Source of the DNA: Allolobophora icterica
Taxonomy: Eukaryota; Annelida; Clitellata; Crassiclitellata; Lumbricidae
Assembly (NCBI GenBank): GCA_963556255.1
Contig: OY744616.1
Location: forward strand, 3,936,405 to 4,000,404
Direction of reading: 5' to 3'
Length of the DNA: 64,000 bases
Program-made: the position numbers and the translations under genes
Shown: one piece after another, positions 1 through 64,000 of the stretch
Position numbering within the stretch: the stretch's first letter is position 1
How the letters are laid out: each line of letters opens with the position of its first letter
Notes under the pieces: model-generated
Told to the model about the DNA's origin: nothing
Databases searched by the model: none
What the model saw: the letters and a program-made list of their open reading frames with translations, nothing else

Positions 1-169
1 ATGCGTTTATGACATTGTAATGTAACTCTCCAAATTCTCTCACCGCTGCACAGATGTATTTTGCCTAGAACCCAATGTAAGTCCGCGAGTTTGCTTTCCT
101 TTATAGGGCGATTATTAAACTTAAAAGAGGTGTTGAATTATTCTGAACAGTTCTCACTTTTTTTATGCT
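1..169. other. Window edge, no gene seen
   Basis: Low-complexity-free flank before the first dispersed repeat copy. I see no open frame, RNA gene or named repeat here. Confidence 0.4.
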
Positions 170-1060
170 ATAATGCAGCACTTACCCTTAGTTGCTGATT
201 GGCTATTTGTCGCTTTACGACACGGTGTCATAACAAAGACCATCAGCGTTGCCCTCCTCCTTTCTTCAGGCTTGGGACTGGCACTGTCAGTGTAGTGCCA
301 GTGACGAATTTCCATCGGCTGCACGCGTTTTAAATTATACGTGCGTTTCAAAGTTGCTAATAGCTTCGGTTGAAAGAGTTTTAGGCATGGGTGTCTAAAT
401 AGAGCACTGTAGCATTCATCGTTTTGACGACTTCTTGTGTCTGCTATGACCAGTGATCAGTGGTGTAGTGGGGCGGGAACGCGGGGGAACGCCGTTCCCG
501 CACTTTTTTCCATTCTTACCTACCAAAGATTGCACTTTTTGCTACAGTTGCTACTTCAATTTCCAGGCGTTCCCCCACTTCATTTTTTAGGACTAGACCA
601 CTGGCAGTGATGATGATGACCTACCTGACCTTAGTCGTTTCATTACGATTCTCGACTATGATTTCACTTGAACGACCATCGATCAATGCCTTTTGCAATT
701 TGAAGACGACGCTATAGAAGTCATTACATTAGTTTACATTAGATTACGTTACTTAACATATTTTGGCTACTACGGCCGTTAACGTTGACCTCATCTGACC
801 TTAGCAGGTCTATTGACCTGGCGTTGTTGCCGAAGTTGAACGCAAGTGAGATAGAGCGTATAAATAGCAGAATGAGAAAACGTTTTAAAGGTGTCGAACA
901 CAGTTGCGTCGGTATCACCAGAGTTTCTAACATTCAGTGTGTTTAACGACATCTTGAGACAACCAGAGCAGATATGTCTGCGTATAATTTAAATCTTTGA
1001 CGCCATCAAGTTTTTGAGATGTTTCTCTCCTTAAAAATCAGAAACCTCTCAACCCTCCTC
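170..1060 (+). repeat. Long copy of the dispersed GGCACTACC/AAGGTGTC repeat family
   Basis: This stretch aligns by eye, with many substitutions, to 44000-44660. Shared landmarks in order are TTTGTCGCTTTACGACAC, GGCTTGGGACTGGCACT, GTCTAAATAGAGCATTG, TTTGCAATTTGAAGACGACG, GGCTACTACGGCCGTTAACG and CGTATAATTTAAATCTTTGA. The same modules recur singly or in pairs through the window, in both orientations. A 146-bp hAT-type MITE (458-603) interrupts this copy. I do not recognise the family and see no coding capacity in it. Confidence 0.7.
458..603. mobile_element. hAT-type MITE (146 bp)
   Basis: The ends are imperfect inverted repeats (CAGTGGTGTAG at the left, CTAGACCACTG at the right). They are flanked by an almost perfect 8-bp duplication, CCAGTGAT (450-457) and GCAGTGAT (604-611). 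The CAG...CTG termini and 8-bp duplication are hAT hallmarks. No coding capacity. The internal text about 'cccccact' resembles the MITE at 58207-58528. Confidence 0.7.
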
Positions 1061-1889
1061 GGATTAAAGAGGAGGGCGACGCTAATCATCCTTGTAATGA
1101 CACAGTGTCGTTAAAAAGGAATTAATCAACCAAAATCGATATTCGATTAGACAAACCACAAATCGCATTCTGCTGTACGAACGTTGAGAACTGTGAAAAA
1201 TAATTTTTCATATCAACGTCAACGGCCTTTCATGCCGCAAGATGTCGTTAAAGTCTTGATCCAACTAATCGATATCCCGCCAACAGACAGTTCTACCTCG
1301 ATAGACACCAATAAGTGTACTGCTGAACGAATGTATTTGGAAAACAGTTGCCCTTTGAGAAATTCTCATAAATAGGGTAGAATCAAGGAAAACACAAGAA
1401 CCAAAAGGCAGTGAAACGAAATCGATCTAACATTTCTATAAGGCTGAAGAAAATGCAGTTGCATTAATTTATAATTTCTATAGTAGTGTCTGACATGCGC
1501 TTCATATACAGTATATGCCTGATGGCACGAGTATTTCTTTCATGACTAGCAAATAACTGGCTGTATGAACAAAGAACCAATCAATGAATAAATCAATACT
1601 TTATTGAAACCATAATTCAATCAACATAATTTTGGCAGTCATGTTCAATGACGTCAAGGGTAAACCCAAATGAGCATAATTATTGTTCCGCTAGCATTGT
1701 TCCGCCTTAGTTACATCAATCATTTATCAGACGGTATGTTAGGTCAATCATATTATGACTTAATACATTTACAAGCAATCCTCTGATTATGGTGGTCACG
1801 CAAAGAGCAAAAGTCACTTCAAGCAGGGTTATTTCAAAGAGTAAACTGCACGCAATGAAAGAAAAAAACATGAGAAAATAAACACAGCA
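1061..1889. other. Intergenic, no gene seen
   Basis: The only structure I recognise is a reverse-oriented piece of the dispersed repeat module at about 1066-1115 (GAGGAGGGCGACGCTAATCA followed by GACACAGTGTCGTTAA). The short open frames here lack any recognisable domain. Confidence 0.4.
1600..1605 (-). terminator. Candidate poly(A) signal of gene A
   Basis: AATAAA on the minus strand, about 490 nt downstream of the gene A stop codon at 2093. It is one of few such hexamers in this AT-rich flank, so the assignment is tentative. Confidence 0.25.
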
Positions 1890-2092
1890 ACACACGCACA
1901 GAATTAACGTCAGCTCAACTCAGATACATTAATGCGACTGGAACATTCTGTAGACACTTCTTCAACAAGGGCAGACAAAAATGTTATGTGTGAGGGACTG
2001 CGAAGGACATGGTCTACCGTAGGTGCTTATATAAGCCGAATCTAAGAAAAAAAGTCGCAAATGTTTCGTATTCATGGTTGCCTGTCTCGCGG

Positions 2093-5000
2093 TTAGTTTT
2101 CCTTCAGTGTCAAAATTTCCACACTTGAAGAATTAAGCACAATGAGCTGCTTTTTCTTTCTGTCGTATAGCATCCCAGAAATAGGGTTCGTCAACTGATA
2201 AATTGGATACCAGTTTAGAGTTTTCAGATCAAATAGATATATTTTCCTCTTGTCTTTTACAGTCGCAATGAGAATGTTGCTGTCTGTATCCAGAAACAAG
2301 TACAGCAATCCTTCTTCTTTGAACGTAAACTGACCGATAATTTGCCCATCAGAGCTTAGGAAACTTACAAACTGTCCAGATTTATTGTACAAGCTGTGTC
2401 TGAGGACGAATTCTCCGTTAGGTTTCTGAATGACGCTGAGAGATTTCATTAAGTCGAGGTCGTTGGGAAGTGAAACAAATCTCACAAGTTTCTCGTCTTG
2501 ATCGTAAATGTCCAAACGCAAAGCCCAGTCGAAAAGCCTCAGAACGAGTAGATGATTATCACTGGCTACTGACAGTCTGACATAAAGACCTAATTTACAC
2601 AACACTTTATCAACTTTATTGTTATAAATGTCAATCTTCAAGATGCAACTCTCAAATATGTCAGTAGCGTATAAGATGCCTGTGTTTTCAATGCCAACCA
2701 TGTAGATAGGCCATAAAATATATCTTACAATAGTAATCATCAGAAGATCGTGCGGAATGCTATCGTCGTAAGCTAGTATAAGTTCAGATCGTGTATTGAA
2801 TAAGACACAGAACAGATAGATGAGCTCGTTTGCTTTGGCCATATTCAGCACATGTCCACAGTGAGCTGCATCAAACATTGAGACAGAACCGATGGTGTAT
2901 ACTGCAATTGAAAACAATACACAGTACTGTATTAAATCGTTTCTAGAAGTAACAAATCGTCTCAGTCGGGGAGGAGGATAGAGTAATGGTAACGCTCATG
3001 ACCAGGAGAGCATTAGATCGCGGTTCGATACCCGTAACCCCCTCTAGGGCGGCGCCTTGCATGGCTGCCAAACCGTGTGTTTAATTAAGATCTTGATTGT
3101 ACTGTCATGTTTCAATGTAATCTTACTGCGTTTGTCAGTTGAATTAATAAACAAGATTATTACAGTTGGGATTGGGTCTGGAATTCAAATGCTTGGTTGT
3201 TACTTATCAAAATAAAAGCTGTTCCATGGCTGTTGTAATCGAGTATCAACCGCAATATAATTTAATATGCAGGAGCATACAGCAAAGAGATGCTTCTGAA
3301 AGCGAAGTGCAGTTTTCGTGGGATTTGGACCTAGCAAGATTTTTGCAGTTAAATTAGAAGCAAATGGACTCGCCTGTACGGAACATGTTCTACCACCAAC
3401 CAAATACTAGAACTGGTGTCTGAAGTATTTTCCAGGCACCGAATCGTACAGAATTACGAGGGATTACATTTGTAGAGAGCACGCACGAATCTCGTACTAG
3501 TAACACTTGCAGTATTTACGAACATTGTTTCCTATCGTGTCGCCTTTATAATCTAACGACGGCTCTTTACTTTAACTTCCGTTTGTGCGGGACGCCGTGC
3601 CTTGCGCTCGGCCGCTCGGAGTGATTTTGTTGTTCTCTATGCCCGTAATGCTATGGCGCAGCGTAGGGCTTTCTTCGTGGTGGGTCCTACCGTCTGGAAT
3701 GACCTCCCCTTTTCACTTCGCTCCCTCCCTAGGGACCTCTTAGATACTTTCTGTGGCCTTCTTAAGACCTTTCTCTTTGACCGGGCCTGGGTAGGGAGCG
3801 CCACTGAGTATAGATTTCTTGAAGGGGCGCTATATGTTTATTATGTATAAATAGAGCATCATTTCAGGGAGCGTAGAGTAGTTCCTGAGTAGTTTCTTTG
3901 AATAGGCGCTTCATAAATATATTATAATTATGGTTGCAATTAGAGAAAAGTAAATTTATGTCGCTATTGTGTTAGCGCGTTCTTCTGTCCTTGTCAATTA
4001 AAATGAATCGACCACAACATAATTCAGTAAGCAGAGACAAACCTCATTGGACTGATCTTTAATCGGCGTTCAATAGTCTACTATGCTACTCCATCATGGT
4101 GCGAATAAATTGTTCAGTTCTCATGTTCAACCGCTGTCCAAAGTCAGGTCGCTATGTCGTAAGGTAGATAGATTAGCCAGAATACCAAAACCCTATAATA
4201 TTATATTCTAAGTAGCATTCAGTTATTTTTAGTAGATTTCGGAAGTATACCTTCTGATGTTTTCGTTGAAATAGTCGTCATCGGGATGGTGGATGTCTTT
4301 GCGATTTCAGAGGCTTCTGTCGTTGCTTGAGAGTTTTTGTTTGTGACTGTAGTGAGACGTCTTGCGGTAGACATTGGAGTTGTCGTGTAGAGTGTAGTGC
4401 TAGGATCTTGTGTAGTTTTACTGCTACCGGTTGCTTCTACTGATGATTCATCTGCAGTGTGTGATGAAACTCGAGTGTTTGTTGCCAATGGTGCTGCAGT
4501 TGGTGAAGTCGCTAAAGTAGGTTGAGTGTTTGAATCGGTTTCTTTGTCAGTGATCTTCGGTGTCGTTGATCTTTCATGTACCAAGTCTTTGGTCGTTGTT
4601 CCAAAGCAACTGTTCGACAACTGACAGTTTCCATAATTCAGGTACTCTTGGTCACCTACAGCAATGCAGCACATATATAGGCTTACATTCGCAAAAATAT
4701 TTTCCATCTCAAAAACATAAAAGTACAAGACACAATACACCCTTACTCTGACATGGACATAATGGCTTATTCTGTAACACGTTCAATACATCGATCTCAT
4801 GATCTTTTGATCGTTAGCGCGCGATAAAAACTTATTTTCGTGATCGCCTTAAATACAGAAATGAACACCAAGGCATACAATGAATTGCGACAAGATTCTG
4901 CCCTTTTCCAATTAATTAATGCCTTTGAGGGTTTAGGTTATTGGTCAAGGCAATCTTTTAAACTCAAAACAAGTTAATAAAAACCAAATTCACCTCAGAT

Positions 5001-5112
5001 TACGATAAAGCAGTGTCTTCAAAGACAAACAAAACCTTTTCTACTTACCGACTGTCAGCCTGAAGAAGACGATGATTAAGAAAATAGGCGCAATACGAAA
5101 AACTGTGAACAT
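2093..5112 (-). CDS. Gene A: secreted Thr/Ser-rich NHL-like beta-propeller protein
   Basis: Three coding exons on the minus strand: 5112-5049 (ATG plus a hydrophobic signal peptide; donor GTAAGT), 4655-4251 (acceptor TGTAG, donor GTATAC) and 2901-2093 (acceptor TTGCAG). All junctions are phase 1. The splice predicts 425 aa. Residues 1-22 are a signal peptide. Exon 2 begins with DQEYLNYGNCQLSNSC, a two-cysteine motif, and continues as about 120 residues dominated by Thr, Ser and Ala, a likely O-glycosylated stalk. Exon 3 carries propeller-like repeats with motifs such as LSVASDNHLLVL, LDIYDQD and VSFLSSDGQIIGQF, the pattern of invertebrate NHL-type propellers. No transmembrane helix or enzyme motif is visible; NKS and NSS sequons support secretion. 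Gene B is a tandem paralogue with the same intron phases. The function is unknown; a secreted binding or adhesion protein is only an inference. Confidence 0.8.
2966..3160 (+). mobile_element. tRNA-derived SINE, family 1
   Basis: The head has an A-box-like segment (GATAGAGTAATGGTAACGC) and a B box (GGTTCGATACC). It is followed by the family body GGCGGCGCCTTGCATGGCTG and the tail TTACTGCGTTTGTCAGTTGA. It lies in intron 2 of gene A, antisense to the gene. A close copy is at 45434-45712; a second subfamily is at 42486-42735 and 56344-56612. Confidence 0.8.
3545..3850 (+). mobile_element. L2/CR1-like LINE, 3'-end fragment
   Basis: The plus-strand frame reads the conserved C-terminal signature of L2/CR1 ORF2 (RRAFFVVGPTVWNDLPFSLR, then LLKTFLFDRAW), followed by the typical 3' sequence GAAGGGGCGCTATAT. 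It is 5'-truncated, with no RT domain, and lies in intron 2 of gene A. Confidence 0.75.
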
Positions 5113-5270
5113 TTTGTCAGACGACTTTTTAGCATAAGGCGTACTGCGAAATAAAGTGCGAATCCTTAACTTTGCAAATCGCTGGCGTTCAATATCAATT
5201 TATTTAAGACGTTCACGATCGAAGTCTTTAACTTCGACTGATTCTATTTCGCTGCAGTTTCTGGTGTATA
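5113..5270 (-). promoter_or_regulatory. Conserved upstream block of gene A
   Basis: The segment immediately upstream of the gene A start shares short blocks with the segment upstream of gene B (14691-14820). They include, on the plus strand, CGCTGGCGTTC, TTAAGACGTTCACGAT and ACTGATTCTA at similar spacing. An AT-rich TTAAATAAATTG (minus strand) could serve as a TATA-like element, but no start site can be fixed. Conservation may simply reflect shared ancestry. Confidence 0.35.
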
Positions 5271-7269
5271 TTGTATTGAAAAACAAAGAATCTTTCAATC
5301 GAGTGAAAAATAATCTCCGTATTTGAGTAGATAGCAAAGCGAATGCCAACAATATTCACTTTTAGTCAAATTAAAAGCAGGCGACACAATAGGCCTATTC
5401 ACGTTCAGTCAAAAAAAATTAAAAGCACGCGACACTGAAAATGAACAAGAAGATAATTGTAATATGAAATATAAGATATTTCAAAATCTGCGTTGTTTCT
5501 TAGTTGTGTGAGATATGCTGTTATAAAAAAATCGTTTCCTTCCAGACAATTCTCAATGTCGTCATAGCGTTGATATGATACGTAGATCCGAATTTATAGT
5601 GCGCTCTATCCCGGGGCTTGATACGCGTGCAACTGAGGCCACAAGAGTTGATATCAATTTGCGAAATGATTCAAATTGATGAAAACCAAGAACTATGGCG
5701 TCAATTTTTCTGTCGATGGCAAGTGAACTTGGTGCCGACAGAGACAATATGGTAGCCTAAATGGTAGGCCTAATCTTACGGACTGATCGCCGATTTTGAT
5801 CTGCTTACGGCTTGGATTTTCTGTGCCATCGGTTGACACCGGCCCAATAGAAGTTACCAGTGACACTTGTCATAAATGACAATTCCTGAAACTTGAGGAA
5901 GATTAATCTTGTAGCCTACTAGAACCGAAAGTTACGTGTTCATAGATTTTCTTTCAACTATCTGTGAAAAGCCTGGTTCCTGTCAATTAACTTTCGTAAA
6001 CTGGCAAATTCAAGAAATTAAGAAATTCAAAATCGAACATGAAATTCAGCTTGAATTCGAGATTAAAGAAATAAATCTAACAACAATGGTATTTATTAAG
6101 GTTAAAACTTTGGAGTAGATGTGTAAGGGGTGGCAACAAATAACTTGTAATTGGGATGGAAGATGTTGTTCTCACCTCTTCCCCGTGTCAGTCACTATGG
6201 CATCCAAGATGAGGCTATGGCCTACAAGCAACACAATGGCTCTATCAAGTCTCCTGTCAACCGGTCTAGACAGCCCGGTTAGCTCCCTACTAGCCGGAAA
6301 GCTATCACGTGGCTTCTACAAAACTTTTACATTCAGGACACCGTGTCTGAGTACTCAGCCAGGACCAAGACCAAAGGAGAGTCCATGCGAACCATACGCC
6401 GTGAACAGTGACCCGTAGGGTAAGTTATGCGGCCCACATATGATTGTCACGAGGTGAAGGCCCATAGAAATTCTAACACATCGTTGTCCAGTGGTAAACC
6501 ATAGGTCGTTGTTGGTCGGGCAAAGTTCCAGTCACCCGCCTGGGGTGCGGAGACTGCATTGAAACTTCTGCCATCAGAGATTTGGCTTCTTGTAAAAGTA
6601 TTAGTTCTTTGTTGCATAAAACAGTGCAAGTATTGTTTTACTGTTTAAACTTATTCCCGATCAACGACACCAATTATAATTGCCAAGGCAAGCATTAATA
6701 CGAATTCGCTATGTTAGCACAGATCACGCCAAAGGCAACGACAGCCCTAAACTTAATAACTTTGCAAATTTCAAGTGTGTTGACTCGTACATTGCGACTT
6801 TGAGAGATTCTTGAGAGACTTTAAACAAGTTTTCTATAGAAATTACACTTTCTATTAAGTAGTGATTCTTATAAATCTCGGCAGTTGGTGAGAGTCCTAA
6901 TTCGTTAGAATAACCAGAATCTGTCACATCCTAAGAGTGTTGTAAAAGAATAGTTATGGGTAGGATGTTAACTTTCGTCCAGATATTCTTAAACCCCATT
7001 GAAACGTCTGATAATGACGGCCATTTGTGCGCAAGTTTGGCAAAATGTCCTTTCTGAGAGAGAATTCTTGCTTTTCACCGGTAGTCACGCCTTTCCACCG
7101 CTGTCCACATCCTCCCCTCCATGTGTTCCTTCTACACTCACGCCGCCATCCTATCTTTGTCTCTCTTCCTTCTTCCGATATTCCGTACTTCCTTCTCGTC
7201 CATCCATACTTTCCTCACTTCTTACTTTCCATCATTCCTCCTTCTCTTTCCTTCCTCCCACCGATGTCT
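5271..7269. other. Upstream flank of gene A, no gene recognised
   Basis: It contains blocks shared with the flank of gene B (about 5516-5580 and 6720-6900). A stretch at about 6119-6640 has unusual composition but frequent stops in every frame. I recognise no domain. Confidence 0.4.
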
Positions 7270-7470
7270 CCAATGACTACGTGATTTTCTGACTTAATCA
7301 CTTCCTCTCCTATCCTTTCCATACCTCTTATGAGTCCTTCTTTCCATCTACACTCTTTTCTCTATTTTGACTCCGTTCCTCCCATCTCTTCTTCCACAGC
7401 TCCTTCATTCCATAATAACGATATTCCTCTTGCTCCGTTCGACAAAACAAGCTATAAGTTATTGATCAGC
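7000..7470 (+). repeat. Pyrimidine-rich tract
   Basis: Strongly C/T-biased sequence with irregular CTTCCTTC-type words, partly shared with 17320-17410 in the second duplication copy. The Pro/Ser-rich open frames read here are products of composition, not genes. Confidence 0.5.
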
Positions 7471-8100
7471 CTTCTTGCTCTCGTGTTATTTTCCCGAGGG
7501 CCAGAGTTTCTATGGGTCAATTGTGTCTAAATAGTATCAGTAACTTCGCCAGTGAAACAAAGGCTTATTCATACGAGTTACGTCAAGTTAGAGGAGTTCC
7601 CTAACTGATTCCGCATGAAGAGTAGCGACAGAAAAAGATAAGACAGAAAAACTGCTAGGACACGGTGCATTTAGGCTGAGATATATTATTGATAGAGGGT
7701 CGATTGCATTGCCTAGTGTAAGGTTTGGTCAAACGTCTAACCTGATATTTTAGCCACTGGCCAATCAGTTATATTTCAGAAAGGTAATTACTTGGAAATA
7801 CGATGTGAAAGTAGTGAGCTAAGTTCGCTCAGATTCAAAGATTTTGAAAAGGTTAACACTTTAGAAGAGTCATCTGAAATTTAAAAAAAACTACCTTGAC
7901 AATATTCATCTCCCAAAGAGGGACTGCTCAGTGGCAGCGTCAGTGTGTGCTGCTGCGAGTGCTGTCACCCGCCGTCTTAAACACCCTATCGTCGCAACTT
8001 GGCCCAGAGACTCTGAACAACCATGGGTATTCCATGCCACCTGTCAACTCTCGACGGCAATCCGTTGGTTCGGTTCTACGTGTGTGCGTGGGACGGCCAC

Positions 8101-8999
8101 TGGTGACTCTTCTAGTTTACTGTGCATTATTTTGCTAACTGAGACAGTGGTCAAGTTTCTAATGGCATTTAATTTAGTTAATTTTATTAAAGGGTCATTT
8201 TTCTTATCAAAGAGACAAAATATCTTTTTAGGGATTTGACTTTTCAGAAGCATACACTGAAATTTTACTTTAAGGAATGAGTATTTATTGATTGGCAGTA
8301 CAGCACTTGTTTCAAGGCAAAATAGAGAATACAAAAATATAAGATAAAAATACCTGATTACGCTATAACTCATGTTTAGACGATAATTTTTCTGTCCAAG
8401 ACTATTTGCTTCAGTGAGTAAAGGTGATGTCCTATAGTTAAATACTCGTACATAGACAACAAGTTTTTGGTCCAGCCTTGTGACACGCTCGATTCCTATA
8501 CAAGACACATAAGACTCTGTTTGTCAGTCAATTTCAACCTCAGGCAATGGATGACATTGAGGAAAATACTTTAGCAGAGTTAGTCCGATTAAAAGTGGTT
8601 CATAAACCGAGTTTTAAGAGCTAATTATAATGGACAGCTTCATTACATGTTCATGCAGGAAGGAGGTGAGCCATTCTATGAGTTTACCAAATACTTCTTA
8701 TGATGTTCGGAGTCGGGTTTGTAGCGAATTACAGTTAGAATAAATATGAACGCAAAAAACCATTTCATCCACATTTCAGATAGTATGAATATCTTATTAG
8801 CACACTGTCAGTTATAAATAATATTAAACAATGACGCCATTTAACGCATTAACTTTTAGATACGATCCTATTGGATGATCTCTCCGTTGAGAAACATTCG
8901 CGACAAGAACTCATTTAACGGAAATATTTGTCGGGAATCAACTAGTATTGTGCCTCGTCTATAGATATTTCTCATGATGTGCGTAACCTCTGCATTTAT
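8101..8999. other. Spacer between the duplicated units, no gene supported
   Basis: It lies between the upstream flank of gene A and the 3' flank of gene B. A minus-strand open frame of about 150 codons overlaps its left part but has no recognisable domain and is not conserved in the second copy, so I do not call it. Confidence 0.4.
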
Positions 9000-9193
9000 A
9001 TAACTAATCATCAAAATCAACGTCAGCTGAGCTCAGATATAATAAAGCGTCGCAATCAGTTGTAGACACTCTATAAGAAGTACCTGTTTGTAAAGATAAG
9101 ATTACGAGGGAGGTAACTGCATGGCCACAGGTTCTCATAAGTCGAGTCTAAGAAATGTCGCCAATGATTCAAATTCGCGGTTATCTTCGGCGA

Positions 9194-12100
9194 TTAGTAT
9201 TTGTTGAATGCCAAAATTTTCACACTGTTTATATGAAACAAAATGATCTGCTTTTTCTTTGCGTGGTAATTTCCTAAAGGATTTAGACGGAATAGGTTAT
9301 AGAACCAATGATGCTGTAATCGACCAATTTTACTCCCATGTAGACTTTTCGTGTCAAATAGATATAAATTTCCAAAGACATTTTCAGCCACCAAAAGATT
9401 ATTGTTGTCCGTGTCCCAAAACAACTCCACGATCTGCCAATATCGGGTTTCGCTGACAGCAAACTGACTGAAAATACTCCCATTAGCGCTTCTAAAACTT
9501 ACAACCTGTTCAGAGCTCTCTTCTGAACTGTTGGTGATGATGATACTAAGATCAGTAAGGTTCCAGTTTTCAGTATACTGGTCAAACATGTATACGTTCG
9601 CACTGTACATTTCGGCTGCAAAAGCAGTAGAGCGCCTATAGTCGTATTTATCATAAATCAATCGCACATCGGTGAAACCAACTGCTTCTCTGAGCATAAA
9701 CTGACTGATAATTTGCCCATCAGCGCTTAGGAAACTTACATACATGCCGTAACCATCTTTCAAGTTGTGACTGATGACGAATTCTCCATTTGGTTTCTGA
9801 ATGGCACGGAATGGATGTCTGAAGTCGTTCGGAAGTGAGACGTTTCTTACAAGATTTGCGTCTTGGTCGTAAATCTCCAAGTGCGGAAGATTTTCATAGA
9901 CTTTCAGCACCAGTAGATGATTATCATTGGCCACTGATAAACTGAACCAATCGCCTAATTCTGACAACCATTTCTCAACTTTATTGTTCAATATGTCTAT
10001 CTTCCAGATACATTTGCAATTTCCATCACCAATGTAGAAAGTATTTGTGTTTTCAATGCCAACCATATATAATGCAATGCCAACCGAAATATTTAAAGGT
10101 GGTTGAATCTCATCCATAATAGTCATCATTAGCAGATCGTGTGGAATGCTACGGTCGTACGCACTTACTTGTAGGCTTATAGTGAAATCGTCATGCCGAC
10201 CGGCACATAGAACGTAGTTGAGGTCATTTACCATGACCACACTGATAGGCAAACAAAGAGTTGTTTGAAACTCTGAGACCGAACTGACTGTGTATGCTGC
10301 AATTGAAAACAAGGAAAATTATTAAGACAAAGTGTGCCTAGAAATTGAAACCGTTGTAGTCAACTGGAACTGGAATATTTAATAGTCACGAAAATTCATA
10401 TAGTGGATCTTCAGAATAGTGAATACTCCATCGCTATTGTGACAAACCATAAAGCGAGATTATGATTCAATAGACAAATCACATCTAAAATGGATGTTCT
10501 TGAAAGCTAGGTTCAATTTCCTACTGCAAAACCTCAATAAGCTAGGCTATGCGTAGATATTCATCTATGGCGTGAAAAATGTCAGTTTCTAACGAAGTTC
10601 AAGTCCCGTCGCCACAGACTAACGCAAACGCATTAGCAATGAACCACAATATGACTACACTCAACAATACGTTAAGTTGCGTTAAGCTCATAATTATGGA
10701 AATGCATTCGGAATTTCACACTTTGAAAACATCGAATGATCAGCCGTCTTGCGTGCATTAACTACTATTGCCACTCTTTCAGTTATTCATTCTTTTCAGA
10801 ACCCTTTTAGAGCGACTGTCAGAGACATTTACCATAAGGCTAAAGAGAACAGCGTGGCGGCATTAAAATAGTTTAAGCGATTTTTGCTCTTTTACGGGCG
10901 TTATCGTCCAAAAGCTCTGAACACAGTGATAACTGCAGACGATAGATGGGAACATGTTCGTTGGACCCGTCTGTGTAGCCTACGTCAGTGTGACACCGTT
11001 GACAAATCTCAGTTTCTGAACATTGCTTGATTGATAGTGACAACAATCAGCATTCCAGCTAGCGTATACAGAGGGCTTTAGTTTAGTTCCTGTTGAGGTG
11101 GCGCTGTGTAAATGTGTAACAATATTTGTAGTCTCTAGTTTTCCGGTCCTAGATAGAAACTTATTTGAATCTGCCCTACTTACTAAATGTTTTTGTACTG
11201 AATCTCTTCGCCTCAAGCCAGATTTCATCATTCTTAGCCAGCAAGAGTATTCATGTACGAGGATGCGATATGTGTCACAAATAAACGAATTACCAGTCAG
11301 TTATCAGTTATATATGTTTACAGTGGCGTCTATCTCCCCCTAAGTCATTGGAGCAACTTCCCTTTCCCCCTCTTCTTCCCCTTCAACTTCCTTCCCCCTA
11401 AAATGGTGGCACACACACTGACAGATCTTTCCCTCCCCTATTTTTTGGATGGAGCATTTGCTCCAAGGTTTCTATGGTGTAGACGTCCCTGTAGGCCCCT
11501 GTGTTTATCGTAATGATCTAAAATCTCGAATACAGTAGATCTTCAAAGACCTTCAACACAGTAGATGATTATGTCATAGTTTAATTCGTAATGACATTTA
11601 GGCCTATAACTGTCATAATAATCTAACGCAGAAATAACGGCTGTGATTGGTTTTGCACTTGGAGCGGCGTTATGTAGATGTTTAATTACAAATACTCTAT
11701 AAAAAGCAAATAAGTGGGATTGGCGCCGTTGTAATGGGTGCCAGAATATATTAGGCGTCCTGATCTTGTTTCAGGATGTAATTTGTTACACGAGACGATA
11801 ATTATATTTATGACAATGTACAGCAACGTGCGTTGGTTTTAGTAAAGGATGCTATTAGGCCTACTTACTTACTTAATAAACTCGTGTGATCCGGACAGAA
11901 ATCCCAACTTGAAGCAAGTATCTTCCAGAAAACAATCGACATGACCGGTGGCTTGAATATTTTGTTCCGCCATTTAACAGGGAACACGCTAACTTGCTCT
12001 GAGAACGTTATCGACCTTCGACGATCTACCACGCTGCACAGTCTAAGAAGTCTCAACACAGAGTCACGTGTGAATTCCAGATGGGAACTTAATAACTGGA

Positions 12101-12489
12101 CTCATGATGTGCGCGCCAGTGTGATACCGGTGATATTTCTACCCGAAATAATCTGAACTCATCAGAATATTGTTTCTCCGCGGATGGACTTTTAAATCTG
12201 GATGACAACTAGCATCATTTCTATAGCGGAGAGAGCCTTTGATTATTTTCTGTTGGAGAGGCGCCTCATAAATGTCCAATAATAATTACAGTTACAAGTA
12301 GAGAAATGGAGAAGACAAATTTTGGCGATAAAGTGAATGAGGAACGTGTTTTTATATTTCCACCGCGCATGGCATTCAAGTCCCGCGTTTCACTTGAAAT
12401 TGTTCGTCGTCAGTTCATGCGAATCAACCACAACATAATACGATTAGCAGAGACACTCCTCAATGGACTGTTTTTAATCGACGTGGAAT

Positions 12490-12568
<79 letters not shown>

Positions 12569-14690
12569 CGACGAATACGACGATTTCTACAGCGCCGTAA
12601 CACGACACATGCCGTTACAAGGGCGCTTTGACAAGTTCAACACGGCCCATAGGCCAGCTTGAAGTAGTGTGTCTTGAGTCTGATCTTAAATGACTCCAGT
12701 GAAGTTGCAGAACGTATTGACGGAATATGCTACTGTGTAACCTTTTCATACTGCAAACAACTCTGAAATTCTCATCATCAACCATTGCCCAACGTCCAAT
12801 CGTCATGTTTTAAGGCACAGATATAACTCTCAGCAGCATTAAATTTATAATATTACTCACAACATGACTCTGAATATAAAATTATGTATTCATAGACTTC
12901 AAAATATAATTTTACAGTAGGCCCTAAATATAGCATTTTGGTCCGTTTGAAAAGGTTTTTGAATTCTACCTTCTGATGTTTTCGAAGCTTGAGTTGATTT
13001 CAGTGCGTCATCTGTTGTCATGGTGACAGTGGATTCTTCTGCAACTTCAGTTGTTGCTTCAGGATTTGTGTTTGTGACGTTAGTCAGTGGTTTGATTGTA
13101 GAGATTGGTGTTGTTGTGTCGACTATAGTATTAAGGTCTTGTGTAGTTTTACTGCTACAAGTAGCTTCAGTTGATGGTTCATTTGTAGTGTGTACTGAAA
13201 CTCGACTGTTTGTTGCTGTTAATACTTCATTTTTAGATTTAGTGAAAGTAGTTTGAGTGTTTAAAGTGGATTCTTTGTCAGTGATCTTTGATGCTGTTGA
13301 TCTTTCAGTCGCCAAACCATCGGTCGTTCCTTCAAAGCAAGTCTTCGTCAATTGACAGTTTGCATAACTCAATGACTCTTGGTCACCTGCAGCAAAACAA
13401 TATACACCATCGAATACATTCCATATTCCAAAACATTTATGTGCATTATGCTACAGACCCTAAATGTTAAATAAACCTAAGGGAATATTCTGTAACGCGC
13501 ACAATAAATTATCCACTACCCCGGTACTCTTGTACAGATCGCGTGCAGATAATATGCCATCCTACTTACTGTCCATGGTCACACCTTGCAAATCTGCTAG
13601 TGGTCGATCCTATTTTCGATGAGCATCTGCTGGAAAGTATGTTGGTCCTGGTACACGTCTTGTCTTTGGCCGGCGTTTATTTACAGTTGCTGGAACTCTC
13701 TACCTATTCGAACAGATAGGATCTTTCTGTTCCTCATACTAGAACAGCTATGGCGCACTCCCGATCTTTTGCCTCAGTTGGCCCCTCTCTCTGGCCCCTG
13801 TCTCCTTCTACTCGCTCTCAAATTTTAATAGGTAACCCCTCGTCTTCTGTTGCTTCCTCAAGTCTTATTTATTTTCTGGTGGCCTTGCGCACTGGGAGCA
13901 CCTCTGAACGGTTCACCCTACTACAGGTGCTTTATAAATGTTTTAATACAATACAATACAATACAATACAATACAATACAATACAATACTCATGTTCGCA
14001 ACTCTCCTACCGGGAGACTGTCTTTCGCTAAACTGAAAACTCGCCTCTTCCAGTCCACTTAAATACTCATGGCTCTGAATGGTTGTCCGGCTTAATGTGC
14101 ACTTCTGAACTTTGTAAGGCGGGCATTATCAAGTTACAGTTGCACTGTATTGTATTCTATTGTAAAAGGTCCAATTCGCTAGCTCCTCCTGATGGTATTA
14201 GCCAGGTGCTTAGCAAATATAACTATTACTGATATGAGTGAAAGTGATTGTATTAACTAAACGTCAACAATTTCACCAGTTCTGTCATAGTTCACAGTTG
14301 CAAACAGTCTGCTATTTAAATATGAGAATTCAATTTTGGTACCGGAAGTAAACAGGAAGGAAACGGAAATGAATATCATTAGTGAACAACCACTGAAGAG
14401 AACTTTCACAATTAAGGTTCGGCTGTTTGCATATTGTCGTCAATTCATAACAATTAGACCTAACAGGAAAAACTAGTAGAAATAATAATGTGTTGTGTCA
14501 ATAAAACCAGAATCTCATTGGGACTCTGTTAGATTACGTTTCCTTGACGAAGTTAACCAAATATTGAAAATTTCATCTCAGATTTCAATATATCGTATGT
14601 ATACGCAAAAATAACACTTTACTTACTGACTATCATCTTAAAGATGACGATGCTTAAGAAAACAGTCGCCGTACAAAACACTCTGATCAT
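9194..14690 (-). CDS. Gene B: secreted Thr/Ser-rich NHL-like beta-propeller protein, enlarged
   Basis: Three coding exons on the minus strand: 14690-14627 (ATG and signal peptide, 64 bp exactly as in gene A), 13386-12970 (Thr/Ser-rich, starts DQESLSYANCQLTKTC) and 10296-9194 (propeller). Donors are GTAAGT and GTAGAA; acceptors are CTGCAG and TTGCAG; all junctions are phase 1. The predicted length is 527 aa, about 100 more than gene A. The extra length is in the propeller exon, where the motif VSFLSADGQIISQF is followed by a second, related VSFRSANGSIFSQF, suggesting an added internal repeat. Other conserved motifs are LSVANDNHLLVL, LEIYDQDANLV and AIQKPNGEFVISH. Sequons NLT, NSS and NGS are present. 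The frame is intact across all exons, so the gene is likely functional. I do not recognise a specific ligand or enzyme function. Confidence 0.8.
10315..10440. repeat. Inverted partner of 15600-15705
   Basis: The reverse complement of this stretch matches 15600-15705, with shared words ATGAATTTTCGTGA, TATTCCAGTTCCAG and TTGACTACAACGGTTTCAAT. The two lie on either side of gene B exons 1 and 2. Their nature (transposon or rearranged duplicate) is unclear. Confidence 0.6.
11321..11501. mobile_element. hAT-type MITE, copy of the 45085-45245 family
   Basis: Reverse-oriented relative to 45085-45245. Shared words are GGTTTCTATGGTGTAGACG, GGAGCATTTGCTCCA and AAAATGGTGGCACACAC. The ends are CAGTGGCGTC and GGCCCCTG. 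A possible partial target duplication, TGTTTA, flanks it. It lies in intron 2 of gene B. Confidence 0.65.
12490..12568 (+). repeat. (ATG)n microsatellite
   Basis: About 26 uninterrupted triplets. On the plus strand it reads as poly-Asp within a 118-codon frame, which I regard as an artefact inside gene B intron 2. Confidence 0.9.
13735..13990 (+). mobile_element. L2/CR1-like LINE 3' end with (ATACA)n tail
   Basis: Reads the LINE C-terminal signature (MAHSRSFASVGPSLWPL) followed by a 3' region and about ten ATACA repeats (13947-13988). It lies in intron 1 of gene B, antisense to the gene. Confidence 0.65.
13991..14215 (+). mobile_element. LINE 3' end sharing a tail with SINE family 2
   Basis: It contains AAACTGAAAACTCGCCTCTT and a 3' tail (TGTGCACTTCTGAACTTTGT, then GGCGGGCATTATCAAGTTAC) ending in TGTATTGTATT. 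The same tail ends 15130-15297 and several tRNA-headed SINEs in the window. Confidence 0.6.
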
Positions 14691-14820
14691 TTTGTCAGGC
14701 AACAGCTGAGCAGATTCGTAAACTGTGTGATTCGCTGGCGTTCGATCGCAAGTTCTGTTAGTTAAGACGTTCACGATTGTAATCTTTTACTAGAACTGAT
14801 TCTAATAAGATTGTGTTTCT
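14691..14820 (-). promoter_or_regulatory. Conserved upstream block of gene B
   Basis: Counterpart of 5113-5270, sharing CGCTGGCGTTCGAT, TTAAGACGTTCACGAT and ACTGATTCTA in the same order upstream of the start codon. No core promoter element can be assigned with confidence. Confidence 0.35.
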
Positions 14821-15129
14821 TTTTTATTCAGGAAACGACAATTCGTCTGCCAATTGAAATATAATCCAACACTTTGTGTTGTTCAATTCTGAGCTTGGCT
14901 GAGTCCAAAGTGCGACGTCGCATTGTTCAAACGGCCACCATTGTGAACACGAAAACGCTCAGTTGAGATTGACGTCATAGAGAGATTCTGAGCACGAACA
15001 ATAAGATACTGTAGTCCAGATTCTAAGACAATTTATGACCATCGTTGGTTTTAACTTACATCAAATATGCAGTGACATCAGATCGTTTCCTTCCATGTAT
15101 TGCTAAAAGTCGTCAAAGCGTTGGTGCGA

Positions 15130-15297
15130 TACTCACTAAACTTAAAACTTACCTCTTCCAATCTGCCTATGGCTCTTAATGGTTGCCTGGCTTCAGTGTG
15201 CACTTCTGAACTATGTAAGGAGGGCAATATCAAATTACAGTTGTATTGTATTGTATTGTATTGTATTGTATTGTATTGTATTGTATTGTATGAATAC
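15130..15297 (+). mobile_element. LINE 3' end with (TTGTA)n tail
   Basis: It carries AAACTTAAAACTTACCTCTT and the tail GTGCACTTCTGAACTATGTA, followed by GGAGGGCAATATC and about ten TTGTA repeats. It is the closest relative of 13991-14215 and, through the tail, of SINE family 2. Confidence 0.65.
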
Positions 15298-15718
15298 ATG
15301 TGAGGTTACAGTTCTGTTTAGATTAATGGGAAGCCACGTATGTCAGTAGCCAAACACAATATGCACTAGTATCTGCTGCCACCAGATACTAAGCTGCTTG
15401 AAGACGTGCTTGTTCTCAATTCATTAGACAGTGCGGGTATTGTATTAGTCCCATCTGAAACCAATTAAACGATTTCCACTGTACTTGCTATCGAACACAT
15501 TTTAGACAGCTCGCTAGTTCGGCAAAATGATACTCACCCACGTCACAATCAGTGATATTTTGACTCCAGTCTTGTTGTCTTGTAGTCAATAATTATTCTA
15601 AAGATCTGCTACATGAATTTTCGTGATTATTTAATATTCCAGTTCCAGCCACAATCCCAGTTGACTACAACGGTTTCAATGTCCACTTTGACTTAATACT
15701 TTCCATTGTTTGTTAGCA

Positions 15719-15866
15719 ATTTGGTCTCGAATGCACTCGAGTTCGTTTTAAATGTCTTGGGTTTGGTCTTGAGACAAAAGTCTTGATCTTGGTCTTGAGG
15801 TTCAAAGTCTTGGTCTTGGTCTTGAGGTTCAAGGTCTTGAGGTTCAAGGTCTTGATAATAAGACTG
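15719..15866. mobile_element. Partial copy of the minisatellite hAT element
   Basis: It retains the inner-end palindrome (TGCACTCGAGTTCG), the GGTCTTGAGGTTC repeats and the terminus TCTTGATAATAAGACTG. The other half is missing or replaced. A CAGTCTTGTTGTC at 15567 may mark the opposite end, but no target duplication matches. Confidence 0.55.
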
Positions 15867-16306
15867 CTCCGTTCTAAAATTTCTGAAAGGGTTAGTAATA
15901 CAGAAGAGTCACCAGTTATTATAGATACCCATTGTAGGCCTATATGACGTCTAAAAAAATCAGGAACTCGCGATGTGAAGATCACGCAAAAGGCAGCTGC
16001 AGCGTCCTAAACTTTCTAGTTCTTCAAAATGTGTTGGTTCGTACAGTGCGTCTTTGTGAGCTAAGCTTACCAAGTTACCAGTTGTAGAGACCATGAACGA
16101 TATTCTGTACGAATTACATTCACTACGAATAAATGTGCTTTATAAATCTCGGCGGCTGGTGAATAATTGGGTTCTGCTTCGCTTCGGGCGATTGTTCATA
16201 TTCCGAAGATTTGCAAGAAACTGTCAGTTCCAAAGCGAATCGTATACATGTAGACTGTAGAGCTATTGGTCGGGTTTTTACATCCGCCATGATATTCTTC
16301 AATTAG

Positions 16307-17220
16307 CAGACTTGTTGTCCTTGAGACCAAGGTCTTATTCTCGAGTGCACTCGAGTTCGTTTTTAAAAGGCTTGGTCTTGGTCTTGAGACCACAAGTCTT
16401 GGTCTTGGTCTTGAGGTTCAAAGTCTTGGTCTTGGTTTCGCAAGACCAAGACCAAGACCGGCTGTCAATATGAAGTTTGAAAAACTCAAGAATTAGAAGA
16501 TTTATCATAGCCTACGACAATACCTACCGACAGATACAAGTCTTGTTGGTCAGGAAACCCATTGGCAGCAGCAACTAAGTTATGCTGTATCTGGAAGCCC
16601 TGCCGAGACTTTTTCTGAGCCAGACGGTCTGATAAACCATGGAGGATTAGGCCTACAAAAAACACTAACGATTTCTACATTTAAATCCAGTGCTTGAAAG
16701 GCTACGGTGTGTGCCAGCGACTTCAGCACCTATGGAAAGTATTTTTTCACATGGCGAAATTTTATGAGACCCCACAGGTCTTGGTCAGAAAATTCTGAGC
16801 GAATTGGTTTTTATAAAATACAAAAGGCATTTGGAATAACATTTTGCATGAAGGGCTTTTGTAAATAAGAATTCGGAATTCTCTGCCGTCTGCATTTAAA
16901 GTTAATTTGGTTGAATAAAATAAAAGACTCACGTTTTCATTAAAATAGCGAGTAGTCCGACTTGACAATTTTTTAAGGAAAAGAAGTTTTGGCCTGAATG
17001 TGATTTTTTTTGGGTCTTAGTCTTGGTCTTGGTCTCGAGGTTCAAAGTCTTGGTTTTGGTCTTGGTCTCAAGGTTCACAGTCTTGGTCTCGAGGTTCACA
17101 ATCTTGGTCTTGGTCTCGAGGTTCAAGGTCTTGGTCTTGGTCTTGAGGTTCAAAGTCTTGGTCTTGAGGTTCAAAGTCTTGGTCTTGGTCTTGAGGTTTA
17201 AGGTCTTGACAACAAGACTG
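16307..17220. mobile_element. Non-autonomous hAT element with internal minisatellites (copy 1)
   Basis: It is 914 bp and bounded by a perfect 8-bp target duplication TCAATTAG (16299-16306 and 17221-17228). The ends are CAGACTTGTTGTC and GACAACAAGACTG, inverted repeats of each other with one mismatch. Just inside both ends are arrays of GGTCTT hexamers arranged in a 33-bp higher-order unit with a GAGGTTCAA spacer. The centre (about 16480-16990) is shared with copies at 29375 and 54595 and has no transposase. The Thr/Lys-Leu repeat frames read across the arrays are not genes. Confidence 0.9.
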
Positions 17221-18090
17221 TCAATTAGATTGTATTAAGTTGAGGTAGATTAAATTAGACCAGGCTAGACTAGGTTAGATAAGATTCCATTAGACTATTC
17301 TATAATAATTTTCAGATTAGACTACGTGATTTTCTGACTTAACCACTTCCTCTCTTCATCCTTTCTCTAACTTTTATGAGTCCTTCTATCTATCCATATC
17401 CTATTTTTCTTATCAGTCAGCCTTCGTGATCTCGTGTTATTTTCCCGAGGGCCAGAGGTTCTATAAACCAGTTGTGTCTAATTAATATCAGTAGGCTAAA
17501 TTCGCCATTGAAACAAAGACTTATTCATAAGAGTTGCGTCAAGTAAGAGCAGTTGTTCCCTAAACGACACCACATGAAGAGTAAGTCTTAACGATAGAAG
17601 AAACTGACATAAAAACTGTTAGGACATGATGTATTTAGGCTGAGAAATATTAATGACAGAGGGGCAATTGCATTGCTTAAAGTAAGGTTTTGTAAATGAT
17701 ATACATATGATACATATATATTCGTTTATTAAATCAACTGAATGATACACCGCAATCAGGCACAGAAAAAATGGAAAATGTTAAGAACTAGAAAAGACGG
17801 ACGGGCTCAGTCAGGTCGACAGGGTAATCTGATATTTTATCCACGGACCATTCAGTTATACTTCAGAAAGTCAATTATTTCGAAATATGATATAAATCCA
17901 GTGAACCAAGTTTGTCGTAGCCTCTAAGATATCGAAAGGGTAACTCAGAAGAGATACCCGTAGGAAAAACTACCTTGAGAATATTCATCTACCAATGAGA
18001 AACTGCTCGGTGGCAGCGTCATCGTGTGTTTGGAGCGCTCTCACCCGTGGTCTTTCCACTCTACCGACACAACTTGGCCCAGAGAATTCA

Positions 18091-18724
18091 AATCTTTGAT
18101 GTCATTAGGTGTTTTTTTTACAACGTTTCTTTCTACATTGGTCAGCTTTTCACTATCCAACCGCTCTTTATCGTATCTTTATCTCTCTCGGCCTCCAGTC
18201 TTCCCCCTTCGTAATCGTTTAACCTCAGGTAATCGTGAACATAATCTCCAAATGTCTAAAGCGCTACTCTGAAGCCAATCGCAAAGCACCAAGTTATCGA
18301 CGAACGCCGTCCAGCGAAGGTCTGAGTCCGGCTGTCAGAGAGACCAGAAAGAGGATTGGAAATGACAAAGACAGTAAAAGTAGGAACAGCTAAAGTATAA
18401 TTAAATGTGGGATAGTTGGTTGATCGTTTGCTGTTTAACGAGACTGTGTCATAGGCTTAACGGAGATGATTGGCGTCGCCCTCCTTCTTTCTTCAGGCTT
18501 GTGACTGGCACTACCTCAGTTAGAGGAGTTGGAATAGGTACTATTGAGAGTCGAAAACACTAGGCCTCAGACAGCTTACGCATTTTCGACTCTGCTTTAT
18601 CAGTCTGAACTTACTCTACGATGGACCAGCTCTATGGAAGGAACTCCCCAAAAGATCTCCCTCCGTCAGTTGGCTCACCCTCCTCTCTTGTCTGTCAATC
18701 CTGAAAGAGAGCATGTCTGTCAAT
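18091..18724. other. Repeat-derived spacer
   Basis: About 18100-18400 resembles the sequence surrounding 45040-45410 (for example TAGGAACAGCTAAA). About 18430-18530 is a dispersed GGCACTACC module. About 18560-18705 weakly resembles a plus-strand LINE 3' end (GPALWKELP). There is a 23-bp tandem duplication around 18690-18740. No host gene. Confidence 0.5.
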
Positions 18725-20507
18725 CCTGAAAGAGAGCATGCTCTGCCTTTTAGCGTCATCACCTTTGTTTTGTCCATATTTATCAGTAATCCCTTTTTCT
18801 CCCCCACTTGCTCCAATCGAGTGACTAACTTCTGTAGTTCCAGTTCTGATCCTGCCAGGAGTACAATATCATCAGCATACCTTAAGTTCGTAATTTTCCT
18901 ACCACCTATCTGCACCCCTCCCTCCCATCCATCCAGCACCTCCCTCATGATCACCTCCGCCATAATGTTAAATAGATTGGGGGAGATCACACATCCCTGT
19001 CTGACCCCTCTCCTGACGCGGAACCCTCTTGATAGTGTTCCCGCCACCTTTACTTTAGCCTCTTGTTTACAGTACAATTTGTTCAGCAAGTTAATAATGT
19101 GTGCCGGATATCCCATCTCCGCCATTACCATCCAGAGCTGTTTGCGAGATGCAATCGAAAGCTTTTTTGAAGTCAACGAAACACATGTATAGCGGCTGCT
19201 GGTGATCATTCATTTTCTGCATTATTATTCTGAGATTTGTAAGCTGGTCACGCGTTCCTCTTCCTCGCCGAAAACCGGCCTGTTCATCTGAAAGCTCTGA
19301 CTCTGTTTTTCCTCTCATCCTCTCTAGTATGATCTTGAGGATGATTTTACTAGCGTGTGACACCAATGCTATGGTTCTGTAGTTTTTACACTGCTTCGAG
19401 TCTCCTTTTTTTGGTATTGGAATGAAGACTGAGTTCACCCAGTCCTCAGGCCACTCCCCTGTTTCCCACATCGCTTCACATATGCGATGCATTTGATCCA
19501 GTGCTGTTTCCCCTGCAGCTTTAAACAGTTCAACTGGAACCTCATCCAGCCCTGCGCTCTTTCCATTGGCCACCTCCTTCATTGCCCGAGCCACCTCCGA
19601 TCTCAAAGGAGCCGGCTCTCGTGTGTATCCTTGCTCATCTTCAACATTTTCAACCCTATCTTCATATAACTCCTCACAGTATTCTCTCCATCGTTCTGCA
19701 ATCCCTTCCTTGTCTGTTATCAATTCTCCTGTTGCCGACTGTATGCCGAACAGCTGCGGTCTGAATTTGCCTGTAAGCGTCTTGACTGTTTGAAAAACCT
19801 TCTTCATGTTTCCCTTCTTGTTTGAGTTCTCCAGTTCGTCACATATTCCTTCAATCTGATTTTGTTTGTCCTCCCTTAACCTTCTTTTTACTTCTGTCTT
19901 CAGTTCTCTGTATTGGTCTTTGTTTCTCTTTTTTGCCTCTCTTTTTGTTTGAATCAATGTGAAGGTTTCTTCGGCGATCCATGAGTTCCTTTTTTGTCCC
20001 TTTTTATACCCAATTGTTTCTTCCGCTGCTTCCAGCAGAATCGTTTTGGTTACCCTCCACAATTCCTCTGGGGTTCTCTCTCCCTCCTCTTCCCTCAGCC
20101 CCTCAAAACGATTCTTAACTTCTATGGAGTAAACTTCTGCCTTTGATCCATATAATTCCTCTAGATTTAATTTTCTTGGTTGCACTGCTTTTTTTATCCT
20201 CTTCAATTTGATCTTCAACTTAGCCATTATCAGATGGTGATCCGTATCACAATCCGCACCCGGGTATGCCTTGCAGTTCCTGATGCTTCCCCTCCATTTT
20301 TGTGCTATTGCAATGTAGTCTATTTGGTTCTTTGTTTTGCCATCCGGTGATGTCCATGTGTATAGACGTCTCGGGTGATGCTTGAACCATGTGTTACTTA
20401 AGCTCAACTCATGATCTGTACAAAAGTCCAATAGTCTCTCACCTGCCTCATTTCCTTCTCCCAACCCCCCTTTCCCTACCACTGCCGCTCTGACATCTGA
20501 TGACTGC
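18725..20507 (-). pseudogene. RTE-like LINE, 3' part (endonuclease C-half and RT)
   Basis: The minus-strand frame continues the endonuclease interrupted at 20507 (RLLDFCTDHELSLSNTW, NQIDYIAIAQKW, DTDHHLIMAKLK). It then runs through RT: IPIPKKGDSKQCKNYRTIAL, GFRRGRGTRDQL, FVDFKKAFD, GVRQGCVISP and the catalytic YADD (LRYADDIVLL). A frameshift between about 19091 and 19209 separates FDCIS from the following WMVMAEMGYP. The frame ends soon after KVMTLKGRA, so the thumb and 3' end are missing. The RTE clade is assigned from these motifs. The element is split by two later insertions; the remaining pieces are 26064-26200 and 27931-28420. Confidence 0.85.
20503..20507. repeat. Target-site duplication ACTGC, left
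   Basis: It matches ACTGC at 26064-26068 exactly and brackets the LTR element. Removing one copy plus the element restores the RTE reading frame. Confidence 0.95.
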
Positions 20508-20939
20508 TGTCGCGGTCGACTCCTTCGATCGCAACGACGAACCAACGAAGGAACTATTAAAAGATCTTTAATTAAAAATAAAGTCGATTAAGTGTAAAGT
20601 AAGTCAACTCGTCTATCAAATATCACAATCGTAGACAGCACACAGGTTGGCTGGTCTCGATTGAACGTTATACGATCAATGTTTCAACGTTTACAAATCT
20701 TCGTCAAAAGGCCCTTAATGTACATCAGGTCTATCTTATATAGAGTTCTCCCGGATTCCAGAACGTTCTGTGACGTCACTGTACTTTTCCCTGGAAAGTC
20801 CTACTGAACACGTATATCCTTGTTGCATGCACCGAACTAATGTTGACAGCTTGCTGCAGAATTTTCCGTGCGTTGTAAACAAGCTTGTTGACGCGTCGGT
20901 TTTCTTCCCTTGATGCATGCACCCGCGTAGACCACGACA
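20508..20939 (-). repeat. LTR (3' LTR of the Gmr1-like element)
   Basis: 432 bp, bounded by TG...CA. By eye it is identical to 25632-26063, including the same 60-codon incidental frame. It contains CTATATAAGATAGACC on the minus strand, a possible TATA box. Confidence 0.95.
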
Positions 20940-20953
20940 TTCCCTCCGCCCTC
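20940..20953 (-). promoter_or_regulatory. Polypurine tract
   Basis: On the minus strand GAGGGCGGAGGGAA directly abuts the 3' LTR, as expected for the plus-strand priming site of an LTR retrotransposon. Confidence 0.8.
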
Positions 20954-21134
20954 AGATGATGACACGTCTTCAGCACCATCCCGAACGGGTCATCACGATC
21001 AAGCCGGGCCTCCAGACTCCATCTCGACACAGCATACACAAACAAAACAAAACACATCAGTTAGTCAATTTATCTATACAATTTGCGGGCTCGATCCTTG
21101 TGTGTCGGGCCATTTCCCCCCTTCACCATCCGAG

Positions 21135-24100
21135 TCACAACCGAGAGAGGAAATCAGCCACCGTGTTCTGACGTCCAGGACGATATCGAAAGTCCACGTT
21201 AAACTCTTGCAATGCTAACGCCCAACGAGTCAGTTTCGCACTCTTAGGGCTTGCATCCGTGAGATAAGACAAAGGACCACGACCTGAATAAATGACCATC
21301 CCTGACAAGAATATCCATGACCTGAATCGTTTAAGTGCCCAAATTACCGCGAAAGCCTCTCTCTCAACTGTAGACCAATGCATCCGTGTATCTGCAAGCT
21401 CAAGGCCAGCAAAAGCAATTGGTTTTTCCCGACCTTCCTCGGTCCACTGAAACAAGCAACACCCAACCGCGGCGGCACCCGCGTCAACACTTAAACCAAA
21501 TTCCTTAGTGAAATCAATGGTATGCAACTGTGTAGCTTTACTGAGATCATCCTTTAACTTATCTAGTGCTTCTTGATGCTTTTGCTCCCAAGGCACCTTC
21601 GTAGGTATGTTATCTCGTGTCAAATCAGTTATTATCCGTGCTTTTTCAGCTAAAGCAGGTATAAAACTTCGAAAGTAACTGAAAAAACCCATAACCTTTC
21701 TAACTTCTTTCTTTGTTGTTGGAGGATGGATATCATTGATCGTAGCGATCTTACCTGGATCAGGTTCAATACAACCTGACCCTACTATACCAAATTCTTC
21801 ATCTTGATCAACAATTACTGAACAGCTATTGATCATCGCTTGTTCGAGTCGTTCATGGTATCGCTTGATCTTATTTGCGTGTAAATGTCTTTGTTTTCCC
21901 TCTATTTCTAGTATATAAGAATATGGGGATTTAACCTTGACTACGGTAGCAGGTCCTTGCCATCGACTATAAAATTTAGAACTACCAAAATCTGGTGCTA
22001 ATACTGCTACTTTATCTCCAACTTCGTATTTTCTGTCAGTACTACGCAAGTTATAATAATCTGCATACCGCTTTGTTTCTATATCACTATAGTAATCTGC
22101 ATAAACCTTCGCGAATTCGAGGTTTTCCTTCAGTGATTGGAGATACTCTTCGGGTGATTTACCTAAGTTAAGAGGTACTTTTCGTTCGCCAGCCCACGAT
22201 TCCTTCAACACACTAAGTGGACCCCGAGGAAGAGTTCCATAAACCATAGTGAATGGCGAAATATGAGTCGTGCCTGAAGGTTTTTCTCTAAGGCTCCACA
22301 GAACAAACGGTAACAATTGGTGCCATCCACGAGGATCAGATTGAGCAAGCTTAAAGATCATGGTTTTCAAGCTTTGGTTGCATCTTTCAACCAATCCAGC
22401 TGCCTCAGGATGTCCAGGGGTATTAAATCTGGGACTACAACCCATTCGCCGCAAGAATTCTTTCGTCAAACGACTGGTAAAGTTGGTACCACAATCAGAA
22501 CTGATGATCCTTGGAATAGAAAAAGTTGTAAAAACTTGCAACAGAGCTTCACAAACTCCCTTTGCATTCAGCGATCTAAGAGGATACGCCATCGGCCAAC
22601 GAGAAAATTTATCCACCAGAACCAGAGCATAATTGTACTGGGGTTTCGATTTGTTGGATTCTCCAGTCACTACCATAGGGCCAATACAATCCATATTTAG
22701 ATGGTTAAAACAGAGTTCATCCGCCCTCGGAATAGGAGTGATAGGGACTCGATCTGCCACTTTAACTGGAGTTCTTAGTTGACAAATTTGACAAGACGCA
22801 CAATATTCGCGAATCCTCTCATCCATTCTTGGAAACCAAAAGTTTAATTTGATCCTGGCTCTCGTTGCCTTAAAAGCCATGTGCCCAGCACATGGGGCAT
22901 CGTGTGCTACTCGCAAGACAACCTCGATTCTATCTTCCGGTAAACATAATTGATTAACCTTATGTCCCATAATTTCCCCTTTGTGGTACAGGAGGTTATT
23001 ATCTATAAAGAAATTATTTTTATTCTGTCTCGCTTGTTGCCAGCAAGATATAAGATTGTGACAATTCTGTTGCTCACGCAATAAAGTATCATTATTCGCT
23101 ACTCCCTCATCAGACTTGAACTCTGTTGACTCAACATCAAGAAAATTATCTGAATCATCAACTAGTTGCTCCTGAGAATATTCATTCACTTCTGACGGCA
23201 AGGATTCGTTGCTGTTACTTTTCTCGATATTAACTTCTAAGTTATCTTCTTCTGCCCCTTTATTTATTTGTACACATCGATCTACGCCAGCTACCATCAC
23301 TACATATTGCGAACTATCCCTTAATAGGTCCACAACATGGGGTGTCAAAATAACCCGTTCATTTAGTTCAGGGACTGCAGCGAACATGACGCACAAAGAT
23401 GGCGCAATGTTTGTCGTTCCTTCCATTGAATTAGCTAATTTCATTTGTAGGTATACTACATCTGCCTTACATCCTTCTCCCTGAAAACCAATTATATTAA
23501 TCCGTTTAATCACGGGTAAGTTTAGTGACTCAATTAATTTCTTATCAATACAACAAATTTCTGCTCCTGAATCAGATAATGCTGGCTGAGAAGGGAGATC
23601 TTCAATCTGTACATTGATATACGACCTCTCGTGTAATCCATCAATACTATTCTCGTATACCCTTACAGCAGTTTCCAACCCTATTGGTTTAGAATTATCC
23701 AATAAATTCCCTTGCTTTACCTGTTCAGGTATCTCATGCAACACGTTGACCTTCTCAACAAATAAGTCGGTCACTTCTTCAGTTGGGTTCCCAGATATAC
23801 AAGTACTCACCTTTTTAGAACTTGGTTTGGTCTGGCACTCCCTTGCCCTATGACCCTTCTGATGACATAGGAAACAGAGACCCTTTACCTTGGCCTCCTC
23901 CTGAGACACCCTCGCACCTATCTTGGCTTCACCCCTTATTTCCGGTTTGGGAGACTTGGGTTGAGCTGTCTGGTTATTGACTTGAACATGTGGTTGACCT
24001 TTCGTCCAATTGTTATACTTCGGTGTCGGATGACTACGGCATACTAAGTCATTCCCACCATCATGCGACGCTACATAAATGTCAGCCGCATTAGCTATGT

Positions 24101-25106
24101 CTTCACAGCTCAACCACTCCTCTTTTTCTTGGGCCAAGATATAATCTAAACAAGCCTTCGACAAGGACTCCTTAAGCCGATCCGCAACCAATAAACTTAC
24201 AAGTTTATCAAACTCATCAGTTATCTTTCTACTTTTCAAATAATACATAAGAGCCACACGCAATTTGGATGAATAGATCGTAAATGATTCGTCCGATGCT
24301 TTGTGCAACGACCAAAATCGGGCTCTAAGATTTGAAGGGCTTATCTTAAACTCCCTTAGCAAAAACTCCTTCAGGAATTTGTAGTCATGGAGCTGTGCCT
24401 CAGTAAGGCGCATGGTTAATGCCTTAGCTCTTTCACTTAAAATGGCTAGCAATAATTTTGCTCTAACATCTTCATCCACCTCATACACATTAAACAAACC
24501 ATCCAAGTGATCAAAGAAACCTGGAATTTCTATAGGGTCGGAAGGAAATTTCCAAAGAATATTCTTAAGGGCATCACTATAACGCTTAGTACGACTTGCT
24601 AAAGAATCTCTAACATTTCGTTCTTCCCGCTTTTCCTTCCTCTCCCTTTCTTCTTTCTCTTTCCGTTCCTTCTTTTCTCTTTCTTCTTTCTCTTTCCGTT
24701 CCTTCTTTTCTTCCTCTCTCCTCTTTTCCTCCCTTTCTTCCTTCTCCTTCCGTTCCTCCCTTTCTCTTTCTTCCTTCTCCTTCCGTTCCTCCCTTTCTCT
24801 TTCTTCCTTCTCCTTCCGTTCCTCCCTTTCTCTTTCTTCCTTCTCCCTTTGTTCTTCATATTTACGGATTTCGAACTCCAGACGGCGCTTCTGCAGCTCG
24901 TAATCCACTCCTGTTGGAGATATTGGACTACCCTTAAATTCCTCTTCCTCTTTTCCAATCTCCATGGCCCATTCTTCCATTAATTGATTTCGATCCCATG
25001 ACATAACATCATCTTCGTCCCTTCCTGCCTTCATAAGATACACCCTAAGGCGCTCAGACGACATTTTGCGAATATTCGCTTGCATCTCTGTTGTCAACGC
25101 TTCCAT
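21135..25106 (-). CDS. Gag-PR-IN-RNase H polyprotein (1323 aa) of the Gmr1-like element
   Basis: Starts with ATG (MEALTTEMQANIRKM). Residues about 70-170 are an E/K/R-rich coiled coil. The gag body follows, with a CCHC knuckle CFLCHQKGHRAREC near 410. The aspartic protease has DSGAE near 508. Integrase has the HHCC zinc motif (HDAPCAGH near 733 and CASCQIC), then catalytic Asp (NMDCIGP, ~805), Asp (SSDCGTNF, ~869) and Glu (LVERCN, ~905). Near residue 1105 the frame passes from the linker (DQDEEFGIV) straight to the end of RT (GSGCIEPDPGKIATI). The roughly 200-residue RT fingers and palm, with the catalytic DD, are absent without a frameshift. RNase H follows (VDAGAAAVG, STVEREAFAVIWAL, NTVADFLSRL). 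Its third acidic residue, normally in a TDHxPL motif, reads SGRGPL. No stop interrupts the frame. Confidence 0.93.
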   Translation of the reverse strand: MEALTTEMQANIRKMSSERLRVYLMKAGRDEDDVMSWDRNQLMEEWAMEIGKEEEEFKGSPISPTGVDYELQKRRLEFEIRKYEEQREKEEREREERKEKEEREREERKEKEEREREERKEKEEREEKRREEEKKERKEKEEREKKERKEKEERERKEKREERNVRDSLASRTKRYSDALKNILWKFPSDPIEIPGFFDHLDGLFNVYEVDEDVRAKLLLAILSERAKALTMRLTEAQLHDYKFLKEFLLREFKISPSNLRARFWSLHKASDESFTIYSSKLRVALMYYLKSRKITDEFDKLVSLLVADRLKESLSKACLDYILAQEKEEWLSCEDIANAADIYVASHDGGNDLVCRSHPTPKYNNWTKGQPHVQVNNQTAQPKSPKPEIRGEAKIGARVSQEEAKVKGLCFLCHQKGHRARECQTKPSSKKVSTCISGNPTEEVTDLFVEKVNVLHEIPEQVKQGNLLDNSKPIGLETAVRVYENSIDGLHERSYINVQIEDLPSQPALSDSGAEICCIDKKLIESLNLPVIKRINIIGFQGEGCKADVVYLQMKLANSMEGTTNIAPSLCVMFAAVPELNERVILTPHVVDLLRDSSQYVVMVAGVDRCVQINKGAEEDNLEVNIEKSNSNESLPSEVNEYSQEQLVDDSDNFLDVESTEFKSDEGVANNDTLLREQQNCHNLISCWQQARQNKNNFFIDNNLLYHKGEIMGHKVNQLCLPEDRIEVVLRVAHDAPCAGHMAFKATRARIKLNFWFPRMDERIREYCASCQICQLRTPVKVADRVPITPIPRADELCFNHLNMDCIGPMVVTGESNKSKPQYNYALVLVDKFSRWPMAYPLRSLNAKGVCEALLQVFTTFSIPRIISSDCGTNFTSRLTKEFLRRMGCSPRFNTPGHPEAAGLVERCNQSLKTMIFKLAQSDPRGWHQLLPFVLWSLREKPSGTTHISPFTMVYGTLPRGPLSVLKESWAGERKVPLNLGKSPEEYLQSLKENLEFAKVYADYYSDIETKRYADYYNLRSTDRKYEVGDKVAVLAPDFGSSKFYSRWQGPATVVKVKSPYSYILEIEGKQRHLHANKIKRYHERLEQAMINSCSVIVDQDEEFGIVGSGCIEPDPGKIATINDIHPPTTKKEVRKVMGFFSYFRSFIPALAEKARIITDLTRDNIPTKVPWEQKHQEALDKLKDDLSKATQLHTIDFTKEFGLSVDAGAAAVGCCLFQWTEEGREKPIAFAGLELADTRMHWSTVEREAFAVIWALKRFRSWIFLSGMVIYSGRGPLSYLTDASPKSAKLTRWALALQEFNVDFRYRPGRQNTVADFLSRL

Positions 25107-25610
25107 TTTTACAAACAGTCAGTCAACAACAATCAACAAAAAAAAACAGACACCACGCGGCAAACCCGCCACACAAAAGGAAAATTCCACAACCCAAAGT
25201 GCAACTATTCAGTATCCAAAGAAGTACACTCGCCAAGTACGCAAAAGCTATACAAGCTCACGCAAGTCTGGCCTCGATCACAACAATGGATCAAATTTCA
25301 AAGAAATAATCAGCAGATATTGAAAGAGAAATAATGGCTGCCTCCCACTCGGCTGCAACTCCACTCTCTTTTCTCCTTCTCAGCCACGACAACACCTAGG
25401 ATCTTACCCGTATGTTGACTGCTGTCTTCTGCTGTCTCAGCCGAACGACGCACTTCGTCCGTCCGACTGTCGTATGCCGATTCACCCGTCTCCCACGGTA
25501 GAAAGGCGTCTCGATCCGCTCGCTGTCTGGAACAGACCGTCTCTTGATCCTCCGGGTTGACTCCTTCCTCCGCCGGCTCGCGTCTTCTTCACCGGATCCA
25601 ACACCGATGA

Positions 25611-25631
25611 TCCCACCGCTGCCACCAATAA
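25611..25631 (-). promoter_or_regulatory. Candidate primer-binding site
   Basis: On the minus strand, immediately after the 5' LTR, TATTGGTGGCAGCGGTGGGA begins a G-rich segment of the type used as a tRNA primer site by many gypsy elements. I cannot say which tRNA it would pair with. Confidence 0.5.
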
Positions 25632-26063
25632 TGTCGCGGTCGACTCCTTCGATCGCAACGACGAACCAACGAAGGAACTATTAAAAGATCTTTAATTAAA
25701 AATAAAGTCGATTAAGTGTAAAGTAAGTCAACTCGTCTATCAAATATCACAATCGTAGACAGCACACAGGTTGGCTGGTCTCGATTGAACGTTATACGAT
25801 CAATGTTTCAACGTTTACAAATCTTCGTCAAAAGGCCCTTAATGTACATCAGGTCTATCTTATATAGAGTTCTCCCGGATTCCAGAACGTTCTGTGACGT
25901 CACTGTACTTTTCCCTGGAAAGTCCTACTGAACACGTATATCCTTGTTGCATGCACCGAACTAATGTTGACAGCTTGCTGCAGAATTTTCCGTGCGTTGT
26001 AAACAAGCTTGTTGACGCGTCGGTTTTCTTCCCTTGATGCATGCACCCGCGTAGACCACGACA
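25632..26063 (-). repeat. LTR (5' LTR of the Gmr1-like element)
   Basis: 432 bp, apparently identical to 20508-20939. It would carry the element promoter; TATATAAG is visible on the minus strand near 25860. Confidence 0.95.
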
Positions 26064-26196
26064 ACTGCTTTCCTACCTTTGCATTGAAATCCCCCATTAC
26101 CATCAGGATATCGTGTTTCGGGATCTTTTTTATCACTGCATCTAACTCCTCGTAGAATTGTTCAACACTTTCTTCTGCTGATGTTGCCGTCGGTGC

Positions 26197-26200
<4 letters not shown>
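26064..26200 (-). pseudogene. RTE-like LINE, middle fragment (endonuclease)
   Basis: Encodes APTATSAEESVEQFYEELDA and then LMVMGDFNAKVGKQ, the endonuclease segment lying between the two insertion points. It joins in frame to 27931-28420 (IIQIY) on one side and to 20507 (SSDVRAAVVG) on the other once the insertions are removed. Confidence 0.9.

Positions 26201-26229
<29 letters not shown>
26198..26229 (+). repeat. (ATT)n tail of the L2/CR1-like LINE
   Basis: It reads as (AAT)n on the minus strand and forms the 3' tail of the element at 26201-27930. Confidence 0.85.
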
Positions 26230-26230
<1 letters not shown>

Positions 26231-27930
26231 AGTAGTTTTATATAGCGCCCCTTCAAGATTGCTTACTCAGGAGCACTCCCAGCCCAACCACGGTCAAATA
26301 ACGCAGTTTTGAGGACAGTAAGAAACAGGGTGAAATGACCAATCGGTAATTGACGGAGCTTTGTAGGAAGCCCATTCCAGGTCATGGGGGCAGCCACAGA
26401 GAAGGCACGGCGCTGCCGTATGGTTGTCCGCACGCGGGGAACAACAAGTTCAGCCTGCGCAGCTGAGCGGAGAGAGGAACGGCGCTGCGAGCATGAGGTG
26501 GGACAGCAGAGCTCCCGCAGGTATGGAGGGGCCAAACCTTCAAAGCACCGCCGGACCAAGGCAGAGATTCGGTAAGTGATGCGCTGTGGGTAGGGGAGCC
26601 AGTGGAGGACATCCCTCATATACGCAGACACTCTGCCAAACTTGGGGATGCGGCCTACAAGGCGGGCAGCAGTACGCAGGATTCTATTCAGGGACTCAAT
26701 CCGGCAGGCCGGGAGTCCATCATATATGGCACTGCAGTAGTCCAATCGAGAAACAACAAAAGCATGGACAAGCGTGGAAGCTGCACCGGGAGACAAAGAA
26801 CGGGAGATCACCTTGAGTTGCCGGAGCTGGTAATAGCAACTGCGGGAGAGAAGATTTATGTGCCGCTTGAATGCAAGTTCCTGGTCCAGGATGACTCCCA
26901 AGTCCCGGACCGAGGTCGAGAAAGCAAGGTGTGGGAATTGCAAGGAAAGAGAAGACAGATCTATTTTACAGAGCTGCTGGGGAGTGCCAAGCCATATAAA
27001 CTGCGTCTTGGCGGGGTTTAGCCGCAGGCGGTTTGAGGACATCCAGGCCTGCAGGGACTCCATGGCATTGGTCATGGTTTCCACCGCTGCAACAGCGCGG
27101 ACAGCCGGGCAGTGTATATAGGCTTGCAGGTCGTCAGCATAGGACTGGCTAAGGACCGACCCAGCCGCCAGCAGGGACCCTAGGTCGGCAGTGTAGATTA
27201 TGTAAAGAAGGGGGCCAAGGACAGAGCCCTGAGGCAGGCCAAATGGAGCAGGGACCCAAGGAGACCTAGTGGATCCGTGGACCACCATGAAGGAGCGGTC
27301 GTGCAGAAAGGAGGTAAGCCAATCAAGAACATTGCCAGAGAAGCCAAAAGAAATGGATAGGCGCTGCAAGAGGATGTCGTGATCAACAGTGTCGAACGCG
27401 GCACTCACATCAAACAGCGCAAGGAGAGTGACCTGAGATCTGTCAATGGCTCCATATATGTCAGATAGCAGGCGGACTAACAAGGTTTCTGTGGAGTGGC
27501 CCTTACGGAAACCGGACTGGAAAGTGGGGAGGAGACCATTTTTGTCAAGGTAGGACATGAGCTGTGTGGCAACAATCTTTTCAATTATTTTAGATAAGAA
27601 TGAAACATTTGCTATTGGCCTAAAATTAGTTGGCTGAGTAGCGTCGAGTCCTTCCGCTTTAATCACTGGAACCACGATGGACTTCTTTTGGCTAGCAGGA
27701 AGAATTCCCTCTTGAAGGGAGCGATTACATAGAACCGTAAGAAACGGTAGGAAGACATCAAGGGTCTCTTGCAGGATGAATGATGGGAGTGGATCCAGTT
27801 CACAGGTTTTCGGCGCTGATGTAAGTATGATTTGACGGAGCTCAACACTGGTAATTGGGCCCAGAGACGGAAGATCACAGCTCGTAGGTGGAAAGACCGG
27901 TGGTGGGCTGTCTGCCGTAGCCTCACGGAC
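26201..27930 (-). mobile_element. 5'-truncated L2/CR1-like LINE
   Basis: It has the 3' sequence GGGGCGCTATATAAAAC and an (AAT)n tail, and is bounded by a short duplication CGTAT (26196-26200 and 27931-27935). It splits the endonuclease of the RTE-like element at the codons for IQIY/APTATS. Other 3' fragments of related elements lie at 3545, 13735, 50211, 62330 and 63565. Confidence 0.88.
26263..27930 (-). CDS. L2/CR1-like ORF2 (reverse transcriptase), 5'-truncated, open
   Basis: The frame is open from the 5' truncation point (codons VREATADSPPPVF) to the stop: 555 codons with no internal start required. RT motifs in order are FRPIANVSFLSKIIEK, FQSGFRKGHSTETLL, ALFDVSAAFDTVDHDILL (palm Asp), FGLPQGSVLGPLLY and the catalytic YADD (QSYADDLQAY). 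They are followed by the thumb (VRDLGVILDQEL) and the C-terminal signature RRAFSVAAPMTWNGLP. The endonuclease is missing through 5' truncation. The absence of any stop or frameshift over 1.67 kb indicates a young copy. Confidence 0.92.
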   Translation of the reverse strand, partial: VREATADSPPPVFPPTSCDLPSLGPITSVELRQIILTSAPKTCELDPLPSFILQETLDVFLPFLTVLCNRSLQEGILPASQKKSIVVPVIKAEGLDATQPTNFRPIANVSFLSKIIEKIVATQLMSYLDKNGLLPTFQSGFRKGHSTETLLVRLLSDIYGAIDRSQVTLLALFDVSAAFDTVDHDILLQRLSISFGFSGNVLDWLTSFLHDRSFMVVHGSTRSPWVPAPFGLPQGSVLGPLLYIIYTADLGSLLAAGSVLSQSYADDLQAYIHCPAVRAVAAVETMTNAMESLQAWMSSNRLRLNPAKTQFIWLGTPQQLCKIDLSSLSLQFPHLAFSTSVRDLGVILDQELAFKRHINLLSRSCYYQLRQLKVISRSLSPGAASTLVHAFVVSRLDYCSAIYDGLPACRIESLNRILRTAARLVGRIPKFGRVSAYMRDVLHWLPYPQRITYRISALVRRCFEGLAPPYLRELCCPTSCSQRRSSLRSAAQAELVVPRVRTTIRQRRAFSVAAPMTWNGLPTKLRQLPIGHFTLFLTVLKTALFDRGWAGSAPE

Positions 27931-28420
27931 CGTATATCTGAATTATGCTGAGGTTCCTCGGTTTTGCACTGATTCTTACCACCAGAATAATTCTATCGTT
28001 AACTGGCTGATATTCTGTAAGGGCATCCTTCATCTTTTTGTGAATCCAGAGTGCCATTCCTCTTTGTCCCTGTGTATCACCACCCGAATAAACAATCATG
28101 TGTCCCTCCGTGGTTGTAAAATGACCCTGTCCGCCCCATCTGACCTCCGACAATCCACACAGCTCGATGTCATGTCTTTCCAGTTCTTTCCCCAGAATCT
28201 GTACCTTTCCTAGTTGAATCATGCTCCTCACATTCCATGTCCCAATATGTAAGATCTTTCGTAACTGGATTGCCGCCTTCTTCTCTACTCCAAAGTCCAC
28301 GGTTTCTTTTCCAGTAGCCGATTTTTCGACCCTGTCCTGGTTGCCCAACAGGGGACGCGGACCTTGGTCACCCGGGCGCCGTCCGAGCCGGTATGAATTG
28401 TGATGTGTATTACTGTCCAT
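27931..28420 (-). pseudogene. RTE-like LINE, 5' part (endonuclease N-half)
   Basis: Starts with ATG at 28420 (MDSNTHHNSYRLGRR). It encodes the start of an apurinic-type endonuclease: HIGTWNVRSMIQLGK (metal-binding Asn region), LCGLSEVRWGGQGHF (catalytic Glu) and RNLSIIQIY, where the L2/CR1-like element interrupts it. This is the 5' end of the element whose other pieces are 26064-26200 and 18725-20507. Confidence 0.88.
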
Positions 28421-28429
28421 GTTGCTGTT

Positions 28430-28680
28430 TGGGAGGTTAAGTTAGAAAGCGATAGATGAAATAAAACGTTGAAGTTAGACACCTCTGATAAGAAGCTACC
28501 TAAAGCTATAAATACAGAGAAAACTCATATTCGAGAAGTCACTAATGTGCAATCGTTTTATAAAGAACGTCGGATGATTACAGCTGTAATAATCATGTCA
28601 AAATAATTTCTGTCGACGTAAACGACTTTTGTTGCCATAAGATGTCGTTAAACTCTGGATCCATTTAAGTTAATATCTAT
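28430..28680 (-). repeat. Dispersed repeat module, reverse orientation
   Basis: Contains AAACGTTGAAGTTAGACACC and TGTTGCCATAAGATGTCGTT, followed by AAACTCTGGATCCAT. These are reverse forms of the AAGGTGTC and ACGACATCTTGTGG words of the dispersed family. Confidence 0.65.
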
Positions 28681-28728
28681 GGAGTATACACGTGAGTTGA
28701 TTGTCTTCTATTGTCAACGTACATGTGC

Positions 28729-28887
<159 letters not shown>

Positions 28888-29284
28888 CGGAGGGACGGAG
28901 GGACGGAGGAGGACCCGTGCACGTGCCTGCCTGCTACGCCCGGTAGCGGGGAGCTGACGAGCAGCGGGCGAAGGCCCGCTTTAGCATATAGCCGAAAAGT
29001 ACGAGACGGACATCGGTTATTATTATTGGTAGATGGTGACAATCATTTTCGTCAAAATGACCGTCATAAAAAGGCCTCATGATACTGGCGTTGTGTGTGG
29101 ATGGATCCAGAGTTTAGGGGATGGTGGATTCATACGCAACTTACTATACTTTCTACTATCTTTTCTATTGAGTATGTAGTAGTAAGTAATCTTGTAATGA
29201 TGAACAATACGCATGCAAACCAATGACGACCTGGATCGAATCATCAGCAAACAAGAAAATGAATTGATATAATTATAATTAATT

Positions 29285-29374
29285 TGTTTAAGAGACGTCA
29301 ACGGCCTTGGTTGCCATAAGATGTCGTTAAACTCTGGATCCATCATCCATTGACCGTGAAATAAAACTATTTAC
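29285..29374 (-). repeat. Dispersed repeat module split by a hAT insertion
   Basis: TTGCCATAAGATGTCGTTAA, then CTGGATCCATC and ATAAAACTATTTAC. The sequence resumes after the hAT element at 30265 (ACATGTTACACTATAAAACA) in the same way as the uninterrupted copy at 41100-41200. Confidence 0.75.
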
Positions 29375-30264
29375 CAGTCTTGTTGTCAAGACCTTAAACC
29401 TCAAGACCAAGACCAAGACCAAGACCTTGAACCTCAAGACCAAGACCAAGACCAAGACTTTGAACCTCAAGACCAAGACCGAGACCAAGACCCAAAAAAT
29501 TCCATTTAGGCCAACCCTTCTTTTCCTTACACAAAAAATGTGGAGTCGATATTTTAATGAAAACGTGAGTCGTTTATTTTATTCAAGCAAATGAACTTTA
29601 AATGCAGACTGCAGAGAATTCCGAATTCGCATTTAGAAAAATCCTTCATGCAAACTGTTATTCCAAATGCCTTTTGTGTTTTATAAAAAAAAACAATTCG
29701 CTCAGAATTTTCTGACCAAGACGTGCCTTGTGAGCCTCATAAAAATTCAGCCACGTGAAAAATATTTTTCATAGCTAGGTACTGAAGTCGCTGGCACACA
29801 AAATAACTTTTCAAGCACTTGATGTAAGTGTTCAAATCGTGAGCCTTTTGATATCCTCCCATGGTTTAACAGACCGTCTGGCTTCAGAAACAAGTCTCGG
29901 CAGGGCTTCCATATACAACGTAACTTAGTTGCTGCTGCCGATGGGTTTTCCTGACCAACAAGACTTGAATCCGTCCGTAGGTATTTGTTGTAGGTTATGA
30001 TGCAAACAGCTTTGATGAGTTTTTAAATTCTTGAGTTTTGTTAAATGACTGTTCATATTGACAGCCGGTCTTGGTCTTGGTCTTGCGAGACCAAGACCAA
30101 GACTTTGAACCTCAAGACCAAGACCAAGACCAAGACCTTGAACCTCAAGACCAAGACCAAGACCAAGACCTTGAACCTCGAGACCAAGACCAAGACCAAG
30201 ACTTTTAAAAACGAACTCGAGCGCACTCGAGACCAAGACCTCGGTCTCGAGGACAACAAGTCTG
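29375..30264. mobile_element. Non-autonomous hAT element with internal minisatellites (copy 2)
   Basis: 890 bp; perfect 8-bp target duplication CTATTTAC (29367-29374 and 30265-30272); ends CAGTCTTGTTGTC and GACAACAAGTCTG. AAGACC hexamer arrays in 33-bp units occur inside both ends, and the central region is the same as in 16307-17220. The uninterrupted relative of the target sequence at 41100-41200 serves as a natural empty site. Confidence 0.92.
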
Positions 30265-30557
30265 CTATTTACATGTTACACTATAAAACATCCAATTACA
30301 GCAGTTGACCCCTACATGTATATAGTGACTAGGTCTGTGAGCCTATAGACTTCATTTTGAAAGATGCTAGTAGTCGAAAACTTTTCATTGAGCGTTAGAG
30401 ATAGAAGTATTTTCTCTTGTACATCGCAATGAGGAGAACAGGATTATCAATTAGCATTTGGACGAAGCTGAGATATAAATAGCGTCATTTGCGTAGGTTT
30501 TAAAGGTGTCTTAAAATAGCGTTATGTTTTTAACTGATTTTAACGACATCTTGTGGA

Positions 30558-30586
30558 TGTTAAGGCCGTAAACGACGGCCTTAACA
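30558..30586. repeat. 12-bp perfect hairpin within a dispersed repeat
   Basis: TGTTAAGGCCGT, loop AAACG, ACGGCCTTAACA. Related 8-bp hairpins at the same place in the repeat occur at 41447-41468 and 41811-41831. Confidence 0.85.
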
Positions 30587-31008
30587 ATAAGCCCCCTCCT
30601 TTCTCCAGCTTGGGGCTGGCACTACCAAGGTACGGGCAGTGGCGGAATTAAATATTAGTGTTGTTTGTACATAAATGGTGTATAACAAATTAAAGGTGTC
30701 GAAAGAGAGCAGAGCCCGTTGTTCTCCCTGTCATTTTTCAGAACGTGACTCATCTCGTCCTGTTGAAGAAACTTTTGTGTGTGCACTTACTTTAAATATA
30801 TAACTACCTTATTTCTCTCTGGTGAAAGTCCGTCTTCATTAACTGATCTCTGCTGTCCGCTCTCTACCCTAATGGGGATAGAGACAGAGAGAGAAACACA
30901 CGGAGAGAGAGAGACAGAGACAGAGAAAGATAGAGGACCAGAGAGAGAGAGAGAGACAGCGACAGAGACAAGAGAGACAGAGATAGACAGAAAGATACAA
31001 AAAGAAGC

Positions 31009-31011
31009 TAA

Positions 31012-31072
<61 letters not shown>
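31009..31072 (+). repeat. (TA)n microsatellite
   Basis: About thirty AT dinucleotides with one interruption, adjoining a purine-rich GAGACAGA tract. Confidence 0.95.
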
Positions 31073-31075
<3 letters not shown>

Positions 31076-31612
31076 GCATGATACGATTCTATCTAAATGA
31101 TTGATATCTAATACTGATTTGACCTTTATGGGGGGGAGGGGGGGTCGAGCCGGAGCCTGGTACATGAATATGGTCCCTTTGGGACTGTTTAGTTATGTTT
31201 AGTTAAGTTTAGTTAAGCTATAGATTATGGTTAACCTCCAAGTGTTGAGGATTTTAGAGGTTACAGCTAGTGGCCTGATTAAGCTATTGTGAGGGAGGCA
31301 ACTGTACAATGCCATCATTGTATCTGTAAATTTACCTATCTGGGCATCCCCGGTCAGCGGGACCTAGGTCCCTTAGGGGCGCCCATTGCCTCTTATGACT
31401 CTAAGAACTCGTTTACTTTCAAACTCACCTGACTCTACTTCAAGTTCATTTCATTTCCTCCATGCTAGTCAAGCGAGTATCTTTATCTTACTACTTTATA
31501 GTTTCACAGGGTTTGAATTTCCAGAAACTGCACTATTTTATATTAATTTGTTTCGATGGAAATGATTGTTATTGATGTCATTTGAAGCAATAAAGAAAGA
31601 TGTTATGTTATG

Positions 31613-31613
<1 letters not shown>

Positions 31614-31660
<47 letters not shown>
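31614..31660 (+). repeat. (TA)n microsatellite
   Basis: About 23 uninterrupted AT dinucleotides, again next to a purine-rich tract (31665-31835), mirroring the arrangement at 30870-31072. Confidence 0.95.
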
Positions 31661-31662
<2 letters not shown>

Positions 31663-32682
31663 TGACAGAGAGACACAGATAACGAAACAGAGAGCGAGAA
31701 ACAGAGATAGAGAGCCACACACAGGGAGAGAAAGTGAAGGACGTAGGGATAACGACACACACAGAGAAAAAGAGCGAAAACAGAGACATAAAGACAGATA
31801 TATACAGACAGAGACAGAGACAGACGACGATATGAAAACGTCCTTTCAATTCTTTTTGTAAGAAGTTGTGGTTTGTCAACTTTAACTCATAATAAATGAA
31901 AAACGATTAACCAGTCCTTCCTATTATTATTATTATTCCAAAGTTTAACGTCGTCCTTTGGCAACAATGGCCGTTGACGACAATTCACAAATACAATTTC
32001 TAGAAAACGATAAACTTATAGTGTCCGTATAACACCATGTAAAGGTGTCAAACATAAGCTTACAATGTCAGTAATGTCACATCACCCAAAGCAACATATC
32101 TAATGTTATTTATAATACACATAGCTATAAAATGTTCCGACGCAAACCAAACAGTACTTCGCAACTATTGTCACTCGCTAGAAATATTTAAACAACTTCA
32201 GACATAAATGCACAGCACATATGATTATAATTATGACATTATATTCCCATTCTATTATTGAAATGTTTAATTGATCATTTCTTATTCCTCAGTTCAATGA
32301 GATCTTATAGCAATATGTACCACTACAATCATATCATGTATGAAATAGTACCAATCTCACATACATCATGCATATTAAATGAAACGTATGGTTATACCAA
32401 GTACCTTTCCTCAAAGAAACTGCTCAGGTACTAAACACACTCAAGTACAAATCTCATCAACCAACAAAGCATAAAATTATATGAGCATAATAATTACAAT
32501 TGTTTCAAGTTTGATATTAATGCATTCAAGATTGCATTATAATAATGTAATAATTAATACAATAAAATAAAATGCACAAGGAAAAGACTAATTAAAATTA
32601 CAGATAAAAAAATAAAAAAAATAAAATAAAATAAATAAAAATAAAATAAAACTATTTACATTAGCAAACTTAGCATATCTCT

Positions 32683-35600
32683 TTACAGAATTTGACCTTT
32701 AGTAATTAGTTTAAGTACCCTATACACTTCATTTTGTAATATATTTACTGTTAAAAGGGTTGAAATAGAAATGTCCCTTTTATACAATTGACATTTATCT
32801 CCCAACAACTTCGATATATCTTCTTTTTTACACTCAAGTAGTAAGTGATGAATAGTCTCCTTGACCTGACAGGTATCACATAAACCACTTGAATGTCGTT
32901 TTATAATAAACAGCCTTTGATTAGTATTCGCGACTCCCAGACGTAACCTAGAAATTTGGACTTCCTTATGCCTATAGGGTTCTAAATATTTAATATCTGT
33001 ACTTACAATTGGACAAATAGATTTATAAAAATGACCTCTATTATCGTTAGTATATTCTAATTGCCATTTATTTACTATATACAGTTTCATTAAAGTAAAA
33101 ATTTCTGAAAGTTCAAGATAATTAGTAGAATTAATATGATCAATACTCAGGGCTTCTTTAGCCAAAGTATCTGCTCGATCATTACCTGTCAGGTCAATGT
33201 GACTTGGGATCCAAATAAATCTTATTTGATTGGAATTTAGTCTGTTAATCAGAGACAATAGTTCATTCAATAAATTAGGTCTAGACTGAGAATAAGACTC
33301 CTTAATTGACGTAAGAACACTCAATGAATCAGAAAACAATGCAAATTGACAATTCTTATAACATTCGGAGTTTAAAATCCATTTTACAGTTTCTATAATT
33401 GCAGTCAACTCTGCTGCATAAATACTGGAGCTATTACATAATCTAAATTTTTTATCTATATTTAAACTTGGTACTGTAAAGGCAGCAGAAACAAATTCAT
33501 CTACCTTTGACCCATCAGTATAGATATGTATGTAAGAGTTGTACTTAGAAACTAATTCCAAAGCAGATTGCTTTAAATATTCTGGATGATCAGTTTTCTT
33601 ATTTATTAATTTATTCAAAGTTAAGTCAACCTCTACTTGTTTGTTACACCAAGGAGGTTCAGATGGGAAAGAAGGGCCAATAATAGATGTATTAAGTGAA
33701 GAAAAGAATTCAGAAGTACGAGTATAAATGGAATGCTCCCTACTCTCAGGTGTCCTAAAAACATTTGTCCAGTGGTTCTCCATTGTTGCTGTATTTATGT
33801 GAAATTTATTACCCAAAAATTTTAGTCCCACATTTTATTGAATTTTGGAGTCGTCTTAAATGAAGAGGCAACTCTCCACATTCATTTTGAAGTGCTGCAG
33901 CTGCAGTACCCTTAGGGGCTCCACAACATAATCTAAGTGCCTCAGTTTGGATACAAGAGAGTTTATCTAGGTGCGATTTACAAGCAGAAGAATAAGCAAC
34001 GTCACCATAATCTAAAATAGACCTAATTAATGCCCTATATATGGTTAGGAGAGTTTTCTTACAAGCTCCCCAACCATAGCCACTGATGGCTCTTATGAGA
34101 TTTAACCTCTTTTTGCATTTTTCAATGATATAATCAATATGTGGTTTCCAACTCAATTTACTGTCAAAAATTACTCCCAAGAATTTGACTTCATTTTCCA
34201 TTTTAATTTGTTCTTTATCAATTTTAATAGTAATCCTTGACAAATTATTTCTTTTGGAGAAAAGGACTCCAGTGGTTTTATTAATAGATATTTTAAAACC
34301 ATTTCTATTACACCAATTTTGTATTAAATTGATCGATAATTGAATTTTATTTTGTAATATTTTAACATTTCTATGTCCTAAGTAAATAGCACTATCATCA
34401 GCAAACAGTGACATCTCTACACCATCCACACCTGCAGCAATATCATTTATCATTAGCAAGAATAAAATAGGAGATATTACCGAACCCTGGGGTGTACCAT
34501 TCTGTTGTATACATTTATCAGAAAGTTCTGCCCCAACTTTCACCTGAAAAGTTCTATTTGAAAGAAAGTTTTCAATCCAGTTAAATGTATTACCCACTAT
34601 TCCCAAATTCTGAATTTTATTTAAAAGGGTAGGTACATGTAACATGTCATATGCTCTTTCAAAGTCAATGAAAATAGCCAAAACATGTTCTTTATTTTTA
34701 ATTTTTTTAAGAATATTATCCTGAAGTTTAAGGATTTGATCATTTGTACTTCTATATTTTCGAAAGCCAGACTGATTTTTTGAAATAAGGTTATTTTTTT
34801 CCAAAAACCATTGGAGACGTTTTGTTACCATTGTTTCCATTACTTTACAAATCGTTGGAGTCAATGATATAGGTCGATAAGATTCTGGAACCGAGGCGTC
34901 TTTATTTGGTTTTAATAATGGTAGAATAATGGCATGATGCCAGTCAGTTGGCAATTTCCCTTCCTCCCAGATTTCATTATAAAATATTAATAGGGTTTTA
35001 AGAGCATTTTTATGAAGATGTTTTAACAACTCATAAGGTAATTTGTCATCACCCGGTGACTTATTATTTTTTGCTGATCTTATAGCTTGTTTCAATTCAT
35101 TAAGATAAAACCTCTCATTTAAGATTTCCATTTCATGAACAGGACTACTGTCAATTCTATTAGGGTTATTTTGTAAATTATTATCTTTGATATAATTTAA
35201 GAATTTTTTACTATAATTTTGGGTACTACTAGTACTTGCATAATTGTTAGCTAAAAGATTTGCTTTTTCAAGGTTTGTTTCAGCTATTAATTCATTACGA
35301 TTCAGAGTAGGAATGGAACTATGGGTTGCAATACCATTCATTTTTCTTGCCCATGTCCATACAGAGCCCAATTTTGTCTGATCCGTAAGTTCAGAGCAAT
35401 ATGTTTGCCAACAAGTTTTTGCTTCTGTTTTAAGTGTCTGTTTAACTATAGCCTCTTGTTTCTTGTATTCCAAATAATCATTTAACTCCCTTGTTTTATT
35501 CATTTTATTCCTAAACTGATTTCTTTTATAAATGACTTCACTGCATTTATCACTCCAATATGGTAAAGGTCTAAATTTTTTATTTTTATTCTTTCTATTT

Positions 35601-36460
35601 TTGAGATTTTTACTAGGAATTGATTGATTCGCTATAGAAGTAATACAATCTACTAAATTATTGAAATTAGCGTCAAAATTTTTATCAACTAAAATATCTC
35701 TTGTTATTGAAAATTTACTTAGTTCTTCATAATTCTTCCAATCCGCTTTTTTTAATTTCCATAGATGCATACTTAAATTATACTCTATTGTGATTTCTTC
35801 ATTAATAGTAGTTATAGTAGCATAATGATCCGAGCTCATGTTGCTATTGGTGACATTATGTCTAGCATTAAGAGCTACATCTTGTGAACATATGCTCAAA
35901 TCTATAACAGAATTCAAATTTGATTGGTTTGATGTGATACGTGTAGCTTGACCTGTATTAAGCACAACTAAATTCTTTTCTGTTAATATTTCTTCTATAA
36001 TTTCCCCTCTTTTATTTGTCTTAGAACAACCCCATAATTTATTATGAGCATTAAAATCACCAACAATAATTGATCTTTTATGTGGAAAAATACTCTGAAT
36101 ATCTTCTTTTTTAAATGTATATGAAGGTGTGAAATAAGAATTAAATATTTTTAAATGACCACTTAAAGTTTTAATTTCAATACCTTGAATTTCAATGTTT
36201 GTAACTTCGTCCACATCTAGTACATTAAAGTTTAGGCCCTCTTTTAAGTAAATAGCTAAACCCCCCTTTTCATTACTTGAGCAATCTTTTCGTATAATAT
36301 TGTAGCCATCCAATTTTGGTGATTTAGTTGGATTTTTCAAAAAGGTCTCTTGCAGACATATCACATCCGGTGGAATGTACGACTTCAATATATAATTCTT
36401 AAGTTGGTCTTTATGACCTCGAAAACCACGTGCATTCCATTGAAGAATGGTCAACGCCAT
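32683..36460 (-). pseudogene. I/Nimb-like ORF2: endonuclease, RT and RNase H, one frameshift
   Basis: Probable ATG at 36460 (MALTILQWNARGF). The endonuclease has ICLQETF, IIVGDFNAHNKLWG and SSDHYATI. RT has LLKPNKDASVPESYRPISL, NQSGFRKYRSTNDQ, FIDFERAYDML, NGTPQGSVISP and the catalytic FADD (SLFADDSAIY). A single-base frameshift near 33825-33835 ends the first frame at 33809. The next frame carries RNase H: IYTDGSKVD, IYAAELTAIIET, ALFSDSLSV and TGNDRADTLA give the D-E-D-D set. A zinc-binding segment CDTCQVKETIHHLLLEC follows, to the stop at 32683. Apart from the frameshift all catalytic motifs are intact. The endonuclease, RT and RNase H would nick, copy and degrade the element's own RNA. 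Confidence 0.9.
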
Positions 36461-36478
36461 AGTGGACAAAAAATGAAA

Positions 36479-38520
36479 CTACTGTTCTTTATATCTAAAT
36501 TCTATATCATTATCAAAAAGTAATTTAGACGCTGCATGGCTGATTACAAACTGTGCCTGTTTTTTTGACTCAGCCTTTGCAATAGTTGCCAATACGCCAA
36601 GAACAAAGGACACTTTTATCTTCATAATTGGGTCATAATCTTCTACTGTGTTATTCGCTGGCTTGCTGTGATATACTGCCTTGTAATCTTTGTCATTGAA
36701 TGACAAAAACCTTTTGACTACATCATCAGAAGAGGTTTGTACAGTAGAATTAATTTGCACATCAGTTGGTGTTTGTATATCTAATGAAGTATTTATTACT
36801 CTTGTTTGGGTTTCTAGTCCAGTTTTAACTTTTGAAGAATAGGTGGAATTGTTTGTTTTAAGAGCATTGACAGGAACATTCTGATGCTGGACCTCATCAA
36901 CCTTGACAATAGCATCAGCAAGAGTAACGTTCTGCTCTGCTCTTATTTTCAGAGCAGATTGAATCTTTAAATACATTGGACAGCTTCTGTGGGCAGCACT
37001 ATGATTCTGACCACAGTTAGCACATCTTAATTTAGTTTTATCTGGGCAGTCAACATAAGAGTGGCTACCACTGCATCTACTGCACACAACTTCTCGTCTG
37101 CAAAATAATTTAGAGTGACTAAACATTTGGCAATGATCACATCTCAAAGGTCTAGGCACAAAAGGATTAATTCTATACCTTCTGCCATTCACTTCCAAAA
37201 ATTCTGGCAAAACAGTCCCTTTGGGATAAGCAATCAAAGTCGCTTTGCTAAATTCGGAATTACCAATTCTATGGATATGATGGGCTCCATTTTCCAATGC
37301 TATTTCATTTAAATTCTCTTGACTTTCAAGTAAACCAAAGACTACCCCTTTAACAAAGTACTCGTTTTCCTGTCTTTTCACAGGAAGTGGTTTGTTATAA
37401 ACAGGTTGAGAAGTCAAAGAAAAGGGAATACTAGTCTTCACAGGCTTATCATTCAATGATTGTATCTTAAGAAGTTGATTTTTCTGAGCTTCATCTTTAG
37501 CAATTATTTTCAGTACACCTTGTTGAGTTACAAAAACCTTGTCAACCTCTCCCCTGGTCTTCTCAACTATTTCCTTGTTGAGTTGACGAGGCATGTGTTT
37601 GAAGTAGTTACGAAGATCATCTTTATGCCCATCTATATACACAGTTCGTGACTGAACCTCCCGTAAGAGCTTCTTTTTTTCCTCAGTCAGAGGAGGACGG
37701 GATTTATGGTTAATTTTGTTTTCAATAACTTGGTCAGTTATTGATTTATTTACATCATTTATCACCTCATTTGTCAACATTGTGGAATTATTCATGGTAA
37801 TGATCTTCTCTTGTCTTACCATATTTGCATTTGAAACTTCAATCATTTCAATATCACTTAAAACCTGAAAATTTGCATCATCTTGACATGCAGCAGATTC
37901 ATCAATACATATCACATCAACTGTTACACATTTCTGAGAAACAGATTTCTCAGCGCTATCAATGACCGGACTTTATAAATACTTGTCTTGAGTCTCTTTT
38001 TCGGGTGTGCTTGTGGGTGGCCATCCATCCTACACCGCCGATCCTGGAGCTTCTCAGTAGGGACTGCCTTCAAGAAGTCATCTTTAATCAATGTTTTTGT
38101 ATAATTCCCATTTATCACCAGACCTTGCCGGTTTTCCAATGAATATGATCGTCTTTTTGCCGTTGACTCAAAGTACGATTCAAAATGTGTGACATTATCA
38201 TGGCAAAGATTGTCGGAGGAATTACATAAGAAATTTCTCATATCTTCAACAGAATTTGATTTATAGTTACCACGTTTGTCTTCATCTGCACCTTTACCGT
38301 TTATGTTTCCAGAAGTTTCGGCGAAACCCGTTTGGTATGAATCAGTTACACTGGCTGAAGACGACAAGATTTCCTGGTTTTCAAGTAGTACGTCGGACTT
38401 ATGTTGATTGTCTGATTTAGGTGTAGGCCTATCAAGGATATTCTTTGACATCGAAACATCGCCTGCATTTGAAGAGCTCGATGATGTATTGAGAGGTCTC
38501 TTTCTCTTGCCTTTTCCCAT
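36479..38520 (-). pseudogene. I/Nimb-like ORF1 (nucleic-acid-binding), one frameshift
   Basis: ATG at 38520 (MGKGKRKRPLNTSSSSS), basic and Ser-rich. The first frame stops at 37924, and a second, overlapping frame carries on from upstream of 37915 to the stop at 36479. A one-base indel near 37960-37975 explains the break (the continuing frame reads PVIDSAEKSVSQKC). The second part has three zinc knuckles in a row: CDHCQMFSHSKLFC, CSRCSGSHSYVDC and CANCGQNHSAAHRSC. ORF1 proteins of this group coat the element RNA. The stop lies 18 bp upstream of the ORF2 start. Confidence 0.85.
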
Positions 38521-38899
38521 TTCAAATTTCTTTTTTGTTGTTGTTTAAAGTTTAGTTTAAAGTATAAATTCAATATCAGTACGGTACAGATTTCGCGCGT
38601 AAATGGCGCGAAAACCGAATTTCTCGATTAACTCGTATTAACTCGTATAATCTCTTGATTAACTCGTATAATCCTTTACAATGTTTCGATTATTTCGTAT
38701 GTAATCAGGCATAATATCGAATCGCATAATTTATCCTGTCTATCAATGTAGAAAACAAACTCTCTCGATTCAACGATTCGACGCATCAACTTCTCGACGC
38801 CATTTTACTCTCTCTACTCGCTAATCTCCACATATCGCTAATCACATATCGCTAATCTCCACATATTCCTTCCTATTGCGTCCGTTGAAAAATATATAG

Positions 38900-39375
38900 C
38901 GATGTGTTACAGCGTTTTAAAGGTGTCCAAAGGTAGCCGCTTTTAATGCAGAGTATGACGACATCTTGTGGTTGCCATGGACCACAGTATCTAACCTGGT
39001 AAAAGGAAGCATTGAACGACTCAAACGTTTTTTCCGATAAAACCCTAGAGTTTAAATTTGGAGTTTATGAATACGATTATTAGATTGATTAAACGAAGTG
39101 ACTTAATTATGATGATTGTTTTAGTTGTCGGGGGTTTTAATGGTTTCAACCCCCTAGCTGTTCTTCCAACCCCTCAGCTAAGTTACTGAAAATATTTTTT
39201 GTAAAGGAAACTAAAATATCTCATGAGTCGGCGCAGTTTTTTATGTCTAACTTATTAACAACCTGAGATTTTAATCTGCATTCTCAGCCATTCTGGTACT
39301 TTGGTAATCTGCAAAATCATCGACCACCAGGTATTCTGACAAATAAAACACTGCTTTAGAGTAGCATTATTGAAA
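38900..39375. other. Dispersed repeat remnant and unique spacer, no gene
   Basis: 38905-38985 carries CGTTTTAAAGGTGTCC and ACGACATCTTGTGGTTGCC of the dispersed family, flanking the I/Nimb-like insertion. The rest shows nothing I recognise. Confidence 0.5.
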
Positions 39376-39376
39376 T

Positions 39377-39600
39377 TTTAAGGATGCCTGATAGTGTAGT
39401 GGTTAGCTAAAGGTCTGGGGCTGAAATCCCCGCAAGGAAAGACATTTCGTTTGAGGTTTCTGCTTCACCTGCGCCCCCCGCCAACTCAGCTATGATGAGT
39501 TTACACCGTCTCATCGTCCCACTGTCGGTGGGACGATGAGACGGTGAGGGAGAGGACTGGTCACCAACCCTCATATGCCGAGGCTAAGAAAATGAAGTCA
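39377..39600 (+). mobile_element. tRNA-derived SINE, family 3
   Basis: A-box-like TAGTGTAGTGGTTAGC, degenerate B box (GGGCTGAAATCCC), body TTTCTGCTTCACCTGCGCCC, and 3' part CTCATATGCCGAGGCTAAGA followed by a pyrimidine-rich tail. Relatives are at 51560-51785 and, reversed, at 63840-64000. Confidence 0.8.
39506..39544. repeat. Perfect 17-bp-stem hairpin inside SINE family 3
   Basis: CCGTCTCATCGTCCCAC, loop TGTCG, then the exact complement. The copy at 51560 has only the second half recognisable (GATAAGATGAGACAGC), so the perfect arm is specific to this copy. Confidence 0.9.
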
Positions 39601-39687
39601 CTCTTCTTTTTCTTCTTTTTCTTCTTCTTCTTCTTCCTCCTCCTCCTCCTCCTCCTCCTCCTCCTTCTCCTCCTCCTTCTTCTTCTG
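39601..39687 (+). repeat. (CTT)n/(CTC)n pyrimidine tract
   Basis: An almost pure C/T run forming the tail of the SINE. Confidence 0.9.
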
Positions 39688-41446
39688 CAGTGCCTGCTTT
39701 AGGTATTGGCGATATAGGCGGCTGCCTAGAGCGGAATTTTCTCAAGGGGCGACAAATTCCGGCAAAATAAAACTAATATTATTAATTAGTAAGAAATTCA
39801 ATGGAAATAGATGTTTTTAGTAAGGGGCGGCATTTTTGTCCTTGCGGCTTGATATGTTGGTACCAGAACAAAAATTACGATTAATATTCTTATCTTATCT
39901 TATCTTATAATCTTAATACCGGCCTATAGCACAAAACTGTCAACGGCCGCCTCTGCCTTCTTCTATAGAAATTTATAGTTTATGAATACGATTTCGATTC
40001 GATTAAGCTAACGATGCGACTTAATTATGACGAAATGATTTGCGCAGACTATGTTCCTCTGTGGGTCCCTGACGACCCAGGAATGGACTGCGTGTCCGTC
40101 AACATCGCCAAGAAGAAGTTGGAGTCCAAGGCGTCCACTTAGACATTAATTTGCCCGCGACCAGTTACCTCCAGTCACAAGTAAGACCCACTGGCTAGTA
40201 GCTGGTTAAGACCGCTGGCAATTACTAATTGGTGATTGGGTGGTAGTTTCTCTTTAAAAGTGCATTGTTCTAACGAAGATGATTAGCGTTGCCCCCTCCC
40301 TTATCTAGGCTCGGGACCGACACCATCCGAAAACCACAGTGACGGAGTTTTAGGCTATTAGAGCCGTTGAAGTCGAACCTACATCCTTTGAACTGCATGC
40401 ATCTAAATTTAATAACTGGCGTTTGAACGAAACTGACGAACAAAGTAAGTCATTCGGATAGGTTTCAGTCTATCATATTATGCAGAAATTTAAGTGACAG
40501 TTTGTACGTGTTCTAGCCGTTGACGTCGAACCTACTCAAATTCTGCCTCGCCCATTACGGTTTGAACGAAGATGATGAATGAATTGCCTAAGTTGGACAC
40601 GTTTTGAAGGTGTCTAAATGCAGTATTATATTATGCAGAATCTTTAGTGACATTGTGGCTGTAAGAGCCGAGCGACGTCGAAATTACCCTTCTTTGAAAT
40701 AAATACTTGATGCTACGAAGTGATTCGAGTACCGTTTGAACGAAACTGACGAATAAATAGCGTTATGGGAACACGATTTAAAGGTGTTTAATTGCAGTAT
40801 TTATTATAGTGCATGCTTAACAATATCTAGTGGCTCTAATGGTTATAACGTCGATTTTCCTTGCTTTACAAAATGTTTTGTGGCGAACACCATAGGAAGC
40901 ATCCAGGATGCGTTCAACCATAAGAACAGCTGTCTAACTGCAGTATGATATTATGCAGGATTTTTAGCGATATCTTGTTGACGTCGAACCTACGCTGTAA
41001 GAAATCAATAAACTAAATATTTAAGAATTTGACAACAAACTGTGCAAAATAATTTCTATCGACGTCAACGACTTGTGTTGTCATAAGATCTCCTAAAACT
41101 ATGGATCCATGAAATACAACTATTTACATTACACTATAAAGCATCCAAATTACAACGGTTGACCCTTACAATAGGTCCCTGCGTAGCCTATAGATTTAAT
41201 TTGAAAATGCTAGTACACGTAATCAAAAGACTTTTCTTTAAGTATCGAGGTTTGTATATTTTAGATTTATCTCTTAAATTGTTAGAGACATTTCTTTCCT
41301 CTTGTATATTCCAGTGGGTGAATTTTGTCATCACATAAGATTATGAATGAAGCTGACGAATAAATTGCGTCAGTTGTTTCCATTTAAAAGGTGTTTAAAG
41401 AGAGCGTTATGTTATTAAGTGATGTTAACAACATCTTGCTGATGTG

Positions 41447-41468
41447 AAGGCCGTTGGACGACGGCCTT
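41447..41468. repeat. Hairpin in dispersed repeat
   Basis: AAGGCCGT, loop TTGGACG less one base, ACGGCCTT. Same position in the repeat as 30558 and 41811. Confidence 0.8.
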
Positions 41469-41810
41469 AACTATAGCCCTGATTTCCTTGAAAAAAGTGG
41501 AAATAATTAACGGCCTTTGTTGTCATAAGATGTCGTTAAAATCTGGATCCATCCACTGACAATGAAATAAAACTATTTAGCCTACATGGTAGTGATGGTA
41601 CACTATAAAAGGCTTTTATTGAGAATTCAGATTTGTATATTTTACACTTATCTCTTAAAGTGGTAGAGATATGGTACATCTCTTGTGCATCATGATTAGC
41701 ATATATTTGAACGAAGCCGTTGAATAAATTGGATCAGTTGCCTTAGTTTAAAAGGTGTCGAAATAGATCATTGCATTATTCAGCGAGTTTAACGACATCT
41801 TATGGAAGTG

Positions 41811-41831
41811 AAGGCCGTAGACGACGGCCTT
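41811..41831. repeat. Hairpin in dispersed repeat
   Basis: AAGGCCGT, loop AGACG, ACGGCCTT. Confidence 0.8.
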
Positions 41832-42485
41832 AAGCAGCTCATCAAGAAATTAACATCCAGTAGTGTTTGGATGGATTACAATAGTTGAACGTCTTCGCTT
41901 GGCATCAAAAGCACTGTTAAAGTTGATGGATAATATTATGTGCTGTTGAACAGTTTTCACGGTTCGTATAACGTCGTACAGCTCTAGACGTTAACAGAAG
42001 GCTAACTATCACCCACGGGCTTTCCACTCAAAACTGAACCCTCACCTGTTCAAGTACTTCTACCCTGACTCATTTGATTCTCCGCCTTCCAATAATTGTT
42101 CTCGCCCAAAAGACACCCGCCTTAATAGATGCTCTGCCTCCTCTCTTGATCTGGCCCTCTGGAAACCGGACTCTAACCACTTTTGGACAACTCTCTGGCA
42201 AACGCCCTCTGATATTCGACGTAGCGCTCGTGAATAGGCTGGTGCCCTGCGATTGACCTTCGAGTGGCGCCTTAGCAGTTTGGAGATTACAATTACGATT
42301 AGCGTTTTTGTTGTTTTCATTGTTTCATTGTTTAACATCTAGTGGCAACCCCGGACGTTGACGTTGACCTTTACTTTGTCACGATCCTAGAGCCGACATT
42401 ACACTAGCTTTAGAAGCTGACGAATATATTCAGTACATTATCAGCGTTTTAAAGGTGTCTAAAGAGAAATTGCATTATTTTTCGT

Positions 42486-42735
42486 TTAATATTTTCAAAC
42501 TGACAATTACGCAGTATGATTAAAAATCAGTATGAACGGATGATCACAAGTTATTACAGGAGTCGAATTTAACTTATACGGCAGCCATTCAAGGCGCCCT
42601 TCACGTCCTACATCTCATTTTAACAACGCGCCATCTCGCGATTATAGGCTGAGTGGACCTTGAGAGGGTTGCGGGAAGCGATCCCGCTACCTACTGCTCT
42701 TCACGCCAGTGATGTTACCACTACTCTATGGACCC
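42486..42735 (-). mobile_element. tRNA-derived SINE, family 1 (second subfamily)
   Basis: Reverse complement of the 56344-56612 type. Shared words are GATGATCACAAGTTATTACA, TACATCTCATTTTAACAACG and GGTTGCGGGAAGCGATCCCG (B box region). It ends in a run of C next to the head. Confidence 0.8.
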
Positions 42736-44681
42736 CCCCCCCCCCATAATGACATCTTGTGGCAACAAAGTCCGCTGACTTCACAAAAATTATTTCGTAC
42801 AATTCTCAATGTTCGTGTGACATAATAGGCCTACAGCTAAATCTATTTTTGATAATATCAATGTTGCTTAGTTAGTTACTGTTTAAAACGACACCGTGGT
42901 CATAACAAAAGTGATTAGCGTATCCGTCCTCATTTCTGAACGCTTGGGGTTGGCACTACCAGGGTACGTGGAAGTGGCAGACGTAAATATTTATGTTGTC
43001 GGTACATAAATGGTGGATGGCAAGTTAAAGGTGTCGAAAGAGAGCAGAGCAAACTTTATTAAATAGCTTTGTTAGATTGAGAATTATGGTGTTCACTGAA
43101 TCGTTATACTTTCGAATTGTCCTCAACGTTCTTTAATGTCATACGCCGACGTTAAACATTGGAATAAAAATAAATAAAATAGACTGAACTTACAGTTGCG
43201 GGCATAAATTAAAGAATTTCGTTGTAGCGACGTCTACAGTCTTTAACGCCACCAGATGTCGCTAAACATTAGAAACCCGTAGAAGAAAGAAAACGTTGAA
43301 TTTAGACACCTTTAATAAGAAGCTTCTAATTCCTATAATATTATATTCTGAAAACGCATTTTACTGATACCTCCGCTCTGTCGAAAAACAATCGTTAAAT
43401 AAACGTTCATTACCACTAACTCCTAACTGCCGATAATCTGGTAGTGCCAGTCTAAAGCCTGGATAAAAGAGAGCAAACCTAATTAAGCTTGTCAGCATAG
43501 ACTGAAGATTTAGTAAGGCTGGCTGAGGATTTAAGAAAGCTAGCTGAAGATTAAGTAGGGCTGGTTGAATGTCCAATCATCGATCTGCAATGGCGTGAAG
43601 TCTTTGCCAGGCAATGGACATTAAACCCTACATTGTTTCCTATGGAACGTTCATTAGCAGTAGCATAATAGCCTAGTTTCAGTTTAACGACACTGTTTGA
43701 TAACAAAGATCACCAGCGTCGGCATCCTCCTTTATCCAGGCTTGAGACTGGCACTACCTGGCACTAAGATACGGAGAAAACGTTGCAACTGTCAGAATGT
43801 TGACATTACGCAACCGTTTGAAGCTGGTGATTAAATGATCTCAAATGCCCGCGTTTTAAAGGTGTCTGAGGAGTGCATTGTTTATTCTGGAAGTTTAATG
43901 ACATCTTGTGGCAACAAAGGTGCTGAGATGGATAGAGATTATTTTAAACAGTAGGCCTACTGTCTCACTGTTCGTGTGGCATAGTGCAGCTAAATCTATT
44001 TTTGAGAATATCAATGTTGGTTGCAATTGGTTAGTGGCTGTTTAAAATAGCGACACTGTGTAATAGCAAAGATAATTATAGCGTCGTCCTCCTCATTTCT
44101 CAGCGCTTGGGACTGGCACTGCCAAATTACGAGCAGTGGTAGAGTTCCTAAGTTGTACGTATATACGCGTTTTAAAGTTAATAATAATTATTGTCTGTTG
44201 TGAAAAGATTTAGACGTGTCTAAATAAAGCATTGTAGCTTTCATCGTTTTGGCGACATCTTGTGGCTGTTAGGAACAGGGATGCTTTTTGCAATTTGAAG
44301 ACGACGCTAAAGAAGTTATTAGACTAGTTAACATTAGATTACATTAATATACAGTAGGCCTACATGTATGTTGTGGCTACTACGGCCGTTAACGCTGACC
44401 TCATCTGACCTTAGCGGTTTCAGGAGCTGTTAGCTCTCGGTAAAGGTAGAGAGAGAAATATATAAGGTTTATAAATAGCGACATGAGATAACGTTTTAAA
44501 GGTGTTGAAAAAGTTGCGTCGGTTTCAATGGAATTTGTAGCATTCAATGCATTTAGCGACATTTTCAGACAACCAGCGCGCAGATCTGTCCACGTATAAT
44601 TTAAATCTTTGACGCAATCCTGTTTCTAACACCATTTTTCTCCTTAAAAATGAGAAAACTCTCAACCTTCTTACATCCCTC

Positions 44682-45023
44682 CAGGGACGTCATTTGGGGG
44701 GAAGGGGGCATTTGCCCCCCTGATTTTTGGAAAAAAATATAAAAGCTGGAACAAGAAAAGGAGGAAGAAGAAAGGGGTAAAAAAGAAAAAAATGATACTC
44801 AAATTTATGGAATTATTATATACTATTAAGAAAAATAGATTCTGCATAGGTTTTTCACAAGTCTTTGACAGGGGAGGGGCACACACAGGCAGTTTTTCTC
44901 CCTGAAAATTTTGAAGAAACACCGAAAAGCTGTGAAAGTTCTTCGCGCGGAGCGCGAAAAAATTTTTTAACACCTTTTTTGACATCCTTGCCCCCCCTGA
45001 AAATAGCTGAAATGACGTCCCTG
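44682..45023. mobile_element. hAT-type MITE (342 bp)
   Basis: Termini CAGGGACGTCATTTGG and CTGAAATGACGTCCCTG; perfect 8-bp target duplication CATCCCTC (44674-44681 and 45024-45031). No coding capacity. Confidence 0.92.
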
Positions 45024-45084
45024 CATCCCTCGTATCTTTATTTCTCTTGGCTTCCAGTTTCCTCCTTTCGTAATTGCCTAAACG

Positions 45085-45245
45085 CAGGGGCGTCTACACC
45101 ATAGAAACCGTGGAGCAAATGCTCCATCCAATAAATAGAGGGGGGGCGAGAGATCTGTCAATGCGTGTGCCACCATTTTAGAGGGAAGGGGAGGGGAAAA
45201 GAAGGGAAGATTCTACAATGACTTGGGGGGGGACAGACGCCCCTG
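45085..45245. mobile_element. hAT-type MITE (161 bp)
   Basis: Termini CAGGGGCGTC and GACGCCCCTG (perfect 10-bp inverted repeat); perfect 8-bp target duplication CCTAAACG (45077-45084 and 45246-45253). A reverse-oriented relative is at 11321-11501. It lies only 61 bp from the preceding MITE. Confidence 0.93.
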
Positions 45246-45433
45246 CCTAAACGGAGGTAATCGTAATCTCTAAACTTCTAAAACTAGTTTATTCACGAAC
45301 GCTACGTCGTATCAGAGGTGTTTTCCAGAGATCGATGACCATTGGAGTCCGGTTGTCAGAAAATGATTAGGACAGTAATACTAGGAACAGCTAAATTATA
45401 ATTTAATAGCGTTCGTTAGCTTATAAATAGTCG

Positions 45434-45632
45434 AGATCGGGGAGGGGGGATAGAGTAGTGGGAACACTCATGGCCAGGAGAGCATAAGGAACGCGGTTCG
45501 ACTCCCGTAATCCCCCTCTAGGGCGGCGCCTTGCATGGCTGCCAAACCGTGTGTTAATTAATTAAGATCTTGATTGTACTTTCATGTTTCAATGTAATCT
45601 TACTGCGTTTGTCGGTTTGAAATAATAAAGAA

Positions 45633-45712
<80 letters not shown>
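45434..45712 (+). mobile_element. tRNA-derived SINE, family 1, with (ATT)n tail
   Basis: Close to 2966-3160: B box GGTTCGACTCC, body GGCGGCGCCTTGCATGGCTG, tail TTACTGCGTTTGTCGG, then about 25 ATT repeats (45633-45712). Confidence 0.88.
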
Positions 45713-45713
<1 letters not shown>

Positions 45714-45835
45714 TAGTGTATTAACCCGTCATAAATTATGACGTGACGACAGTGTATCATTATAGGCCTATAATGTATCGTTTGTTAAAATGCTCTGATT
45801 GCCGTCGTCAAGACGACCGTCGTCAAGACGGCAGT

Positions 45836-45876
45836 ACAAACGGCTTCTGTTTCACAATAGAACAGAAGCCGTTTGT
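45836..45876. repeat. Perfect 16-bp-stem hairpin
   Basis: ACAAACGGCTTCTGTT, nine-base loop, exact complement. A direct repeat CGTCGTCAAGACG lies just upstream (about 45804-45830). I cannot assign it to an element. Confidence 0.8.
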
Positions 45877-46439
45877 GACGGAGCGTCCTTCGACAGACAA
45901 ATTTGCATATAAGGAAACTATATTAATAGATTATTATTATTATTATTATTTCACGGAATCGTTATACTTTCGAATTGTCGTCAACGTCCTTTGATGTCAT
46001 ACAACGTGAACCATTGGAATAAATAAATAAAATACATTGAACTTACAGTTACAGGCAGATAAATTTAAACGAAGAATTTCTGTCTAGCGACGCCAACAGC
46101 CTTTAGCAACGCCAGATGTCGTTAAACAATAGAGACCGATCTCTAGATGGAATAAAACGTTGAATTTAGACACCATTATTAAGAACCCTAATAAATCTAT
46201 ATATACCGCATTTAGAGGATGCATTGGAAAATAGAGAAGAGATTGAATCGTATCCTATGGTATCAGAAAGGGCGAACAACTTCAACAGAGAGAGGTGTCG
46301 ACTGTCGAGTGTCGACTGGTCGGCAGTCCTGGCGGGCGGAGTGTGGTAGAGCTGTGTCGAGATTATCTGATGAGGAAGACCGACAAGAATCTTTCAGAAC
46401 AATAAGAATGTACAGATGAAATTGAAAACAACAATACAG

Positions 46440-47190
46440 ATGATAACTAAACAGAAAGCGAAGCTGAAGAAGAATGTTCAGAAGAAATTGAAAACAACAA
46501 TACAGAAGATAACAATACAGAAAACGAAGCTGAAATCGGAGTGAAGCTTGATCGATGGAAGGAAAAGGTTGGTTGAGGTTTCTGTTGCGAAGGAAGACCT
46601 AGCCCATCTTCTGGGAACACAGTGTAATATTCCTCTCCAATCGACGAATTCTGTTCTGGAGGGACAACTCTGGTGAAAGAGCGTTGCTTCATTGAAACCA
46701 ATGAGAATATACAGAAGAAATTTAAAACAACAGAACAGAAGATAAAGATACATGAACAATACAGAAAACGAAGCTGAAATCGGAGTGAAGCTTGATCGAT
46801 GGAAGGAAAAGGTTGGTTGAGGGTTCCGTAGCGAAGGAAGAACTGATCCATCTTCTGGGAACACAGTATTAAACTCCTCTTCAACCGACGCCTTCTGTTC
46901 GGGAGGGATAGCTCTTATGAAAGCGCATAACTACACTGAGATCAGTGAAAATATACAGAAGAAGCTGAAAACAACAGAACAGACGATAAAGAGATAAAGA
47001 CAGAAGAAAAAAATACAGAAAATAAAGCTGAAATAGGAGTGGAGCTTCATCGACAGAAAGAACAAGTTGGCAGTGGGTTCCGTGGTGAAGGAAGAACCGA
47101 TCCATCTTCTGGGAACTCCTCTACAACTGACGACTTCTGTTTGGGAAAGACAGCTCTGATGAAAGCATAAAACTATATTGAAAACAAGAT
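46440..47190 (+). repeat. Roughly 245-bp unit repeated three times, with remnant coding look
   Basis: Three diverged units are marked by ATCTTCTGGGAAC (about 46602, 46851 and 47105), each preceded by GCTGAAAT(C/A)GGAGTG(A/G)AGCTT. Within units a plus-strand frame reads EIGVKLDRWKEKVG, EGRTDPSSGN and IQKKLKTTEQ-like stretches, but stops (TGA, TAA) interrupt most units. Unit 3 reads GSGFRGEGRTDPSSGN without the stop. It could be a decayed repeated exon or a repeat that merely looks coding. I do not recognise it. Confidence 0.6.
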
Positions 47191-47689
47191 TAAACAGGAA
47201 CAGAAATGGAAGATAACTAAACACAATCATGAAAACACAAAAGAAACAAAGACGAACGGAAATAAAGAAGATTACAATCCAAAGCGAATACAAACAGAAA
47301 TGAAAAAGGCGGCAAGGATCTATGTTGTCAAACGCCGTCGTTAAACTGCCCATACCTACCTAGTGGATCGATTCTAGTCTCTCCGATCGTAGTCAAACTG
47401 AACAATTCTTACCACTAACTCCTAACTGCCGATAATGTGGTAGTGCCGGTCCTAAGTCTGGTTTAAGGAGGGCAACACTGATTATCTTTGTTCTGACATT
47501 GTGTTGTAAAACAGCAGATAACCAAGCGAGCTAGCATAGACTGAAGCTCTAGTAAGGCTGGCCGAAATGTGGAGATTTGTTTACATTTAGTCCAATCTTG
47601 AAACCAACATTCACCAATGTACAATGACATAAGGTCTTTGTCAGGGAAAGACATTAAACCCTACAACTTAGTTATTATTATTATGCGCT

Positions 47690-48075
47690 TATTAAGTGCC
47701 CCATTAAATGATGAAGCAACAATCGATGGTCTGAGCAGCTGTGAATAAGAGGTTGCTCCAGGTCCCTATACAGTAACCGTCTCAAGGAAGGAGAATCGAA
47801 ACATTACAAACACCCTGAGCTGTCGATTGCCCTCATGCATCGTTAGCCAACCAATGCTCACAATACAATACAATTGCATTTGATATTGCCCTCCTTCCAA
47901 AGTTCAGAAGTCCACACGACCATACGACAGAACATCGACGGCATTGAGCAACTGTGAGTGAAGGACTTGCTCACAGTCTCTACACAGAAACTGCCTCAGG
48001 CGAGGCTCGAATCCTTACTCTCCGCGTTACAGGTCAAGTGCTCTAACCTATCAGCCGCTGTGCCACCTGTTTCAA
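47690..48075 (-). mobile_element. Two SINE family 2 copies in tandem
   Basis: Reverse-oriented copies at about 47690-47840 and 47866-48075. Shared words are GGTCCCTATACAGTAACC or its variants, GAGTGAAGGACTTGCTCA, and the 3' tail read in reverse (GATATTGCCCTCCTTCC, then AAAGTTCAGAAGT). The tRNA-like head is at the right end (GGCGAGGCTCGAATCC contains the B box complement). Confidence 0.75.
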
Positions 48076-48102
48076 TTGTTGTCTTTCAGTACATCATATT
48101 TG

Positions 48103-48108
48103 TTTATT
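48103..48108 (-). terminator. Poly(A) signal of esterase D gene
   Basis: AATAAA on the minus strand, 209 nt beyond the stop codon, in an otherwise unique 3' UTR ending next to a SINE. Confidence 0.6.
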
Positions 48109-48316
48109 TGAAAGATACACACATGAACTTTAGGTAATACCATAATTTTACTGAAAATAAATCGCATAAGGTAAATCAAGCTGAAGGAAAATTTTTAACT
48201 GCCCATCAAGAGAAAGCATTTGGTGATCGTAATTCTTAATTACATTACAAAAGTCACTTGCTATGGTTACAGAGTTGCGGTAGCTTCAAAGTTCCAGTCG
48301 TTTTTTTATGGCATTC

Positions 48317-51300
48317 TTAGGCTGTAAGATGACGGATGTGGTGTACGAAATGGTCGCGAAGAAAAGACGCGATGAAAAAGTAGCTGTGATCGTAACCCTG
48401 AAATGAACCACGAAAATGGTCAGATAACGAATTAGCAAAGAAATGTATTAAACAGCCAAACTTATTAACAAAACAGGAAATAAAGAAACCAAGGAAACAA
48501 AAAATTAAAAACTTAATAATAATAACAATAATAATATTTATTCTTTAATTAAGCGCCTGCAAACGCACTGCGCTGTACATATTATGCGATAAACCTTAAC
48601 TACTAACAGAACAGACAGCCTGCAATACACGGCGCAAATTGCAGCCTACAAAGCATGTCCGCCTATGGGACTCAATCTCTGTACCTCTTGCACTCTACGC
48701 CAGATGTTATCCAATGCGCTATCGGGCCCCCCAAAAACAGTTTCTGTCATCTTCCAGAGTAAGAATTGCTTAGAGCACTCACAACACAGAGTATGGGTTC
48801 GAGCCTTCTCCCCCGAGACGGTACTGTGTAGGGGCCATGAGCAAGTCTTTCACTCACAATTGCTCAGCGCCATTGATTGATGCTTCGTCGTTAGACAACA
48901 GGGTTTAATAAATATATAATAATAATAAACGTAATAATAATAATAATAACAATAATACTAATAACATGGGTTCAAGCCTTTCCTGAGACTGAGCAAGGAC
49001 CTCGAGCAAGACCTTCACTCATAATTGCTCAGCACAATCGAATCATGCCTGATCATTATATAGTGATGCTAGATAAATGCACAACAATACTAAAAATAAC
49101 TGTATCTTCCAGTTGTTTACACAATGCCAGTAGCAAGAGAAAATCCTCCTAGCATCTCTAAACGACTCTTTAAGACCAACGTAACGCATAAAATCAACAG
49201 ACTCACCTCCTGCACTCGTAGTACAACCGGCAGCTTCGCCTCGGCACAGGCAGCCACGAACTTCTCTGGCAACAGCTGACCCTGCGTCAGGAACTGGTCA
49301 TCTTTACCCTTCAGGAGAAACAACCAAGCCGCCTATTGTAATTGTAATTAGTAACTTCTATTGTGCCAGTGTCTAATTCACAAGGCATCAAACCAGTGCC
49401 GTAGCAAAGGGTGTTCCAGTGGTGCCATGGAACAGGGTGCAACTCAAGATGGGGGTGGCACACCTTTTGAGAAGGTATGATTTAATTGTTAAAGTAATTA
49501 CTTTATCTTGAAAATAATATAACCATTTAAAATGAAATAAATGTAATCAAAATAAATGTGCACATATATAACATCAATAGATAGATACCTGGCTTATTTA
49601 AAAATGGTCATTTGAACATATTTATGGTAGATATTGTATTTGAGAAAACAAATTTGGTTGTTACTAGTTAAGTTGATCTTGGGGGGGGCGCTATGTTTAT
49701 GCTTGGCACAGAGCGCGATTATAGCTTGTTACGTTCCTGCGTCAAATGAGAACACATCAAAACCAAGCCATATTCAGACACGAGTAGAGCTAGGATAGGA
49801 TAGCTTGAAGAGTCTGTTTATAATCTGATGCTAATCCCCTCAACGGCATGTGGCGAAACACAAGAAAGGTGTAATCTACCTGGTCGATGAGGATGTCGGG
49901 CACAGGACCGTGGTACGACTTTGTCAGCTCGTGCGCATCGTACGCCTACATCAAAATCAACAAGATACGTGTTTAATCAACTATCTCATTTTCTATCATA
50001 CTTTGACGAATGTTTATTCTAACATCAACGCATGCCTTCCTCATTACGACAACGGTGACGTAGACGATTTATTATTATTATTGCAGTTCATGTGCGGTGT
50101 ACATACATAGTTAGTTATGTTAACTTCCACTTTGTAAATCTTCATATAATAATAATAAATATTATTCTATATTTATATATTCTCTTGACTGCTGATGTCC
50201 CGCTTCTATTTACTAAACATGGGGCAAATGGCCATCTTTAGGCAGATGATGCTCAGGCTTTTGTAGTATACGTGGTTTGTCAACTGATCAACTCTCCCAA
50301 GTTCGTTCCATTGACCATCTTGTCTCTGACCTTCACTACTGGACGTCGACTAACCGTCTCTACCTCAACACTGCTAAGACTTAACTGATCTGATCTGAAA
50401 TGAGGCAGCAGCTTGCTAAACTCGACTTTCTATTACTGTCTGAGAAATTCCTTGCTTACACATACTCTTCCATCGTCCGTGATTTGCGTGTCATACTTGA
50501 CTCCTCCCTCACGTTCACAGAGCATATCTCGTGCCTGACTTGCTCCTGCCTCTTTCAACTGACCTGGCACCTAAAATAATAATAACTATGGGTTCGATCC
50601 TCCTCCCCTGAGATGGTGACTGTGTAGGGACCTTGACCAAGTCCTTCACTCATAGTTGCTCCATGTCATCGATATTCTGTTGCATGGTTGTATGCATTTC
50701 TGAAAGGAGGACAAATATCAAATACAGTTTTGTATATTTCATAAAGAAAGCAGTTTCAACAATGCCTGCTGCATTGCTCACCTCCCAGGTGGCTTTGTTG
50801 CTTCCAAGGTACCCGGAGAAGGCTTTCTGTCCCCATGCACAGTCAATCGGGTGGCAGATCGGAGCAAAGGCCGACACGGACTTGTAGAGACCTGGATTCT
50901 TCAGGAAAGCGATGAGGGCACCATGACCTCCCATGCTGCAAGGAAAAACCATACACATAAGTCTAAATCCGGCACTGTATGTTACCCAATGAGCATAGCG
51001 TTTGACAGACCTCCACCATCACCTGCCCTTGCCAATGGCATTACCGAAATCAGTAGATTAGAATACCTCTTACACAAGCAAAGAAGCTTAAAGTATGAGA
51101 TGGTAAACAATACCATACGCATAAGGTAGGGTTAGGTAAAAAAAAGTACCATATGACAAAGGTGTTGTAAGGTTAATATACCATATGTACAAGGTAGGGA
51201 AGACAACACAATACACTTAAGGTAAGGTATGGTAAACAACACCATTTACCTGTGTCCCATGATCGACTGTCTCTGCGTATCAGCCGGGAAGTTGGCTTGG

Positions 51301-53216
51301 ATCAGCTGCGGCAGCTGAAAACATAATTACGCCAAGCTCCAGTTCATGAATCTGTTCTCTCTTTCACTGGGGACAAGGTTGGGAGATCTTCTGAATAGAT
51401 CAAATGGGACAGGTGCTATATAAATGCTATGAACGAACGAATGAATGAATGAATGAAAGCATGTGATTGTTGAGATGTTCTTAAAATGCACTCTGTAGAA
51501 GCAGTGAAACTCCACCAAACTGCATCTGCAGCATGTATCGAAGCATTTATGGTATACAGCACTGTTTACAAAACTCCTCTGGTTAGCATGCTGGACTGTC
51601 AATTGAGAGTTTAGGGGTTCAAATACCCGCCAGGGCGAAATCTTGTTCAAGATTTCTGCTCCACCTGCACCCCGTAGAAAATTCATCTATAATTAGTACA
51701 CTGACCATACACTGTCGCTGATAAGATGAGACAGCAAGGTAGAGGATTGGTCACCTGCCCTCATATGCCAAGGCGAAGAAAATGAAGCGGCTAACACTTC
51801 ATACTCATGGCTGCTTCAGGGCTAGCTTAAGGGACTGCTTACAAACCTCTCCAAGGCACAGAAACATGGTTCTCTACCTCTACGGTAATGTAGGAATACA
51901 TGCGATAATGTTTCTTCCACTTTTCCTCGGTCGCATCCACGTAGAATCCGGCTCCAGTTCCGAAATCCCAGCCGTCCTCTTCACCCTCGATGTTACAGCC
52001 TCCTGTCAATCAGAATCCAAACAGATCATGAGCTCAGGTTTGTAGTTTTCCATGTGGGATGGTAAGGTATCGCTTAGAAAGTATGTACTCAATTCTGATT
52101 GGTAACTGACCTGAGGTGGAGAAGTTTCTGGATGGGAAGCTATCATTGTGTATGAGCTGGTTCATACAACTTAGCTTTTTGCGTGCTGTAGAAATTTCAA
52201 AATTATGATAAGCTATCAGTTAGCAAGTATGTACTCGATTAAACTGATCTGAAATGGAGAAGCTGAAATGGTAAGCCATCACTTGATCCTTATTGTTATT
52301 ATCATCATAATTATTATTATTAATATCATTTTATTAAGCACTACATCTAATAACCAAGCATCAATCGACAGTGTGGAGCAATAGTGAATAAAGGATTTGC
52401 TCAAGGTCCCTATACAGTAACCATTTCAGGGTTTGAACCCATGATCTCCACGTTACAGGGTGAGGAGTGCTCTAAGCATTCAGCACCTGTGTCCCATGAT
52501 ATAATAATATATAATACATAAGAATCAAAATTCAGTAGGTCATTCAAAATTGACGTACTTGGACTGGTGTCAGGCGCAACAACGATGACTCCAAATTCCG
52601 CAGCGAACTGCTGGGAACCGGCTTTTGTTATGAAATTCTGCTCTGTGCAAGTCAGACCTGAAAACACAAACATCAGATTTATTGGCTTATTTCAGAGACT
52701 TAAATCTCTGGCTAGCCCTTTGGTAGGTTTAGATGCTTTTTAACAACACTGTGTCATAACAGAGATGATTGACATTGCCCTCCTCCTTTCTCCAGTCTTG
52801 ATTGACTGGCACTACCACAGGTAGGGTAGCGACGACAAGCTGGTTAATTTCTGTTAACGACGCCGTGTCATAACAAAGATGACTGACATTGTCCTCCTCC
52901 TTGCTCCAGGCTTGGGACTGGCACTACCACAGTTCGGGCAGTGAAGGCATTTTACATTTGAAATTGATACTCATCGCTCTTTACCTGAAAACAGGTACGA
53001 GTGACAATCTGATCTGCACAAGTGTCAGATAACAATCACAATCACAAACGATGACTCACCTGACAGCCAGTAAATGACGGGCACTTTTTCTGATTCGGAC
53101 TGCGGAGGCAGGTACACACTGAAGTTCATCTTACATTCGAGCTGTTTGCTCTCGTGGCTGAAGACTTTCTGCCATCCACCGAAGACCTTGTTCTTTGAAA
53201 CTTCAGTAAGCGCCAT
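48317..53216 (-). CDS. ESD: S-formylglutathione hydrolase (esterase D), 8 coding exons
   Basis: Cytosolic serine hydrolase that splits S-formylglutathione to formate and glutathione, the last step of glutathione-dependent formaldehyde detoxification. Coding exons: 53216-53060, 52657-52559, 52002-51878, 51314-51250, 50935-50782, 49945-49880, 49308-49207 and 48397-48317. All introns are GT-AG and all phases join cleanly. The spliced length is 849 bp: 282 aa plus stop, the same length as the human enzyme as I recall it. Motifs: [15 protein letters not shown] at the N-terminus, [37 protein letters not shown], the nucleophile in [10 protein letters not shown] (Ser149), Asp226 in GKDDQFL and His260 in GYDHSYFF. 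The start at 53216 is preferred because the upstream in-frame extension ([13 protein letters not shown]) looks like a pyrimidine-rich acceptor (CTGCTGGAAG) two bases before the ATG. Introns contain SINEs, a LINE fragment and a MITE. Confidence 0.97.
48770..49085 (+). mobile_element. Two SINE family 2 fragments
   Basis: About 48775-48925 and 48966-49085: GGGTTCGAGCC/GGGTTCAAGCC B boxes, CTTTCACTCACAATTGCTCA, and AT-rich tails with AATAATAA. They lie in the last intron of the esterase D gene. Confidence 0.7.
49394..49739. mobile_element. hAT-type MITE (346 bp), copy 1
   Basis: Ends CAGTGCCGTAGCAA and TTGTTACGTTCCTG; imperfect 8-bp duplication CATCAAAC/CGTCAAAT. The body (TTCCAGTGGTGCCATGGAAC, TTACTTTATCTTGAAAATA) matches 53657-54049. 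It lies in the esterase D intron between coding exons 6 and 7. Confidence 0.75.
50211..50577 (+). pseudogene. L2/CR1-like RT fragment
   Basis: Broken plus-strand frames read [34 protein letters not shown] and [17 protein letters not shown], the RT thumb region of an L2/CR1-like LINE. It has internal stops and frameshifts, is in an esterase D intron, and is directly followed by a SINE family 2 copy. Confidence 0.75.
50588..50735 (+). mobile_element. SINE family 2
   Basis: B box GGGTTCGATCC, body AGGGACCTTGACCAAGTCCT, and tail TTTCTGAAAGGAGGACAAAT with ATCAAATACAGTTTTGTAT, which is the LINE-shared 3' end. Confidence 0.75.
51560..51785 (+). mobile_element. SINE family 3
   Basis: A box CTGGTTAGCATGCTGG, B box GGGTTCAAATACCC, body TTTCTGCTCCACCTGCACCC, 3' end CTCATATGCCAAGGCGAAGA. 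Esterase D intron, antisense to the gene. Confidence 0.8.
52325..52500 (-). mobile_element. SINE family 2 with (AAT)n tail
   Basis: On the minus strand: GGGTTCAAACCC B box, TAGGGACCTTGAGCAAATCC, ATTGATGCTTGGTTATTAGA and an AAT-rich tail. Its tail differs from the GTGCACTTCTGAAC type, so two subfamilies exist. Esterase D intron. Confidence 0.75.
52735..52945 (+). repeat. Two tandem dispersed-repeat modules
   Basis: Two successive copies of the module (AACACTGTGTCATAACAGAG...CTCCAGTCTTG...GGCACTACCACAG; then GACGCCGTGTCATAACAAAG...GGCTTGGGACTGGCACTACC). They are about 115 bp apart in the first coding intron of esterase D. Confidence 0.75.
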
Positions 53217-53499
53217 CGCTTCCAGCAGAAACAAAATAAATAACAGAAACTGTACTAAGAAAGGACGAAAATCCCACAAGAAGTATTTTCATATCACAAG
53301 AACTTAAATATTTTATCATTAGTTCCATTACTATTACTTTAACTTATTTTTAACCTCTGGGGGAACACAAGATCCCTCAAGATTAAACGTATTTTGGTCC
53401 GCACAGATAGATTTTTTCTTGAATGACTGGATTTCGTTGAAGCGCATTTAAAAATTGGTCTACTACAAACACAGGCACCAAAAGCGCATCAACATTTAC

Positions 53500-53580
53500 C
53501 TGAAACACGATTTAATCTGGAATACAACTTCGATAACACTGTTGTTGGCAACCAGACGATGACTCGCTGGGACACTCGGT
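53500..53580 (-). promoter_or_regulatory. Candidate non-coding first exon of esterase D
   Basis: A minus-strand segment ending GTGTTTCAG followed by the donor GTAAAT at 53499. It would splice over about 280 bp to the acceptor CTGGAAG just before the start codon. The start of the exon and a core promoter are not fixed. Confidence 0.45.
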
Positions 53581-53656
53581 AAAATATCATTTAAACATAT
53601 TTATTTAAATATGTTACGTTAAATGTTAGGTTATAGCCATATATATGCCTTGCATT

Positions 53657-54049
53657 CAGTGCCTAGCGAGGGTTGCTCCAGTGGTGCCAAGGAACAGGGC
53701 GCAACTAAAGAGGGGGCACAAATTTTGAGACGGAGTGATTTAATTATTAAATTAATTACTTTATCTTAAAATATAATATCCATTTTAAATTAATGTAATA
53801 AAATTAAGTAACAACAAATAAAAGTATATATTTATTTATATATAATATTAATAGATAGATAGATCCCTGATTTATTTTAAAATTGTCGTTTGAATATATT
53901 TATAGTAAATATTATATTCGAGATAACAAATTTGGTCGTTATTAGTTAAGTTGATCCTAGGAATAACATTGCAATGTTAGTCCAAGGTTGATCTTTAGAC
54001 GGGGCGCACTATATACAGCGCAATATTATTATAGCTTGCTACGTTCCTG
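53657..54049. mobile_element. hAT-type MITE (393 bp), copy 2
   Basis: Relative of 49394-49739 with ends CAGTGCCTAGC and GCTACGTTCCTG. It is AT-rich inside, with an extra segment around 53955-54000. The target duplication is not clear. Confidence 0.7.
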
Positions 54050-54286
54050 CTTGGTTATAGTTGACATCTAGGGCCCTACACTGCCCAAGCGAGACGCAGC
54101 GATCTCAAAATACTGGACGATACTTAAAAACAGCAACAAATATGTTTTACGAAAAAATAAAATCCATTAATGCTTGTTTTAAATTTTGATCTTACTGTGC
54201 GCTATAAAGACGTCAACAAAATTATCGACTTTAATCGACTTTTGACCACGAGCTACTCCCACCACCCCAGGACCGCGTCAAAGACC

Positions 54287-54384
54287 TATATATAGAATCC
54301 TTGGACTAGCGCATATACGGTGGCGTTCATTAAATTTATCGCAGTGCGCTTCGAGTAGCTTCTCCCGCTTCGTTCAACATGTAA
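54287..54384 (+). promoter_or_regulatory. Orphan TATA box and splice-donor-like motif
   Basis: ACCTATATATAGAA (about 54285) is followed about 90 bp later by a pyrimidine-rich TCTCCCGCTTCGTTCAACAT directly abutting GTAAGT. This looks like a short first exon with a split start codon, on the plus strand. No downstream exon can be identified before a hAT element begins at 54441. Confidence 0.3.
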
Positions 54385-54440
54385 GTTCCATGTTCTGCTC
54401 ATTGATGATATTTCTGTCCTTGATGAAGTTTAACATCATT

Positions 54441-55689
54441 TAGTGGTGCACAACCTCCGGCCCGCGGGCCAAATCTGGCCCCCGACGAGTCGTCATGTGG
54501 CCCGCGATGTCCAACAGGAAAAGCGACTATTTATGAGCCAGCACTGACATTAAGTCTAAAGTTACTTGCACACTGTGGTCATTGGAATAACCATCAGTCT
54601 TGTTGTCAAGACCTTAAACCTCAAGACCAAGACCAAGACCAAGACCTTGAACCTCAAGACCAAGACCAAGACCAAGACCTTGAACCTCGAGACCAAGACC
54701 AAGACCAAGACTTTGAACCTCGAGACCAAGACCAAGACCAAGACCTTGAACCTCAAGACCAAGACCAAGACCAAGACTTCTAAAAATTGTCAAGTCGGAA
54801 TATTCGCTATTTTAATGAAAACATGAGTCTTTTATTTTATTCAAGCAAATTAACTTTAAATGCAAACTGCAGAGAAATCCGAATTTGTATTCAAAAGTCC
54901 TTCATGCAAACTCTTATACCAATTGCCTTTTGTATTTTATAAAAACCAATTCGCTCAGAATTTTCTGACCAAGACGTGCCTGGTGGGCCTCATAAAAATT
55001 CCGCCATGTGAAAAAATACGTTCTACATGTGCTGAAGTCGCTGACACACACAGAGTAGCTTTTCAAGCACTGGATGTAAATGTACAGATAGTGAGTCCTT
55101 TTGAAATCTTCCCATGGTTTATCATACCGTCTGATACAGAATAACTGTTGCTGCTGCCAATGGGTTTTCCTGACCAACATGACTTGTATCCATCCACAGA
55201 TATTGGTCGTATGATGCAAGCAGGCTTGATACAGAATTCTTGAGTTCTGTTAAATGACTGTTCATATTGACAGCCGGTCTTGGTCTTGGTCTTGCGAGAC
55301 CAAGACCAAGACTTTGAACCTCAAGACCAAGACCAAGACCAAGACCTTGAACCTCAAGACCAAGACCAAGACCAAGACCTTGAACCTCAAGACCAAGACC
55401 AAGACCAAGACTTTTAAAAACGAACTCGAGTGCACTCGAGACCAAGACCTTGGTCTCGAGGATAACAAGACTGATAACCATCAGTATTATAGTAATATAG
55501 ATGCACCACGAGTCCCCTTCCTCTATGACTTTTTATATTTACTTTTATACTTGTTTTAGTGCACACATTATCTTCATAAATTTTGACATGCATTCATCCC
55601 AACTAAGCGGAGTCATCACTTGTTTGGCCCCCGAAGGGTTCAAAGAAATCGTTTAGTGGCCCTTGGCCGAAAAAGGTTGTGCACCACTG
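54441..55689. mobile_element. hAT-like element interrupted by another hAT
   Basis: Ends AGTGGTGCACAACCT and AGGTTGTGCACCACT form a perfect inverted repeat, next to GGCCCGCGGGCCAAATCTGG and GTGGCCCTTGGCC, a typical hAT subterminal pattern. Removing 54595-55473 plus one target duplication leaves a short non-autonomous element of about 360 bp. Confidence 0.75.
54595..55473. mobile_element. Non-autonomous hAT element with internal minisatellites (copy 3)
   Basis: 879 bp; perfect 8-bp target duplication ATAACCAT (54587-54594 and 55474-55481). Ends CAGTCTTGTTGTC and GATAACAAGACTG. The left array has about four 33-bp units and the right array three. The centre matches the other copies (CCAATTCGCTCAGAATTTTC, TTTTCCTGACCAACA). 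It is nested in another hAT element. Confidence 0.93.
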
Positions 55690-55699
55690 ATTATTTTAG

Positions 55700-55930
55700 G
55701 CTATAAAATGTAAATGTAAATGTACGCGACTTTCTATAGCGACCGTATATGGCCTCGACCCTGCTCATTTTTCAATGAATTGATCGGGTGAGATCCTTCA
55801 CCACCGCTGCCTGTTTCAAAAGGCGTCACGCCATTTAAGATATCCCCATAATGAGCACCTCTGATTGTTAGGGAGGCGCTATATAAAAATAAATATTTAA
55901 GACACCAAATATGCTGCAATCACTCACAGT
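55700..55930. other. LINE-like 3' end, no gene
   Basis: Contains TTAGGGAGGCGCTATATAAA, the 3' hallmark of L2/CR1-like elements, with upstream sequence too decayed to read. Confidence 0.45.
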
Positions 55931-56016
55931 CACACAATTTCGTCTCTGTTGCAGTCGAAGCCGCAGGAAGCAGGCACACCGAATCACTGGAATTTGTACA
56001 AGAACTGGGAAGTAAG

Positions 56017-56231
56017 CAGGGCTGTAGGCCTAGTGGTAAAATTAGAGGTGAGTACACGCTACCGGTTAGTTTTCCGAAACAAATTAGAGGTGAGTATACG
56101 CTATAGTATTTTGTGAGTATACACTACAGTATTTTAATATGAATAAATATAAATATTTTGCGAGGTGAGTATACGGTCTCTAGAGGTGAGTATACGCTGT
56201 ATACCCGCGTATACCCTCGACTACAGCCCTG
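56017..56231. mobile_element. hAT-type MITE (215 bp) with GAGGTGAGTATACG repeats
   Basis: Perfect termini CAGGGCTGTAG and CTACAGCCCTG; perfect 8-bp target duplication GAAGTAAG (56009-56016 and 56232-56239). The inside carries four or five copies of GAGGTGAGTATACG. Confidence 0.93.
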
Positions 56232-56343
56232 GAAGTAAGACTTCGGAGGTGACAGAAATACTGTCAGCCGTGCCAGGGTGAGAATTGACGGGAGGGGTTG
56301 GGGTTCAACCCCTAGTCTTTCTTATAACCCATAAGTTAAGTCT

Positions 56344-56612
56344 TAGAGTAGTGGTAACATCACTGGCGTGAAGAGCAAGCGGTAGCGGGATCGCTTCCCG
56401 CAACCCTCCCAAAAAGGTCCACTAAACCTATTTTCATTCGCGAGATGGCGCGTTGTTAAAATGAGATGTAGGACGTGATGGGCGCCTTGCATGGCTGCCG
56501 TGTACAGTTAAATTCGACTCCTGTAATAACTTGTGATCATCCGTTCATACTGATTTGTAATCATACTGCGTCATTGTCAGTTTGAAGATATTAAACGAAT
56601 AATATTATTCAT
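56344..56612 (+). mobile_element. tRNA-derived SINE, family 1 (second subfamily)
   Basis: A-box-like TAGAGTAGTGGTAACATCAC, B region GGGATCGCTTCCC, body TTGCATGGCTGCCGTGTACA, tail CTGCGTCATTGTCAGTTTGA with ATAATATTATT. Confidence 0.82.
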
Positions 56613-56710
56613 TGCACACCGCAGGGGTCGTTTCAACCCCCCGCCCCCAGTTGTGCTAATACCGTGCATATAGTTTAGTATTTTCTTTCACAAATCACTG
56701 TGGGCTACTA

Positions 56711-56931
56711 ATTCAAAATATGACAAAAGTTCATTTGATAGTTCATAAAACAGTTTATTGAACATATGACAAAAGAGTTCATTTGACAGATCACAAAACA
56801 GTTTCTTGAACATATGACAAAAGAGTTCTGACAGATCACAAAACAATTTATTGAACCTATGACAAAAGAGTTCATTTGACAGATCACAAACCAGTTTATT
56901 GAACATATGACAAACAGAATGACAAAAATGA
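56711..56931 (-). repeat. 48-bp minisatellite, about 4.5 units
   Basis: Unit word TTGAACATATGACAAAAGAG followed by TTCATTTGACAGATCACAAA. The Cys/Phe-rich open frames read across it on the minus strand are repeat products. Confidence 0.85.
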
Positions 56932-56934
56932 GTA

Positions 56935-57895
56935 GCAAGGATCACAGAAATCTGAAACGATGAATAAATTATGAAATTGAACGGCGTCAAAACAATCAAA
57001 TGACCCGTCTCAACTAAACCGAACATTTTATGGCAGAGTTAAAAACCATTTGCTTTATACAACTTTACCTAATCACTTAGATGGAAATACCATTACAAGT
57101 ACTAACAAACCGTTCAAACAAATGTACCATTACTACCACAACACAGGATTGAACAAACGTGTAATCAGAACTTTATATAGCACTATTACAGAGACCAATC
57201 TGGACTAGTCTGAATGATGTCAAAGTTAACCAACTTAAGAAAATTTTTGAAATTATTTGTAGACATTCCAAAGAACCTAAGTAAGAATAACTTGGCAAGC
57301 AAACTCCAATGCTACAGAACAGTTGAATCCATCATATTTACACAAATATTATTCTTAAATTGTGAAATAATTGCTTAAGGCATCATGACCAATTTCAGGA
57401 AGTGACTTCTTAAAAGTGGAAATGCTAAAGGGCTTCATAGTGTATCCCATTGAAAGGATGATTTTCCCATAATTTCCACTCCTGCCTAGATACCCTTCAG
57501 GGTATCTCCTGTTTAAGTATAATTTTCTCAGTATAATTTGCTTCTGTGTTAACAGCTAATCCTCTTAACGATTTTCCACATCAAATGTCTAGTAGCATAT
57601 CACACTTATTGTGACCCAAAACCACACATTACAGACGACCTTTTTCAAGTAACCACACAAAACTGTCTGGTTGCAGGTGATAACAAATAAGATTCCACAC
57701 CAGCTTACACCCATCAATCCTTTTGCCACAGTAATGTGTCAGGTGTCATTAGTACATCAATTGTGTCGTCGGTTATGCCTGGTGCTTTATACACCGGCAC
57801 AATACAAGTTACTAATTAGTAATCACGGTTACATGCATGTGCTACTTAAAATAACAAACATCGTACTAGTAACTATGACATAATATAAAAAACTG
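56935..57895. other. Unique sequence, no gene seen
   Basis: AT-rich sequence with no repeat, RNA gene or domain that I recognise. Confidence 0.4.
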
Positions 57896-57897
57896 CA

Positions 57898-58088
57898 TAT
57901 TACATTGCCCTCCTTTCACAGTTCAGAAGTGCACACACGACCATATGACAGAACATCGATGGTGCTGAGCAATTGTGAGTGAAGGACTTGCTCAAGGTCC
58001 TTACACAGTGAACGCCTCAGTGGAGGCTCAAACCCACATTTTCCGAGTTACACGTCGAGCGTTCTAACCAGTCGGCTACTGTGCCCAA
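57898..58088 (-). mobile_element. SINE family 2, full-length looking
   Basis: On the minus strand: head AGCCGACTGGTTAGAACGCT (A box), B box GGGTTTGAGCC, body AAGGACCTTGAGCAAGTCCT, and the LINE-shared tail GTGCACTTCTGAACTGTGAA then GGAGGGCAATGTAA. Confidence 0.85.
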
Positions 58089-58206
58089 GACATTATTCAA
58101 CAGATGATAGCCATAATGACATATGGTTTCAGTAATGATCACCTGTACTGCATGGTTCAAACTCATCCTACAGCAACAAAGACCGAAATTAATGGTCGTT
58201 CACATG

Positions 58207-58528
58207 CATAGGCGTAATTTGTGGGGGGAACGAGGGGTACCCGTACCCCCACTTTTTGGACTGGGGGTACTGTACCCCCCACTTTTTAAACAATGCCAAT
58301 CAATATTTTTGTTATTGTGCCTTCCCAGAGAATGCAGTCTCTGCCAAGGTGTGAAAGTACTTAGATACACATGTAAACCGAGACCCAAAATTAATGAGAA
58401 TACTGACAGGGAATATGTTCAAAATGGCCACCATGCGAAAAGCGAAAGTGGAGAAGAAATTGGTACCCCCCACTTTTTAGACCAAAGTATTGGTACCCCG
58501 CACTTTTTAGACTAAAGTTACGCTCCTG
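58207..58528. mobile_element. hAT-type MITE (322 bp)
   Basis: Ends CATAGGCGTAA and TTACGCTCCTG; perfect 8-bp target duplication TTCACATG (58199-58206 and 58529-58536). It contains several GTACCCCCCACTTTTT words. Confidence 0.9.
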
Positions 58529-58539
58529 TTCACATGTTA

Positions 58540-61500
58540 TTATATGAAGATGAAGAAGAGAAAATCAAGCCACAAAGAGAGATTGACGAAGAAGAAGAAA
58601 CTCAATCAGACAAGAAACTTTCATGAACCAAACTTTACCATACAAATAATAACTAACTAAATCACAATGACAATTAAATAACGAACGTCTCTTACTGCAT
58701 ATACCAAAACCAAAGGACACTTGCCCAATGAACTGCAACCAAGATGGTGGAGTGAAGAAAACCCATTCTACCTCCAGTCTCCTCACTGGGGTTTTCTGGT
58801 TGGAAATTTGCAAAAAACTGTTCAAGTCAAATCAGCATGAATGTCTATTGAACTGCAAATAAAAACATGGATGCAACACTAACAGAGAGATGTGATAAAT
58901 ACTGGACAACGATTTGAATGCTTTATGATTTGGGTATATCATGATTTTGGAATTTTAGTCACTTGATTATTTTGTTTTTGGACATTTTATGAATTCAGTC
59001 TTGGTGATTTGTGTATTTTATGATTTTGGAATTTTATGGTTTGATTATTCTGTGATCTGGAAGTCTTGTGATTTTGGTTTTTTATGATTTTGACAGATTA
59101 TGAATTGAGTGTTTCATGAGTTGTGCACTTTCTGGTTTCAAATCCAAACCCATATGAACTTTAAAGTTTTACACCAAGCCCAGTACATCTGCACTTAAAC
59201 ACTCTGCACAAACACAGTCCATATCATTGTAAACATGGGATATACCAACATAACAATTACAAGTAGAATGTTTATTGTAATTCACAGTTGAAATAAACAC
59301 CACTGAACTAAAGCAGATGCAAATTCTGGTACAAAAGCAATTTTCAGCTTAAGCCAAACCACAACGTTCAACGCACATCAATCCATCCATTCATTCATCA
59401 TTCACTCACTTATCCATTCATCCATCCATTCACATTCATCCATCCATTCACTCATTCGTTTGTTCACTAATTCATCCATCGATTTACTGACGCATTCATC
59501 CAACAAATTAATAAACTAAAGTACAACACTTCCATAAACTTTCAAAATTGAAGACAGCATTTTTAAATTCAACAAGTGTAATTGTAATAATAGTAACTTC
59601 TATTGTGCTGGTGTCTAACGCACAAGGCATCAATCTATGACACACCAAAACCAAGCCATAATGTCAATATCCAGAAGATCATTCCACAAGATAGTGAGGC
59701 AGCCTACGGTGGATAAGCGATCTGGAAAAGGTAAGTCGTCATTTGAGAATGAAATGACATGACCAACTGAGCAGATAATTGGACAGAAACCGGAAGACAG
59801 TCCCAAATCTAGGTGCAGCAACCAAAAAAGCTCGTTCACCAAATACAGTTCTTGTTTTTAGTACTTAAGCACAATTTAATTAATTAAAAGAAACAAAAGT
59901 TAAAAATTCCTTGCTCCACAGAGTCTAGAGTGTAACAGACATACACAAAAAGACTAGTCAATTACTTTCAATACAGAAACAACTTAGACTCATGTAAATC
60001 TGACTCTGGACATTACTGAACTCCTAAACATGAACATTTCTAAGATATTTTAATTGTCATCGAACATTTATAAAAGCCCCACTGAACGATTCAGAGGTGC
60101 TCCCAACCCAAATCGGTGCTATCACTAACAAATAAAATGGACTTCAGGCGGTTCTGGAACAAGGGAAGAGAAAGGCTGAGGAACTCAAGCCGCAATTCCT
60201 GTGGAAGATATAGTATGGAGAGTCATGAAGTACCTCACCTCTTGACACTGCATTTTTCTGTAAGAAAGGTGGTTAACAGACCATCCCCAGACATGCACTG
60301 GGAGACACTCTCCACATTTACTATGCTCCTGCCCCAGGTCTTCCTTCCCAAGTCTCTCCCCGCGGCTTTCTACCGCAAACTGCACAACCGCATATGACTA
60401 GTGGGATATGAAAGAATTACCAATATACATGAATTCCTACAACTGCTTTTGATCAGCAGCATATCACACATGTACATAGCAAACAGTCTGTCATGTATGT
60501 AATACTGAAATAACTGAATACCAACACTTAACATACAGGACTCTATGCAAGACAGGTCACACATCTGATTACCAATATTAGCCAGACATGGTCCTGTATG
60601 AGAGATCCGAGTAATATTACTGGAGGAAAGCCAGAGCCCGCATTACGAGATATGCAGGTCAACAATAATTTTATTCTTATTATTAAGCATGTTGATTAAG
60701 AGTATGACATAAATTACGAACTGGTTAACACTTCATCGACGACAGCGTACTAAAAGCGAGTGGGAACCAATGCACTTCATCATTAAACAGTAAAAGAGAA
60801 GTTGTTAATTTAGAAGTTGGTGATTTACATAAAGTAAGTAAGTAAGTATGTTCTTTAACATGGCTCTACAAACCATTGTACAGAGTATTCATTCACGAAG
60901 TGTGCATTCACAATTTTTAAATCTGAAATGGAAGGTTCTTCAAAGATCATTTGCTTCAAGTACAAACATATCACAAACAACAACACAACCATCTGAAGTT
61001 TATATTGACTCACAAAAAATTAAACCCAATTTTTATACACTATGTGAACAAAAATCTGAACCCAAAGTACAATTCTATGGGCCATCATTACTCTAATGCT
61101 TTACAATCTTGGGTTAATGCGGATGGACTCAACTCTGCACCATTCTATAATATGTGTCACCACAGACTTTCATGTTTATGCTTTAACGATATAAAGTAAT
61201 ATTTACTTATTACTAACACCATACCCCCACAGCACAAATCACCAAAAACATCTTGGGACTAAACGGATTAACTTATGAATTGTCTCTACATCATATTTTG
61301 AACAACTTCCACATTCACTCATTTTACATCTTGGGTCTAGATCGGTCTATATCGTAATCATCATAATCTCGAAATTTCTGCAGCACACAAAAAGCAAAGT
61401 TGCAGGAACGAGCTTATTCACAGGCACTTAGTCAAAACATATTCGATGTGGCAGAGGGTGAAATTGCTTCCAGGTCACGATCTAAAAGACCAGGCATGCA

Positions 61501-61975
61501 GACAGTCTGACGATATCGATGTTACCACATTCTGAAGAAATTCAACATTTGTACCCAAACAGTAAGTAAACTAATTCCACATCTTGGGCCACACGGTTAG
61601 CAGTATGACAATATTCACACATTCCTAACACCACATCCAAACCGAATCAACAACTCCGTTCTCCAGGGTTTTATCTGACTAAGCACCACTGAACAAGTTG
61701 GTCTACCTGGTTTTACTTATTGATACTTTAATATACAAACAAACTGTCCACAAGTTGCCCACTTCACATACAAAGGAGAATTAAGCTTCCACTAGTATCA
61801 GAGTTGTAGTAGTATTTCGTAAATACATCATCAAAAAAATTGGTTGTTCGAACATCTATTACAATAAATAAGCGTCAAGAAATCTCACAATACATACTAT
61901 GCATGGGACTTAGAGTTTCTTTTCTTACAGTTGAGCATAGAACTCTGTTGAAAAGTCATCAACAGATCACACTGA
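58540..61975. other. Long stretch without a recognisable gene
   Basis: Includes TTTTATGATTTTGGAA-type simple repeats (about 58920-59130) and (ATCC/ATTC)n-like words (about 59385-59510). Short open frames at about 60116-60397 and 60848-61096 have no recognisable domain. It could hold untranslated or long non-coding exons, but nothing in the sequence proves it. Confidence 0.4.
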
Positions 61976-61979
61976 GAAT

Positions 61980-62250
61980 TTTCATGTCCAGGATTTGCTC
62001 AAATCCTCTACACAGTGAAGGGCTACAATCTGAGTCCTCTGTCTTAGAAAAAACGCGCTCAACCAACCAGTCATCATTTTGTACATTTCTGGTGGGGCTG
62101 TTTGATTGGTTAGAGCTCAATTAGGCTTGTAATGAGGAGAGTGTGGGTTCAAACTTCCCCCAAAGTAGTTACTGGATAGGGTCCTTGAGCAAGTCCTTCA
62201 CAATCAGTCATGTCTGTAGTTAGACATATGCTCAAACTGTGTTAAAGGAC
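61980..62250. mobile_element. Two opposed SINE family 2 fragments
   Basis: About 61985-62085 is in reverse (GGATTTGCTCAAATCCTCTA) and about 62090-62250 forward (TTGGTTAGAGCTC A box region, GTGGGTTCAAAC B box, GGGTCCTTGAGCAAGTCCTT). Confidence 0.65.
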
Positions 62251-62300
62251 TGGCTTTCATATGGCTAAGTGAACCGTCATAAAAAGGTCCCTGGTCAGGT

Positions 62301-62350
62301 GTCTGGGCAGCCGACCAAAGAGTGCCACCTCTTCTGTCGGCTGCCCAGAC
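62301..62350. repeat. Perfect 15-bp inverted repeat
   Basis: GTCTGGGCAGCCGAC (62301-62315) and its exact complement (62336-62350), 20-nt loop, at the 5' edge of a LINE 3'-end fragment. Confidence 0.85.
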
Positions 62351-62575
62351 TCCTGACTGTCCCTCGTATGCATACTGCAACAGTTCAGTCCAGAAGCTTT
62401 GTCTATGTTCAGTCCACCAGCTGGTATCGCCTTTCTAGAGAGCTGCGGCTCGAACTTCTCAGTTTGTCCCTTCCATAGTTTCGCAAGTGCCTGAAATCTG
62501 TTCTATTCTACAGTAATTTCACTGGTTCGGGTCGGGAGCGCCACTGACGAGTTTTTTCTTGCAGTGGCAATTTAT
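62330..62575 (+). mobile_element. L2/CR1-like LINE 3'-end fragment
   Basis: Reads QSRSFVYVQSTSWYRLSREL, the decayed 'SFSVVGPxxWNxLP' signature, followed by GGGTCGGGAGCGCCACTGA and TTATAAATG. Confidence 0.6.
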
Positions 62576-62579
62576 AAAT

Positions 62580-63119
62580 GTCAGATAAGACTCACAATTA
62601 CAAAGTCATGGTCCTAAGTGAAAGTCAATAAGGTACGATACTCCAAAGTGGGATTTAGGGAAAGTGCATACTTTTTAAGGAGACAGTTGCACTGGCATTG
62701 GTGTCACAAATCCCAATGTCTTAGGCTCAGGGATAGCTCCTCGCCTTTTACTTCCCATCTTACACCGGTATCAAACAAAACTGCTTGGTGACAGAGGCAC
62801 ATGTAAGTAAACAATATGAGCAGGTCATGACCCAGAGTTCCCTCAGCAGGCTCTAACCTGCAACAATTAGGACACGGACTCAGCATGCTAACTGAATAGA
62901 AAACGTTGTTCATCTTACGCTGAACTCAAGTGAGAATCCATATCCCCAGACGAATTACCACAAAAGAATTAATTTCATAATGAATCATATACTACGACAT
63001 CCCAATGCATAAATAAATAAAAGTTATTTACCATAAACTCCCTTCAATGTCTGCTAGGAACTAGAATTGACTATATATACAATTATCTCTTCTTCGTAAT
63101 TTCACCGTACTACCACAGT
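62580..63119. other. Unique sequence, no gene seen
   Basis: No repeat, RNA gene or coding signature recognised. Confidence 0.4.
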
Positions 63120-63192
63120 TTGCCAATTACAAAAACTTTGCCAATTACAAGTACTTGGCCAATTACAAGTACTCTGCCAATTACAAGTACTC
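63120..63192 (+). repeat. Short tandem repeat, four units of about 20 bp
   Basis: GCCAATTACAAGTACT and variants, four times, spaced 18-23 bp. Confidence 0.85.
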
Positions 63193-63419
63193 ATATGACA
63201 TAACGGAAAAGTCCGGCTACTCAGAAGGTCACAGTTGCAGCAACTTTCCAACTGAAGTCGTTGTCAACAGCACTTTTTCGAATTATTAACAGTTCGACTC
63301 GAGAGGTTCAACGTCGATGAATTTCCTTCGGACAGACTCTGCGTTCCGCCGTGGATTCGTTTCAACTCCTGAAAATCGGTTAAAAAAGAAGCGGTAATAC
63401 GCTGACGAAGAAGAAGAAT

Positions 63420-63540
63420 GAGGAGGGAAGGGGAGATGGAGGAAGAGAGGTGGAGGAGGAAGAAGAAGAGGAAGAAAGAGGAACAGGAGCAGGTGGAGGA
63501 GAGAAGGAAAAGGAGCAAGAGGAAGAGGATGAAGAGCATT
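63420..63540 (+). repeat. Purine-rich GGA/GAA tract
   Basis: Irregular (GGAGGAA)n sequence; the poly-Glu frame read through it is an artefact of composition. Confidence 0.7.
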
Positions 63541-63559
63541 CCTTTAAGCTAGCCTGTGG

Positions 63560-63835
63560 CAGACATGAACTTGAAGTAATAGAAACTTCAGCGGGAAAAG
63601 GGATACTCTTAGTTCCATTTGCTCGTTCCACGACTATGCAAAATCGAGCTTTTTCAGTGGTGGGTCCGGTAGTCTGGAATAGACTTCCCTTAGAGCTCTG
63701 CATGTGCCCTGGGGTCACCCCTGGCATATTTCTTGCAAAACTTAAAACTGTCTTATATGAACGTGCTGGTGTCGGGAGCGCCTTGGAGTAGTTTCCTTGA
63801 AGGGGCGCTATATAAATCTTCGAATGAATGAATGA
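63560..63835 (+). mobile_element. L2/CR1-like LINE 3'-end fragment with (GAAT)n tail
   Basis: Reads RSTTMQNRAFSVVGPVVWNR, then LKTVLYERAGVGSALE and a stop. The hallmark GAAGGGGCGCTATATAAATC and GAATGAATGAATGAA follow. It is 5'-truncated. Confidence 0.85.
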
Positions 63836-63839
63836 ATGA

Positions 63840-64000
63840 ACTTCATTTTCTTAGCCTCGGCATATGGCATATGGTCAGCCAATCCTCTCCCTTGCCATCT
63901 CATCCTCCTATCAACTATGTACGGTCCGAGTACTCCTCATAGATGAGTTGGCTAGGGGGCACAGGCGTCAAATGAACCGTGCTTAAAATGCTACAGTAAA
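63840..64000 (-). mobile_element. SINE family 3, partial at window edge
   Basis: The reverse complement begins with the family 3 end CTTCATTTTCTTAGCCTCGG, then GGCATATGGTCAGCCAATCC. The head lies beyond or near the window end. Confidence 0.7.

What the first reader, a model, noticed from the sequence alone, without database searches (positions are those of the whole stretch)
20508..26063. Very young Gmr1-like element lacking the RT palm
LTRs look identical over 432 bp and the 5-bp target duplication is exact. The 1323-codon frame is uninterrupted, yet the frame passes straight from the post-integrase linker to the end of RT and RNase H. All RT catalytic motifs are missing. A copy that lost RT but inserted recently must be using RT in trans while keeping its own gag, protease and integrase. 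If other copies share the deletion, this would be a persisting half-autonomous lineage.
Basis: partly seen in the sequence, partly recalled or inferred. Interest (0 to 1): 0.75.

Follow-up and report, generated by a model that had tools for sequence, protein, structure and literature searches.

The report
Jumping gene family with RT-less copies
This young jumping gene lacks its own copying enzyme, but about 150 other places in the same genome carry the identical gap, so copies without the enzyme probably spread by borrowing it from intact relatives; this copy also bears dense marks that look like RNA editing.

Summary
In detail: identical 432-bp LTRs, a 5-bp target duplication, and an open 1323-codon gag-PR-IN-RNase H frame without RT. 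Another internal deletion of the family occurs once. The loss is 813 nt (271 codons, in frame) at an 8-nt direct repeat and removes the RVT_1 domain. RT-less copies examined are young and mostly intact: 12 of 14 frames open, integrase motifs in 20 of 20. They are not a separate lineage: haplotypes are shared with RT+ copies, and no tested site is strongly linked to the deletion. I favour an amplified RT-minus allele, copied by RT in trans and recombining with RT+ RNA; recurrent deletion at the repeat is not excluded. Five of 57 tails carry such clusters, all within about 570 nt of the 3' LTR, with ADAR-like neighbour preference. Closest known system: mouse IAP 1Δ1. New variant of a known kind; trans-mobilisation is inferred, not shown.

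The parts
20508..20939 (-). 3' LTR (element is on the minus strand), 432 bp
   Evidence: 432/432 identical to the other LTR
25632..26063 (-). 5' LTR, 432 bp
20503..20507 (.). target-site duplication ACTGC, left copy
   Evidence: flanks printed
26064..26068 (.). target-site duplication ACTGC, right copy
21135..25106 (-). open gag-PR-IN-(RT missing)-RNase H frame, 1323 codons
24600..24877 (-). Glu/Lys/Arg-rich repeat in gag, length-polymorphic between copies
23832..23879 (-). CCHC zinc knuckle (weak, below Pfam cut-off)
23457..23615 (-). retropepsin-like protease with DSG motif (weak Pfam match, below cut-off)
   Evidence: motif by eye; DSGAE present in 12 of 12 RT-less copies with that part fetched
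22770..22940 (-). integrase zinc-binding domain (H2C2)
22407..22637 (-). integrase core match; D,D,E motifs present by eye
   Evidence: same motifs in 20 of 20 other RT-less copies
21782..21789 (-). deletion junction: the single TATAGTAG left from an 8-nt direct repeat; 813 nt (271 codons, with the RVT_1 domain) missing here
   Evidence: 155 genomic occurrences
21201..21590 (-). RNase H domain, catalytic motif damaged in this copy
21258..21480 (-). A-to-G hypermutated stretch: 24 of this copy's 26 tail A-to-G changes
20940..20951 (-). polypurine tract candidate just upstream of the 3' LTR
   Evidence: by eye
25612..25627 (-). primer-binding-site candidate downstream of the 5' LTR; tRNA not identified
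   Evidence: by eye

Best explanation
The element is one copy of a high-copy, very young Ty3/Gypsy family with integrase upstream of RT (Gmr1-like order). In this family about one copy in seven carries the same in-frame loss of the RT domain. Most likely the deletion arose when RT jumped between two TATAGTAG repeats on the RNA (inferred from the junction) and then spread as an RT-minus allele. Its RNA is packaged with RT+ RNA, copied by RT supplied in trans, and inserted with normal target duplications (the insertions are shown; packaging, trans supply and spread are inferred). Template switching between co-packaged RNAs would keep the RT-minus allele in one gene pool with RT+ copies (inferred from shared haplotypes). 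Separately, the 3' end of some element RNAs, including the parent RNA of this copy, was hyperedited A-to-I by an ADAR-type enzyme before reverse transcription (inferred from mutation type, strand and neighbours). That damaged RNase H here and left A-to-G clusters in the genome.
For: Same junction 155 times, reversed control 0; RT+ border 951 times, control 0; a different internal deletion of the family once. Junction at an 8-nt repeat, 813 nt, in frame. Of the first 12 junction-list copies with the 5' part fetched: 12 of 12 have 5-bp TSDs, 11 of 12 identical LTR pairs, 11 of 12 open frames. Integrase motifs 20 of 20, RNase H motifs 19 of 20, protease motif 12 of 12. RT+ partners: 11 of 14 frames open, RVT_1 in 2 of 2 tested. 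Mixing: an RT-less and an RT+ copy share an identical 561-nt gag-repeat haplotype; distances within and between the groups are alike in 5' UTR, gag and integrase. This copy and RT-less C3:53.18 share a gag-repeat haplotype (5 differences; 24 or more to the 14 RT+ or C20 copies compared). Editing: 26 of 28 tail differences in this copy are A-to-G; in five hypermutated copies 139 A-to-G against 7 other changes, 5' G depleted (15 of 139 vs 82 of 219, p=1.2e-8), 5' T enriched (p=1.1e-5); A_deamin domains at five loci.
Against: No RNA, particle or mobilisation data. One origin versus many is not settled: of 45 tail sites tested, three near the junction (45, 81, 84 bp; p 0.053, 0.028, 0.029) but also three far from it (720, 747, 761 bp; p 0.021, 0.021, 0.028) reach p below 0.06, all uncorrected; with list-drawn samples only one of 29 sites is below 0.05 (81 bp, p 0.048). 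Only 14 of about 951 RT+ copies were compared over the gag repeat, so a shared RT-less haplotype may also exist in an unsampled RT+ copy. The 155 hits probably include segmental duplicates (four about 11.2 kb apart on C4). No dsRNA-forming structure was found in the edited stretch (z=0.08, 20 shuffles). Two of 14 RT-less copies have gag frameshifts.
Confidence: 0.7

Rival explanations
1. The same deletion arises again and again: RT often jumps between the two TATAGTAG repeats, so many RT-less copies are fresh dead-end products of RT+ parents and need no helper of their own.
For: RT-less copies carry the same haplotypes as RT+ copies, some nearly identical in the gag repeat (0, 1, 3 and 5 differences). 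Linkage between the deletion and nearby sites is weak and no stronger than at some distant sites.
Against: Another deletion of the family, also joining short similar sequences by eye, occurs once, not many times. The four pairs closest in the gag repeat still differ in most other segments, though template switching could cause that. This copy and C3:53.18 resemble each other more than the RT+ copies sampled.
Confidence: 0.27
2. RT-less copies are reverse-transcribed spliced RNAs: the RT domain is an alternative intron.
For: Fixed precise boundaries; the one-ORF element BARE1 uses splicing to favour Gag (PMC3735527, passages).
Against: None of the nine placements of the cut within the 8-nt repeat gives GT-AG, GC-AG or AT-AC ends (inspection of sequences).
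Confidence: 0.04
3. A one-off deletion or an assembly error, as in the first reader's refutation clause.
For: None found.
Against: 155 genomic occurrences, 20 of 20 cut-out loci complete through the 3' LTR, separate target duplications in 12 of 12.
Confidence: 0.01
4. The A-to-G clusters are ordinary divergence, recombination with an older copy, or RT error rather than ADAR-type editing.
For: Many A/G sites are shared between copies; this copy and L063 have many edited places in common, so part of a cluster could be inherited as a block.
Against: Nearly one mutation type, on one strand (139 vs 7 in clusters; at most one T-to-C per copy), confined to one zone, with 5' G avoidance; 5' UTR, gag, PR, IN and RT segments show at most 3 A-to-G in any copy.
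Confidence: 0.08

Closest known systems
Mouse IAP 1Δ1 subtype (PMC6466679, passages read)
   Same: Internal deletion leaving a fused open frame; non-autonomous, using proteins of other IAPs in trans; many new insertions.
   Different: 1Δ1 loses 1.9 kb of gag and pol; here the RT domain is lost while gag, PR, IN and RNase H stay. A cis role of the fused protein, reported for 1Δ1, is untested here.
BARE2, parasitic on BARE1 in barley (PMC3735527, passages)
   Same: Non-autonomous partner of a one-ORF family.
   Different: BARE2 lacks Gag, not RT; packaging into the partner's particles is reported there and inferred here.
Wheat RLG_Sabrina and RLG_WHAM with RLG_Wilma (PMC9744471, passages)
   Same: Non-autonomous populations lacking RT and integrase beside an autonomous family.
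   Different: There, homology is reduced to a few motifs; here RT-minus and RT+ copies are near-identical and mixed.
Gmr1 clade of Ty3/Gypsy (PMC8220671, passages)
   Same: Integrase upstream of RT.
   Different: No tree was built here; the passages read do not mention RT-less subfamilies.
ADAR-type A-to-G clusters in proviruses: BLV 3' LTR (PMC8025556, passages); avian leukosis virus and HTLV-2 (PMC12925331, passages)
   Same: Runs of A-to-G in a short window, in the 3' LTR in BLV.
   Different: Here in genomic copies of an LTR retrotransposon, in RNase H and the 3' UTR, over up to about 370 nt.

Membership tests
Gmr1-like Ty3/Gypsy | integrase domain upstream of RT/RNase H | tested here: met
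   H2C2 723-779 and rve 824-900 precede RNase H 1173-1302; in two RT+ copies RVT_1 lies in the stretch between
Gmr1-like Ty3/Gypsy | groups with Gmr1 in an RT tree | not tested
   no tree built; the name comes from the finding and the order criterion
non-autonomous LTR retrotransposon mobilised in trans | lacks an essential replication domain | tested here: met
   no RVT_1; 813 nt missing
non-autonomous LTR retrotransposon mobilised in trans | inserted by retrotransposition (TSD, matched LTRs) | tested here: met
   12 of 12 TSD, 11 of 12 identical LTR pairs in RT-less copies; window copy
non-autonomous LTR retrotransposon mobilised in trans | coding-competent partner in the genome | tested here: met
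   951 RT+ borders; 11 of 14 RT+ frames open
non-autonomous LTR retrotransposon mobilised in trans | an RT-less copy served as template for a new copy | tested here: inconclusive
   shared gag-repeat haplotype of two RT-less copies, but linkage to the deletion is weak
non-autonomous LTR retrotransposon mobilised in trans | RNA packaged and copied by the partner's proteins | not testable with these tools
   haplotype sharing is indirect
IAP 1Δ1-like deletion subtype | fixed-boundary internal deletion giving one fused open frame in many copies | tested here: met
   155 junctions, 12 of 14 frames open
IAP 1Δ1-like deletion subtype | fused protein helps its own RNA in cis | not testable with these tools
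   in RT-less copies shared gag/IN variants are 2 N to 8 S, singletons 17 N to 6 S, but recombination with RT+ copies could give the same
ADAR hyperediting | clusters of A-to-G with 5' G avoidance | tested here: met
ADAR hyperediting | double-stranded substrate | tested here: inconclusive
   sense strand folds no better than 20 shuffles (z=0.08); an antisense RNA was not testable
ADAR hyperediting | host has ADAR-type deaminase domain | tested here: met
   19 PF02137 matches over cut-off at five loci; this family also includes relatives of ADAR (recalled)

The most novel reading that the evidence does not exclude
In a one-ORF element that would make Gag and Pol in equal amounts, the RT-minus allele is kept by selection because its product supplies particles with Gag, PR, IN and RNase H without extra RT, so that the two structural alleles form a balanced, co-packaged pair. 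The A-to-G zone is then a genomic record of dsRNA repeatedly formed at the element's 3' end, for example with antisense RNA from the 3' LTR side.
Probability: 0.15. Interest if true: 0.85.

Novelty: new variant of a known kind. Interest (0 to 1): 0.65.

Why it matters
The best documented deletion subtype of this sort that I met is mouse IAP 1Δ1. Here a clean loss of the RT domain is carried by about one copy in seven of a young family, with gag, protease and integrase mostly still open. That makes it a natural test of whether defective retroelements are passengers or partners, and of how far different element RNAs share particles. The A-to-G clusters indicate that ADAR-type editing can be written into genomic retrotransposon DNA. 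In my searches (listings, plus passages of PMC2873906, PMC8025556 and PMC12925331) I saw no report of this for a Gypsy-type LTR retrotransposon; the library holds only open-licence papers.

Tried and rejected
Considered and rejected: one-off event or assembly error; canonical splicing of the RT segment (sequences); an intramolecular hairpin as editing substrate; editing confined to RT-less copies (3 of 22 RT-less vs 2 of 35 RT+ tails; the first two RT-less copies had suggested it); a closed RT-less lineage.

Led nowhere: no relative was found in viral contigs or genome contigs at that sensitivity; a host gene of the window gave 14 unnamed hits; Rfam and tRNA scans of the window were empty. Paper searches (listings) showed no RT-only deletion subfamily. 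The neutral N fraction assumes transitions weighted 4 to 1, and the protease segment was counted for RT+ copies only.

Rows dropped: of 20 first-sample loci, L026 and L028 had no match to the internal region; of 20 RT+ border loci, L103 and L111 lacked the anchor. In the frame count, C20 (IN and part of RT lost) was left out; C1_7.57 had no start found (it also lacks most of the 5' UTR segment), C3_29.48 and C1_82.11 had frameshifts. C1_77.58 counts as open though its stop codon is changed. The deletion in C1_7.57 was not counted genome-wide, so the control rests on one other deletion.
Full report
What is in the window. The element lies on the minus strand at 20508-26063. Its LTRs are identical over 432 of 432 bp and flanked by ACTGC on both sides. 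One frame of 1323 codons runs from gag to RNase H. Pfam recognises the integrase zinc domain, integrase core and RNase H, weakly the zinc knuckle and protease, and no reverse transcriptase. The target appears to be a LINE: the flanks read as two parts of an endonuclease/RT frame (by eye).

What is missing. Related proteins in public collections (169 hits, best 120 listed) include three at 93, 92 and 85% identity that carry RT (P0001 to P0003). Alignment to P0001 breaks after residue 1106. In the same genome, three RT+ copies printed have 840 nt between the borders where an RT-less copy has 27, a difference of 813 nt; the missing stretch holds a complete RVT_1 match in the two copies tested. 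TATAGTAG stands at both ends of the missing stretch and once in the deleted form. No placement of the cut in that repeat yields GT-AG ends. A jump of RT between direct repeats on the RNA is the most likely origin; this is inference from the junction.

How many copies share it. The 38-nt junction pattern, with up to 3 mismatches, occurs 155 times (81 + 74) and its reversed control 0 times. Twenty cut-out loci all show the gap and run through the 3' LTR. The corresponding RT+ border occurs 951 times, control 0. Thus 155 of 1106 border or junction hits (14%) are RT-less. Four junction hits 11.22 to 11.25 kb apart on C4 suggest that a few are segmental duplicates. As a yardstick, another internal deletion met among the 16 LTR-pair copies (C20, from integrase into RT) has a junction that occurs once. 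A further copy with a 5' deletion (C1_7.57) was not counted.

State of the copies. Sixteen LTR pairs found as best LTR matches (so a sample chosen for LTR identity) all have identical LTRs; 14 have a 5-bp duplication of their own, and the other two form a tandem sharing an LTR with CCCTT at both outer ends. Twelve RT-less copies were taken as the first in the junction list (exact matches, on C1 and C2): 12 have a 5-bp duplication, 11 have identical LTRs (one differs at one place) and 11 have open frames; the twelfth, L065, has a frameshift near the gag start. With the window copy (open) and copy C3:53.18 (frameshift in gag), 12 of 14 RT-less frames are open. Of 14 RT+ copies, 11 are open (read piece by piece). 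Integrase D, D, E and zinc motifs stand in 20 of 20 RT-less copies, RNase H motifs in 19 of 20, the protease motif in 12 of 12 with that part fetched.

One gene pool. A closed RT-less lineage would differ from RT+ copies. The gag-repeat haplotype of RT-less L060 is identical to that of RT+ C2_25.40, and three other pairs differ by 1, 3 and 5. Mean pairwise differences within RT-less, within RT+ and between are alike in 5' UTR (4.5, 4.7, 4.6), gag (3.2, 4.1, 3.7) and the two integrase parts (2.0, 1.7, 1.8 and 1.7, 0.9, 1.3); the first tail part (12.9, 7.7, 10.4) is inflated by hypermutation, and the LTR (5.6, 2.0, 5.0) by how RT+ copies were picked. Linkage to the deletion is weak. Of 45 tail sites in 22 RT-less and 35 RT+ copies, six have p below 0.06, uncorrected: three at 45 to 84 bp and three at 720 to 761 bp from the junction; with the list-drawn samples (20 and 18) only one of 29 sites, at 81 bp, is below 0.05 (earlier). 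I had first read this as linkage fading within about 100 bp; the fuller test does not bear that out. Against a purely recurrent origin stand the single occurrence of the other deletion and the haplotype shared by this copy and C3:53.18 (5 differences; 24 or more to the other LTR-pair copies; 14 and 12 to RT-less L064).

Selection. Among RT-less copies, shared gag and integrase variants are 2 nonsynonymous to 8 synonymous, singletons 17 to 6 (binomial p 0.0009 for the shared set under an assumed 0.72; 0.051 for all). RT+ copies do not show this contrast (11 to 9 shared, 18 to 16 single, protease included). Since variants appear to flow between the groups, this does not prove that RT-less proteins are used.

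Hypermutation. All 14 residue differences between this copy and P0001 in the RNase H segment can be explained as A-to-G on the sense strand, against 19 of 84 elsewhere. At DNA level this copy differs from its family in the 850-nt tail at 28 places, 26 of them A-to-G, 24 within 21258-21480. Four other copies have at least 9 A-to-G in 250 nt: RT-less C3:53.18 and L063, RT+ C1_77.58 and C2_39.90; 5 of 57 tails in all. In the 18 usable RT+ border-list copies there were none, in the 20 junction-list copies one; the other four came from the LTR-matched sample. Pooled over the five, 139 A were changed, 219 not, with 7 other changes; G before the A is depleted (p 1.2e-8) and T enriched (p 1.1e-5). Clusters lie between about 21506 and 21011, next to the 3' LTR; the 5' UTR, gag, protease, integrase and RT segments show at most 3 A-to-G in any copy. 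This copy and L063 share many edited places, which may mean common site preference or partial inheritance. The genome encodes A_deamin domains at five loci. The sense strand has no unusual fold there, so the partner strand is probably another RNA, for instance antisense RNA from the LTR side (inference). Retroviral precedents are A-to-G clusters in BLV, avian leukosis virus and HTLV-2 (passages).

Placement. Domain order is that of Gmr1 elements as described in PMC8220671 (passages); no tree was made. The closest working analogue is IAP 1Δ1 (PMC6466679, passages). BARE2 and the wheat Sabrina/WHAM elements (passages) are related in kind. What differs here is the loss of the RT domain with the rest kept, the mixing with RT+ copies, and the editing record. 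I therefore call it a new variant of a known kind.

Limits. No RNA, no protein and no mobilisation was measured. The genome tool states that repeat counts can be lower bounds.

Noticed in passing
P0120, ENA contig of 108 kb: Protein with gag-PR about 95% identical to this element, then about 550 residues without a Pfam match above cut-off (coiled-coil-like), then rearranged pieces of pol: possible host-gene capture, or a merged gene model.
   Followed up: partly
P0025, contig of 4.4 Mb: A 55%-identical relative lacks RT and part of RNase H at different boundaries; 8 member sequences. Suggests that pol-deleted forms arose independently in related families.
   Followed up: no
G000:C4:84380668-84414409: Four RT-less junctions about 11.2 kb apart on one strand: probably a tandem segmental duplication carrying the element.
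   Followed up: no
G000:C3:38939887-38952359: Three LTRs 6086 bp apart: two near-identical RT+ elements in tandem sharing an LTR.
   Followed up: partly
G000:C1:7568111-7573977: An RT+ copy that lacks most of the 5' UTR segment and the usual start; its deletion junction was not counted.
   Followed up: no
window 26263-28441 and 19091-20545: Nested LINEs: the endonuclease/RT LINE hit by this element also seems interrupted by a second LINE-like frame (26263-27942).
   Followed up: no
window 32683-37972: A LINE with three long frames (by eye a zinc-knuckle ORF, an endonuclease-RT and an RNase H) that looks nearly intact.
   Followed up: no
P0021: A relative (71% identity) is filed under an archaeal MAG (Nitrososphaeraceae) on a 2.9-kb contig; probably eukaryotic DNA contamination.
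   Followed up: no
gag repeat, window 24600-24877 and copies: The Glu/Lys/Arg-rich repeat differs in length between copies; the stretch from the start codon through it spans 420-693 nt and acts as a haplotype tag.
   Followed up: yes
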